A stretch of 52,308 nucleotides of DNA from Candidatus Eiseniibacteriota bacterium (GTDB lineage Bacteria > Eisenbacteria > RBG-16-71-46), in NCBI GenBank assembly GCA_025360715.1, contig JANYBS010000033.1, positions 1 to 52,308 of the forward strand, given 5' to 3'. The translations under genes and the position numbers were made by a program. Below, piece after piece: positions 1 to 52,308 of this stretch (position 1 is its first letter; the number at the start of each line of letters is the position of its first letter). The notes under the pieces were generated by a model. It was given only the letters and a program-made list of their open reading frames with translations. It was not told the DNA's origin and made no database searches.

Positions 1-165
1 CCCCCGCACGTGGCGTGAGATCCCCGCCTCCGCGCAAGTTGGCTCCCCATGACCGCGGTTACGGCACAGCCGTTGCAATGGCGCTGCCTCGGCCCGGCGG
101 TTCGCACGGGCCAATCGTGCAATCTCAAGCCCCGCAAAGGACTTCGGGACGTCATGGAGAGATCG

Positions 166-1257
166 ATGCCAGAGGGTGCCGTGCAGAGTCCGGCCAGTAC
201 CATTGCAGAGCGGCCAGTCCGTGGCCGTTCCTCCGTGCAGGATGCACGGCCGCAGGCGACCGCCGCTGTTCACATCGCCGGCCTGACCAAGACGTATCGC
301 AGCAATTGGACGCTGCGGACCTCGCGCGGCCTGGAGCCGCTCAACCTCACGGTCGAGCGCGGTGAAGTCTTCGGCTATCTGGGGCCCAACGGCGCCGGCA
401 AGACCACGACGCTCAAGATCCTCACCGGCTTGCTCAAGCCCACGGGTGGTCAGGCGTGGCTGCTGGGTGAGAGCATCGATAACGTGAAGAGCCGAGGAAA
501 GCTCGGGTTTCTCCCGGAACAGCCGTATTTCTACGACTACCTGAATGGCATCGAGTACCTGGAGTTCGTCGCGCAGTTGAGCGGCCTTGGCGGCCAGGAA
601 GCGCACCGCGCTGCGCGCCACTGGATCGGCCGCGTGGGTCTGGGCGACCGCAGCGCGCTCGTGCTGCGCAAGTATTCGAAGGGCATGCTTCAGCGTCTGG
701 GTCTGGCTGCTGCGCTCGCGCACAGCCCCGAGCTGGTGATCCTGGACGAGCCCATGAGCGGGCTCGATCCTTTTGGCCGCCGCGATGTGCGCGACCTGAT
801 CCTGGAACAGCGCCAGCGCGGCGTGACCGTGCTGTTCTCCTCGCACATCCTGCCCGACGTCGAGATGCTCTGTGATCGCGTGGCGATCCTGCTCAAGGGC
901 CGACTCGAGCGCGTCGCCACGGTGGGCGAACTCGTGAACGGCGGCAGCCGCCACGTGGAGATCCGCTGCGCGGGCAACGCGCTGGTCGAGATCCCCACCC
1001 TCTGGGCACAAGTGCTCACGCGCGCGCAGCACGCACAGGAGACGCTGTTCACGCTCACGGATGAGTCGCAGTTGCAGGCCGTGCTCGCGCACCTGGTGCA
1101 GAACCGCGCCGAAGTCCGGGCGGTGACGCCGCAGCGCGACACGCTCGAGCAGCTCTTCATGGCCGCGGCGGCCAAGGCTGCCATTCATGGTGCGGCCGGC
1201 GTCTCGCTATCGAGTGACGGCACCGCGCCGCGCGAAGCGGAAAGGATCTCCGCATGA
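166..1257 (+). CDS. ABC-2 type exporter, ATP-binding subunit
   Basis: ATPase that would power the membrane permease encoded directly downstream. Visible motifs are Walker [10 protein letters not shown] (residues about 73-81), a signature region reading [12 protein letters not shown] (about 170-181), Walker B LVILDEP (about 190-196) and the switch His in FSSHILPD. The long C-terminal tail after the ATPase core is typical of ABC-2 exporter ATPases. I chose the ATG at 166 because GGAG lies six bases before it; in-frame starts at 49 and 154 exist but the extra residues look unlike the family. The stop overlaps the permease start (ATGA), so the pair is translationally coupled. Substrate unknown. 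Confidence 0.9.
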
Positions 1258-2033
1258 GCAACGTCTTCTCACATTCGGCACTGATCGCGCGCAATACGTT
1301 CCGCGAAGCCACTCGCGACCGGGTGCTGGCCGGGCTCGTGGTCGCTGGCTTGGTGCTGATCGGCTTCTCGCGCATCGCGAGCCCGCTCGCCATGGGCGAG
1401 GGCGTGCGTCTGACCACCGACTTGGGGCTGAGCGCCATCAGCATGCTCGGTCTGCTGGCCATTCTCATGGTCGGCACCAATCTCGTCGCCAAGGAAATCG
1501 AACGCCGCACCATCTTCAACCTGCTCTCGCGTCCGATCGGCCGGCCCGTGTACCTGATCGGCAAGTGGGCGGGTCTGTCGGCGGCGCTGTGGGCCGTAGC
1601 CGCGGTGCTGGGCACGGCGCTCTGGTTGCTCATGTGCGCCATGGGCCAGGCTTCACACGGCGCGTCGATCGCGCAGGCCGTCTATCTGGCCGGGCTCGAG
1701 CTGACGATCGTCACGAGCGTCGCGGTCATGTTCTCGGCGCTCTCGACACCGGTACTCTCGGCGCTCTACACGCTGGGCTTGGTTCTGGCGGGGCAGTGGA
1801 GCGATGACCTGCGCGCGTTCGCCGAGAAGGCGCCAGGATCTTTGCACGCGCTGCTGATCGGCGCCGCGAACCTGGTGCCGAACCTGCCCCTCTTCAATAT
1901 GCGCGCACTGGCGGCGGTCGGTGAGACCACGAGCGGCTCGCATCTCGGACTCGCGACGGTCTACGCGCTCACCTACTGCGCGTGCGTGCTGGCGCTGGGC
2001 GCTGCGGCGTTCGAGTCGAGGGACTTCAAGTGA
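1254..2033 (+). CDS. ABC-2 type exporter, permease subunit
   Basis: Integral membrane partner of the ATPase just upstream, 259 residues with about six hydrophobic segments. The conserved stretch after the second helix (KEIERRTIFNLLSRPI, then R..YLIGKW) is typical of ABC-2 permeases of the NosY/CcmB-like kind. AAAGGA lies about eight bases before the ATG. The end of the gene overlaps the GTG of the next gene. The cargo cannot be told from sequence. Confidence 0.88.
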   Translation: MSNVFSHSALIARNTFREATRDRVLAGLVVAGLVLIGFSRIASPLAMGEGVRLTTDLGLSAISMLGLLAILMVGTNLVAKEIERRTIFNLLSRPIGRPVYLIGKWAGLSAALWAVAAVLGTALWLLMCAMGQASHGASIAQAVYLAGLELTIVTSVAVMFSALSTPVLSALYTLGLVLAGQWSDDLRAFAEKAPGSLHALLIGAANLVPNLPLFNMRALAAVGETTSGSHLGLATVYALTYCACVLALGAAAFESRDFK

Positions 2034-2824
2034 GCGCGAACAGCGCCACGATGGCCGCACCCCGCGCGAGCTTCCGCGTGTCGCCGCTGCGGTTGCGAAT
2101 GATGTTCGCATGGGCGCTGGCGTTGTGCTTTGGCGCGGGCGCGTTCCGGCTCGCGGACTACATGAGCCAAACGCTGCCGCGTGCGAACGCCTTGGAAGAG
2201 CTGGCGTACTACCCGTCGGGGAGACACGTGGTCTCCGCGGCGTTGGGCCACGGCGACACCGCCGCCGATCTCGCTTGGATCCGCGCGGTGCAGTACTACG
2301 GCGAGCATCGGCATTCGGACAATCGTTTCGCGCACCTGGAGCACATCTTCGACATCCTCACCACGCTAGCGCCGCGGTTCGAGAGCGCTTACGTGTTCGG
2401 CTCGTTCTCGCTGGCGCAGGAAGGCCGCGACTTCGCGGCCGGCGAGCGGCTCATGCAGAAGGGGCTCGATGCCAACCCGCGCAGCGGCGCGCTCGCCTTC
2501 CAGATGGGCTTCATGTACTTCGTGCGCTCGGGGGGCCGTGACCTGGCCCATGCGGCGGAGTACTTCGAGCGCGCCGCGCACTTGCCGGGCGGTCCGCCCG
2601 AGTCGGCGCGGTTCGCCGCCTTCGCGCGCCAGAACTCCGGCGACCTTGCGATGGCGTACCAGCTCTGGGCGCGGGTGAAGGAGAACTCGGCCAATCGCTA
2701 CATGCGGGAGATCGCGGACCGCGAGATGGACCGCATCCAGGTGGCTATCGCCCGTCATCGCAAGCAACTGGCGATGTCGCGGCTGACCACGCCCGTCGTG
2801 CTGATCAAAGTGAGTGATCGTTGA
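2030..2824 (+). CDS. membrane-anchored TPR-like protein
   Basis: 264 residues. One hydrophobic segment near the N-terminus (about residues 22-39) is followed by helical repeats resembling tetratricopeptide repeats, for example EYFERAAHLPGGPP and NSGDLAMAYQLW. It probably sits in the inner membrane with the repeats in the periplasm and acts in protein-protein contacts. The GTG at 2030 overlaps the permease stop codon and has GAGG about ten bases upstream, so this start fits better than the in-frame ATG further in. It closes the ABC exporter operon, so it may be an accessory of that exporter or of the pilus genes that follow. Function not assigned. Confidence 0.72.
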   Translation: MSANSATMAAPRASFRVSPLRLRMMFAWALALCFGAGAFRLADYMSQTLPRANALEELAYYPSGRHVVSAALGHGDTAADLAWIRAVQYYGEHRHSDNRFAHLEHIFDILTTLAPRFESAYVFGSFSLAQEGRDFAAGERLMQKGLDANPRSGALAFQMGFMYFVRSGGRDLAHAAEYFERAAHLPGGPPESARFAAFARQNSGDLAMAYQLWARVKENSANRYMREIADREMDRIQVAIARHRKQLAMSRLTTPVVLIKVSDR

Positions 2825-3029
2825 ACTCCACCGGGGGAGCAGGAGCCTTCATGCAAGACGCCGTGAAGATTGCACTTCAGGACGCGGCCAGTTTGGCCGA
2901 TTCAGGTACAGGCAGGCAGAGCAGGGTCCGGCAGGCCCCCGCGCTCTCCAGGTCGTGGACGGATGCGTCGGTCGCGTCAGCGCTGAGCATGCCGCTTCGG
3001 ACCCGCACCGCATTCAGGGAGTGAACTCC
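2825..3029. other. intergenic region before pilM
   Basis: 205 bases between the TPR gene and pilM. It must hold the pilus operon promoter if there is a separate one, but I could not find a convincing -35/-10 pair. A 57-codon open frame (2851-3024) has AGGAG seven bases before its ATG and ends just before pilM. Its codon use (three AGG, plus TCA and CTT) is unlike the neighbours, so I do not call it a gene. A small hairpin GGCCA-GTT-TGGCC is present. Confidence 0.5.
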
Positions 3030-4085
3030 ATGCTCTTCGGCAAGAAGCAGTCGCTCGTCGGGCTGGACATCGGGAGCCACAGCGTCAAGGTGGTGGAACT
3101 CGAGGTCCAATCCAACAAGACGTACCGGCTCATCAACTGGGGTATCTCGCAGCCGCTGGCCGAGGCCATCGTCGATGGCGAGATCATGGACCGTCAGCTG
3201 GTGACGGACGCCATCACCAACCTGCTCGAGTCGCGCGGCATCAAGTCGCGCAACGTCGTGGCGGCGGTGAGCGGTCGCGCGGTCATCGTGAAGAAGATCA
3301 CGATGAACAAGCTCTCGGCGGACGACGCGCAGCAGGCGATCTACTGGGAAGCGGAGCAGCACGTCCCATACGACATCAACGACGTCTCGCTCGACTTCGA
3401 GATCCTGGGCGCCGCGCCGAACGACCCCAAGCAGATGCAGGTCCTGCTGGTCGCGGCGAAGAAGGACATGGTCATGTCCTTCAGCGACCTGATCCGCGAA
3501 GCCGGGCTGCAGCCGAGTATCGTCGACGTGGACTCGTTCGCGGCGCAGAACGCGATCGAGGCCAACTATGACTTCGCTCCCGAGGAAGTCGTGGCGATCC
3601 TGAACGTGGGATCCGAGATGACGAACATCAACATCATCCAGGGCGGTGTGCCGTACTTCACCAAGGATCTCCAGGTGGGCGGCAACACGTTCGTGGAGTC
3701 GATCCAGCGCAAGTTCAACCTGAGCCAGTCCGAGGCCGCCGCCGCTGTGCGCGGGGAGTCGGGCCCGGGTCTGGAAGTCGCGCCGGTGATCGAGCAGGCG
3801 TGCGAAGGCATCGCGACCGCGCTCGAGCGCGCGCAGGCCTACCTGCGCACCGCAGGTGAGGCGGGCTCGATCAGCCGCATCATGATCTGCGGCGGTAGCG
3901 CGCTCACGCCCGGTGTGCCGGAATTCCTCAACCGCCGGTTCAGTGTGCCGACGGAGATCGTCAACCCGCTCCAGCGCGTTCAGTACGACCCGAGTCTGTT
4001 CGCGGGCCAGGACGTCATGAAGGTGGCGCCCTTGCTCACGGTCGGTGTCGGTCTGGCGCTTCGCCGTCAGGGGGACAAGAAATGA
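3030..4085 (+). CDS. pilM: type IV pilus assembly protein PilM
   Basis: Actin-fold cytoplasmic protein that binds the N-terminus of PilN and links the pilus motor to the inner-membrane alignment complex. 351 residues, the usual length. The phosphate-1 motif VGLDIGSHSVKVVEL is at about residues 10-24, a second nucleotide-loop NVGSEMTN near 193, and the adenosine motif ICGGSALTPGV near 290. The ATG at 3030 has GGGAG about eight bases upstream; the frame stays open further up but that part does not resemble PilM. First gene of pilMNOPQ; its stop overlaps the pilN start. Confidence 0.96.
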   Translation: MLFGKKQSLVGLDIGSHSVKVVELEVQSNKTYRLINWGISQPLAEAIVDGEIMDRQLVTDAITNLLESRGIKSRNVVAAVSGRAVIVKKITMNKLSADDAQQAIYWEAEQHVPYDINDVSLDFEILGAAPNDPKQMQVLLVAAKKDMVMSFSDLIREAGLQPSIVDVDSFAAQNAIEANYDFAPEEVVAILNVGSEMTNINIIQGGVPYFTKDLQVGGNTFVESIQRKFNLSQSEAAAAVRGESGPGLEVAPVIEQACEGIATALERAQAYLRTAGEAGSISRIMICGGSALTPGVPEFLNRRFSVPTEIVNPLQRVQYDPSLFAGQDVMKVAPLLTVGVGLALRRQGDKK

Positions 4086-4657
4086 TCCGCGTCAATCTCC
4101 TGCCGCGCGAGGACAAGGGCAACAAGTCCGCGCCGGTGCAGCTCAACTTCAAGGTCGGAGACATGGTGCTGCCGGCGGCGGTCGTGGGTCTGGCGGCGCT
4201 CGTCATCGCCGGCACCGCGGTCTCGCAGCAGTCGAAGATCGGCCAGCTCGGCTCGTCGATCCAGCAGGTGGACGCCGAATCGCGCGCGCTGGCTCCGCAG
4301 ATCGCCCGCGTGAACCAGCTGGCGAAGGAACGCGCAGAGCTGGACCTGCGCATGGGCATCATCAACAGGCTTGAAAAGGGACGCACGCAGAGCGTTCGAC
4401 TCATGGATGAGCTCGCGAAGTGCGTTCCGGACCACCTCTGGCTGACCGGCGCTACGCAGGATGCGGGTCAGACCCTCAGCCTGGAGGGGGTCACCTATTC
4501 GAACCTCGTCGTGTCCGACTTCATGTCGCGTCTGGAGCGTTCGCCGATGTTCGCGAACGTGAACCTGGATGTGGCTGAGAAGGGCGCGGTGACGGACAAA
4601 GACGTCGTCAAGTTCCGGCTCACCTGCACGGTGACCCCGGACGACACCGCGAACTAG
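4082..4657 (+). CDS. pilN: type IV pilus alignment protein PilN
   Basis: Bitopic inner-membrane protein of the pilus alignment complex, 191 residues. It opens with MIRVNLLPRED, the conserved cytoplasmic motif that inserts into PilM, then one membrane segment (about residues 28-47), a periplasmic coiled coil and a ferredoxin-like domain. The start overlaps the pilM stop as ATGA. It pairs with PilO, encoded 14 bases downstream. Confidence 0.94.
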   Translation: MIRVNLLPREDKGNKSAPVQLNFKVGDMVLPAAVVGLAALVIAGTAVSQQSKIGQLGSSIQQVDAESRALAPQIARVNQLAKERAELDLRMGIINRLEKGRTQSVRLMDELAKCVPDHLWLTGATQDAGQTLSLEGVTYSNLVVSDFMSRLERSPMFANVNLDVAEKGAVTDKDVVKFRLTCTVTPDDTAN

Positions 4658-4671
4658 GAAAGGGAGAGGAC

Positions 4672-5292
4672 ATGGCCAATCTGGATCTCAAGAGCCCCGG
4701 CTTTCAGAAGCTCCTTCTCGCGATCCTCTTCGCGGGCGGCGCACTGGGCATCTTCTACTTCACGCATCTCGTGCCGTTCGGCTTTGCCAACAACAATGAG
4801 AAGATCGCGTCGCTCAAGTCCGACTACGAGAAGAAGTCGTCGGAACTGGCGCGCGCGCGCGCTTCGGTCGCTGATCTGCCGCGCTTCGAGGCCGAGTACG
4901 ACCAGCTGCACCAGCGCTGGGAGATGGCTTCGGAACTGCTGCCGACGGACCGTCAGGTCTCGACGCTGCTGCGCAAGATCACGCTGGCCGGCCAGCAGGC
5001 GGGCGTCTCGTTCGCGATGTTCAAGCCCAATGGCATCAAGCCGAACGAGTACCACACCGAATTGCCGCTCTCGATCACGGTCAGTGGCGCCTATCACGAT
5101 GTCGGCTCGTTCCTGGCCGAACTCGCGAACCTGCGCCGCATCGTGACGGTCTCGAACCTGAAGCTGACGACGAACATGAAGCCGAACGGCGGCACGACGA
5201 CCGCCGAGTTCGTCGCCTCTGCCTATAGCCTGAATACCACGCCGATATCGGTGGCGCCTGCGAAGGGAGACAACCATGGCCGGAAGTCCTGA
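4672..5292 (+). CDS. pilO: type IV pilus alignment protein PilO
   Basis: Partner of PilN in the inner-membrane alignment complex, 206 residues. A short cytoplasmic tail precedes one membrane helix (about residues 13-32), a coiled coil (about 42-80), and the PilO-type domain with LPTDRQVSTLLRKIT and the strand region LPLSITVSGAYHDVGSFLAEL. GGGAGAGG lies just before the ATG. The gene overlaps the first 17 bases of pilP, so the two are translationally coupled. Confidence 0.94.
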   Translation: MANLDLKSPGFQKLLLAILFAGGALGIFYFTHLVPFGFANNNEKIASLKSDYEKKSSELARARASVADLPRFEAEYDQLHQRWEMASELLPTDRQVSTLLRKITLAGQQAGVSFAMFKPNGIKPNEYHTELPLSITVSGAYHDVGSFLAELANLRRIVTVSNLKLTTNMKPNGGTTTAEFVASAYSLNTTPISVAPAKGDNHGRKS

Positions 5293-6028
5293 GTTCCTTT
5301 CGAATCTGGGGGCGCGCCTGAAGAACCCGGTCGTGCAGCGCGTGATCGGCGCTGTCGCGGTCACGGTCGTCGCGGCGACGGTGGCGGGAGTGCAGTACTT
5401 CTCGCATGCGTCGCAGCAGGACGCCGATGCGAAGAGCCAGAAGATCGCGGTGCACGCTCCGGAGCCGATCCGTCATGCCGCCCCCGGCTTGGCCGCCCAG
5501 TCGAACGCGAAGGATGCGTCGGCCAAGGCGAACCCGACGGTCGCCGTGGCGTCGCCGGGCGGGCCCGAGAACCCGGCGCCCAACCCGAACCCCAAGACGG
5601 TCAACAACCGCCTTGCGGCAACAGATGGCAATGGTGCACCCGTCGTGACGGCGGTCCCGACGTCGGGTCCCGCGGCCACGGCAGCGCATCTCGATGAGCA
5701 CCTGACGTATCAGTACAACGCCCTGGGCCGCCGCGATCCGTTCCAGTCGCTCGTGGACGGCCAGTTCATCGGCGTGGACGTCGGTGGTGACGCTCCGCCG
5801 GATCCGGGTGGCATCAAGGTCGTGGGTATCGTGTGGGGGACCAGTGACCAGTTCGCCATGGTCGAGGACGTACGCGGCAACAGTTTCGTACTTCGCAAGG
5901 GTGACAAGGTCCAGAACGGGTACGTGGAGAGTCTCAAGCGTGACGGCGTGGTGGTGAACATCACCGCGGACGGACAGTCTCAGTCGGTGGTCATCCCACT
6001 GGTGAAGGGAGCTTCGAATGCGCGTTAA
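5276..6028 (+). CDS. pilP: type IV pilus protein PilP
   Basis: Periplasmic protein that connects the PilN/PilO complex to the secretin PilQ. 250 residues with an N-terminal hydrophobic segment (about residues 23-41), a long Ala/Pro/Asn-rich linker (about 60-135) and a C-terminal PilP domain opening with the typical YNALGRRDPFQ motif and ending in small beta-strands. I see no lipobox Cys, whereas classical proteobacterial PilP is a lipoprotein; here the protein is probably anchored by its helix. It overlaps pilO by 17 bases and pilQ by 11. Confidence 0.92.
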   Translation: MAGSPEFLSNLGARLKNPVVQRVIGAVAVTVVAATVAGVQYFSHASQQDADAKSQKIAVHAPEPIRHAAPGLAAQSNAKDASAKANPTVAVASPGGPENPAPNPNPKTVNNRLAATDGNGAPVVTAVPTSGPAATAAHLDEHLTYQYNALGRRDPFQSLVDGQFIGVDVGGDAPPDPGGIKVVGIVWGTSDQFAMVEDVRGNSFVLRKGDKVQNGYVESLKRDGVVVNITADGQSQSVVIPLVKGASNAR

Positions 6029-7388
6029 GCAGGCCTCTGTCGGCCTTCTCCTTGCGGCTGGCGCTTTGCTGGCCATTCTCGCGGTTCCCGCGGGTGCGGA
6101 AACGCAGTCCACGGCCAGTGCCCAGGTCGGTCTGGTGCGAAATGGCGGCGGCAGCTTCAGCCTTGATGTCGACGGCGCGGATCTGCGCACCGTCCTCAAG
6201 GCGATCTCGGAGTTCAGCGGCCGCAACATCGTGACGAGTGGCAACGTCCGCGCGACGGTGCGGATCAGCCTGAAGAATGTGTCGTGGCAGGACGCGCTCA
6301 AGAGCGTGCTGCGTGCGAACGGCCTGGACTACGTCGAAGACGGTGCGGTCATCCGTGTCGACGAGGCGGGCAAGCTGAACGCCGAGAAGGTCGAGCGCGA
6401 GACAGCGAACGCCCGCACGCTGGAACTGGTGCCGCTCGAGACGCGCATCGTGAAGTTGAACTATGCGAACGCGAGTGAGATGACCGGTCCACTGCAGCCG
6501 GCGCTCTCGAAGCGTGGCAGCATCACGGTCGAGAAGCGCACGAACTCGCTGATCATCACCGACCTGCCTGCGAACCTCGACCTGGTCGCGAAGTTCGCTT
6601 CGGACCTGGACTCGACGACGCCGCAGATCGAGATCACGGCCAAGCTGGTCGACGTCGCGACGAGCGACCTGCACGGCATGGGCATCGAGTGGCATGTCTC
6701 GCCGGCGAAGCCGAAGTTCTGGGACACGGTCAAGAACGCGAACGGCAAGGAAGTGCTGCCGGGCGGCGGTCCGTTCCACAATAACGATGGCACCCTGGCG
6801 GCGGCGGGCGACCAGAACACCGGTCTGGCTGGCGCGACGAACAACCTGACGTTCGGTGTCTTCAAGGACTGGGCGTCGATCGAAGCGCAGCTGAACACGC
6901 TCGTCGAGATGAACAAGGCCAACATCATCTCGAATCCTCGTATCACGACGGTGGACAATCGTGAAGCGAAGATCATCGTGGGCCAGAAGATCCCGCTCAT
7001 CGTGCAGGACGTCGCGGGTAACCCCGTGTCGCAGCTGCAGACGATCGGTATCCAGCTCAAGGTCACGCCGCACCTGACGTCGGACAAGAAGATCGTCATG
7101 GACCTGCATCCGGAAGTCAGTGACCTCGCGTCACAGTCCACCGTGCAGGGCGGCATCATCATCAACACGTCGGAAGCCGACACGCGCGTCATGGTCGACG
7201 ATGGCCAGACGGCGGTCATCGGCGGCTTGATCCGCACGAACGAGTCGACGGTCCGCCGCGGCGTCCCCGGCCTCATGGACATCCCGCTGATCAAGTACCT
7301 GTTCAGCTCGACCAGCACGACGAAGCAGAACCGCGAGCTCATCATCTTCGTGACGCCGCGCCTGCTGACCTCGCTGGCCTCGAACTAA
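6018..7388 (+). CDS. pilQ: type IV pilus secretin PilQ
   Basis: Outer-membrane channel through which the pilus passes, 456 residues. It has a clear signal peptide (about residues 1-27, ending AGA), an STN/N0 domain (about 46-117, with LRTVLKAISEFSGRNIV), a secretin N-type domain and the secretin beta-barrel (about 265-450, with NPRITTVDN and PGLMDIPLIKYLFSS). It is shorter than proteobacterial PilQ because the N-terminal AMIN domains are absent. That is common outside Proteobacteria but means peptidoglycan anchoring must come from elsewhere. Last gene of the operon; a terminator-like hairpin follows. Confidence 0.95.
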   Translation: MRVKQASVGLLLAAGALLAILAVPAGAETQSTASAQVGLVRNGGGSFSLDVDGADLRTVLKAISEFSGRNIVTSGNVRATVRISLKNVSWQDALKSVLRANGLDYVEDGAVIRVDEAGKLNAEKVERETANARTLELVPLETRIVKLNYANASEMTGPLQPALSKRGSITVEKRTNSLIITDLPANLDLVAKFASDLDSTTPQIEITAKLVDVATSDLHGMGIEWHVSPAKPKFWDTVKNANGKEVLPGGGPFHNNDGTLAAAGDQNTGLAGATNNLTFGVFKDWASIEAQLNTLVEMNKANIISNPRITTVDNREAKIIVGQKIPLIVQDVAGNPVSQLQTIGIQLKVTPHLTSDKKIVMDLHPEVSDLASQSTVQGGIIINTSEADTRVMVDDGQTAVIGGLIRTNESTVRRGVPGLMDIPLIKYLFSSTSTTKQNRELIIFVTPRLLTSLASN

Positions 7389-7428
7389 GGACGACTGCGG
7401 GCGATTCGTCCGCAGGCTGCAAAGACTG

Positions 7429-7457
7429 GCCGCCGGCGCCCTTCAGGCTCCGGCGGC
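7429..7457 (+). terminator. terminator-like hairpin after pilQ
   Basis: A perfect 8-bp GC stem, GCCGCCGG/CCGGCGGC, with a 13-base loop, followed by a weak T-containing tail (TTCGTCTATT). A second pair of competing inverted repeats lies just upstream (GGACGA 7389-7394 with TCGTCC 7406-7411, and CTGCGG 7395-7400 with CCGCAG 7410-7415). The position between pilQ and aroK fits transcription termination, though the T-tract is poor. Confidence 0.6.
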
Positions 7458-7495
7458 TTCGTCTATTCACCATGTCGCTATGCTAGGCTGCGCGC

Positions 7496-8032
7496 GTGAG
7501 TGAACCGCACGCACGACCGATCGCCCTCATCGGGCTCATGGGCGCCGGCAAGAGCGCAGTCGCCGCTGCACTGGGCGAGCGCATGGGCGCGTCGGTGGCC
7601 GATCTGGACGAGATGATCGAAGCGGCCGAGGGCTGCACGGTGGCCGAGTTGTTCTCGCGCGCCGGCGAGCCGGCGTTCCGCGAGCGCGAGTTCCAGGTGC
7701 TCCAGCAGGCGATCCAGGCACAGGTAGCCGTGATCGCGTGTGGCGGGGGCGTGGTGCTCGATGCGCGCTGCCGTGCGCTGCTGGAGCATGCCTGCCGGGT
7801 CGTGTGGCTGCAGGTGAGCCCCGCCGAGGCGGCGCGCCGCATCGGCACGGGCGCGGCTGCTGCGCTGCGACCGCTGCTGCAAGGCGGCGAGCCGCTCGCG
7901 CGCCTTGACGACCTTCTGCGCGTGCGCGGGCCGGTGTACGAATCGATCTCGGCCGTGCGCGTGACCACCGATGGCAGCGATGCGGGCACGATCGCGCAGG
8001 ACGTCCTGGCGCAGGTCAGGTCGCTCGCGTGA
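7496..8032 (+). CDS. aroK: shikimate kinase
   Basis: Phosphorylates shikimate at the 3-hydroxyl in aromatic amino acid synthesis; cytoplasmic. 178 residues, the usual size. P-loop GLMGAGKS (residues 13-20), shikimate-binding DLDEMIE (about 36-42), the FREREF helix carrying a substrate Arg, and the glycine motif CGGGVVLD (about 82-89) are all present. Translation starts at GTG 7496. A TAGGCT hexamer ends six bases before it, which would give a nearly leaderless mRNA, but no good -35 is seen. It is followed by two Lol-like genes with which it overlaps by four bases (GTGA). Confidence 0.93.
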   Translation: MSEPHARPIALIGLMGAGKSAVAAALGERMGASVADLDEMIEAAEGCTVAELFSRAGEPAFREREFQVLQQAIQAQVAVIACGGGVVLDARCRALLEHACRVVWLQVSPAEAARRIGTGAAAALRPLLQGGEPLARLDDLLRVRGPVYESISAVRVTTDGSDAGTIAQDVLAQVRSLA

Positions 8033-8844
8033 GGCGCATGTTACTTCGCGCAGTGGCCGCGTGCGCATTGCTTGCCGCACTTGCAGCCTCGTGCGCGCCA
8101 CGGCTGGGCCCACAGCATGGCCCGCAGTCCACAGTCGATGGCTTGGCCGCGCGCTATGGCGCGGCGTGTGACCTGCGCGCGGCGGCGTTGCACGCGTACA
8201 CCGCGCAGTTGGTGGTGCGCGCCGATGGCCGCATGGTCGGCCGCGTACCGGCGCTGATCGCGAGTCTGGCCCTCTCGGCGCCCGACCGGATGAGGATCCG
8301 CGCGAGTTGGCTGCTGGGCACGGCGTTCGAGATGGTCGCGCTGGACGACTCGGTGTTCGCGTGGGTGCCTTCGCAGCACACCGGCGTCACGCTGGGCAGC
8401 GCGGGCCAGGCGATCGGCGTGCGCGCGCCCATCGCGCTCGTGTGCCGCGCGCTGGGCGCCACGTGGGAGCCACCTTCGGCCGCGTGGCGCGCGGCCGTGG
8501 CCGACAGCGCGGGCTGGACGCTCGCGTGGATGGAAGAAGGCGATTCGCTGCAGATGCAGATCGGCCGCGATGCGCGGCCGAAGCTGGTGCGGCTGGCGCG
8601 CGAGGGCGGCGAGGTGCGTGTGCGCTACACGAGCTGGGAGACCTGGCGCGATGCGCCATGGCCGCAGCGGATCGAGATCGCCGATGGCTCGGGCTGGGCG
8701 CGCATCCGCATCGAGATGGAACAGCCGCACATGGCCAAGCGGCCGGACCCGCACGCATTCGCGCTGCACGTGCCCAACGACGCACGCATCGTGGATTGGC
8801 GCGACCTGCGGTCGCTGCTGGGCTTGCAAGGAGACAAGGAATGA
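8029..8844 (+). CDS. LolB/DUF4292-like lipoprotein
   Basis: 271 residues with a lipoprotein signal (hydrophobic stretch ending LAASC; the Cys at about residue 22 would be lipidated). The body has alternating strands such as YTAQLVVRADGRM and LSAPDRMRIRASWLLG, resembling the half-barrel of LolB or DUF4292 proteins that receive lipoproteins at the outer membrane. The GTG start overlaps the aroK stop and the stop overlaps the next gene, a LolA-like protein. The pairing supports a lipoprotein-sorting role, but identity to true LolB is not proven. Confidence 0.62.
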   Translation: MRRMLLRAVAACALLAALAASCAPRLGPQHGPQSTVDGLAARYGAACDLRAAALHAYTAQLVVRADGRMVGRVPALIASLALSAPDRMRIRASWLLGTAFEMVALDDSVFAWVPSQHTGVTLGSAGQAIGVRAPIALVCRALGATWEPPSAAWRAAVADSAGWTLAWMEEGDSLQMQIGRDARPKLVRLAREGGEVRVRYTSWETWRDAPWPQRIEIADGSGWARIRIEMEQPHMAKRPDPHAFALHVPNDARIVDWRDLRSLLGLQGDKE

Positions 8845-9458
8845 ACACGCTGCGCAATGCCGTGCTGATGATCGCGTTCGCGACGTGCCTTGTGACGAGT
8901 CCTGCGGGGGCCGCGCCGCTCGTGTGCTCGCGCGCGCTCACCCAGGCGCTGCGCACCGGTGGCCGCGCTGAGGCGGCGCTGCGCTATGCGCTGCCTGCGA
9001 TCGATGGCACCGCGCACAGCGTGCGCGCAACGCTCGCGCTGGAGCCGCCCGTGTTCGCGCGGCTGGATGTGGCCGCCACGGGTGAGAAACTGGTGGTGCG
9101 AAGCGACGGCGGCGAGTGGCTGCAGCCGCAGGCGCACCAGGTGCTGCACTTTCGCGCCGCGCAGGCGGCGGCGCCGCTGCGCTGGTGGCGCGTGCTGCTG
9201 GGCGAGGAAGCGGGCGCCCGCGAGCGCCGCGTGGGCGATGGCTACCTGCTGACGCTGATCGATTTCCACGGCGCGCCGGTCGACAGCGCGCGAGTCTGGC
9301 TCGATGGGAAGGGCATGCCGAGCCGGCTCGAGGTGGGAGATGGCGGCGGCGGCGTCACCACGTACCGCCTCTCCGGCTGGCGGATGCGGCCGGGCCGCGG
9401 CGCAGCGGCGTTCCACCTGATAGTCCCGGCAGGGTTCGAGTCCGTCGAGTTGCCGTGA
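8841..9458 (+). CDS. LolA-like periplasmic protein
   Basis: 205 residues with a signal peptide (about residues 1-25, ending AGAA). Downstream are the strand patterns of the LolA fold, for example LALEPPVFARLDVAATGEKL, SDGGEWLQPQ near the middle and VWLDGKGMPSRLEV near the end. LolA carries lipoproteins across the periplasm. The ATG has AAGGAGACAAGGA just upstream and overlaps the stop of the lipoprotein gene (ATGA). Together with the upstream gene it looks like a carrier/acceptor pair. Assignment is by fold pattern and context only. Confidence 0.6.
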   Translation: MNTLRNAVLMIAFATCLVTSPAGAAPLVCSRALTQALRTGGRAEAALRYALPAIDGTAHSVRATLALEPPVFARLDVAATGEKLVVRSDGGEWLQPQAHQVLHFRAAQAAAPLRWWRVLLGEEAGARERRVGDGYLLTLIDFHGAPVDSARVWLDGKGMPSRLEVGDGGGGVTTYRLSGWRMRPGRGAAAFHLIVPAGFESVELP

Positions 9459-9522
9459 TTCCTGCGCGGGCTGAGAACCCTCGTCAGGTGCGCCGCGCAA
9501 GTGCTTGTCCGCGAGCGGGAAA

Positions 9523-9554
9523 GGGCCTCGCAACCCTTGACACTGTTGAGGCCC
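9523..9554. promoter_or_regulatory. inverted repeat around the rsmD -35 element
   Basis: GGGCCT-cg-CAAC (9523-9534) can pair with GTTG-AGGCCC (9545-9554), leaving a ten-base loop that contains the TTGACA of the rsmD promoter. It could be a terminator-like hairpin of the preceding operon or an operator that covers the promoter. Confidence 0.4.
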
Positions 9555-9565
9555 CGGCGCATCCT
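9537..9565 (+). promoter_or_regulatory. sigma-70 promoter before rsmD
   Basis: TTGACA (9537-9542), a 17-base spacer, then CATCCT (9560-9565). The predicted start of transcription is near 9572, about six bases before the rsmD ATG, so the message would be almost leaderless. A TATCAT at 9574 overlaps the start codon and is too close to serve. Confidence 0.5.
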
Positions 9566-9577
9566 GCCCGGCCTATC

Positions 9578-10168
9578 ATGCGCGTGATCGCGGGAGAGTA
9601 CGGTGGCAGGCGCCTGCAGGCCCCTCGGGGGCGCAACACCCGTCCCACATCGGACCGGGTGCGCGAGGCGCTTTTCATGTCGCTCGGAGACCTCTCGGAC
9701 GCCCGTGTGGTGGACCTTTTCGCCGGAAGTGGAGCGCTGGGCATCGAAGCGCTCTCGCGCGGCGCGGCGCACGTGGATTTCGTCGACAACGACCGTTCCG
9801 CACGCATGACTCTTGAGGAGAACCTGGCCAGCCTGGGCGCCCAATCGCGTGCGCGGGTCTGGCCGCTGGGGTTGCCGCACGGTCTCAAGCGTCTGGCCGG
9901 ACCGCTGGTGAATGCCGATCTCGTGCTCGCCGATCCGCCCTACGGCGGCGCGCAGGCGCGCGAAGTGCTTAGGGCTTTGGGCGAGCCAGGCGTGCTCCGC
10001 TCGGGAGCGCGCGTGGTGCTGGAGCGTCATCAGAAGGACGAGGTTCCTGAAAAGGCCGGGATGCTCTCGCGCGTGCGCGAGCGGCAGTACGGCGAGACGG
10101 TGGTCGAGGTGTACGAAGCCCAAGGCGCCGCACACGACGCTGCAGGGCTGGAGGGGGACCTGCCATGA
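9578..10168 (+). CDS. rsmD: 16S rRNA (guanine966-N2)-methyltransferase RsmD
   Basis: Methylates G966 of 16S rRNA using S-adenosylmethionine. 196 residues. The family opening MRVIAGEYGGRRL, the SAM-binding motif DLFAGSGALGIEALSRGA (about residues 46-63) and the catalytic LADPPYG (about 115-121) are present. ATG 9578 gives the standard N-terminus; the frame is open further up but the extension is not family-like. First gene of rsmD-coaD-pta, a common bacterial arrangement for the first two; it overlaps coaD by four bases. Confidence 0.94.
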   Translation: MRVIAGEYGGRRLQAPRGRNTRPTSDRVREALFMSLGDLSDARVVDLFAGSGALGIEALSRGAAHVDFVDNDRSARMTLEENLASLGAQSRARVWPLGLPHGLKRLAGPLVNADLVLADPPYGGAQAREVLRALGEPGVLRSGARVVLERHQKDEVPEKAGMLSRVRERQYGETVVEVYEAQGAAHDAAGLEGDLP

Positions 10169-10704
10169 AGTCTGGCGTGAAGCAGGACAAGCGCATCGCG
10201 CTGTTCCCGGGCAGCTTCGATCCATTCACCAACGGGCACTTGGACCTTGCGCGCCGCGCCTCGGCGCTCTTCAGCGAGGTCATCGTGGCGGTCGCGCACA
10301 ATCCCGCGAAGACATCACTTTTCACTCCAGAGGAGCGCGTGGACCTGATCGAGCGCTCGTGCGCCGGGCTCAAGAACGTACGCGCGATGCAGTTTGGCGG
10401 GCTCGTCGTGGACTTCGCGCAGAAGTGCGGCGCGCGCGTGATCATCCGCGGCTTGCGCGCCGTGAGCGATTTCGAGTTCGAGTTCCAGATGGCACTCATG
10501 AACCGGCATCTGGCGCCCAAGCTCGAGATCGTGTTCCTCATGCCCGATCAAGCCTACACCTACCTGAACTCGTCGCTCGTGAAGGAAGTCGCGCGCCACG
10601 GCGGCGAGATCCGCGGGCTTGTGCCGCAAGTCGTCGAGAAGCGCCTCCACGAACGCTTCGCGCGCGAGAAGCAGCCCGCGAAGCCGCGAGGACGCAAGCG
10701 GTGA
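10165..10704 (+). CDS. coaD: phosphopantetheine adenylyltransferase
   Basis: Penultimate enzyme of coenzyme A synthesis: ATP plus 4'-phosphopantetheine gives dephospho-CoA. 179 residues. The nucleotidyltransferase motif GSFDPFTNGHLDL is at about residues 16-28, RGLRAVSDFEFEFQMALMN near the middle, and the family's ISSS motif appears as LNSSLVKEV. The Lys/Arg-rich tail (KPRGRKR) is an addition. Starts at ATG overlapping the rsmD stop; its own stop overlaps the GTG of pta. Confidence 0.95.
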   Translation: MKSGVKQDKRIALFPGSFDPFTNGHLDLARRASALFSEVIVAVAHNPAKTSLFTPEERVDLIERSCAGLKNVRAMQFGGLVVDFAQKCGARVIIRGLRAVSDFEFEFQMALMNRHLAPKLEIVFLMPDQAYTYLNSSLVKEVARHGGEIRGLVPQVVEKRLHERFAREKQPAKPRGRKR

Positions 10705-11738
10705 GCGTGACGCTGGATCGCATCCGGCGCCTGGCCAAGGCCCAGCGCCAGCGCCTGCTGCTCGCCGAGGCCGATGATGAACGCGTCGTGCGCGCGGCGG
10801 TGAAACTGGCGCGCGAAGGGCTCGCGCACGTGAGCCTGGTCGGCGATCCCGCTGTGGCGAACGCGACCGCGCGCAAATCCGGCACGACGCTGCTGGGCGT
10901 GGAGCTCATCGATCCCGCCGCGGCCAGCGCCGTGGAGCGCACGCGCGCGGCGCTCAAGGCTGCGCGCGGCGATCGCCTGACTGGCGCCGACCTCGAACGC
11001 TATGCGATCGACCCGGTCTTCCACGCCGCCACACTCGTGCGTGAGGGCGCGGCCGACGCATTCGTCGCCGGCGCGGTACGTACCACCGCCGACGTGTTGC
11101 GGGCGGCGTTCTGGCTGATCGGCCTGGCGCCGGGCGTGAAGAGCGTCAGCAGCTTCTTCCTCATGGTGCTGCCGCCCGGCGGCCCCGGCGCCGCCGCTCT
11201 GGGTGCCGGAGGCACGGGAGGCACCAAGGAGAAGGTCCTCACTTTCGCCGACTGCGGCGTACTGCCCGATCCCGATGCCGCGCAGCTCGCGGAACTCGCG
11301 TGCCTGGCGGCCGAGCATCATCGCGCGCTCACGCAAGAAGTGCCGCACGTGGCGTTCCTGTCGTTCTCCACGCGCGGCAGCGCCGAACACGCGCGCGTGA
11401 ACAAGGTGCGCGAGGCGCTCGCTCTGGCCCGTGCCCGCCGGCCGGATCTGCACTTCGACGGCGAGCTGCAGGCCGATGCGGCGCTCGTGCCCGCTGTGGG
11501 GGAGCGCAAGGCACCGGGCTCGGTCGTGGCCGGTCATGCGAACGTGCTCATCTTCCCGGATCTGGATTCCGGGAACATCGGCTACAAACTCGTGCAGCGC
11601 CTAGGTGGTGCGGCCGCCTACGGGCCGATCCTGCAAGGTCTTGCCCGCACCGCGAACGACCTTTCGCGCGGGTGCAGCAGTGACGACGTGGTCGAGGTCT
11701 CGACCATCGCGTGTGCGCTCGCGGCCGCGCGCGACTGA
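10701..11738 (+). CDS. pta: phosphate acetyltransferase
   Basis: Interconverts acetyl-CoA and acetyl phosphate. 345 residues, matching the short single-domain Pta class. Family stretches are seen: LAEADDERVVRAAV near the start, FVAGAVRTTADVLRA, KSVSSFFLMVLP, and C-terminal ANVLIFPDLDSGNIGYKLVQR with the substrate-binding Asp/Asn. It starts at GTG 10701 overlapping coaD. No acetate kinase gene lies beside it, so either ackA is elsewhere or the enzyme serves acetyl-CoA balance with coaD. Confidence 0.93.
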   Translation: MSVTLDRIRRLAKAQRQRLLLAEADDERVVRAAVKLAREGLAHVSLVGDPAVANATARKSGTTLLGVELIDPAAASAVERTRAALKAARGDRLTGADLERYAIDPVFHAATLVREGAADAFVAGAVRTTADVLRAAFWLIGLAPGVKSVSSFFLMVLPPGGPGAAALGAGGTGGTKEKVLTFADCGVLPDPDAAQLAELACLAAEHHRALTQEVPHVAFLSFSTRGSAEHARVNKVREALALARARRPDLHFDGELQADAALVPAVGERKAPGSVVAGHANVLIFPDLDSGNIGYKLVQRLGGAAAYGPILQGLARTANDLSRGCSSDDVVEVSTIACALAAARD

Positions 11739-11766
11739 CTCAGCACTCAACCCGAAGGAGGGACTC

Positions 11767-12246
11767 GTGCCGACCTACGACTATCGCTGTGAGAAGGACC
11801 ATGTGTTCGAGCTCTTCCACAGCATGAAGGATGAGACGCCCAAGCATTGCCCCAAGTGCGGCACGTTGGCCAAGCGTGTGCCCGGCGGCGGCAGCGGCTT
11901 CCTGTTCAAGGGCAGCGGCTTTTACATCACGGACTATCGCAGCAAGTCTTATAAGGAAGGCGCGAAGGGCGACAAGGGCGGCTCGGGTGGAAGTGGTGGT
12001 GGCGATAGCTCAGGCTCCGGCGGCAGCGCAGGAAGCCCCGGCGGCGCTGCAGGCAGTGGCGGTTCCGGCAGTAGTGGCGGCTCCGGCAGCAGCGGCGGTT
12101 CCGGCAACAGCGGTGGTTCCGGCAGTAGTGGCGGCTCCGGCAGCAGCGGTGGCTCCGGCAGCAGCGGTGGTTCCGGCAACAGCGGCGCCTCCGGCAGTAG
12201 TGGCGGCTCCGGCAGCAGCGGCGGTTCCGGCGGAAGCGGTGCCTAG
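11767..12246 (+). CDS. FmdB-type zinc-ribbon protein with Gly/Ser repeat tail
   Basis: 159 residues. The first 60 or so match the small FmdB/CxxC_CxxC_SSSS zinc-ribbon family (PTYDYRC, then HCPKCG, then GSGFYITDYRS). The first metal pair is unusual: C8 is followed by EKDH rather than the usual xxCG, so His12 may replace a Cys. The last 85 residues are almost only Gly and Ser, built from 18-bp tandem repeats. GAAGGAGGG precedes the GTG start, a strong ribosome site. Function unknown for the family; nucleic-acid or protein binding is suspected. Confidence 0.82.
   Translation: MPTYDYRCEKDHVFELFHSMKDETPKHCPKCGTLAKRVPGGGSGFLFKGSGFYITDYRSKSYKEGAKGDKGGSGGSGGGDSSGSGGSAGSPGGAAGSGGSGSSGGSGSSGGSGNSGGSGSSGGSGSSGGSGSSGGSGNSGASGSSGGSGSSGGSGGSGA
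12061..12240 (+). repeat. ten 18-bp tandem repeats coding Gly/Ser
   Basis: Ten in-phase copies of an 18-base unit of the form GGYTCCGGCARYAGYGGY, each coding GSGSSG-like hexapeptides (units begin at 12061, 12079, 12097 and every 18 bases to 12223). Variants alternate so that a three-unit pattern (AGTAGT, AGCAGC, AACAGC) recurs, which suggests block duplications of about 54 bases. The number of copies is likely to vary between strains. Confidence 0.93.
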
Positions 12247-12291
12247 CATCGGCGAGAATGCGCGGGCGCGGGTGCCCGGGGCGCCCCGGCC

Positions 12292-14151
12292 GTGACGTCG
12301 CCGGCCTCCGGCGCGCGCCATCTCACCGCGATCATCGCACGTTCCCATGGCAGTCGCTGGCCGGACGCCGATGAGAATGACGCACTGCGCATCGATCACG
12401 TTCTACTCGATGAGCAGGCCGGCGTGGTGGCCATGCTCACCTTCGAGTCCGTGGGCCGCGAGCGGCAGGCGTGCGAGTTGGCGCTGATCGCCGCCGCGCG
12501 TGAGGCGGCAGGGCCGGACGCGCAGGAGGACCTGCGCTATCTGCAGAGCGTCGCTGCGGCGACCGGTGTGCACTTCGCCCGTCCGGGCGCCGCGCCCGCC
12601 GCCGCGCTGCATCGCCGCCGTTTCGCGATGCCCGACCGCGTGCTGCTCTCGAGTGTACCGGGCGCCGCTGGCGCCGGCGCTTTCGCGATGCTCGTGCTGC
12701 CCGGAGGTCCGCTCGAGAGTGCGGCCGCGCTCGCAGGTGTCGCGCTCATGCGGCCGCGGCCGCGTGTGTGCGGCGTGCACCTGGTGGGCGCATTGCCGTT
12801 CGGCGCCGGCGCGGCTGAGATGCTCGAGGCGACTGCGCGCGCGCTCGACCACGAGACGCGCGGCGCGGTGCTCGAGTGTCATGGCGTGGGCGTGGCGCAG
12901 GTACCGATGGCGGTACGCATCGCCTACTCGGCGTTGGCGCCGCTGCGGCTGGGAGCGCTCGCGGTGGTATGGCCGTCCGACGAGGTGACGCGCGATCACC
13001 TTCGCGTGTGCGGCCGCGAGTCGGACTGGCGGCGGCTGGAGGGCGATGGCCAGCGCTTCGAGCGCGCCGTCACGCTGGCGCTCGATCGCCTCAGCATGGC
13101 CGAGCATGCCGGGGTCACTCGGGTACGCATCGGCGCACTCGCGGAAGACGACGACCTGCGCGCACTCGCCGCTGCGCTCGCGGGGCGGCGCGTGGCACCG
13201 GGCGTGACGCTCGAGGTGATCGCGGGTGGCCGCGCGGCGCGCGAGGCGGCACCCGAGGCATTCGCGGCGCTCGAGGCGGCCGGCGCACAGGTGCGCGACC
13301 CTGCCGAGGCCGAGGCGCTGCAGCCGCTGGAGGACGGTGCGCTCGCGTGCGGTGAGGAGAGCGGCGTCGCAGAAGGGCGCACGCGAATCGCGGGGCCTTG
13401 GGGCTGCGCGGTGGCGGCATGCGGACAGGCTCAGGGTGATGCGGCCCCGGGTGCCATGCCGGCGGCTCGCCCCGGCAGCGGTGCGCTCGGCGCTGGCGAA
13501 GTGCTCGAACCTGCTGCTGCGGGTGCCGCGAGCGCCATCGAGCACGGCGCCGCCCACCGCCCGCCCCGCGTTCCCGAAGCCTTCGCTGGCCCCTTGCTCG
13601 GGACCGTGGTGCTGGCGGCGGGCGACGACGCCTCCGCCGCACGGTTGGTGCCCTGGGGACCGCGCGCCCAGGCGGTGCGCGGAGACGCCCTTGCGCTCGC
13701 CCAGCTCGCGTTTCGCGACCTCGACGAGAAGGCCACCGCGAGGGCGCTGGCGGCGGGCGGCGGCTTCGTCGTGGCAGGTGCGCACTTCGGCGGCGGGCCG
13801 CACGCGGAAGCCGCGGCGCGGGTGCTGGCGGCCCTCGGGGTGCGCGTAGTGCTCGCCAGCACGTATGATGACGGGCAGGAGCGCCTGTTGGCGCTTCATG
13901 GTGTGCTGCCACTTCGGTGGCAGCGGCCCGAGGACACCGCGGCGCTCGCTGCGGGGGACATACTCGAGATCGCCGGCCTGCCCGAGGCGCTTGCGCCCGA
14001 GCGGCGCTTGGCCATTCGCGATCTCACACATGGCCGTACGTTCCAGGTCTCGCACGCGCTCGCGCCGCATCTTCTCGATGCGGTGCGCGAGGGCGGCTTG
14101 CTGGGACTCGTCGCGCGGGCTCAGGCGCCCGCCGGAGGGAGTGCAACGTGA
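12292..14151 (+). CDS. aconitase-like pseudoenzyme lacking Fe-S and catalytic motifs
   Basis: 619 residues that follow the whole length of the ~650-residue aconitate hydratase family but have lost every key motif I can locate. Family-like stretches are RIDHVLLDEQAG (33-44), YLQSVAAATGVHFARPG (83-99), WPSDEVTRDHL (227-237), GRESDW (241-246) and the swivel domain (about 433-600, with HGVLPLRW). The catalytic DSHT loop reads SSVPGA (about 120-125), the cluster motif GSCTN reads GALAE (281-285), the CGxC pair is replaced around 336-342, GQGSSRE reads GGGPHAE (500-506) and SFARIH reads TYDDGQ. The frame is intact and its end overlaps the isocitrate dehydrogenase start (GTGA). A regulatory, scaffold or chaperone role beside that enzyme is inference. 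Confidence 0.75.
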   Translation: MTSPASGARHLTAIIARSHGSRWPDADENDALRIDHVLLDEQAGVVAMLTFESVGRERQACELALIAAAREAAGPDAQEDLRYLQSVAAATGVHFARPGAAPAAALHRRRFAMPDRVLLSSVPGAAGAGAFAMLVLPGGPLESAAALAGVALMRPRPRVCGVHLVGALPFGAGAAEMLEATARALDHETRGAVLECHGVGVAQVPMAVRIAYSALAPLRLGALAVVWPSDEVTRDHLRVCGRESDWRRLEGDGQRFERAVTLALDRLSMAEHAGVTRVRIGALAEDDDLRALAAALAGRRVAPGVTLEVIAGGRAAREAAPEAFAALEAAGAQVRDPAEAEALQPLEDGALACGEESGVAEGRTRIAGPWGCAVAACGQAQGDAAPGAMPAARPGSGALGAGEVLEPAAAGAASAIEHGAAHRPPRVPEAFAGPLLGTVVLAAGDDASAARLVPWGPRAQAVRGDALALAQLAFRDLDEKATARALAAGGGFVVAGAHFGGGPHAEAAARVLAALGVRVVLASTYDDGQERLLALHGVLPLRWQRPEDTAALAAGDILEIAGLPEALAPERRLAIRDLTHGRTFQVSHALAPHLLDAVREGGLLGLVARAQAPAGGSAT

Positions 14152-15239
14152 AGTATCGTGTGACATTGATCCCCGGGGATGGCATCGGTCCCGAACTGGC
14201 GGCGGCCACGTGCCGCGCCATCGAGGCCACCGGCGTGGAGATCGACTGGGATGTGCAGAACGCCGGCGCCGACGTGATGCAGGCCGAAGGCACGCCGCTG
14301 CCGCAGCGCGTGCTCGACTCGCTGCGCAAGAACAAGGTGGGCCTCAAGGGCCCGCTCACGACGCCGGTGGGCACCGGCTTCCGCTCGGTCAACGTGGCGA
14401 TCCGTACCGAACTCGACGTGTTCGCGAGCGTGCGTCCCGCGCGCACGTATGCGGGCATCCCGAACAGCGTACCGGGCGTCGACCTGGTGATCGTGCGCGA
14501 GAACACCGAGAGCGAGTACGTGGGCATCGAGTTCGCGCAGGGCAGCGCCGAGGCGGCGCAGCTCATCGAATTCGCCAAGAAGCACACCGGCAAGGACATT
14601 CGTACCGATTCCGGCATCGCGCTGCGGCCGATCTCGGTGACCGGCTCGCGCCGCATCGTGGAGTACGCGTTCCGCTATGCGCGGCAGAACGGCCGCAAAC
14701 GCGTGACCGCGATCCACAAGGCCAACATCCTCAAGTACACCGACGGCCTCTTCCTGGAAGTGGCTCGCGAAGTGGCCAAGGCGAACCCCGATATCGCGTT
14801 CGACGACATGATCGTCGATGCCGCTTGCATGAACCTGGTGCAGCGTCCGCAGCAGTTCGACGTGATGGTGATGCCCAACCTGTACGGCGACATCCTGAGC
14901 GACCTCTGCGCCGGTCTGGTGGGCGGCCTGGGTGTGGCGCCGGGCGCGAATCTGGGCGAGAACGCCGCCGTGTTCGAGCCGGTGCACGGCTCGGCCCCGC
15001 AGTTCAAGGGCTCGGGCAAGATGGATCCCGTCGCGATGATCCTCACCGCATGCCTGATGCTGCGGCACTTGGGCGAGCGCGAAGCGGCCGAGCGCCTGGA
15101 GCGCGGCGTCGAGCAGGTGCTCAGCGAGCACTGCGCCGTCACGCGCGACCTACTGCCGCCGGATCAGGCGGATCGTGCCGTGACCACCGAAGCGATGGTC
15201 GATGCCATCGTCGCCGCGATGCCGGGGGCGACCGTCTAG
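14148..15239 (+). CDS. NAD-type isocitrate dehydrogenase
   Basis: Beta-decarboxylating dehydrogenase of 363 residues, most like the short NAD-dependent isocitrate dehydrogenases. GDGIGPE is at about residues 10-16, the substrate loop reads ENTESEYVGIE, metal-binding Asp residues are in DDMIVDAACM and YGDILSDL, and the nucleotide region has EPVHGSAPQFKG. Isopropylmalate or homoisocitrate dehydrogenase are relatives, but the loop and the aconitase-shaped neighbour favour isocitrate. Start is GTG 14148, overlapping the upstream gene; its TAG shares one base with the start of obg. Confidence 0.87.
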   Translation: MKYRVTLIPGDGIGPELAAATCRAIEATGVEIDWDVQNAGADVMQAEGTPLPQRVLDSLRKNKVGLKGPLTTPVGTGFRSVNVAIRTELDVFASVRPARTYAGIPNSVPGVDLVIVRENTESEYVGIEFAQGSAEAAQLIEFAKKHTGKDIRTDSGIALRPISVTGSRRIVEYAFRYARQNGRKRVTAIHKANILKYTDGLFLEVAREVAKANPDIAFDDMIVDAACMNLVQRPQQFDVMVMPNLYGDILSDLCAGLVGGLGVAPGANLGENAAVFEPVHGSAPQFKGSGKMDPVAMILTACLMLRHLGEREAAERLERGVEQVLSEHCAVTRDLLPPDQADRAVTTEAMVDAIVAAMPGATV

Positions 15240-16246
15240 TGCTCATCGACTTCGCGAAGATCCACGCAATCGCCGGCAACGGCGGTCCGGGATGTGTGAG
15301 CTTCCGGCGTGAGAAGTACGTGCCCAAGGGCGGGCCGGATGGCGGCGATGGCGGCCGTGGCGGCAGTGTGATCCTGCGGGTCGATCCGCACGTGCGCACG
15401 CTTCTGGATTGCCGCGAGCAACCGCGCTACAAGGCGGACGCGGGACGCCCGGGCTCGGGCAACAACCGCACAGGGCGCGACGCCGAGGACCTGATCATCC
15501 GCGTGCCGCGCGGCACGGTGGTGAAGGACCTTGAGACCGGCGAGATCGTGGCCGACCTGGTGAACGCCGGCGACGAGTTCGTGGCCGCCCGCGGTGGCAA
15601 GGGCGGGCGCGGCAACGCGCGCTTCGCCACGCCGACCCATCAGGCGCCGCGCCGTGCCGACTCGGGGATCCCCGGCACCGAGCTCCACATGGAATTGGAA
15701 CTCAAGCTGATCGCCGACGTGGGGTTGGTCGGGTTGCCCAATGCCGGCAAGTCGACATTGCTCTCGCGTATCACACGCGCGCATCCGCGTATCGCGGACT
15801 ACCCGTTCACGACGCTCGAGCCGAATCTGGGCATCGTGGCGCTCGATATCGAACGCACGTTCGTCGTGGCGGACCTGCCGGGTCTTATCGAAGGCGCGAG
15901 CGCGGGCAAGGGGCTGGGCATCCAGTTCCTGCGGCACATCGAACGCACGCGTGTGCTGGCGTTCATGGTCGACGTGACCGCAGAAGACCCGCGTGCGACA
16001 CTGGAGCTACTCGAACGCGAGATCCGGCAGTACAGTGAGGACCTTGCGATGAAGCCGCGCCTCGTGGTGCTCAGCAAGCTGGACCAGCTGCCGCCCGAGG
16101 AGCACGCCGGAGTGGCAGCGCGCGCCGGCCTTCCCGAAGCGCTGGTGATCAGCGCTCACTCCGGGGAGGGCCTGCGCGAGCTGCTTGAAGCACTGTGGTT
16201 GCAGATTGCGGCCGCCACGGCCGAGGGAGAGGAATCGGATGTCTGA
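15239..16246 (+). CDS. obg: GTPase Obg (CgtA)
   Basis: Essential large-ribosomal-subunit assembly and stress GTPase. 335 residues: the glycine-rich Obg domain (about 1-158, with GGPDGGDGGRGGSV and GGKGGRGNARF), then the G domain with G1 GLPNAGKST (165-173), G2/G3 TTLEPNLG and DLPGLIEGA, G4 SKLD and G5 SAHSG. There is no extra C-terminal OCT domain. The GTG start shares one base with the stop of the dehydrogenase, and the end overlaps the next gene by eight bases. Confidence 0.96.
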   Translation: MLIDFAKIHAIAGNGGPGCVSFRREKYVPKGGPDGGDGGRGGSVILRVDPHVRTLLDCREQPRYKADAGRPGSGNNRTGRDAEDLIIRVPRGTVVKDLETGEIVADLVNAGDEFVAARGGKGGRGNARFATPTHQAPRRADSGIPGTELHMELELKLIADVGLVGLPNAGKSTLLSRITRAHPRIADYPFTTLEPNLGIVALDIERTFVVADLPGLIEGASAGKGLGIQFLRHIERTRVLAFMVDVTAEDPRATLELLEREIRQYSEDLAMKPRLVVLSKLDQLPPEEHAGVAARAGLPEALVISAHSGEGLRELLEALWLQIAAATAEGEESDV

Positions 16247-16937
16247 AGATAAGATCGGAGCCGGCCGCACCCTCGACGCCATGAGCGCGCGGGGCCTTGC
16301 TGGCAAGCGCGACTATGTGCGCTCGCTCGAGCAGCGCCGCGATGAAGAGGCGCTGTCCCTGTTGGTCGAGTGTCTGTGCGACGAGTCGTGGTACCTGCGC
16401 GAGCTGGCCGAGAGCGCGTTGCTGCGCCTGGGCGCGGCGGCGGGCGAGACGTTGCTGCCACTGCTCGAGCAGGGGTTGTGGTTCTCGCGCGTGAGTTCGG
16501 CGCGCGTGCTGGGACGCTTGGGTTACGGTCCGGCCGCGGGCGGGCTGCTGCGCCTGTGTGCCGACAGCAACGCGCCGGTCGTGCAGGCCTCGCGCGCGGC
16601 GTTGGCGGAACTCGCGCATCGCGGCGGCTCCGTGCGCATCGCGTGGGAACTGCACCGCATGGGCCCCGAGAAGCGCAAGCCGCTCTTGGAACAGCTGGGC
16701 GCGCTCGACAAGCCGCTGCTCGAGCGGCTGGAACGCATGCTTCGCAACGATGAGCTGATGACCACGGACGACCCCGACGACCTGCGCGACGATAGTGACC
16801 TTGTCCGCGCAAGCGAGGAGGGAGTCGAATGGGAGATCCTCACGGGCCCGCCGAAGCCGCGGGGTGTGCAGACCGCGGCCGCACCGACAGAACGCAACCC
16901 GGCCGTTCCGGGGCCCGGCAGTCCGTCGGCGCGCTGA
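16239..16937 (+). CDS. HEAT-repeat protein
   Basis: 232 residues made of helical pairs resembling HEAT/PBS-lyase repeats between about residues 25 and 150 (LLVECLCDESWYLRELAESALLRLG, split as two helices, then LLEQGLWFSRVSSARVLGRLG). The C-terminal 60 residues are acidic then Pro-rich and probably disordered. GGGAGAGGA precedes the ATG, which overlaps the end of obg. It probably acts as a protein-binding adaptor; the partner is unknown. Confidence 0.75.
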   Translation: MSEDKIGAGRTLDAMSARGLAGKRDYVRSLEQRRDEEALSLLVECLCDESWYLRELAESALLRLGAAAGETLLPLLEQGLWFSRVSSARVLGRLGYGPAAGGLLRLCADSNAPVVQASRAALAELAHRGGSVRIAWELHRMGPEKRKPLLEQLGALDKPLLERLERMLRNDELMTTDDPDDLRDDSDLVRASEEGVEWEILTGPPKPRGVQTAAAPTERNPAVPGPGSPSAR

Positions 16938-16945
16938 CCTTGAAC

Positions 16946-17839
16946 ATGGCCGTCGCCGAGGCGCCGCGCGCGGCGGCGATGGCGCGCGCACTCCAACGAG
17001 ACGCGCCCGGCTACCCGAGCGGGCTGGACGACTTGCGGGATGCGCCCGCGGAACTGTTCGTGCTCGGTGATGCGGCGGCCTTGAGCCTGCCAGCCGTGGC
17101 CATCGTGGGTGCGCGCGGCGCGAGCACGTACGGCCTGGCGCTCGCGGAACGATTGGCGCGTGATCTCGCCGCCATGGGCGTCGTGATCGTGAGTGGGCTC
17201 GCGCGTGGAATCGACGCGGCGGCGCACAAAGGCGCCCTTGCGGCCGGCGGCCGCACGCTCGCGGTGCTGCCCTGCGGCATCGACCGCGTCGTCCCGCCGG
17301 AGCATGCGGCGCTCGCGCAGAGCATCACGGCGGCAGGCGCGCTGGTGAGCGAGTTCGAGCACGGCGCGCCATTCGGGCGCGGCGCGTTCGTGCGGCGCAA
17401 TCGCCTGATCGCGGCGCTCTCGCAGGCGACCGTGGTGGTCGAGGCCGCCGAAGGCAGCGGCGCCCTGTCCACCGCGAAGGTCGCGCGCAAGCTCGCGCGG
17501 CCGCTGCTGGCGTGCCCGGGCGATGTAGATCGGCCCGGAAGCATGGGGACGCTCGCGCTGTTGCGCGCCGGTGCGCGCATCGCCGCTGATGCCGGCGACG
17601 TGATGGCGGCGCTGCCCGCACGGGCGCTGCCCACGCATGCACGCGCTGCGGCTGCGGGAACGCCGCCCATGGACGCGATGGGTTGCCTGCTCGCGGCGCT
17701 CACCGACGCGCCCAGTACGCTGGATGCGCTCGCGGCAAGCACGCGGCTGAGCTTGCCCGAGCTGCAGGCGCTGCTACTGCAACTCGAATGGTCGGGCATG
17801 GCGGCGCGAGTGCCCGGACAGCGTTGGCGGCGGCGATGA
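16946..17839 (+). CDS. dprA: DNA-processing protein DprA
   Basis: Loads RecA on incoming single-stranded DNA during natural transformation; competence fits the pilus operon in the same window. 297 residues with the DprA Rossmann core: AVAIVGARGASTYG, VSGLARGIDAAAHKGAL, LPCGIDRVVPPEH and RRNRLIAALSQATVVVEAAEGSG, then a C-terminal winged-helix region. The N-terminal SAM-like domain of many DprA proteins is missing. The start is uncertain: ATG 16946 avoids overlap but lacks a ribosome site, while ATG 16829 has a strong GAGGAGGG but would overlap the previous gene by 109 bases. The end overlaps the acyltransferase gene (ATGA). Confidence 0.9.
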   Translation: MAVAEAPRAAAMARALQRDAPGYPSGLDDLRDAPAELFVLGDAAALSLPAVAIVGARGASTYGLALAERLARDLAAMGVVIVSGLARGIDAAAHKGALAAGGRTLAVLPCGIDRVVPPEHAALAQSITAAGALVSEFEHGAPFGRGAFVRRNRLIAALSQATVVVEAAEGSGALSTAKVARKLARPLLACPGDVDRPGSMGTLALLRAGARIAADAGDVMAALPARALPTHARAAAAGTPPMDAMGCLLAALTDAPSTLDALAASTRLSLPELQALLLQLEWSGMAARVPGQRWRRR

Positions 17840-18729
17840 GCGCCAAATGGACGCATCCGCTCGAGGCGGCGCTGGTCGACGCGCTCTTGGGCGTGGCGCG
17901 ATGGGGCCGCGTGGCGCAGACGCGCGCGTTCTGCGAGCGCGTCGGTGTGTTCGCGCATGCACTGGGACTGCGCCGCAAGGTGGCGGAAAAGAACCTGGCG
18001 CTCGCGTTCCCGGAGAAGAGCGATGCCGAGCGCGCCGCGATCCTGCTCGAGCACTACCGCGAGCTGGGCCGCGTCGCGGGCGAGTACGCGCGCATGCCCG
18101 AGTTGGTGCATTCGCTGCCGGGTGAAGCGATCGCGCGCATCGATGGCGAGGAACACCTGCACACGTTGCAGGGCAAGGGCGCGCTCCTGCTGTCGGGTCA
18201 TTTCGGGAATTTCGAACTGGTGGGCGCAGCGCTCTCGCGCTTCAATCCCGTGGACTTCATCGTGAAGCCCATGTCGAACGCGCATGTGGAGTCGCGCATC
18301 GAGAAGTTGCGGCTCGCGTCGGGGTTGGGGCTTGTCCCCACGGGGCCCGGTGTGCGCGCGGTGTTCCGCACACTGCGGCAGGGGCGCTGGGTGGGCATCC
18401 TGGCCGATCAGGACGCGCGCCGGCACGGCGTGTTCGTGCCGTTCTTCGGAAGACTCGCGAGCACGCCCGAGGGTCCTGCGCGGCTCGCGCTGGCCACGGG
18501 CGCTGCGATCATCATCGGCACGGATCATCGACTGGACGACGGCCGTCATGTGATCCGTCTGGATAAGCCCTACCACCCGGAAGGTCCGCTTGATGACGCG
18601 AACGTGTTGCGCGTGACCGCGTGGCACACCGCCGTGCTCGAGCAGCGCATCCGTGAATCGCCGGCGAGCTGGTTCTGGCTGCACCGCCGCTGGAAGACCA
18701 AGCCGCCCTCGATCGGCACGAATGACTGA
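17836..18729 (+). CDS. lipid A biosynthesis acyltransferase (LpxL/HtrB family)
   Basis: Transfers a secondary acyl chain onto the lipid A precursor at the inner membrane. 297 residues. The catalytic HxxxxE motif HFGNFE is at 122-127, followed by the family blocks FIVKPMSN, ILADQDARRHGVFVPFFG and ASWFWLHRRWKTKP. The N-terminal segment (about 10-23) is hydrophobic. Its presence suggests the organism makes lipopolysaccharide. The start overlaps the dprA stop. Confidence 0.92.
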   Translation: MSAKWTHPLEAALVDALLGVARWGRVAQTRAFCERVGVFAHALGLRRKVAEKNLALAFPEKSDAERAAILLEHYRELGRVAGEYARMPELVHSLPGEAIARIDGEEHLHTLQGKGALLLSGHFGNFELVGAALSRFNPVDFIVKPMSNAHVESRIEKLRLASGLGLVPTGPGVRAVFRTLRQGRWVGILADQDARRHGVFVPFFGRLASTPEGPARLALATGAAIIIGTDHRLDDGRHVIRLDKPYHPEGPLDDANVLRVTAWHTAVLEQRIRESPASWFWLHRRWKTKPPSIGTND

Positions 18730-18736
18730 GGCCCCC

Positions 18737-19177
18737 ATGAATCGGTTCGAGCTTCGCATCCGCTACGCCGACGTGGACCCGATGGGTTGGGTCTACTATG
18801 CGCACTACCTGAGGTTCTTCGAGATCGGCCGCGCCGAGATGCTGCGCGCACTGGGCCGCAGTTACGCGCAGGTCGAGACCGAGGACGGCATCCTGCTTCC
18901 GGTGCTCGAAGCACGCGCGCGCTATCTGCAAGGCGCTCGCTACGACGACCTGATCACCATCGAGACCGGCGTACTTGATACCGCCCGCGCGAGTGTGCGC
19001 TTTGGCTACCGCCTGGTGGGTCCGAGCGGCGCAGAGCTGGCGTTGGGGTTCACGGAGCACTGCTACCTGACGCGCGAGGGAAGGCCCGTGCGGCCATCGG
19101 CCGCGCTGCGCGCGTTGCTCGATCAAGCGCCCGGCGTAGACGCGGTGTTGGGCGAGAGGATGCGACGCGGAAGCTGA
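18737..19177 (+). CDS. YbgC-type acyl-CoA thioesterase
   Basis: Hot-dog-fold thioesterase of the 4-hydroxybenzoyl-CoA/YbgC family, 146 residues. The opening FELRIRYADVDPMGWVYYAHY carries the catalytic Asp (residue 14 in the DPMG motif). The start at 18737 has GAGG five bases upstream; an in-frame ATG at 18722 overlapping the acyltransferase stop is also possible. It ends a run of genes that begins with obg. The position after a lipid A acyltransferase fits a role in acyl-chain turnover. Confidence 0.87.
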   Translation: MNRFELRIRYADVDPMGWVYYAHYLRFFEIGRAEMLRALGRSYAQVETEDGILLPVLEARARYLQGARYDDLITIETGVLDTARASVRFGYRLVGPSGAELALGFTEHCYLTREGRPVRPSAALRALLDQAPGVDAVLGERMRRGS

Positions 19178-19191
19178 GGCGGGGCCTGCAT

Positions 19192-19219
19192 CGCAGATTC
19201 GCGCACCGTCCAATCTGCG
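19192..19219. terminator. inverted repeat between convergent genes
   Basis: CGCAGATT (19192-19199) and AATCTGCG (19212-19219) form a perfect 8-bp stem with a 12-base loop, between the thioesterase stop and the DUF3467 stop on the other strand. The position suits a two-way terminator; there is no T-run. Confidence 0.45.
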
Positions 19220-19281
19220 CCGCGGCCAAGGCGGTGCTCATGCATATCGGCCCGCGCTGGCGAGCGCACCTGCGCCTGCTC

Positions 19282-19596
19282 CTACCCGTGATCCTTCGTG
19301 AACCCGAACTGGTTGTTCTTCGCCGGCTCACCCGGCAGGTGGATCGCGCCGAAGGCGGTCTCGTAATTGCCGATGTTCTGCTGGAGCGCATGTAGCAGAC
19401 CCTTCGCGTGCGTCGGCGTCATGACGATGCGGGCGTGCACCCGCGCCTTGGCCAGGCCCGGGAGGGCGCGCGCGAAGTCGAGGATCACCTCGGCCTGGGA
19501 GTGCGTGATGAACACCAGGTTCGCGTAGATGCCTTCGGCTTCTTTCTCGCCGAGACCGACCTCGATCGGCTGCTGCTGCGGCTGTGGTGCGTCCAC
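19282..19596 (-). CDS. DUF3467 domain protein
   Basis: 104 residues, nearly all one DUF3467 domain: EGIYANLVFITHSQAEVILDF, ARALPGLAKARVHARIVMTP, and THAKGLLHALQQNIGNYE with an FGAIHLP ending. A short Gln/Pro-rich head precedes it. The GTG start (complement of 19594-19596) has TTGGAG about seven bases upstream. The family is small, soluble and of unknown function. It is transcribed alone from its own promoter, divergent from the kinase-like gene. Confidence 0.87.
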   Translation of the reverse strand: MDAPQPQQQPIEVGLGEKEAEGIYANLVFITHSQAEVILDFARALPGLAKARVHARIVMTPTHAKGLLHALQQNIGNYETAFGAIHLPGEPAKNNQFGFTKDHG

Positions 19597-19619
19597 GGAA
19601 GGCTCCAAGGGTCGGGGTG

Positions 19620-19635
19620 GGCGCTTTCGAGCGCC
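19620..19635 (-). other. hairpin with TTCG-type loop in DUF3467 leader
   Basis: GGCGCT-TTCG-AGCGCC is a perfect 6-bp stem with a four-base loop, inside the predicted 5' untranslated leader of the DUF3467 gene and about 24 bases before its start codon. It may stabilise the mRNA or affect translation. Confidence 0.5.
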
Positions 19636-19654
19636 AAGGTGACGGCAGGTACGG

Positions 19655-19683
19655 ACCTTAGGAACCCCCTGCGACACGGTCAA
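19655..19683 (-). promoter_or_regulatory. sigma-70 promoter for the DUF3467 gene
   Basis: On the minus strand, TTGACC (complement of 19678-19683), 17 bases, then TAAGGT (complement of 19655-19660). Transcription would begin near 19648, giving a leader of about 50 bases that contains the hairpin at 19620-19635. Confidence 0.65.
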
Positions 19684-19772
19684 GCTGGCTCCCGGAAGTG
19701 CCGATGCAACAGGCGAAGCGCCGCGGGCGAGCCCTCGGCGCGTGTCGTCCTGCGTGTGGGTCCGGAGAAGGC

Positions 19773-21641
19773 ATGGAATCGACTCCCCGTGATGTGTCCG
19801 GCGCGGCGCCGGCCGGTGTCTCGCCGGCATGGCCTGCGTTATTCGAATCCGAAGCCGACCTCGACGCTCTCGAGCGCATGCTCGTGGCGTGGGGCGCGCA
19901 TCCGGAAGGTGCTGGCGCCGAGCGCACGTGGTTGCTGCTGTGGAATGCGCGCACCGGACTGCTCGAAGGCTGGCGCGAAGCCGAGCGCGACACTGAAGCC
20001 AAGGATCTCTCCGCAGCACTCGTGCGCGCCCGGCGCGGTTCGCAGGCCGACCGCCGTGCGCAGGAACGTGTGCGCGCTTGGGCCGAGGCGCCCGAGACGC
20101 TTGAGGGCGTGCTGGCCCAAGCCTGGCGTGGCGCGATCTCGAGCTTCGGTCCTGGCGCCACGCAGAGCAGTAGTCCGTGGGCCGCGCAGAAACAGGTGGG
20201 CGCGATGATCCTGCGCCGCGGAACGCGCGCCTATGGCGTGCTGGTGGCGGGCTGGGCAGATGAACAGCCGTGCAACGATGGCGGCGACCGCTTCGAGCGC
20301 ATGGAGTTGCTGCGCCGCGCGGCCGATGCGGCGCTCGGTGCGCAGGCGCGCGCTGCCGAGGCGCGGCGTCGCGCGCGTCAGGCCGCGGCGTTGGCCGAGT
20401 ACGCGCGCACGAGCGTGTCGGCGATCAACCTGGCCGAGGCGATGCACCTGCTCGCGCGGCTTGCGGCGCAGGGGGTGGGCGTGCGCGGCGCGGCAGTGTT
20501 CCGCACCAACGAGGAGGGCGCGACGCGCCTCGAGGTGGCGCATGGCGCCGGTGTGCTGCGTGAGCGCCTCGCAGCCGGCTTCGCCGAGGTCGCGCGCGAG
20601 AGCGTGCTGCACAAGCTCGCACGTTCGGGCGAGCGTCCCGATGAAGCGCCCGGCGTGCCCGCCGACGTGGCGGGGGAGACGACCGTGTGGGCGGCGCTGC
20701 CCGTGCTCGCGTATGACCGCGTGCTCGGGGTGCTCGTCGTGCACGATGGCTTGGAGCGGCACCCGTCGGCGCCCACGTTCGAGCGCGGCGACATGGAGTT
20801 CCTGGCGGTGCTCGCCGACATGGCGGCGATGGTGTTGGAGCATGCGCGGCGGCTGGCCGAGCATGGCAAGCTCGAACAACAGCGCCGTGAACTGGCGACG
20901 CGCCTACGTGAGCAGGAGCGCCTGGCCTCGCTTGGCGAACTGGCGGCGCGCGTCGCGCAGGAGTCGCGCAACCCGCTGGCATCGATCGCAGCGTTCGCGA
21001 AGCGCGCGCACAAGAGCCTCGCGGAAGACGATCCCCAGCGCGAGTACCTGGAGATCGTGATCCGCGAGGCCGCGCGGCTCGAAGCCATGATGAGCGAGCA
21101 ACAGCAGTACGCATCTCTTGGCGCGCCGAGATTGCAGATGCAGAGCCTGAACGCCGTCGTGCAGGAGGCGCTCCAGCGTTCCAGCGAGACGCTCGTGCGC
21201 CGGCGCGTGCGGCTGCTCAAGAAACTGGCGCCGGACCTGCCGCAGCTGTTGCTCGATGCGCCACGCATCCAGCGCGTGGTCGAGAATGTGGTCGAGTTCG
21301 CGCTGGAGTCACTGCCGCTCGGCGGGCGCCTCAAGGTGGAATCGCAACGCGTGCAAGGGTTCGTCGTGGTCGAGATCTCGCACGATGGCGCGCGCGAGGC
21401 GGGCGACTTGTTAGAGCAACTCTTCGTACCCTTCGCGGCGGGTCAGGCTGGCGGGGCGTCGGTCGGACTGGGTGTGGCGCAGCAGATCGTGCGTGAACAT
21501 GGCGGCGAGATCCGCGTGCGTTCCGAAGGCGAGTGGGGCACGGTCTTCTCGTTCACGTTGCCGGTGGCGGGGAACGAGGACCGGCGCAAGGCGAGTGATC
21601 GCCGGGGCGGCAGGAACGAGCGGCGGCGGCGGCAGCCGTGA
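19773..21641 (+). CDS. GAF-domain histidine-kinase-like protein without phospho-acceptor His
   Basis: 622 residues, no membrane segment, so cytoplasmic. Two GAF-like sensor regions (about 90-200 and 225-365) lead into a coiled coil and an NtrB/AtoS-like kinase core. The H-box reads GELAARVAQESRNPLASI, where residue 396 is Gln (codon CAG at 20958-20960) instead of the His that is phosphorylated. The N-box has Asn505 but Phe509 in place of the second Asn; Asp538 and a VGLGVAQQIV loop remain, and the end reads GEWGTVFSFTLPV. It probably binds signals or ATP without autophosphorylation, or works with another kinase. GGAGAAGG precedes the ATG. Confidence 0.83.
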   Translation: MESTPRDVSGAAPAGVSPAWPALFESEADLDALERMLVAWGAHPEGAGAERTWLLLWNARTGLLEGWREAERDTEAKDLSAALVRARRGSQADRRAQERVRAWAEAPETLEGVLAQAWRGAISSFGPGATQSSSPWAAQKQVGAMILRRGTRAYGVLVAGWADEQPCNDGGDRFERMELLRRAADAALGAQARAAEARRRARQAAALAEYARTSVSAINLAEAMHLLARLAAQGVGVRGAAVFRTNEEGATRLEVAHGAGVLRERLAAGFAEVARESVLHKLARSGERPDEAPGVPADVAGETTVWAALPVLAYDRVLGVLVVHDGLERHPSAPTFERGDMEFLAVLADMAAMVLEHARRLAEHGKLEQQRRELATRLREQERLASLGELAARVAQESRNPLASIAAFAKRAHKSLAEDDPQREYLEIVIREAARLEAMMSEQQQYASLGAPRLQMQSLNAVVQEALQRSSETLVRRRVRLLKKLAPDLPQLLLDAPRIQRVVENVVEFALESLPLGGRLKVESQRVQGFVVVEISHDGAREAGDLLEQLFVPFAAGQAGGASVGLGVAQQIVREHGGEIRVRSEGEWGTVFSFTLPVAGNEDRRKASDRRGGRNERRRRQP

Positions 21642-21673
21642 ACGTGTGGGTGAAGCTCAAGCCCAAGGCGGAT

Positions 21674-21703
21674 TTGACGATGATTCACGGCTCGTGCTAG
21701 AAA
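21674..21703 (+). promoter_or_regulatory. sigma-70 promoter for the tRNA-Phe/tRNA-Thr pair
   Basis: TTGACG (21674-21679), an 18-base spacer, then TAGAAA (21698-21703). It lies about 50 bases before tRNA-Phe and just after the kinase-like gene, and resembles the other promoters in this window. Confidence 0.65.
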
Positions 21704-21753
21704 TCTTCGCCCGCGCCTCCTTGTGGGTCGAGACGCGGACCATCTGCAAAGCC

Positions 21754-21829
21754 GCCACCCTAGCTCAGTTGGTAGAGCACGTGACTGAAAATCACGGTGT
21801 CCCCAGTTCGATTCTGGGGGGTGGCACCA
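21754..21829 (+). tRNA. tRNA-Phe (GAA)
   Basis: Full cloverleaf: acceptor GCCACCC/GGGTGGC, D-arm from TAGCTCAGTTGGTAGAGC, anticodon loop TGAAAAT with anticodon GAA, T-loop TTCGATT. The CCA end is encoded (21827-21829). First of a two-tRNA transcript. Confidence 0.97.
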
Positions 21830-21837
21830 TGTTCGGA

Positions 21838-21913
21838 GCTGGTGTAGCTCAGCTGGTAGAGCACGTCACTCGTAATGACGGGGTCATCGGTTCGATTCCG
21901 ATCACCAGCTCCA
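21838..21913 (+). tRNA. tRNA-Thr (CGT)
   Basis: Full cloverleaf: acceptor GCTGGTG/CACCAGC, D-arm TAGCTCAGCTGGTAGAGC, anticodon loop CTCGTAA with anticodon CGT (reads ACG), T-arm ATCGG-TTCGATT-CCGAT. CCA is encoded (21911-21913). Eight bases separate it from tRNA-Phe. Confidence 0.96.
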
Positions 21914-22049
21914 TATCTTCTTCCCGGTCGCCGCGGCCGTCGTAGACGCTCGCGATCGCCGGATCGGGCCGGTGCCTGGTGCGACGTCCGCGCCGCGCAT
22001 CGGCTTTTTCGCAGGCGGCGCGCTCGCCGCAGGAAGGCAAGGCCCCCTC

Positions 22050-23396
22050 GTGGCTTCTGCGCTCATGATCAGCGTCGCGGGTGTTCGCGGCATCGTCGGG
22101 GATTCGCTGAACCCGTCGGTCCTGACCCGCTTCTCGGCTGCCTTCGCGCGGTCGCTGGGGCCTGGGCCGATCGTGGTGGGCCGCGATGCGCGCGTGAGCG
22201 GCCCCATGGTCCTGCACGCGGTCGCCGCCGGCATCATGGCGGCCGGTCGCGACATCATCGATATCGGCCTGGCCACCACGCCGACCACGCAGATGGCAGT
22301 CGAGCACCTGCACGCGGCCGGCGGCATCATCCTCACGGCGAGCCACAATCCCGCAGAGTGGAACGCGCTCAAGTTCCTCACCGCGGCAGGCGAGTTCCTG
22401 GGCCCCGAAGAAGGCCGCGCCGTGCGCGAGCGCTTCGAGCAGGACCGCGACCTGTGGGCGCCATGGAACGAGCTGGGCGCCATGCGCGAGGAGCCGGCGG
22501 CGCTCGCGTGGCACCTGGAGCGCGTGCTCGGACTCGAGTATCTGGACCTGCCGGCGATCCGCGCGCGCAAGCTCAAGGTCGTGGTCGACGGCTGCGCCAG
22601 TGTTGGCGGCTTCGCCGTGCCGGCATTGCTCGATGCGCTGGGCGCGACGACCATCAAGCTGGATTGCGAGCCCAACGGCCAGTTCACGCGCGTGCTTGAA
22701 CCGTTGCCCGAGCACCTGGGCGCGCTGGGCCGCGCGGTGCTCAAGGCCAAGGCCGATCTCGGCATCGCAGTGGACCCCGATGCCGACCGAGCCGCGTTCG
22801 TGGACGCTGCCGGCACGCCGCTGGGTGAGGAGTACACGGTGGTCCTGGGCACGCAGGTCGTGCTCGCGCGCCACAAAGGGGCGGTGGTGACAAACCTATC
22901 GACCTCCCGTATGCTCGAGGACGTCTGTGCCAAAGCGGGTGTCCCGCTCTACCGCAGCGCGGTGGGTGAGGCGCATGTGGTCGCGCAGATGCGTGCACAG
23001 CAAGCGGTTGCAGGCGGTGAGGGCAATGGAGGCATGATCCTGCCCGCGGCCCACCACGGCCGCGACGGATTGGTCGCCATGGCGCTCGTCGCGCAGGCCA
23101 TGAGCAGTGGTGCGAGCCTGCGCGAACTGGCCACCGCGGTGCCCGCGTACGCGATGATCAAGGACAAGCTCGCTCGCCCCGATGAACCGTGGGAGCGCGC
23201 CGAGGTACGGTTGCGTGAGTCGTTCTCGGATTGGACGGTCGATACCGCCGATGGCCTTCGTTTTGCACGGGCGCAGGAATGGGTGCATGTGCGGGCATCG
23301 GGAACCGAGCCCGTCGTGCGCGTGATCGCGGAGACGCCCGAGGCTGGGCGCACCCGAGCCATCGTGGAACAGGCGCGCCGGGCGTTGTCCGCCTGA
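22050..23396 (+). CDS. glmM: phosphoglucosamine mutase / phosphohexomutase
   Basis: Converts glucosamine 6-phosphate to the 1-phosphate for cell-wall precursors. 448 residues of the alpha-D-phosphohexomutase family: N-terminal SVAGVRGIVGDSLNP, active-site Ser in TASHNP (about residue 98), Mg loop DPDADR, sugar loop GEGNGG and phosphate loop RASGTEP. The family also contains phosphomannomutases; the adjacent glmS 15 bases downstream favours the glucosamine role. Start is uncertain: GTG 22050 has AAGG upstream, ATG 22065 also gives a family-like N-terminus. Confidence 0.87.
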   Translation: MASALMISVAGVRGIVGDSLNPSVLTRFSAAFARSLGPGPIVVGRDARVSGPMVLHAVAAGIMAAGRDIIDIGLATTPTTQMAVEHLHAAGGIILTASHNPAEWNALKFLTAAGEFLGPEEGRAVRERFEQDRDLWAPWNELGAMREEPAALAWHLERVLGLEYLDLPAIRARKLKVVVDGCASVGGFAVPALLDALGATTIKLDCEPNGQFTRVLEPLPEHLGALGRAVLKAKADLGIAVDPDADRAAFVDAAGTPLGEEYTVVLGTQVVLARHKGAVVTNLSTSRMLEDVCAKAGVPLYRSAVGEAHVVAQMRAQQAVAGGEGNGGMILPAAHHGRDGLVAMALVAQAMSSGASLRELATAVPAYAMIKDKLARPDEPWERAEVRLRESFSDWTVDTADGLRFARAQEWVHVRASGTEPVVRVIAETPEAGRTRAIVEQARRALSA

Positions 23397-23411
23397 CGCA
23401 GGAGGCCTCTC

Positions 23412-25244
<1,833 letters not shown>

Positions 25245-25251
25245 CTCCGTC

Positions 25252-25319
25252 CTGCCGATGATGTCCTTCGGCCGATGATGTCCTTCTGCCTATGATGTCG
25301 TTCTGCCTATGATGTCCGT
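25252..25319. repeat. four 17-bp tandem repeats before ridA
   Basis: Four head-to-tail copies of a 17-base unit of the form CTGCCKATGATGTCCTT (25252, 25269, 25286, 25303). The last two copies contain TATGAT, a good -10 hexamer (25291-25296 and 25308-25313). No -35 sits at the right distance. The array fills the glmS-ridA gap and ends just before AAGGAGG of ridA. It could be a repeated promoter or protein-binding array. Confidence 0.88.
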
Positions 25320-25334
25320 CCGCAAGGAGGCGAA

Positions 25335-25736
25335 GTGAAGACTGCTATCCAGGTCGATGGGGCTCCCAAGGCCATCGGGCCCTACAGCCAGGCACAGGTC
25401 GTGCGGCTGCACGGTGGCCAGAAGATGCTGTTCAGCGCCGGACAGATCGGCTTGGACCCGGCCACCATGGAAGTCGTCACCGGCGGCATCACGCCCGAGA
25501 GCGAGCGCGTCTTCGCGAATCTCGCTGCGGTACTTGCCGGGGCGGCGCTGGGATTCGAGGACGTGGTCAAGACCACGGTCTACCTTGCGGACATGGCGGA
25601 CTTCCAGGCCATGAACGCCGTCTACGCCAAGTACTTCACGGGCGCGCTTCCGGCCCGCACGACGATCGCGGCAAGCGGCTTGCCCCGCAACGTGCGCGTC
25701 GAGATCGAAGTCGTGGCCATCGGCCGCGACCAGTAA
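25335..25736 (+). CDS. ridA: RidA family enamine/imine deaminase
   Basis: Hydrolyses reactive enamine intermediates made by pyridoxal-phosphate enzymes; works as a trimer in the cytoplasm. 133 residues, typical. The family pattern is clear: GAPKAIGPYSQAQ, SAGQIGLDP, VVKTTVYLADMADF and the PARTTIAASGLP block with the substrate-binding Arg. GTG start with AAGGAGG upstream. It stands between glmS and selD with short gaps. Confidence 0.93.
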   Translation: MKTAIQVDGAPKAIGPYSQAQVVRLHGGQKMLFSAGQIGLDPATMEVVTGGITPESERVFANLAAVLAGAALGFEDVVKTTVYLADMADFQAMNAVYAKYFTGALPARTTIAASGLPRNVRVEIEVVAIGRDQ

Positions 25737-25764
25737 TCCCACCGCGGCCGCGACGAGGAACGAT

Positions 25765-26832
25765 ATGGCACGCCGAAAGGTGGAGGGGATCCGGCTGACC
25801 GCGCAGGTCGCGTTCGCCGGCTGTGCCGCCAAGCTGGGCCCCGGCGATCTGCGCAAGGCTCTGGGCATGCTCCGTGTCCCCAGACGCGATGCGCGCGTGC
25901 TCGTGGACTCGTCCACGCTCGACGACGCCGGCATCTTCGCGTATGGGCGCGGTGAGGCGCTCGTGCAGACGGTCGACTTCTTCACGCCGATCGTCGACGA
26001 TCCTTACGACTACGGCCAGATCGCCGCGGCGAACGCGCTCAGCGATGTCTACGCCATGGGCGGCACCCCGCTCACGGCGCTCGCGCTGCTCTGCGCGCCC
26101 GACGGAACGCTCGCGACCGAGGTGCTGGCAGCGGTGCTGCAGGGCGGCCTCGACAAGATGCACGAAGCAGGCGCAAGCGTCGTCGGCGGCCACAGCATCC
26201 GCGACCCTGAGCTCAAGTTCGGCTACGCGGTGACGGGTGTGGCGAAGCGGCGACGGCTGTTGCGCAACAGCGGCGCCCGTAAGGGCGACAGGCTCTTTCT
26301 GACGAAGGCGCTCGGCACCGGCATCCTTACGACGGCGCTCAAGCAAGGCAAGCTCGACGATGGCCTGCTCAAGCGGCTGACGAAGCAGATGGCGACGCTC
26401 AACCGCGCGGCAGCCGAGGCGGCGGTGGAGCATGGCGCGCGCGCCGCGACCGACGTGACCGGCTTCAGCCTGCTCGGGCACGCCTCGCAGCTCGCCGATG
26501 CGAGCGGTGTCACGCTGCACCTATGGCCGGCGGATACCTGGTTGCTGCCCAAGGTCCGCGCCTTTGCCGCCGAGCACACCGTACCGGGCGGCTTGGGGCG
26601 AAATCGCGTCTTCTACGGCCCCAACGTGGACGAAGGCAGCTTGAGCGAGGACCTGATCGACACGCTTTACGATCCGCAGACTTCGGGCGGGTTGCTCGTG
26701 GCGATCCCGGCGCGGCGGTCCGCGGCGTTCGAGAACGCGCTGCGGCGCCGGCGTGTGTGGCACGTGCCGGTGGGTGAGGCGGTCTCACGCGGCAGACACG
26801 CGGTGCGCCTGAGCGACCGGCCGGGTTCTTGA
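25765..26832 (+). CDS. selD: selenide, water dikinase
   Basis: Makes selenophosphate from selenide and ATP, the selenium donor for selenocysteine tRNA. 355 residues. The catalytic position, which is Sec in some species, is an ordinary Cys here (Cys20 in AGCAAKLGPGDL, with Lys23). Metal and nucleotide motifs such as QTVDFFTPIVDDPYDYG, ANALSDVYAMGGTPL, VVGGHSIRDPE and TDVTGFSLLGH are present. The gene ends nine bases before tRNA-Sec, so the two are probably co-transcribed. selA and selB are not in the window. Confidence 0.96.
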   Translation: MARRKVEGIRLTAQVAFAGCAAKLGPGDLRKALGMLRVPRRDARVLVDSSTLDDAGIFAYGRGEALVQTVDFFTPIVDDPYDYGQIAAANALSDVYAMGGTPLTALALLCAPDGTLATEVLAAVLQGGLDKMHEAGASVVGGHSIRDPELKFGYAVTGVAKRRRLLRNSGARKGDRLFLTKALGTGILTTALKQGKLDDGLLKRLTKQMATLNRAAAEAAVEHGARAATDVTGFSLLGHASQLADASGVTLHLWPADTWLLPKVRAFAAEHTVPGGLGRNRVFYGPNVDEGSLSEDLIDTLYDPQTSGGLLVAIPARRSAAFENALRRRRVWHVPVGEAVSRGRHAVRLSDRPGS

Positions 26833-26841
26833 GAATGATGC

Positions 26842-26939
26842 GGGAGCGAATGGGTTCTGGTGGACCCCGGGGACTTCAAATCCCGCGGTCGGGCGCGCAC
26901 AGCGTCCGAGGTGGGTTCGATTCCCACGCGTTCCCGCCA
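26842..26939 (+). tRNA. selC: tRNA-Sec (TCA)
   Basis: 98 bases with the hallmarks of selenocysteine tRNA: anticodon TCA in the loop CTTCAAA, an extended acceptor (GGGAGCG with CGTTCCC plus an A.G pair), a long variable arm (CGGGCGC-gcaca-GCGTCCG), a T-arm GTGGG-TTCGATT-CCCAC and an encoded GCCA end. The top pair of the anticodon stem appears to be a G.G mismatch. Directly downstream of selD, so the organism decodes UGA as selenocysteine. Confidence 0.95.
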
Positions 26940-26963
26940 ATCTTCAATCCGGCGCTGCTGGTC

Positions 26964-27578
26964 ATGCTGCTGGTGTGCATGGCAGAGGCATCACCCGCCT
27001 GCGCCGGGAGCGGCCCCGACAGTGCTGCCGTTCGGCCGGTCGCTGAGACGCCAGCCGTGCGGCCTGTCTCCGAGACCCCGGTCGCCCGTGACACGGTCCG
27101 CCGCACGTTGCCGGTACGCCATCTGCTCGACCAGCCGCGGTTCGTGATGCTCCGGTCGCTCGTGGTCCCGGGCTGGGGGCAGTTCCATAACCACAGCGTT
27201 GTTAAAGCCGGCGTCATCGCCGGACTCGAATCCTGGCTCATCGCGCGGGTGGTCCAGGACCATGGGGCACTGAACGATCTGCGAGCCCAGGTGGACGTCG
27301 CCAGGACCCGGGGGAGCGAGGCGGCTTACACGGACGCCGCGAACCGCTACAATGCCCGGCTCGAGCAATCCACCTCCCGTCTGTGGTTCCTGGGAGGGGC
27401 GCTCGCCTACTCACTCATCGACGCTTACGTCGACGCCAACTTCAAGGGCTTCGATGTGGAATTCCGACAGGACCCAGCGCTTCCCGGTGGTCCGCCGGTC
27501 GAGATCACGCCTGCCCGTCCGGGTGGCGGTGGTGCTCGCGGCGGCGGGATGCGCGCAGCACTCCGGTGGCACTTTTGA
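26964..27578 (+). CDS. DUF5683 domain protein
   Basis: 204 residues from the first ATG. The N-terminus is hydrophobic and ends SPACAG, a likely but short signal peptide; an upstream non-ATG start would lengthen it. The domain signature [17 protein letters not shown] is at about residues 61-77, with a hydrophobic stretch after it and another near [17 protein letters not shown]. The tail is Gly/Pro/Arg-rich. DUF5683 proteins are envelope proteins of unknown role, mainly in Bacteroidetes-related phyla. The stop overlaps the TTG start of lepA. Confidence 0.75.
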
Positions 27579-29386
27579 GCGACCCGCGTCTCCAGAACAT
27601 CCGTAACTTCTGCATCGTCGCGCATATCGACCATGGAAAGAGCACGCTGGCCGACCGGCTGCTGGAGATCACGCACACGCTGACTCCGCAGCAGATGAAG
27701 GCCCAGGTACTCGACGACATGGACCTCGAGCGCGAGAAGGGCATCACGATCAAGTCACACGCGATCGCGATGGAATACCAGTCGACGGACGGCAAGACGT
27801 ACGAGCTGAACTTGATCGACACGCCCGGCCATGTCGACTTCACCTACGAGGTCTCGCGCAGCCTTGCCGCGTGCGAAGGCGCCATCCTCGTGGTCGACGC
27901 ATCGCAGGGTATCGAGGCGCAGACGCTTTCGAACTACTTCCTGGCGCGCGACCAGCACCTGACGATCGTGGGCGCGATCAACAAGGTCGACCTGCCTTCG
28001 GCGCGGCCCGACGAGGTGGCGCTCGAAGTCGAACACGTTGCCGGGGTGTCGGCCGAGAACGTGTGCCGCATCAGCGCCAAGACCGGTCTGGGCGTGCCCG
28101 AGTTGCTCGAGCGCGTCATCACCGACGTGCCACCGCCCTCGGGTGATCCCGATGGCCCGCTGCGCGCGTTGATCTTCGATTCGAAGTTCGACCAGTATCG
28201 CGGCGTGGTCTGTCTGGTACGCGTGGTCGACGGCCGCGTACGCATCGGCGACCGCATCCGCTTCCTGAGCAACGGCAAGGAATACGACGTCACCGAGGTC
28301 GGCAAGCTGCGCCTCAAGCTCGAAGCCGAGAAGGAGATCCACGCGGGTCAGGTGGGCTATATCGTGGCCGGCATCAAGTCGGTCGCCGACGCGCGCGTGG
28401 GCGATACGATCGGCGCCTCGGGTGACGAGGGCGCACTGGTGCTGCCGGGATTCCGCGAGACCAAGTCCATGGTCTTCTCGGGGCTGTACCCGATCGACGC
28501 CGAGCAGTACGAGGACCTGAAGGAAGCGCTCTCGAAGCTCAAGCTGAACGACGCATCGCTGATGTACGAGCCCGAGACATCGGTGGCACTCGGCTTCGGC
28601 TTCCGCGTCGGCTTCTTGGGCCTGCTGCACCTGGAGATCATCCAGGAGCGCTTGCGCCGCGAGTTCCAGATCGACCTGATCGCCACCACGCCGAGCGTGG
28701 AGTACCACGTGCTGCAGACGAACGGCGACTTCCTCAAGGTCGACAACCCGGCGAACCTCCCGCCGGTGCAGAACATCGAGGCGATCGAAGAGCCGATGGT
28801 GATCGCGCATGTGGTCACGCCGACGGAATACCTGGGCAACATCATGAAGCTCTGCCAGGACCGCCGCGGGCAGTTCGTGAACATGGTGCATCTCGAAGAG
28901 ACGCGCGTCCGGGTGGAGTACAAACTGCCGCTGGGCGAGATCGTGCTCGACTTCTATGACCGCCTCAAGAGCATCTCGCGCGGCTATGCTTCGCTCGACT
29001 ATGAGTTCTCGGGCCACCAGGGCGCCGATGTGGTCAAGCTCGACATCCTGCTCAACGGCGAGACCGTCGATGCGCTCAGCGCGATCGTGCACCGCGACAA
29101 GGCCTATACGTACGGCAGCTCGCTGTGCGAGAAACTCAAGGAATTGATCCCGCGGCAGATGTTCCAAGTCGCGATCCAAGCATCGATCGGCGGCAAGGTC
29201 ATCGCTCGCGAGACGATCGGCGCGATGCGCAAGAACGTCATCGCCAAATGTTACGGCGGTGACATCTCACGCAAGCGCAAGCTGCTCGAGAAACAGAAGG
29301 AAGGCAAACGCCGTATGAAGCAGATCGGAACAGTCGAAGTGCCGCAGGAAGCATTCCTCGCGGTGCTCAAAGTCGATCGCAGTTAG
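27575..29386 (+). CDS. lepA: elongation factor 4
   Basis: Ribosome-bound GTPase that promotes back-translocation. 603 residues, full length. G1 AHIDHGKST (residues 16-24), [16 protein letters not shown] switch [13 protein letters not shown] and the C-terminal EF4 domain with [23 protein letters not shown] and [10 protein letters not shown]. The only suitable start is TTG at 27575, overlapping the previous stop as TTGA and giving the usual [14 protein letters not shown] opening. Confidence 0.96.
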
Positions 29387-29421
29387 TCCGGACTCGTCCG
29401 TTGTCAGACAAGAGGGGACCC

Positions 29422-30060
29422 ATGGCGAAAGCCAACCTGAAGCCGAAGTCGCAGGTCCAGGAGTACACCGAAGCCATCCTCTGGGCGGTCGTGCTCACGC
29501 TGTTCCTGCGCGCGTTCGTGATCCAGGCGTTCCGGATCCCGTCGGAGTCCATGTGCGACACGCTGCTCGTGGGCGACTTCCTGTTCGTGAACAAGTTCGA
29601 GTACGGCCCCAAGATCCCGTTCACGCACATCCGCCTGCCCGGGCTGCATGCGCCAAGACGCGGTGATGTAGTCGTCTTCCAGTGGCCCGTCGATCCGAGC
29701 AAGGACTTCATCAAACGCTGCATCGCCACTGGCGGCCAGACGCTCGAGATGAAGCACAAGGATGCTTACGTCGACGGCAAGAAACTCGTCGAGCCGTACA
29801 TCAAGCACATCTACGAGAACGAGGAACCCGAGGGCTACACGAACCGGGACAACTACCGTCCGCCCACAGTGCCGCCGGGTGAGTTGTTCATGATGGGCGA
29901 TAACCGCGACAACTCGAACGACAGCCGGTTCTGGGGCACGGTCAAGATGGACCTGGTCAAGGGCCGCGCGATGTTCATCTACTTCTCGACGGGTGGCGAC
30001 CAGTGGTGGAACGGGCTGTTCAACATCCGCGTGGGCCGGATGTTCCGCGTCATCCACTGA
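29422..30060 (+). CDS. lepB: signal peptidase I
   Basis: Cleaves signal peptides of exported proteins at the inner membrane. 212 residues. One membrane helix (about 17-36) precedes the catalytic Ser43 in PSESM; the general base Lys98 lies in DFIKRCIATGG, and the conserved box MGDNRDNSNDSR follows. GAGGGG precedes the ATG. It follows lepA by 35 bases, a widespread gene order. Confidence 0.95.
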   Translation: MAKANLKPKSQVQEYTEAILWAVVLTLFLRAFVIQAFRIPSESMCDTLLVGDFLFVNKFEYGPKIPFTHIRLPGLHAPRRGDVVVFQWPVDPSKDFIKRCIATGGQTLEMKHKDAYVDGKKLVEPYIKHIYENEEPEGYTNRDNYRPPTVPPGELFMMGDNRDNSNDSRFWGTVKMDLVKGRAMFIYFSTGGDQWWNGLFNIRVGRMFRVIH

Positions 30061-31256
30061 GTGATCCGCTGAGCCCGGACGGACCCGGGGCGGACGCGCG
30101 CGCGCGCGCGCGCACGGCGCTCTACGTGCATGTGCCGTTCTGTGCGGTGCAGTGTTCGTACTGTCACTTCTCCAAGGGTCCGCTCACGTCCCTCGCGCTC
30201 GAGCGCTGGTTCACCGGCCTCGAGCGCGAAGTGCGTCTGCGCGAGCCGCTGGCCCGTGGCGCCAGCTTCTCCAGCCTGTTCTTCGGCGGCGGCACGCCGT
30301 CGGTGCTCAGCTCGCGCCACTTCGGGCGGCTCATGACACTGCTGCGCGGCAGTTTTGCTATCGCTCCCGATGCCGAGATCACGCTCGAAGCGAATCCCGA
30401 ATCGGTGAAGCCATCGCTACTCGACACGTGGCGCGCGAACGGCGTGAACCGCCTGAGCATGGGCGCGCAGAGCTTCGAGCCCGCCGAACTGCGCGCGCTC
30501 GGGCGCATCCACGATGAGCATCGCCCGGATGCGGCGGTGCGACTCGCGCGCACGCACGGCTTCGAGCGCGTGTCGGTGGATCTCATGTTCGCGTACCCGG
30601 GCCACACGAGCGAGGCTTTCGCGCGCTCACTCACGCGCGCGCTCGAGTTGGGGGTGGAGCACCTCTCGTGCTACTGCTACATCACCGAAGCCGGCACGCC
30701 GCTGGGCGACGCCGTGCTCGCCGGCGCGCAGGTGCTGCCCGACGACGACGCGCAGGCGGCACTCTATGCGGCGCTCGAGTCCACGTGCGCGGCGGCAGGT
30801 TTCGCGCCCTACGAGACGAGCAATTTCTGCCGCCCAGGCGCCGAGGCGCGCCACAACCTCACCTACTGGCTGCGGCGCGACTACCTCGCTCTGGGGCCAT
30901 CCGCGCACGGGCTCTGGCGCGGTCAGCGCTACGCGAACCATTTCGCGTTGGCGGATTGGGCGGGGGCGCTGGAGCAAGGCGAGGCTCCGCATGCGGATCA
31001 CGAGATCGTGACACCGGGCCACGCCGCCGATGAGATCGTGCTACTGGGCTTGCGGCTCGCCAGCGGCCTGTGGCAGGGCGATCACGAGGGCGCCCTGTGG
31101 CAAGCGGTGATCGAGCGATACGGTGACGCGTTCCTGGCCGCCCAGACGCAGGGGAGGCTCGAGGCCACGGCGCAGGGCTGGCGGATCCCTGCTGCGCACC
31201 GGTTCGTCGCGGACGACACCATCGCCTGGCTGGCCGCGCGTTCCTCGGGAAGTTGA
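30003..31256 (+). CDS. hemW: HemW-like radical SAM protein
   Basis: Heme-chaperone-like member of the oxygen-independent coproporphyrinogen oxidase family. The 4Fe-4S motif is CAVQCSYC, followed by FFGGGTPSVLSS, EANPESVKPSLL, NRLSMGAQSFEPAELRALGR, and YETSNFCRPG with RHNLTYW. True HemW usually reads HxPFCxxxCxYCDF; here it is HVPFCAVQCSYCHF. The start is unsure: GTG 30003 or 30006 overlaps lepB by over 50 bases, while a CTG at 30057 would overlap the lepB stop like other genes here. A (CG)9 tract lies near the N-terminal coding part. Confidence 0.85.
   Translation: MVERAVQHPRGPDVPRHPLSDPLSPDGPGADARARARTALYVHVPFCAVQCSYCHFSKGPLTSLALERWFTGLEREVRLREPLARGASFSSLFFGGGTPSVLSSRHFGRLMTLLRGSFAIAPDAEITLEANPESVKPSLLDTWRANGVNRLSMGAQSFEPAELRALGRIHDEHRPDAAVRLARTHGFERVSVDLMFAYPGHTSEAFARSLTRALELGVEHLSCYCYITEAGTPLGDAVLAGAQVLPDDDAQAALYAALESTCAAAGFAPYETSNFCRPGAEARHNLTYWLRRDYLALGPSAHGLWRGQRYANHFALADWAGALEQGEAPHADHEIVTPGHAADEIVLLGLRLASGLWQGDHEGALWQAVIERYGDAFLAAQTQGRLEATAQGWRIPAAHRFVADDTIAWLAARSSGS
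30095..30113 (+). repeat. CG dinucleotide repeat in hemW 5' end
   Basis: Nineteen alternating C and G bases (nine CG units plus C) encode the Ala-Arg run before the conserved TALYVHVPF of HemW. Replication slippage here would shift the frame if translation starts upstream. Confidence 0.85.
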
Positions 31257-31281
31257 CCTGCGTCGCACGCGTCCCTAGAGT
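31253..31281 (+). promoter_or_regulatory. sigma-70 promoter for hrcA-grpE-dnaJ
   Basis: TTGACC (31253-31258), 17-base spacer, TAGAGT (31276-31281). The -35 overlaps the hemW stop codon. Transcription would begin near 31288, giving a leader of about 64 bases. I find no CIRCE inverted repeat (TTAGCACTC-N9-GAGTGCTAA), although HrcA is encoded next. Confidence 0.72.
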
Positions 31282-31351
31282 CTTCGCCCGGCGCGCCGTC
31301 AAGGCGCCGCCGCGCATCCTTGTGAGGAGTGGAAGGAAGGTCGCCAGGATC

Positions 31352-32398
31352 ATGTCCAACCCAGCTTTCCCGGGCCGTCTGCAGCCGGGGGACCCCGAGC
31401 TCAGTGAGCGCCAGCGCGACGTGTTCGCCGCGCTGCTGACCCTGCATGGCCGCGCCGCGCGCGCCGTGGGTTCGGGACGCTTGGCGCAGGAGTCGTCGCT
31501 GCGCATGAGCAGCGCCAGTGTGCGCGCCGTGCTCGGCGAACTCGAGGATCTGGGATTGCTCGAACGTGGCCGAGGCTCATCGGCGCGCGTGCCGAGTTCC
31601 ACGGGCTATGAGTATTTCGTGCGCGCGCTCTTGGAGCCGGCGGTGTTGCCGCCGCATGTCATCGCCGCAATCGACGCGCAGCTCACGCAGTCCACGCGCG
31701 ACGTCGAGAGCCTGTTCCACGAGGCTTCGCGGCTCCTCGCGTCCGTCACGGGCCAGCTGGGCCTGGCGCTGGCCAGCTCGCTCGACGATGAACGCCTGGT
31801 CGGCCTCGACCTGGAACCGCTCGGCGAGCGCCGCGCGATGCTGGTGCTCGGTCTGGGCGGACACAGCACGCGCACGCTGCTGCTGGAGCTCGACACGCCG
31901 CTCGAGCGCGCCGACCTGGAGCCCGTGCAAGCCGTATTGCGCGAGCGTCTGCTCGGACATCTGCTGGGCGAGGTGCGCGCGCGGCTGGCGCAGGATCCCG
32001 CGCTCGCGCGCACCACGGCATTGCGCATCGTCGCGCGCGCGGCGGCCTCGAGTTGGACGCGCACGGCCCAGACGCCATTGCTCTCGGCGGGCGCCGGGCA
32101 CATGGCCGGCCAGCCCGAGTTCGCGGCTGCGGGTTCGCTGGGGCCGGTGCTCGAAGTGCTCGACAATGGCGATCCGCTGAATCGACTGATGGTCTCCGGC
32201 ATCGAGGGACATGTGGGAGTGCGTGTCGGCGTCGATGAGACCCACGCGCTCTCCGCGTGCAGCCTCGTCAGCTTCCCGCTGCCAGGAGCGTTCCTGGGCG
32301 CCGTCGGCGTCCTGGGGCCCCGGCGCATGGATTACGCGTTCACGCTCGCGGTCGTCGACCGCGTCGGGACGCGCGTCGCCGACCTGCTGTCGGCTTAG
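31352..32398 (+). CDS. hrcA: heat-inducible transcription repressor HrcA
   Basis: Represses chaperone operons by binding CIRCE operators, with GroEL as co-factor. 348 residues: N-terminal winged helix (SERQRDVFAALLTLHGRAARAVGS, in two helices, then MSSASVRAVLGELEDLGLLE), the family GYEYFVRAL block, and a C-terminal domain with HVGVRVGVDE, GPRRMDYAFTLAVVDRV. ATG 31352 gives the standard N-terminus. It leads grpE and dnaJ. No CIRCE is visible in front, so autoregulation may use another site. Confidence 0.93.
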   Translation: MSNPAFPGRLQPGDPELSERQRDVFAALLTLHGRAARAVGSGRLAQESSLRMSSASVRAVLGELEDLGLLERGRGSSARVPSSTGYEYFVRALLEPAVLPPHVIAAIDAQLTQSTRDVESLFHEASRLLASVTGQLGLALASSLDDERLVGLDLEPLGERRAMLVLGLGGHSTRTLLLELDTPLERADLEPVQAVLRERLLGHLLGEVRARLAQDPALARTTALRIVARAAASSWTRTAQTPLLSAGAGHMAGQPEFAAAGSLGPVLEVLDNGDPLNRLMVSGIEGHVGVRVGVDETHALSACSLVSFPLPGAFLGAVGVLGPRRMDYAFTLAVVDRVGTRVADLLSA

Positions 32399-32417
32399 CC
32401 CGCACATATCTCCCAGG

Positions 32418-32432
32418 GGACCCTTCGGGTCC
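32418..32432 (+). other. intercistronic hairpin between hrcA and grpE
   Basis: GGACCC-TTC-GGGTCC, a perfect 6-bp stem with a three-base loop, 20 bases before the grpE ATG. There is no T-run, so it is more likely an mRNA processing or stability element than a terminator. Confidence 0.5.
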
Positions 32433-32451
32433 GGCAAAGGATGCTGCCCAT

Positions 32452-33036
32452 ATGATGGAAGACGTCCGTGACACCGCCGGCGCGAGCGCGCCGGAGCCGG
32501 AAGCCGGGTCGCTGCCGGGGGAAGATGCGATGCAGTCACCCGAGGCCGAGGCGTTTGCCTCTGGCACTGCAGCAGGCGAGAGCCTGCCGCCGGTCGATAC
32601 GACCGACTACAAGGACCGCTGGCTGCGCACCGAGGCGGAACTGCAGAACTTCCGCCGGCGCGCCGTGCGCGACCGTGAGGAGAGCGTGCGGCTGACCGAA
32701 GACCGGCTGCTGCTCGAATACGTGAGCGTGCTCGATGACCTGGAGCGCGCATTGGCGGCGATGTCGAGCGAACAGGCCGCCGAGCCGTGGGCACAGGGCG
32801 TGGCGCTGACCGCGCAGCGCCTGCGCGAAGTACTCTCGCGCAATGGCGTCACGGTGATCGACGCGGTGGGCAAGGCGTTCGATCCACAATTCCATGAGGC
32901 GCTGCTCGAGATCGACGCGCCCGAGGGGGTGCTGCCGGGTCAGGTCGCGCAGGTCGCCGTGAGCGGTTATCGCCGCGGCGAGCGGGCGTTGCGCGCAGCG
33001 CGAGTCGTGGTCGCGCGGGCCAAGACGGACATCTGA
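32452..33036 (+). CDS. grpE: nucleotide exchange factor GrpE
   Basis: Exchanges ADP for ATP on DnaK. 194 residues: an acidic disordered head (about 1-50), the long coiled coil beginning [19 protein letters not shown], and the beta domain with [15 protein letters not shown] and [23 protein letters not shown]. Two adjacent ATG codons (32452, 32455) are possible starts. It is followed two bases later by dnaJ; dnaK is not between them. Confidence 0.95.
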
Positions 33037-33038
33037 GC

Positions 33039-34193
33039 ATGGCCGCAAAGCGTGATTTCTACGAGATCCTCGCGGTCGCCAAGGGTGCCAGCGAGGACGA
33101 GGTCAAGAAGGCGTATCGCAAGGTCGCGATGCAATTCCATCCGGACCGCAACCCGGGCGATAAAGACGCTGAGGCGAAGTTCAAAGAGGCGACTGAGGCC
33201 TACGAAGTGCTGCGTGACGCCGACAAGCGCGCGCGTTACGACCAGCTCGGGCACGCCGGCGTCGGCAGCCCTGGGCAGCAGCAGGCGTATGACGCCAGCG
33301 GCTTCGATCTTGCCGACGCGTTGCGCGCGTTCATGCGCGACTTCGGCGCCGGCGGCGACGCCGGCTTCGAGGACATGTTCGGCGGGGGCGGCAGCGGCAG
33401 AAGTCGCGGGCCCTCTCGCGGCGACGATCTGCAAGTGCGGCTGCCGCTGACGCTGGAGGAGATCGCCGCAGGCGTCGAGAAGAAGATCCGCGTCAAACAT
33501 CTCAAGCGGTGCGGCACGTGCGATGGACGCGGTGGCAAAGGCGAGAAGTCCTGTTCGCAGTGCGGCGGCCGCGGCCAGGTGCGGCGAGTGCAGCAGACCA
33601 TGTTCGGCCAGTTCGTGAACGTGACCGCATGCCCGCGCTGCGAAGGCGAAGGCAGCATCGTGAGCGAGCCGTGCAAGACCTGTGGCGGCGATGGGCGCGC
33701 GAGCGAGACCGAGACGGTCTCCGTCAAGGTGCCGGCCGGTGTCGCGAACGGCAACTACATCCCGTTGCGCGGCCTGGGTGACGCCGGCCGGCGCAGCGGA
33801 CCCGCGGGCGACCTGATCGTGCTCATCGAGGAGAAGGCGCACGAGGTATTCGAACGCCGCGCGGATGACCTTTACCTGGAGATGCCGGTGAGCTTCACCA
33901 CGCTCGCGCTCGGCGGCCGCATCGACGTGCCATTGCTCGGGGACCACACGCACGGCATCGACGTGCAGGCGGGCAGCCCCAGCGGTCATGTGGTGCGTGT
34001 GCGCGGCAAGGGTCTTCCGGGCCTGCGTGGCGGCAAGGGCGATATGCTCGTGAGGCTGCTCGTGTGGGTGCCGAACCGATTGCCGGGCGCCGAGAAGAAG
34101 TTGCTCGAGGAACTGCGCAAGGGCGAAGGCCTCACGCCGCCCAAGCCGTCGCGCTCGGTCTTCGAGAAGGTCCGCAGCGCTTACGATGAGTGA
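33039..34193 (+). CDS. dnaJ: chaperone DnaJ
   Basis: Type I J-protein that delivers substrates to DnaK and triggers ATP hydrolysis. 384 residues: J domain with HPD at 34-36, Gly/Phe-rich linker (about 75-125, with FGGGGSG), four zinc motifs ([32 protein letters not shown]) and two C-terminal substrate domains. It overlaps the next gene by eight bases. Confidence 0.97.
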
Positions 34194-34944
34194 CGCGGCG
34201 CCGGGCTTCCTGTACCTGCGCGCCGTCCCGGCGGTGGGCCAGGAGTTCGAGCCCGACGCGGACGAAGCGCATTACCTCTCGCGAGTGGTGCGCGCCCGCC
34301 CCGGCGAGCGCGTGACCGCCAGCGATGGCTGCGGCGCACTGGCGACGCTCGAGGTCCTGGTCTCGCGGCCCGGCGTGCGGCTGCGCGTGCTCGCCCGCGA
34401 ATGCATCGCGCGCACGAGTGTCTGGACGCTCCTATGCGGCGCACCCGAAGGCGACCGCGCCGACTGGCTGATCGAGAAACTGGCCGAGTTAGGCGTGGCG
34501 GTCTTCCAACCCGTGCATACCCAGCGCGCCGAGTGGGAGCGGGCCGATGCCCGGCGCGAGCGCTGGCAGCGGCTTGCGGTCGCGGCGCTGCGGCAATCGC
34601 GCAGCGCTTGGCTGCTCGAGATCCGCGAGCCGGTCGCGCTGGCGGACTGGCTCGCCCAGGCGCCAACCGGGCCCGAAGCAGGGGAGCGCCGGGTTCTCGC
34701 CAGCGCGAGCGGGGCTCCCGCTTCGATCGCCACTTCGCCCATCCAGGGTGCGATCGTGGGCGCGGTCGGTCCCTCGCCAGGTTTCTCAGAGGACGAGCTC
34801 AAGCGCTTGCAGATGCATGGCTTCGAAGGCGTCGCGCTGGCAGGAAACCGGTTGCGCACGGAGACCGCCGCGATGGCGCTCGCGAGCTGGTGGGCGGCGG
34901 CCGATACTCTTGCTGCCCCGCGGCTTGGGGCCGGCCCGGCTTGA
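34186..34944 (+). CDS. rsmE: 16S rRNA (uracil1498-N3)-methyltransferase RsmE
   Basis: SPOUT-class methyltransferase acting on U1498 of 16S rRNA. 252 residues: N-terminal PUA-like domain ([18 protein letters not shown]), then the knotted domain with [48 protein letters not shown] and the signature [16 protein letters not shown]. The usual VGPEGG reads VGPSPG. rsmE after dnaJ is a common arrangement; the two overlap by eight bases. Confidence 0.92.
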
Positions 34945-34970
34945 CGTTCTAGCGCGGGCGGCCATAGACT
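34941..34970 (+). promoter_or_regulatory. sigma-70 promoter for rpsU
   Basis: TTGACG (34941-34946), 18-base spacer, TAGACT (34965-34970). The -35 overlaps the rsmE stop. Transcription would start near 34977 and give a leader of about 107 bases before rpsU, long enough for control by structure. Confidence 0.65.
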
Positions 34971-35083
34971 ACGGGTTACGAGTCTTGCGTCGCGGTTCCC
35001 CACGAGCCCGGACGCCGGTTGGTCATCCACTTCATCTCTTTCTCTCCCAGGAAAGATGTCGGGTTTGGAGAGGGGGGAATTCA

Positions 35084-35278
35084 TTGCCAGGTATCAGGGT
35101 GAAGGAAGGCGAGTCCTTCGAGAGCGCCCTGCGTCGTTTCAAGAAGAAGTGTGAGAAGGCCGGCATCATGGCGGACCTTCGCCGTCATCAGCACTTCGAG
35201 AAGCCCAGTGAGCGGCGCAAGCGCAAGATGAACGCCGCGAAGCGCAAGAATATGGCGCGTCGGGCTTCGGAGAACTAG
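35084..35278 (+). CDS. rpsU: 30S ribosomal protein S21
   Basis: 64-residue basic ribosomal protein of the small subunit. The N-terminus [20 protein letters not shown] and the later KPSERRKRK and Lys/Arg-rich tail are typical. It starts at TTG 35084, preceded by GGAGAGGGGGG, an exceptionally strong ribosome site. A rare start codon with a very strong site suggests controlled expression. Confidence 0.95.
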
Positions 35279-35284
35279 ACGCCT

Positions 35285-35854
35285 CTGGACGTACTTCATA
35301 CGATCTCATGGCTGGACTGGGCCCTTGCGGCCGTCCTGCTCCTATTCGTGATACGCGGACTCCTGCGCGGTACCATCGCGCAGGTTTTCGCGTTCTGTGG
35401 GCTGCTCATCGGCATCTGGGCCGCATCGTGGGTTTCGCAGTGGGTCGGCGGGCACTGGCACGATGCGCGCCCGGCGCTGGTGTATGGCGCGCTGCGCTGG
35501 ATCGTGGCCGTGCTCGCAGGCATGGCGGTCGCCTCGCTCTTCCAGTGGTGGGGGGAGCATGTGGCCAAGGCCACTCACGACGGACCTTTCGGTTGGATCG
35601 ATCGCGTCGTCGGCGCGTTCGTGGGGGCCGCGTTCGGTCTCACGCTCGTCGCGCTGCTCGCGCTTGCGGCGGTGCAGGCACCATTGCTGGGATCGCTTCG
35701 CGCCGTCGCGGCGCGTAGCATGTTCGTGGCCCCACTCGTGCGCGGTGGTACCCGGCTGACCGCGCTGCCCGAGGTGGTGTTCCCCGGCAGCCGCTGGCTG
35801 CATGCCCAGTATGTCGCCGCGGAGAAGCGTATCGGCTCGTCTCGCTCCCATTGA
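35285..35854 (+). CDS. CvpA-family membrane protein
   Basis: About 189 residues if translation begins at CTG 35285. Four hydrophobic segments: WLDWALAAVLLLFVIRG, TIAQVFAFCGLLIGIWAA, WIVAVLAGMAVASLF and VVGAFVGAAFGLTLVALLAL. The LDW...RGLLRG pattern is the CvpA family opening. There is no ATG, GTG or TTG in frame between the rpsU stop (same frame, 35276-35278) and GTG 35348. A GTG 35348 start would cut off most of the first helix. GGAGAA lies ten bases before the CTG. Its function is uncertain; CvpA was linked to colicin V production and purine gene control. Confidence 0.72.
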   Translation: MDVLHTISWLDWALAAVLLLFVIRGLLRGTIAQVFAFCGLLIGIWAASWVSQWVGGHWHDARPALVYGALRWIVAVLAGMAVASLFQWWGEHVAKATHDGPFGWIDRVVGAFVGAAFGLTLVALLALAAVQAPLLGSLRAVAARSMFVAPLVRGGTRLTALPEVVFPGSRWLHAQYVAAEKRIGSSRSH

Positions 35855-35961
35855 GGGGCCGGGGCATCTGAACCCGCTGAACCCTCAGGCGCCCAGCGCA
35901 TGGGGCGCAGCATGCGGCACTCCCACCACCCGCACCGGACGCCCGGAGACCCGAGACCCCC

Positions 35962-38331
35962 GTGGATCCGCATTCGCTTCATCTGCTCGAGTTCCCTCGC
36001 GTGTGCGCGGCGATCGCCGCGCGCGCGGAGTGCGACCGTGCGCGCGAGGCGCTACTGGTATGGCGGCCCTTCCACGAGGCCGCTGCACGTGAGCGTGAAC
36101 TCGAGGCGCTGGCCGAGGCGCTGCGCCGCCAAGGTGAGCCCGGGCAGTCATGCGCCGTGGGGCAAGGCTCCCTTCAGGCGCTGCTCGATCCCGAAGCGCG
36201 CGAGACGCTCGATGGCCTGATGTTGCTCGAGATACTCGGCTGGCTCGAAGCCGCGCGCTCCACGCGCGAGGCTTGGACGCCTGCGGCGCTGCGCGAGCGC
36301 TTTCCCGTGCTCGCCCAGATCGCGGACGGCCTGCCCGATCTTGAGGCGCTGCGCGAGCGGCTCTCGCGGTCGCTCGACGCCGACGGCCGCGTGAAGGACG
36401 ACGCTTCACCTGCGCTGCGCCGCGCGCGCGCCGGGCTGCTCGATGGCGAGCGCCGTTTGCACCAGCAGCTGGAGCGCTGGGTGAGCGGTGTGGGCGACGG
36501 CGGACACGTGACGCGTTTTCATGACCGATTCGTCGCGGTGGTGCCTGCCGCCGGCTTCTCGCGCAAGCGCGGCATCGTGCACGATACGTCGAACAGCGGG
36601 CAGAGCCTGTACGTGGAGCCGCTCGAGATCTGCGAAGCGAACAACCACCTTTTGGAGCTGCGTGGCGTCGCGGATGCCGAATCGCGCCGCATCCTGCGCG
36701 AACTCGCCGAGGGCGTGGAGGTCGCGCGCGAAGCGCTCGTGATGAGTGAGGCGTTGCTCGCGCGCCTCGACGGCCTGCGCGCGCGTGCGCGCTGGGCGGG
36801 CGACTTCGGCGGCATCGCCGTGGTGCCTGGCGAAGGTCCGTTGCGGCTCGTGGGCGCGCGCCATCCGCTGCTGGCAATGGGGCTGCGCGCGGCGAGCCTT
36901 GTGCCGCTGGATCTGGATCTGCACGAAGACGGGCGGCTGCTACTGGTCAGCGGCCCGAACATGGGCGGCAAGACGATCGTGCTCAAGACCGTGGGCCTGG
37001 CGGTGGCCATGGCGCATGCGGCGTTCCCGGTGCTGGCGCGCGAGGGTACGTGCGTGCCGCCGATCGAAGCGATCGTGGTCGATCTGGGCGACGAACAGTC
37101 GGTCGACCAAGGCCTCTCCACGTTCGCCGCGCACCTGCAGCGCCTGCGCGCGATGGCCGAGGCAGCCGGGCCGCACAGCCTGTTGCTCGCCGACGAACTG
37201 GGCGCGGGCACCGATCCCGAAGAAGGCGCTGCGCTGGGCCGCGCGCTGGTCGAGCACTTCGCTGCGAAGCGCAGCTGGGGAGTGCTCACCACGCACCTGG
37301 GCAGTCTCAAGCGCGTCGCGGGGGAAGTCGCTGGCGTCGTCAATGGCTCGCTCGAGTTCGACCGCGAGACGCTCACGCCGCGCTATCGCTTCATGCCCGG
37401 CGTACCCGGCGCAAGCCATGCGCTGTCGGTGGCAGCGAGCCTGGGATTCCCGCCGGCCGTGCTCGAGCGCGCGAACGCGCTCACGAGCGACGAGACGCGG
37501 GCGCTCGAGCGCCTGCTGAGCGAGATCGGCGCGGCGCTGCAGGCGGCGCAGGCCGAGCGCGCGGAGCTCGCCGCCGCGCGGGCGAACGCGCAGGCCGCCG
37601 AAGCGCTGCATCTTGCGGCCACCGAAGACGCACGCAAGACGCTGAGCGAACTGCGCAAGCGCCTGACTGCCGAGAGCGAGGCGATCCTCGCGCGCGTACG
37701 CGAGTTGTGGCAGACGATGCAGCGCGACGCCAAGCGTGCTGAGAAGTCCAAAGCCGGCGCGGAGGTTTTCAAGCAGGGCATGCAGGCGCTCGAGCGCGAC
37801 GCCGAAGCATTGCGCCAGAAGGCTACGCCGGCGGCCGTGGGCCTGCCCGAGGCGCTAGCGGTGCCGGCGCAAGCCTTCACGATCGCGGTGGGCACGCGCG
37901 TGCGTGTCGCAGACCTTGGCATCGAGGCCGAGATCGCCACGCTGCCCGACGCGGAGGGCCGCCTGCAGCTCAAGCGCGGCGCGTGGAACATCCAGTCACA
38001 CGTGAGCAGACTGAGCGCTGCCGCTGCCGCGGCGCCCGCGCCCGCGCGCGGCGGCGCGACCTACAAGCCCGAGTCCGAAGAAGCGGTCCCGGCGCTCGAA
38101 GTGGATCTGCGTGGCATGGAAGTGGACGAAGCGCTCCGGTCGGTGGACCATGGCCTGGACCGCGCGGTGCTGGGCGGCGTGGTCGAGCTGCGTATCATCC
38201 ACGGCATCGGCCGCGGGGTCCTCAAGGCGGCGGTCGAGAAACATCTGCGCGCGCATTCGCAAGTCGAGTCGCAGCGCATGGGCGAAGGGTTCGAAGGCGG
38301 GCGAGGAGTGACCGTGGCGAGGATGCGATGA
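35962..38331 (+). CDS. mutS2: endonuclease MutS2
   Basis: MutS-like ATPase that acts on stalled or collided ribosomes and branched DNA and limits recombination. 789 residues: lever/clamp helices, ATPase core with Walker A GPNMGGKT (331-338), Walker B LLLADELGAGTDP and the TTHLGSLK region, a long coiled coil (about 510-620), a small KOW-like segment and a C-terminal Smr nuclease domain from about 714 with VDLRGMEVDEA and HGIGRGVL. It starts at GTG 35962. It overlaps dnaG by four bases. Confidence 0.95.
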   Translation: MDPHSLHLLEFPRVCAAIAARAECDRAREALLVWRPFHEAAARERELEALAEALRRQGEPGQSCAVGQGSLQALLDPEARETLDGLMLLEILGWLEAARSTREAWTPAALRERFPVLAQIADGLPDLEALRERLSRSLDADGRVKDDASPALRRARAGLLDGERRLHQQLERWVSGVGDGGHVTRFHDRFVAVVPAAGFSRKRGIVHDTSNSGQSLYVEPLEICEANNHLLELRGVADAESRRILRELAEGVEVAREALVMSEALLARLDGLRARARWAGDFGGIAVVPGEGPLRLVGARHPLLAMGLRAASLVPLDLDLHEDGRLLLVSGPNMGGKTIVLKTVGLAVAMAHAAFPVLAREGTCVPPIEAIVVDLGDEQSVDQGLSTFAAHLQRLRAMAEAAGPHSLLLADELGAGTDPEEGAALGRALVEHFAAKRSWGVLTTHLGSLKRVAGEVAGVVNGSLEFDRETLTPRYRFMPGVPGASHALSVAASLGFPPAVLERANALTSDETRALERLLSEIGAALQAAQAERAELAAARANAQAAEALHLAATEDARKTLSELRKRLTAESEAILARVRELWQTMQRDAKRAEKSKAGAEVFKQGMQALERDAEALRQKATPAAVGLPEALAVPAQAFTIAVGTRVRVADLGIEAEIATLPDAEGRLQLKRGAWNIQSHVSRLSAAAAAAPAPARGGATYKPESEEAVPALEVDLRGMEVDEALRSVDHGLDRAVLGGVVELRIIHGIGRGVLKAAVEKHLRAHSQVESQRMGEGFEGGRGVTVARMR

Positions 38332-40049
38332 GCGGCGTGCGCACCGATGACTGGGTCGAACGCGTTCGCGCGGCGAGCGACATCGTCGACATCATCGGGC
38401 AGACTGTGACGCTCAAGCGCGTCGGGCGGAATTTCGTGGGGCTCTGCCCGTTCCATGCGGACAAATCGCCGTCGTTCTCCGTGAGCGCAGAGCGGCAGTT
38501 CTATCACTGCTTCAGCTGCAAGGCCGGCGGCGACATCTTCAAGTACATCCAGGAGTCCGAGAAAGTCGGTTTTCTGGAAGCGGTCGAGATGCTCAGCCGC
38601 CGCGCGGGCATCCCCATCCCCGAACGCCGGACCGCCGAGCGTTCCTCGCGCGCGCCGATCCTGGAGGCGCTCGATGCCGCCGCGACCGCGTACGAACAGT
38701 GGCTGGGCGATCCGAACACGGGCGCTGCCGCGCGCGCATACCTGGATCGCCGCGGCATCGCACGCGAGACGCAGCGCGAGTTCCGGCTGGGATTGGCGCC
38801 GGCGGGCTGGGAGAACCTGACGCCGCGCCTCAAGGGCCGGTTCACCGACGAGACGCTCATCGAGGCGCGCCTGGCGGGGCGCCGCGAGGGCGCGCGCAGC
38901 CTGTATGATTGGTTCCGCAATCGCCTCATGGTGCCGCTCATCGCGCCCGGAGGCGCCGTGATCGGCTTCGGCGCCCGGGCCATGGGCGACGAGCAGCCCA
39001 AATACCTGAACTCCTCCGAGAGCTCGGTCTACCACAAGAGTCACTATCTTTTCGGGCTTGAGCAGGCGCGCAGACATGTGGCCGCCGACGGCGAGGTGAT
39101 CGTGGTCGAGGGCTACTTCGACGCCATCTCGCTGCATCAGGCGGGGATCCGCAACACGGTCGCCACCTCCGGCACGGCGCTCACGGCCGAGCACGCCAAG
39201 ACGCTCAAGCGGATGGCCCGTGGGGTCGCCCTGACCTACGATGGCGACAATGCCGGGCAGGAGGCCATGTTGCGCTCCTTGGGCGTGTTGCTGGCCGAGG
39301 GGATCGACGTTGCAGTGGTCGATCTTCCCGAGGGGGACGATCCCGATACCCTCCTGCGTCGCGCAGGACCGGCCGGATGGGGTATAGTGCGCGATTCCTC
39401 GTACGATGCAGTGGAATTCGTGCAACGGCACGTGCTGCGACGTGGCGGCGGGGGCGATCCCCGTGAACGCGCGTTGCAGACGGTCGTGCGCATGCTCACC
39501 GGGGTGCAGGATGCTATCCGGCTTCGGCTACTGGTCGAGCGTGCGAGTCAGGTTTTCGGTCTGGGCGAGCAGGTGATCGCCCGGGCGGTGGCGTTACAGC
39601 GTCAAGGGCAGCGCAGCGAACAGCCGGTCGCATCGGCGGTCTCGGTGCAGCGCCGCGTCACTCTGGATGTCGAGAAGGTGTTGTTGCAGGGAGTACTGGC
39701 AGAACCAGGGATGCTCGAGGAGGTGCAAGCCTCGATCGTTCCGGAGGATCTGGAAGACCCCGCGGCGCGGATGCTCGCGACGTGGATCTGGGAGCACGGA
39801 GCGGAGCAGCCCCCCCTGGACGGGCCGGTGGCGGATCTTGCGCGTGAACTCCTCGCGGCATCGGGTGAAGGATTGGATTGGCAGGCCGAGGTCCGTGGCG
39901 CCGTGCGCCGCGTCGTGATCCGCAGTCTCCAGCGGGGAAGACGCGAACGCACCGCACGCCTGGCGGTGGCCCGCGGAGAAGAGGCGGAGCGCTTGATGTT
40001 CGAGATCCGCGAGATCGCCGACCGGCTCAATGAGCTGAGCAAGTCCTGA
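38328..40049 (+). CDS. dnaG: DNA primase
   Basis: Makes RNA primers at the replication fork. 573 residues: zinc-binding domain with C40, H43, C61 and C64 (CPFH and CFSC), the RNA-polymerase basic domain, and TOPRIM with VEGYFDAI and YDGDNAG plus EGDDPDTLL. The C-terminal helicase-binding domain is divergent. The ATG overlaps the mutS2 stop; rpoD follows after 14 bases, giving a dnaG-rpoD macromolecular synthesis pair without rpsU, which lies 3 kb upstream in its own unit. Confidence 0.96.
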
Positions 40050-40063
40050 GGAGAATCCGCTCC

Positions 40064-41866
<1,803 letters not shown>

Positions 41867-41890
41867 GCGCAAAAGGTATTCCCATACGCG

Positions 41891-41922
41891 AACGGCCCGC
41901 GGCGAAGTCGCCGCGGGCCGTT
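41891..41922. terminator. strong hairpin terminator after rpoD
   Basis: A 15-bp perfect stem, AACGGCCCGCGGCGA (41891-41905) with TCGCCGCGGGCCGTT (41908-41922) and a two-base AG centre, followed by TCGCTT. It lies between rpoD and a minus-strand gene that ends at 41940, so it can serve both directions. Confidence 0.88.
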
Positions 41923-41939
41923 TCGCTTGCGGCGAAGCC

Positions 41940-42578
41940 TCAGGGCTCGCGCGTCATCACCGCCAGAAGCACCGCCGGTATGCTCAACTGCGAGGCCGGC
42001 TGCACGACATCGATCGCGGTGAAGGCGTCCGCGTAGCCCCGGTGCGCGAATCCCACGCTCCAGTGGCCCGGCGGCAGGCCGGCAACCAGGTACGCGCCGG
42101 TGGAGTCCGTGATCGCCAGCGCCGGGAAGCCATTCACCGAGACGAACGTGCCGGAGGGATCGCTCTTCGCTTGCAGCATGACGACACCGCTCGCGCGCGA
42201 CGCGGTGTGCAGGGCCAGGTTCACGAGCAGCGTATCGGCGAGCGCGCGATCCGTGCCCGGGACCCGCACGCTGGAACCGGCGACCTGATTCGCAGTGCCT
42301 GCGGCATGCACGAAGGCGGAGCCCTGGCGAAGCGCGATCGTGCAGTGGCCCGCGGCGTCGGTCGTGAGCGACACGTGCGCGCGGACCCCTGCCGAATCGG
42401 GCGTGGTCACTGTCACGTCCACGTTCGGCGCAGCGGCGCCGAGGCTATCGGTCACCGCGAACGTCACCGTGCGATGCACCGTGGCGGCGGGCCTGGGATC
42501 CGTGGGAGTAGTGCACCCGGGACATAGCGCAAGCGTGGCGAGCGAGGCGAGAAATAGGGTGAGGAAGGAAGGTCGCAT
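41940..42578 (-). CDS. secreted lipoprotein with carboxypeptidase-regulatory-like domain
   Basis: 212 residues on the minus strand. A lipoprotein signal ends at LCPGC (Cys about 22). Two beta-rich modules follow; TITDSTGAYLVAGLPPG-type text (seen as ITDSTGAYLVAGLPPGHWSVGF) and an earlier TTDAAGHCTI match the carboxypeptidase regulatory-like/Ig-like fold. It probably sits on the outer membrane. It stands alone, convergent with rpoD and divergent from a tRNA pair. Role unknown. Confidence 0.75.
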   Translation of the reverse strand: MRPSFLTLFLASLATLALCPGCTTPTDPRPAATVHRTVTFAVTDSLGAAAPNVDVTVTTPDSAGVRAHVSLTTDAAGHCTIALRQGSAFVHAAGTANQVAGSSVRVPGTDRALADTLLVNLALHTASRASGVVMLQAKSDPSGTFVSVNGFPALAITDSTGAYLVAGLPPGHWSVGFAHRGYADAFTAIDVVQPASQLSIPAVLLAVMTREP

Positions 42579-42652
42579 GCCATGAAGCCTGCACCTGTCC
42601 TACGAGCTGGGCAAGGAGCGAGTGACGCATCGCGAGCATGCAGAGGGTTGGC

Positions 42653-42682
42653 TTGACGACCTGCGCCGGGGCGGTGTACAAA
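42653..42682 (+). promoter_or_regulatory. sigma-70 promoter for the tRNA-Met/tRNA-Val pair
   Basis: TTGACG (42653-42658), 18-base spacer, TACAAA (42677-42682), 40 bases before the first tRNA. It may also drive the zinc-ribbon and patatin genes by read-through. Confidence 0.65.
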
Positions 42683-42722
42683 CCTCAGGCTTCTGACGCA
42701 GGTCGTGCCTTCACTTCGAACT

Positions 42723-42796
42723 GGGCCCATAGCTCAGTGGTCCAGAGCCGCCGGCTCATAACCGGTAAGACCCTGGTTCGAATCCAGGTGGGCCCA
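42723..42796 (+). tRNA. tRNA with CAT anticodon (elongator Met or Ile2)
   Basis: Acceptor GGGCCCA/TGGGCCC, D-arm TAGCTCAGTGGTCCAGAGC, anticodon stem GCCGG/CCGGT with loop CTCATAA (anticodon CAT), T-arm CCTGG-TTCGAAT-CCAGG. The paired first base rules out initiator tRNA. Elongator Met and the lysidine-modified Ile2 species cannot be told apart by eye. CCA is not encoded (TTCC follows), unlike the other four tRNAs here. Confidence 0.92.
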
Positions 42797-42827
42797 TTCC
42801 TTGCGCCGCGCGATACCACGACTTCGT

Positions 42828-42903
42828 GGGCGAATAGCTCAGCTGGTAGAGCATCTGGATCACAACCAGAGGGTCGGGGGTTCGAGCCCCTCTTCGCCCA
42901 CCA
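42828..42903 (+). tRNA. tRNA-Val (CAC)
   Basis: Acceptor GGGCGAA/TTCGCCC, D-arm TAGCTCAGCTGGTAGAGC, anticodon stem TCTGG/CCAGA with loop ATCACAA (anticodon CAC, reads GTG), T-loop TTCGAGC. CCA is encoded (42901-42903). Confidence 0.95.
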
Positions 42904-42923
42904 TCTTCACCCTCACGCGCGAG

Positions 42924-42940
42924 ACGGGAGTCGCTCCCGT
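42924..42940 (+). promoter_or_regulatory. hairpin covering the ribosome site of the zinc-ribbon gene
   Basis: ACGGGAG-TCG-CTCCCGT is a perfect 7-bp stem with a three-base loop. The left arm contains GGGAG, the likely ribosome site, and the right arm runs into the GTG start (42939). It lies 20 bases after tRNA-Val, so it could shut translation, or act as a weak terminator after the tRNAs. Confidence 0.6.
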
Positions 42941-43661
42941 GACGGACGAACTCCGGCACCATTGGACGCTGCACCTCCTCGACGAGGACTCCGCGCGTCA
43001 CGAGGCGCAGCTCGCGAAGCATCCCGATCAGCGCAAGGCGCACGAGACGCGACTCGCCGCCGCTCGCAAGACGCTCGCCGCCAACGCCGCTCAGAGCGCC
43101 GAAGCGCAGAAGCAGCGCCGCGTGCTCGAGCAGGAGATCGCCGCCTTCGACACCGCGCAGGCCCGCTTCCAGCAACAGCTTGAGCGCGTGACCGACCAGA
43201 AGCAATTCGAAGCCGTCCAGCATGAGATCGCGGCCGTGCGCGCCAAGCGCTCCGACGTGGAGACCGCGGCGCTCGAATTGCTGGATCGCGAGGAAGGCTT
43301 GGCCGCCGCGAACCCCACGCTCGCGCATGCGCTCGAGAAAGCCGAGAACGATGCGGCGGTGGTGTTCCTCACGCTCGACACCGAAGCGGCGAAGCTGAAC
43401 GCCGAACTCGCCGCACTCGCGGCGAAGCGCGCCGACGCGGTGGCGCTGCTCGATGCGCCCGCCCGCTCGCTCTACGAACGCCTGCGCGGCTTGCGCGGTG
43501 GTCGCGCCGTGGCGGCCTTCGAGCGCGGCGCATGTGGCGCGTGCTTTCGTACCCAGCCGCCCGTGGCGTTGCAGGAAGCGCGCCGCCGCCAGCGCCTGCT
43601 CGCTTGCGATGGCTGCGGGCGGCTGCTCATGCTGGCGCCAGAGGATGGCGCGGCCGAGTGA
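42939..43661 (+). CDS. coiled-coil protein with C-terminal C4 zinc ribbon
   Basis: 240 residues. Most of it is a long antiparallel-type coiled coil (about 10-175, rich in Ala, Glu, Arg), followed by a four-Cys zinc ribbon (CGACF and CDGCG, about 201-228). This is the architecture of the zf-RING_7/CT398-like family found beside RNase H or Nif3-type genes in many bacteria and thought to bind nucleic acid. The GTG start is inside a hairpin. Its stop overlaps the patatin start, and rnhA follows. Confidence 0.82.
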   Translation: MTDELRHHWTLHLLDEDSARHEAQLAKHPDQRKAHETRLAAARKTLAANAAQSAEAQKQRRVLEQEIAAFDTAQARFQQQLERVTDQKQFEAVQHEIAAVRAKRSDVETAALELLDREEGLAAANPTLAHALEKAENDAAVVFLTLDTEAAKLNAELAALAAKRADAVALLDAPARSLYERLRGLRGGRAVAAFERGACGACFRTQPPVALQEARRRQRLLACDGCGRLLMLAPEDGAAE

Positions 43662-45049
43662 TCCCGCGCCGCCTCAAGGCTGACCTGCCGCTGCGTCGTA
43701 TCGCGCTCGTGCTCTCAGGCGGCGGCGCGCTCGGCGCGTATGAAGTCGGCGTGCTGCGCGTGCTCGAACAGATCGCGCTCAAGCCCGCGGTCGTGGCCGG
43801 TGTCTCGGTGGGCGCGATGAACGCCGTGATCTGGCTCGCGCACGGCCAACGCACTGCTGCGCTCGACGGCGTGTGGCGCAAACTGCGCGGCGAGAATGTG
43901 GGATTGCACTGGGTCACGCTCGCGCTGCGCTCGGCGGGCGCGCTTGCGCTGATCGTGGCGCTACTGGAAGTCTTCCTCACGCTCGCGGGTTCCCGCGAGT
44001 TCTCGGGCGCCTATTGGCTGTGGAAGAAGTGGAGCGGCCGCGTCGACTTGTGGTCCGCTCAGCTCGACATGATGTCGTGGCTCGTCGTTGCCGCGCTCGG
44101 CCTGGGGGTGGTGTTGAGCGCTCGGCGCATCGAGGCATGGGTCGCCAGCAGCCAGAGCGTGGGGGATCCCGGCCGCAGCCGGCAGGTGCTCGGCCGCGTC
44201 ACGCTCGCCGTGGCGGCGATGCATTCCGTCGTGTGGCTCATGGGCTGGCCGTGGCCGCACCGGTTCAGCGCAAGCTTGCTGCTGCTGCTCACGCTCACGT
44301 GGCTCGCGGGCGGGCCCGGCCATACCGGCGCGTGGCTGCGGCGCGTGGCATTCGGGCTCATGCCCGAGACGGGCGGGCGCGGCCTGTGGGGCGGCGTCGC
44401 ACGCCGGCGCGTGGTCGAGCAACTGGTCAAGGATGGCGACCCGAAGCGCATCATGAGCAGCGAGACGCGGCTGATCGTGAGTGCGCTCGCAGTCGATAGC
44501 GGCCGCGTATGCCACTTCGTGAACTGGGCGCATCCCGAAGCGGCGTTCGTCTCTCGCGTGCACGCCGAGTTGGGCGAGGTGGTATCGGTGCGCGATACGG
44601 CCGAGATGGTCACCGCGGTCATGGCGTCCTCTGCGATCCCCGGCGTGTTCGAACCGGTGCGGATCGATGGCCGTGACTTCGTGGACGCAGGCGGATTCTC
44701 GAACCAGCCGCTGCACCTGGCGATCGCCGCCGATGCCGACGCCGTCCTGGTGGTATTGCTCACGCCCAGTAGCACACCCACGCTTTCCCCGACGCCCGAC
44801 AGCCTGGCCACGCTCGCCGGCCGATTGCTGGAGCTGGCCAACTGGCGCGACCTGCAGATGGAACTGCGCGCGCTGCCCGAAGGCTTCTCGCGCGAAGGTT
44901 CCCCGGCGCGTGTCTGCGTGGTGGAGCCGCAGCGCCCATTGCCGGGCAGTGTGCTGGGCTTCGATCCCGCACAGGCCGCCCAATTGATCGCGCTGGGCGA
45001 GGCCGATGCGTGGCGCGCTCTGGAGCGGGCGGGGTGGCTGCAGGGATGA
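43658..45049 (+). CDS. patatin-like phospholipase with inserted membrane helices
   Basis: 463 residues. The oxyanion motif GGGALGAYEVG (21-31) and nucleophile elbow GVSVG (Ser50) open the protein, and the catalytic Asp is Asp343 in FVDAGGFSNQP, so the Ser-Asp dyad appears complete. Between them lies an unusual insert of about 170 residues with four likely membrane helices (for example ALALIVALLEVFLTLAG, WLVVAALGLGVVLSA, LLLLLTLTWLAGG). The enzyme is therefore probably membrane-embedded. GTG start overlapping the previous gene. Confidence 0.85.
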   Translation: MIPRRLKADLPLRRIALVLSGGGALGAYEVGVLRVLEQIALKPAVVAGVSVGAMNAVIWLAHGQRTAALDGVWRKLRGENVGLHWVTLALRSAGALALIVALLEVFLTLAGSREFSGAYWLWKKWSGRVDLWSAQLDMMSWLVVAALGLGVVLSARRIEAWVASSQSVGDPGRSRQVLGRVTLAVAAMHSVVWLMGWPWPHRFSASLLLLLTLTWLAGGPGHTGAWLRRVAFGLMPETGGRGLWGGVARRRVVEQLVKDGDPKRIMSSETRLIVSALAVDSGRVCHFVNWAHPEAAFVSRVHAELGEVVSVRDTAEMVTAVMASSAIPGVFEPVRIDGRDFVDAGGFSNQPLHLAIAADADAVLVVLLTPSSTPTLSPTPDSLATLAGRLLELANWRDLQMELRALPEGFSREGSPARVCVVEPQRPLPGSVLGFDPAQAAQLIALGEADAWRALERAGWLQG

Positions 45050-45064
45050 GCGCGAGTTTCGCGG

Positions 45065-45093
45065 TTGTGGCCGCCCGCTGCCTCCAGTAGGGT
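45065..45093 (+). promoter_or_regulatory. leaderless promoter for rnhA
   Basis: TTGTGG (45065-45070), 17-base spacer, TAGGGT (45088-45093). The -10 ends seven bases before the ATG at 45101, so transcription would begin at or next to the start codon. No ribosome site precedes the ATG, which agrees with a leaderless message. Confidence 0.6.
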
Positions 45094-45100
45094 GCCGCGC

Positions 45101-45550
45101 ATGGACGCGACGACACCCCACAGCAAGACGCATTGGACACTGAGTTGTGATGGCGGCTCGCGGGGCAATCCCGGGCCGGCAGCCTACGGCTTCGTGCTCT
45201 GCGATCCGCAGGGGCGCGAGGTCGAGGCCAAGGGCGAGTACATCGGCACCGCCACCAACAACGTGGCCGAGTACAAGGCGCTCATCGCCGGGCTGCACGC
45301 TGCCGTGCAGCTGGGCGCATCGCCGCTCGCCGTGGTGATGGACTCGGAGCTGGTGATACGCCAGATGACCGGGCAATACAAAGTGAAGAACGAAGGCCTC
45401 AAGCCATTGCACCAGGAAGCGCGAATGGTGTCGGGCAAGCTGGTCAAAGTGAGTTGGTCGTCGGTGCGTCGCGACGACAATAGCCGTGCAGACGGCTTGG
45501 TGAACCTGGCGCTGGATGAAGTGCAGAAGAGACCTGAGTCCAACAGGTGA
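45101..45550 (+). CDS. rnhA: ribonuclease HI family protein
   Basis: Degrades RNA in RNA-DNA hybrids. 149 residues. The four acidic active-site residues are seen: Asp in SCDGGSRGNPGPA, Glu in NNVAEYKAL, Asp in VVMDSELV and Asp in NSRADGLVN. It is of the compact type without the basic protrusion, as in archaeal/Bacillus YpdQ-like enzymes. The final 18 bases lie within the RNase P RNA gene that follows. Confidence 0.92.
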   Translation: MDATTPHSKTHWTLSCDGGSRGNPGPAAYGFVLCDPQGREVEAKGEYIGTATNNVAEYKALIAGLHAAVQLGASPLAVVMDSELVIRQMTGQYKVKNEGLKPLHQEARMVSGKLVKVSWSSVRRDDNSRADGLVNLALDEVQKRPESNR

Positions 45551-45944
45551 TCGCGCGGCGCGCGCTGAAGCCTCCGCCTACGGCGGGGCGCCAAAGTGCC
45601 GACGTGAGGAAAGTCCGAACTCCACAGGGCAAGGCGCTGGGTAATCCCCAGGGGGCGAGAGCCTACGGAAAGTGCAACAGAGAGCAGACCGCCAACGGGC
45701 GGCGCGGAACAACGCGCCGCTGCGGGCAAGGGTGAAACGGTGAGGTAAGAGCTCACCAGCGGCGACGGCGACGTCACCGGCTCGGTAAACCCCGCCTGGA
45801 GCAAGACCGCATAGAGGGGGAGGTGTGTGTCCCGCACCGCTATCACCCCAGGGTCGGTCGCATCGAGGTGGTTGGAGACAACCATCCCAGTCAAATGATC
45901 ACCACGGAGTCATCCGACAGAATTCGGCTTACGGGGGACTCGGG
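45533..45944 (+). ncRNA. rnpB: RNase P RNA (type A)
   Basis: Catalytic RNA that trims tRNA 5' ends. The conserved blocks are clear: GAGGAAAGTCC of P4 (45606-45616), CAACAGAGAGCAGACCGCC, GGTGAGGTAAGAGCTCACC, CGGTAAACCCC, GGAGCAAGACC and the 3' ACAGAATTCGGCTTA. P1 is CCTGAGTCC (45533-45541) with GGACTCGGG (45936-45944), and P2 is GGTGATC (45546-45552) with GATCACC (45897-45903). P1 begins inside the last codons of rnhA and ends one base before the next ATG. Confidence 0.96.
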
Positions 45945-45945
45945 T

Positions 45946-47478
45946 ATGAACGCACGAAAGGGCCCGGCGGCAGTAGGCCGCCGGGTCGTCGTGTATCCGA
46001 AGAAGATGGCGGGCGGTGCCCCAAGCGCGGGCAACTTCGGCGCGTGGCCGGTGCTGGCCGTGGCCGCGCTGGCGTTCGCGCTCTACCTGCCCACGCTGCG
46101 CGCCACCTTCGTATGGGACGATCTCGACCTGATCGTCCGCAACCGCGACCTGCATGCGCTGGCGTGGTGGAAGCTGGCGACCACCGACTACTGGCATGCG
46201 GCCGGCGGCGGCACGGGCATGTGGCGTCCGCTTGTCATGTGGTCGTTCGCGCTCGATGGCGCGATCTCGCACTTCGACCCGGCGTGGTTCCATCTGGTGA
46301 ATGCGCTCGCGTATGCCGCGAGTGCGGCCGTGCTCACGCTGCTCGCACGGCGCTGGAGCGGCTCGATGCTGGCGGCGCTCGTGGCCGGCGCGTGGTTCGC
46401 GCTGCTGCCTGCGCACGCCGAGGCCGTGGCCTGGATCGCCGGGCACACCGATGTCTTCGCGACGCTCTTCACGCTGCTCACGCTGCTGGCGCTGCCGCGT
46501 TCGCACGTCGCGGCGGCCGTGCTGCTGTTCCTGCACGTGCCGTAACTGTGGCCGTGGGCCGCGCACAGCCCGCTGCTGCACTGGGCGCCGCCCGCGCTAC
46601 CCTGGAGCGCGGCGGCTTGGGCGCTGCTCGCACTGTTGCTGGCGCTGCTCGTGCGCTGGGCGGTGGTGCCGGCGCGCCGCGCGACCGCCGCGGCGCTCGC
46701 GCTGGCGGTGCTGCCGATGCTGCCCCCGGGCGGAGGCATCGCGAGTGTCCCGCAAGTGGCGGTGTGGCGCGACGACCTCACACGCGCCGCGCGCGTGGCG
46801 GCGAGTGACCCGCGCGACGCCGATGCGAACCTGGGGCTAGCCGATCAACTGGCCGCGCAAAGCCGCTTCGATGAGGCCGAGGCGCAACTCGCCGAAGCCG
46901 GGCGGCGCGCGCCGGGGTCGGCGGCGGTGCGCGCGGGCTTCGCCGGACTGCGCTATCGCCAAGGCCGTTTCGCCGATGCGCTCACGCAAGCCGATGCGGC
47001 GCTGGCGATCGATCGCGGCTCGCTTGGCGGACAGCTGCTGCACGTGAAGAGCCTGCTACGCCTGCAGCGCGCGAGCGAGGCGCTTGAGTTCGCGCGTGAG
47101 GCGTGGAGCCACGGCGGTGTCGGTGCGCCGGCCATGGCGGCTTTGGGCGAAGCCTTGCTCGCGAACGGCCGCGACACTGCGGCGGTGACCGTGCTACGCC
47201 GCACGGCCGACGAACTGCCGGGCGACGGCGAACTCGCGTACGCGCTCGGCGTGGCGGCGGCCCGCGCGGGAGACTTGGCGCAGGCGCGTGAGGCGTTCGG
47301 CCGCTGCGTGGAGTCGCAGCCGCAGAACGACACGGCATGGCTGCTGCTGGCCGGCACGTGTCACAAGCTTGGCGACGATGCTGGATGCGAACGCGCGCTG
47401 GTCGTGGCGGCGGACTTGCCGCAGGCCGGCGATGGCCGCGCGGCGGCCATGCGGCGCGAGTTGCTGCAAGGCCGCTGA
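45946..47478 (+). pseudogene. membrane glycosyltransferase-like/TPR protein interrupted by a stop
   Basis: A single frame of about 510 codons broken by TAA at 46543-46545; both parts are in the same frame. The first 199 residues have membrane helices and motifs (FVWDDLDLIVRN, MWRPLVMWSFALDGAI, HLVNALAY, AWIAGHTDVFATLF) of the polytopic family that ends in TPR repeats, often called DUF1736/TMTC-like. The second part continues with one or two helices, VAVWRDDLTRAARVAASDP and four or more TPR-like repeats. The region around the stop looks shorter than in relatives, so an internal deletion is possible too. It may be a decaying gene, a sequencing error, or two separate proteins (the second from TTG 46636). 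Confidence 0.7.
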
Positions 47479-47490
47479 GCGAAGCCGCTG

Positions 47491-47520
47491 GCGAGGGCCG
47501 CTGCTGCGAGGGCCGCTGCT
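47491..47520. repeat. 15-bp tandem duplication
   Basis: GCGAGGGCCGCTGCT occurs twice in a row (47491-47505 and 47506-47520) in the gap before recJ. The second copy supplies the first T of the recJ -35 element. Confidence 0.85.
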
Positions 47521-47561
47521 TGCCGCGCACAGCCCCAGCAGATACATTCGCCCATCTGCTG
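47520..47561 (+). promoter_or_regulatory. recJ promoter with palindrome over the -10 region
   Basis: TTGCCG (47520-47525), 17-base spacer, TACATT (47543-47548). An 8-bp inverted repeat, CAGCAGAT (47536-47543) and ATCTGCTG (47554-47561) with ten bases between, brackets the -10 and the predicted start. This is a good place for a repressor site. The -10 has one weak position and no leader ribosome site stands out. Confidence 0.55.
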
Positions 47562-47594
47562 TTCCTCCTCCATCCTCCTCGTCAGGAACCCTTC

Positions 47595-49307
47595 ATGTCG
47601 TCCGCCGTCATCATGCCCGCGTGGGTGTTCCATCCGCGCCGCTCGCTCGAGAAGGCGCAGAAGCTCGCGCGCCTCCTGGGCTCGCCGCTGCCGGTGGCTC
47701 ACGCCCTCGTCAATCGCGGCATCGATGACGCTCATAAGGCCGAGGCGTTCCTCAACCCGGCACTTGAGAACCTGCACGACCCGGCCGAGATGATGGACCT
47801 CGAGCGCGCCGCTGAGCGCATCCTGGGCGCGATCGTCAAGGGCGAGCGCATCTTCATCCAAGGTGACTACGACGTGGATGGCATCACGTCCACCTTCCTT
47901 CTCTACAGCGCGCTGCTCGAGTTGAGCGCGAACGCCGAGTACCGGATCCCGCACCGCATCAAGGACGGCTACGGCCTGACGATCGACGCCATCGAAGAGG
48001 CGCGCCGCCGCGGCTGCACTCTGGTGGTCACGGTCGACTGCGGCATAACGGCGACGGAAGCCGTCGATCACGCGAAGACGCTCGGCATCGACACGGTCAT
48101 CACCGACCATCACGAACCGCCGGCGGTGTTGCCGAACGCTTACGCGATCGTGAACCCGTTGCGCCCGGGCTGCCCGTATCCGTTCAAGTCGCTGGCCGGC
48201 GTCGGCGTCACGTTCAAGCTCGTCGAGCGCCTGTTGCAGGACCATGGCGGCATCGACAAGGCGAAAGAGTACCTCGACGTCGTCGCGCTCGGCACGATCG
48301 CCGACGTGGTGCCGCTCGTGGGCGAGAACCGCGTCCTCGCGCGGCTCGGGCTCGACCGCCTGAACCAAGGCAAGCGCCTGGGTGTGACCGCCCTCATGGA
48401 AGTCGCGGGCATCAAGGACAAGCGTATCAACAGCGGTCAGGTCGCCTTCGTGCTGGCGCCGCGCATCAATGCGGCCGGCCGCATGGGCAACGCCGAGCAG
48501 GGCCTGCGCCTGTTGCTTGCGCGCGAGCCGGGCGAGGCGCGCGACTGCGCGAACAGCCTGGAAGAAGACAACCTCCGCCGCCGCCAGTTCGACGAGAAGG
48601 CGCTGATCGAAGCGGCCGAGCGCGTCGAGCGGGAACTGGGCTATCCGGATTGCAGCTCGATCGTGCTTTGGAGCGACCAGTGGCACCCGGGCATCATCGG
48701 TATCGTCGCCTCAAGGCTCGTGGAACGATTCCAGCGCCCCACCGTGCTCGTGGCACTCGACGGCGAGCGCGGCCGCGGCTCTGGCCGCAGCCTGCCGGGT
48801 CTGGACCTGACGCGTCTGCTCGACAGCTGCAGCGACCTTCTCATCGCGCACGGTGGCCACGCGTTCGCCGCGGGCCTCACGATCGCCCGCGAGCACCTGC
48901 CGGAGTTCCGCACGCGGCTCGAGACCCTGGTGCGCGAGACGCACCGGCCCGAGCAGTTCGTCCCGAGGCTCGAGGTCGACCACGAGGTCACGCTTTCCGA
49001 GATCACACTCGACATGATCGAACAGCTCGAGCGCATGGCGCCGCACGGCCTCGACAATCCGGAGCCGCTCTTCCAGGTACTGAACGCACGTGTGAAGGAT
49101 GTGGTCACGGTCGGCGGGCAGAAACATCTGCGGATGACGGTCGTCGACGACACCGGCGAGGCCGAAGCGATCGGTTTCGGCATGGGCCCGCGCGCTGCGG
49201 CGATCCGCCAGGCCGGCCGCGCCGATGTCGCGTTCGTGCCCTCGCGCAACGAGTGGAAGGGCGACACTCGCGTCCAGCTGAAGCTCAAGGACGTGCGGCT
49301 TTCCTGA
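47595..49307 (+). CDS. recJ: single-stranded-DNA exonuclease RecJ
   Basis: 5'-3' exonuclease of recombination and mismatch repair. 570 residues, full length: DHH-family motifs DYDVDGITST, VDCGIT and DHHEPP, then the DHHA1 domain with HGGHAFAAGLTI and the OB-fold near the end (GGQKHLRMTV). ATG 47595 gives the standard length. It heads a run with the Rel/Spo gene, dtd and maf. Confidence 0.96.
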   Translation: MSSAVIMPAWVFHPRRSLEKAQKLARLLGSPLPVAHALVNRGIDDAHKAEAFLNPALENLHDPAEMMDLERAAERILGAIVKGERIFIQGDYDVDGITSTFLLYSALLELSANAEYRIPHRIKDGYGLTIDAIEEARRRGCTLVVTVDCGITATEAVDHAKTLGIDTVITDHHEPPAVLPNAYAIVNPLRPGCPYPFKSLAGVGVTFKLVERLLQDHGGIDKAKEYLDVVALGTIADVVPLVGENRVLARLGLDRLNQGKRLGVTALMEVAGIKDKRINSGQVAFVLAPRINAAGRMGNAEQGLRLLLAREPGEARDCANSLEEDNLRRRQFDEKALIEAAERVERELGYPDCSSIVLWSDQWHPGIIGIVASRLVERFQRPTVLVALDGERGRGSGRSLPGLDLTRLLDSCSDLLIAHGGHAFAAGLTIAREHLPEFRTRLETLVRETHRPEQFVPRLEVDHEVTLSEITLDMIEQLERMAPHGLDNPEPLFQVLNARVKDVVTVGGQKHLRMTVVDDTGEAEAIGFGMGPRAAAIRQAGRADVAFVPSRNEWKGDTRVQLKLKDVRLS

Positions 49308-49326
49308 AAGGCGTCACGGGGGCGGC

Positions 49327-51543
49327 ATGACCGGCGGGAACCTGCATCCGGAATTGCGAGCGACGCTCATGAGCGCGATCGCGGAGCGCGCCCCGAAAGT
49401 CGACCGCGACCGCGTGGCGGCGTGTTTCGACTACGCGGCCACGTCGCATGGAACTCAGACGCGCGAATCGGGAATGCCCTACGTGTCGCATCCGGTCGAG
49501 GTCTGCCGCATCCTGCTCGACCTGCTCGAGAACCGCATGGACACGACGCTCACCTGCGCAGCGCTCCTGCACGATGTGGTCGAGGACACGAGCGTCTCGG
49601 CGCACGATGTGGAGAAGCACTGGGGCAAGGAAGTCGCCTCCTTGGTGGAGGGCGTGACCAAGCTCTCGGCGATGCACTTCGACTCGCGCGAGGCCGCGCA
49701 GGCCGAGAACTTTCGCAAGATGCTGCTGAGCATGTCGCGCGACCTGCGGGTGATCTTCATCAAACTCGCCGATCGCCTGCACAACATGCGCACGATCGAC
49801 CACGTGCGTCCCGAGAAGGCGCGCCGCATCGCCGAGGAGACGCGCGACATCTACGCGCCGCTCGCGCACCGGCTGGGGATGGCGAGCATCAAGCGCGAAC
49901 TCGAGGACCTGAGCCTCAAGGTGCTCGAGCCCGTCGCGTACCAGGACCTTGCTCGCAACATCCAGGCGAAGCGCGAGGAGCGTGACGCGTTCCTGGCGCA
50001 GGTGATCGAGCAGTTGCGCGAGTCGCTCAAGTCGGTCGGGCTGAAGGCCGAGGTGCTGGGGCGGCCCAAGCACTTCTTCTCGATCTTCAACAAGATGCGT
50101 TCGGGCCGCCCGCTCGGAGAGATCTACGACCTGTTCGGCATCCGCGTGATCGCGCAGACGCGCAACGACTGCTACCGCGCTCTGGGGGTGGTGCATGACC
50201 TCTTCAGCCCGGTCGCCGAACGGTTCAAGGACTACATCGCCACGCCCAAGAGCAACCTGTACCAGTCGCTGCACACGACCGTGCTCACCGAGGAAGGCGA
50301 GATGGTCGAGGTGCAGATCCGCACGTGGGATATGCATCGCACCGCCGAGACCGGCGTGGCCGCGCACTACGTCTATAAGCAGGGCGGCCGCGTGGACGAG
50401 GAGATCGACCAGCGTCTGGGCGGCTTCGTCACGCAGATCGCCGGGTGGCAGCGCGAGACCGACGACGACGAGTACATGGACTTCCTGCGCACGGCGCTGC
50501 ATCAGGAAGAGGTGTTCGTGTACACGCCGCGGCGTGAGCTCAAGCGCCTGGCCAAGGGCGCGACGCCGCTCGACTTCGCGTTTCTCATCCACAGCGCCGT
50601 CGGCCGTAAGACCGTCGGCGCGCGGGTGAACGGCGAACTCGTGCCGCTGCGCTACGAACTGCGCAATGGCGACACCGTCGAGATCGTCACCTCGCCGCAG
50701 GCCAAGCCGCACGAGGACTGGCTCAAGATCGCCCGCACGGCACATGCCCGCGGAAAGATCCGCCATGAACTACGACAGCGCCGGCTCGCCGACAGCGTGG
50801 CCCTGGGCCGCGAGATGATCGAGCGCGAGTTCAAGCGCTCGCGCGTACGCCCGACGGACGCGCAGATGGCCGCGCTCCTCAAGGACCTTGAGTGCGACGA
50901 TCTCGAGACGCTGCACGCGCGCCTGGGCGAGGGGCAGATCTCGATCCATCAGGTGATCAAGCGCTTCCAGCCCGAGAAGCCCGGCCTCGCCGAGCGGCTC
51001 ACGAAGGGCCCGCTCGAGGCGCTGGGCATTGGCCGCAAGGCTGCCGGTGGCGTGCGCATGCAGGGCATCGACAATGTGATGGTCAACTACGCGCGCTGCT
51101 GCCAACCGGTGCCGGGCGATCCGGTGATCGGCATCGTCACGATCGGGCGCGGCGTGTCGGTGCACCGCCAGGACTGCCCGAACACTTTCGGCGACCGCGT
51201 ACCGGCCGAGCGGCGCGTGTCAGTCGAATGGGATTCGCGGCCAACGGACACGTTCCCCGTGCGGCTCGTGATCACGGGTCAGGACCGCAGTTCGCTCTTG
51301 GCGGACCTCGCCAAGGCGATCGCCGCGACGGGCGTGAACATCCGCACCGCGGGCATGCAGGCGGAGCACCGCATGGTGCGCGGCGTGTTCGTGGTCGAGG
51401 TGCCGCACCTGCCCAAACTTCAAGAGGTCATGGCGGCGATCCGCAAGCTTCCCGGTGTGACGCGCGTCGAGCGCCGTCAGCGCCTGCTGCGTCCGCCGAC
51501 AGGACGGCCGCGTGCGGGCGCCCAGGACGGGGACGACGATTGA
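49327..51543 (+). CDS. bifunctional (p)ppGpp synthetase/hydrolase
   Basis: Long RelA/SpoT-type enzyme controlling the stringent response. 738 residues: HD hydrolase (HPVEVCRIL, LLHDVVEDT), synthetase (KHFFSIFNKM, FGIRVIA, DYIATPKSNLYQSLHTTV, VEVQIRTWDMH), TGS (VYTPRRELKRLAKGATPLDFA), a Cys-containing zinc-finger/RIS segment (RCCQPVPGDPVIG) and a C-terminal ACT domain. Both active sites keep key residues, so it is probably bifunctional. Starts 19 bases after recJ. Its stop overlaps the TTG of dtd. Confidence 0.95.
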   Translation: MTGGNLHPELRATLMSAIAERAPKVDRDRVAACFDYAATSHGTQTRESGMPYVSHPVEVCRILLDLLENRMDTTLTCAALLHDVVEDTSVSAHDVEKHWGKEVASLVEGVTKLSAMHFDSREAAQAENFRKMLLSMSRDLRVIFIKLADRLHNMRTIDHVRPEKARRIAEETRDIYAPLAHRLGMASIKRELEDLSLKVLEPVAYQDLARNIQAKREERDAFLAQVIEQLRESLKSVGLKAEVLGRPKHFFSIFNKMRSGRPLGEIYDLFGIRVIAQTRNDCYRALGVVHDLFSPVAERFKDYIATPKSNLYQSLHTTVLTEEGEMVEVQIRTWDMHRTAETGVAAHYVYKQGGRVDEEIDQRLGGFVTQIAGWQRETDDDEYMDFLRTALHQEEVFVYTPRRELKRLAKGATPLDFAFLIHSAVGRKTVGARVNGELVPLRYELRNGDTVEIVTSPQAKPHEDWLKIARTAHARGKIRHELRQRRLADSVALGREMIEREFKRSRVRPTDAQMAALLKDLECDDLETLHARLGEGQISIHQVIKRFQPEKPGLAERLTKGPLEALGIGRKAAGGVRMQGIDNVMVNYARCCQPVPGDPVIGIVTIGRGVSVHRQDCPNTFGDRVPAERRVSVEWDSRPTDTFPVRLVITGQDRSSLLADLAKAIAATGVNIRTAGMQAEHRMVRGVFVVEVPHLPKLQEVMAAIRKLPGVTRVERRQRLLRPPTGRPRAGAQDGDDD

Positions 51544-51992
51544 GGGCGCTGGTGCAGCGAGTGACGCGCGCGAGCGTCACCGTGCAGGGAAGCGTCACGG
51601 GCGCGATCGGCGCCGGCCTGCTCCTGATGATCGGAGCAACGCACGACGACGGTGCACCACAGGTGCGCTGGCTCGCGGCGAAGATCGCGGGGTTGCGCGT
51701 GTTCGCCGATGACGCGGGCAAGATGAACCGCGACGTGCGCGAGGCCGGCGGTGGTGTACTCGTGATCCCGCAGTTCACGCTCTACGGCGATGCGCGCCAC
51801 GGCAAGCGCCCGGAGTTCACAGCCGCTGCACGGCCCGAAGTGGCGGAGCCGTTGTATGAACATTTCTGCACCGAGCTTGCTGCGCTGGGAGTGCACGTGG
51901 AGCGCGGCGTCTTTCGCGCGCACATGCAGGTCGAACTGCTCAACGATGGACCGGTCACGTTGATGGTCGAGACCCCGGAGGCACTCGCATGA
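51540..51992 (+). CDS. dtd: D-aminoacyl-tRNA deacylase
   Basis: Removes D-amino acids wrongly loaded on tRNA. 150 residues. The family blocks are LVQRVTRASV at the start, PQFTLYGDARHGKRPEF (the usual SQFTL has Pro for Ser) and LLNDGPVTLM with the Gly-cisPro-type region. Start is TTG 51540 overlapping the previous stop (TTGA); the end overlaps the maf start. Confidence 0.94.
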   Translation: MRALVQRVTRASVTVQGSVTGAIGAGLLLMIGATHDDGAPQVRWLAAKIAGLRVFADDAGKMNRDVREAGGGVLVIPQFTLYGDARHGKRPEFTAAARPEVAEPLYEHFCTELAALGVHVERGVFRAHMQVELLNDGPVTLMVETPEALA

Positions 51993-52308
51993 GCGCCCGC
52001 AGTGGACTTTTCTATGCCGGAGACGCGCCTCTCATCCTGGCCTCGGCGTCGCCGCGGCGCGTGACGTTGCTCAAGCAGGCGGGCGCCACGTTCATCGTGG
52101 TCGATCCCGGCCCGGACCGCGCATGGCCCGGCAAGGCCGAGCCGCGGCACGGCGTGCGCGCGCTCGCGCTGGATAAGGCCATGCGCGTGGCGGCCAAGCG
52201 GCCTGACGCGATCGTGATCGGCGCCGACACCGTGGTCGTGTTGCGCGGCACCCGGCTCGGCAAGCCCAAAGACGCGGCCGAGGCGAGAGCGATGATCCAG
52301 CGACTGCA
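51989..52308 (+). CDS. Maf family nucleotide pyrophosphatase, partial
   Basis: First 106 residues; the gene runs off the window. Family motifs are LILASASPRRVTLLKQAG near residue 15 and IGADTVVVLRGTRLGKPKD, the substrate- and metal-binding region. Maf proteins hydrolyse modified or non-canonical nucleoside triphosphates. ATG overlaps the dtd stop. Confidence 0.93.
   Translation, partial: MSARSGLFYAGDAPLILASASPRRVTLLKQAGATFIVVDPGPDRAWPGKAEPRHGVRALALDKAMRVAAKRPDAIVIGADTVVVLRGTRLGKPKDAAEARAMIQRL

Follow-up and report, generated by a model that had tools for sequence, protein, structure and literature searches.

The 52,308-nt stretch of DNA analysed here (the window; 68% GC) carries an RNase P RNA gene, rnpB, that begins inside the coding sequence of the gene before it, rnhA. 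The two have 18-19 bases in common, which comprise the whole 5' strand of the P1 helix, J1/2 and most of P2. This arrangement is real, larger than first described, and conserved among relatives of the organism. As to how the RNA is made, we lean towards the view, based on sequence comparison, that rnpB forms the 3' portion of a transcription unit shared with rnhA and is released from it by processing; such a mechanism is plausible.

Results

The predicted rnpB is a class A RNase P RNA gene on the strength of the following: (i) the RF00010 covariance model matches 45535-45946 (+ strand) with 239.7 bits against a gathering score of 100 and covers model positions 1-367; (ii) the predicted RNA has CR-I, GAGGAAAGUCCG, at 45606-45617 and CR-V, ACAGAAUUCGGCUUA, at 45917-45931; (iii) in L15 the model aligns GGGU at 45851-45854 to the consensus GGGU, the GGU of this loop being the part of class A RNA that binds tRNA CCA; and (iv) the P1 and P2 helices are both formed. 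A covariance model search found one copy in the genome. A full-length model match, the conserved core sequences and both helices are thus what the window's RNA has in common with the RF00010 class, whereas its 5' P1-J1/2-P2 strand differs in doubling as protein-coding sequence. The window also holds a tRNA-SeC gene, at 26842-26939.

The upstream gene, rnhA (45101-45550, + strand), encodes a protein of RNase HI type with Pfam RNase H domains (RVT_3/RNase_H) and the tail QKRPESNR*, and its last codons lie within P1-P2. Codons P-E-S are the 5' strand of P1, CCTGAGTCC (45533-45541, + strand), which pairs with GGACTCGGG (45936-45944, + strand) over 9 bp with one U.G. A further pair, A45532-U45945 (T45945 in the DNA), can lengthen P1 to 10 bp, in which case the helix directly abuts the ATG at 45946. 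The helix is weakened on its inner side by A.G mismatches at 45542/45935 and 45543/45934. The rnhA stop codon, TGA at 45548-45550, falls within the conserved 5' strand of P2, GGTGATC (GGUGAUC in the RNA; 45546-45552, + strand), which pairs with GATCACC (45897-45903, + strand). The original prediction that P1 is built from the last rnhA codons is therefore borne out by RF00010, by the P1 and P2 pairing and by the relatives described below; the overlap had been understated, as J1/2 and P2, with the stop codon, are also shared.

A covariance model that put the 5' end of rnpB after the rnhA stop had been named as a refutation of the overlap; the model in fact starts at 45535, ahead of the stop at 45548-45550. 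The model score by itself is weak proof of this boundary, since a search cut at 45551 still scored 223.7 bits, a loss of only 16 bits. The predicted 5' boundary is supported more by comparison. Across 15 family sequences, pairing holds in 162 of the 165 cells for P1, and two-sided changes occur in both helices: C-G to U-A at pair 1 of P1 in one sequence (L118), and GGTGATC/GATCACC to GATGATC/GATCATC in P2 of another (L123). In the latter case (G-C to A-U) the changed base doubles as the third position of the final rnhA codon. P1 is built from quite different sequences in class relatives that do not belong to the family.

The junction is readable in 18 family genomes, and in every one of them rnhA is directly 5' of rnpB. 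The rnhA reading frame ends inside P1/P2 in 12 of them, of which 11, the window included, stop on the UGA of P2 (usually with the tail ..ESPR*) and one, G007, at a UAG within J1/2. In the other six, namely four congeners (G001-G004), G015 and G019, it stops 1-4 nt short of the model start. This is the comparison of P1 position relative to rnhA in related genomes that had been suggested. The P1-P2 sequence is nearly identical whether rnhA enters it or stops short, which argues that the RNA dictates the sequence and that the protein tail follows; residues PESNR are probably passengers of the RNA. An rnhA tree gave only a lower bound of two on the gains and losses of the overlap; two loci (L112 and L113) were scored there as overlapping, as the last A of the stop can pair in P1, and are counted as abutting in the 12 of 18.

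Beyond the family, rnhA overlaps rnpB by 62 nt (G021, locus L082) and 80 nt (G022, locus L102) from the model start in two class relatives, where its frame is open through CR-I and so runs deeper than in the window. In a genome of another phylum (G052) the UGA of P2 again serves as the rnhA stop, and in a deltaproteobacterial locus (L033) the two genes overlap by 3 nt. The order rnhA then rnpB, on the same strand and within 100 nt, also occurs in Desulfobulbaceae, Bacillota, Armatimonadota and one actinobacterium. A phylum-level search gained no genomes beyond the class. In one family of the class (f5), eight loci (L085, L086, L088, L090, L091, L093, L095 and L099) have a conserved leader, GTAACAGGCAGG, before P1.

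It is very improbable that the junction arose during assembly, through two sequences being joined into a chimeric contig at rnpB. One relative's metagenome contig (G005:C139, locus L116) is indeed a chimera with G001: from about +290 of rnpB onward it is nearly 100% identical to G001, and before that point about 50-90%. In the window's locus, however, the P1 strands pair coherently across the gene, and many independent genomes have the same junction.

Another question is whether the overlap means anything for regulation. It could be a neutral by-product, in which rnhA lost its own stop and now ends on the UGA that P2 always provides, with no regulatory link between the genes; we regard the case for and against this as evenly balanced. 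The near constancy of P1-P2 would fit, as would the mixture of overlapping and abutting states within one genus and the fact that the RNase H domain match does not extend beyond about residue 136 of the protein. Random stop loss does not account for genes that abut or overlap in 18 of 18 family genomes with no promoter close to rnpB. This reading is, in any event, compatible with co-transcription of the two genes.

Promoter-like sites were sought with a strict pattern, TTG-N19..21-TANNNT, bearing in mind that promoter rules in this phylum may differ. In the window a match, TTGTGG-N17-TAGGGT (45065-45093, + strand), stands before rnhA, its -10 ending 7 nt ahead of the ATG. Of 17 family genomes, 14 have the pattern immediately ahead of rnhA, with the -10 mostly 6-8 nt ahead of the start codon, a spacing as in leaderless genes. 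It is otherwise rare: the + strand of the 52 kb window has four matches, and 13 of the 16 matches in 56 kb of relatives' loci are the site before rnhA. No match was found within rnhA or before P1 in 18 family genomes scanned up to 650 nt before P1, one of which (L128) has its region cut by a contig end. By comparison, 12 of 22 class relatives without the overlap carry the pattern within 40 nt of P1 (12/22 versus 0/18, one-sided Fisher about 1e-4, computed by hand with kinship ignored). A full-consensus sigma70 scan of the region returned no site. The genome's tmRNA gene has no strict match within 150 nt upstream, so the motif is not a mark of every stable RNA. A conserved motif before rnhA and none near P1 together favour a single rnhA-rnpB transcript that is subsequently processed.

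The main rival to a processed transcript is a cryptic promoter inside rnhA. According to this alternative, rnpB has its own, non-consensus promoter there and starts at P1, in which case rnhA mRNA stays uncut and the overlap comes at no cost. Strong promoters of their own are normally required for stable RNAs, and rnpB of E. coli, likewise a class A RNA whose ends form P1, differs from the window's in having its own promoter at the mature 5' end and no coding overlap. Moreover, one class relative (G021) has TTGCAA-N17-TACGTT inside rnhA, 39 nt before P1. We nevertheless consider a separate promoter unlikely in the family, as no family genome has the strict motif inside rnhA, 17 of the 18 loci scanned over 95 nt upstream of P1 lack a TANNNT at promoter spacing, and a search for the trace of a hidden promoter found no excess synonymous conservation at the rnhA 3' end, a result that is neutral with regard to co-transcription. 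Counted against the co-transcript model are the G021 motif, the possibility of a non-consensus promoter inside rnhA, the lack of the strict motif upstream of tmRNA, and the four same-genus relatives in which the genes abut and do not overlap.

On the 3' side of rnpB a GC-rich hairpin (45952-45994, + strand) begins 7 nt after P1. Its position is conserved: in 16 of 18 family loci a hairpin of this kind, lacking a U tract, starts no more than about 30 nt from P1, whichever gene follows. The window's hairpin has no T run, and a terminator scan of the region found no intrinsic terminator with a U tract. An ORF for a membrane protein fragment (45946-46545, + strand) starts at the ATG adjoining P1 and has a second in-frame ATG at 46007. 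An in-frame TAA at 46543-46545, either a nonsense mutation or a sequence error, splits this gene, and the same frame resumes as a TPR ORF at 46636-47478. The P1 3' strand, ending at 45944, does leave one base before the ATG at 45946, as the original prediction had it, and the ribosome-site-like GGGGGA (45933-45938) lies 7 nt before that ATG. The window, G001, G002, G012 and G015 all have an ATG right after P1 and a frame open through the hairpin, and in G002 no other ATG, GTG or TTG precedes the hydrophobic stretch of the ORF. In locus L129 the interval from P1 to the first hydrophobic stretch of the membrane/TPR ORF apparently has no ATG, GTG or TTG. From these features, ATG 45946 may be the true start of the next gene, with GGGGGA in P1 as its ribosome site. 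The further suggestion that mature RNase P RNA would hide this start is possible and a weaker claim than the overlap: the ATG is present in only some relatives, the gene 3' of rnpB is membrane/TPR in some family genomes and recJ in several others, and the window's ORF holds the TAA and the second ATG.

Discussion

Our working model for the favoured, processed transcript is as follows. A single sigma70-like promoter directly before rnhA would give an rnhA message, leaderless or nearly so, that reads on through rnpB, and the ribozyme would be freed by processing at the foot of P1. We propose an enzyme of RNase E/G type as the candidate because a TIGR00649 search for RNase J in this genome, which is 96% complete, gave no match; an RNase E/G is encoded (517 bits). 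As the 5' strand of P1-J1/2-P2 would double as the last rnhA codons and stop, a given RNA molecule could serve as intact rnhA message or fold into the mature ribozyme, but not both. Cut rnhA messages would then be without a stop codon, making tmRNA necessary; a tmRNA gene is present. The earlier suggestion that maturation cuts into rnhA mRNA is favoured by the comparative evidence but holds only if the RNA is made by processing, since a promoter inside rnhA would require no cut. A stronger form, in which excision from rnhA mRNA is the only source of the RNA in this family and translation of rnhA into P1/P2 is in competition with folding of the ribozyme, strikes us as improbable.

There is precedent for the processing part of this model. 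In S. aureus, transcription of SA1279 (gpsB) continues into rnpB, and the joint RNA is then processed back to the 5' end of P1. The region of processing (+452 to +477) lies beyond the 3' end of the SA1279 ORF; there is also a second, weak promoter at P1, and RNase J trims the RNA (PMC3937233). The likeness is an upstream gene's transcript that enters rnpB and is processed, which is predicted for the window from sequence comparison. The window differs in that coding sequence overlaps P1 and P2, no P1 promoter was seen and RNase J had no match. A limited literature search found nothing relevant on rnhA-rnpB linkage or on rnpB overlapping a coding sequence. Within that search, the coding overlap is the new part, a processed gene-rnpB transcript being already known in S. 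aureus.

The adjacency of rnhA and rnpB in several phyla is worth recording by itself, and annotation of the two as separate, non-overlapping genes is wrong in the lineage of the window. Here the terminal helices of an essential ribozyme are spelled out by codons for another ribonuclease. This clean natural case opens the question of how one transcript can accommodate both a stable RNA and an mRNA. If the RNA were made only by excision, in competition with rnhA translation, two ribonucleases would be set against each other on one RNA.
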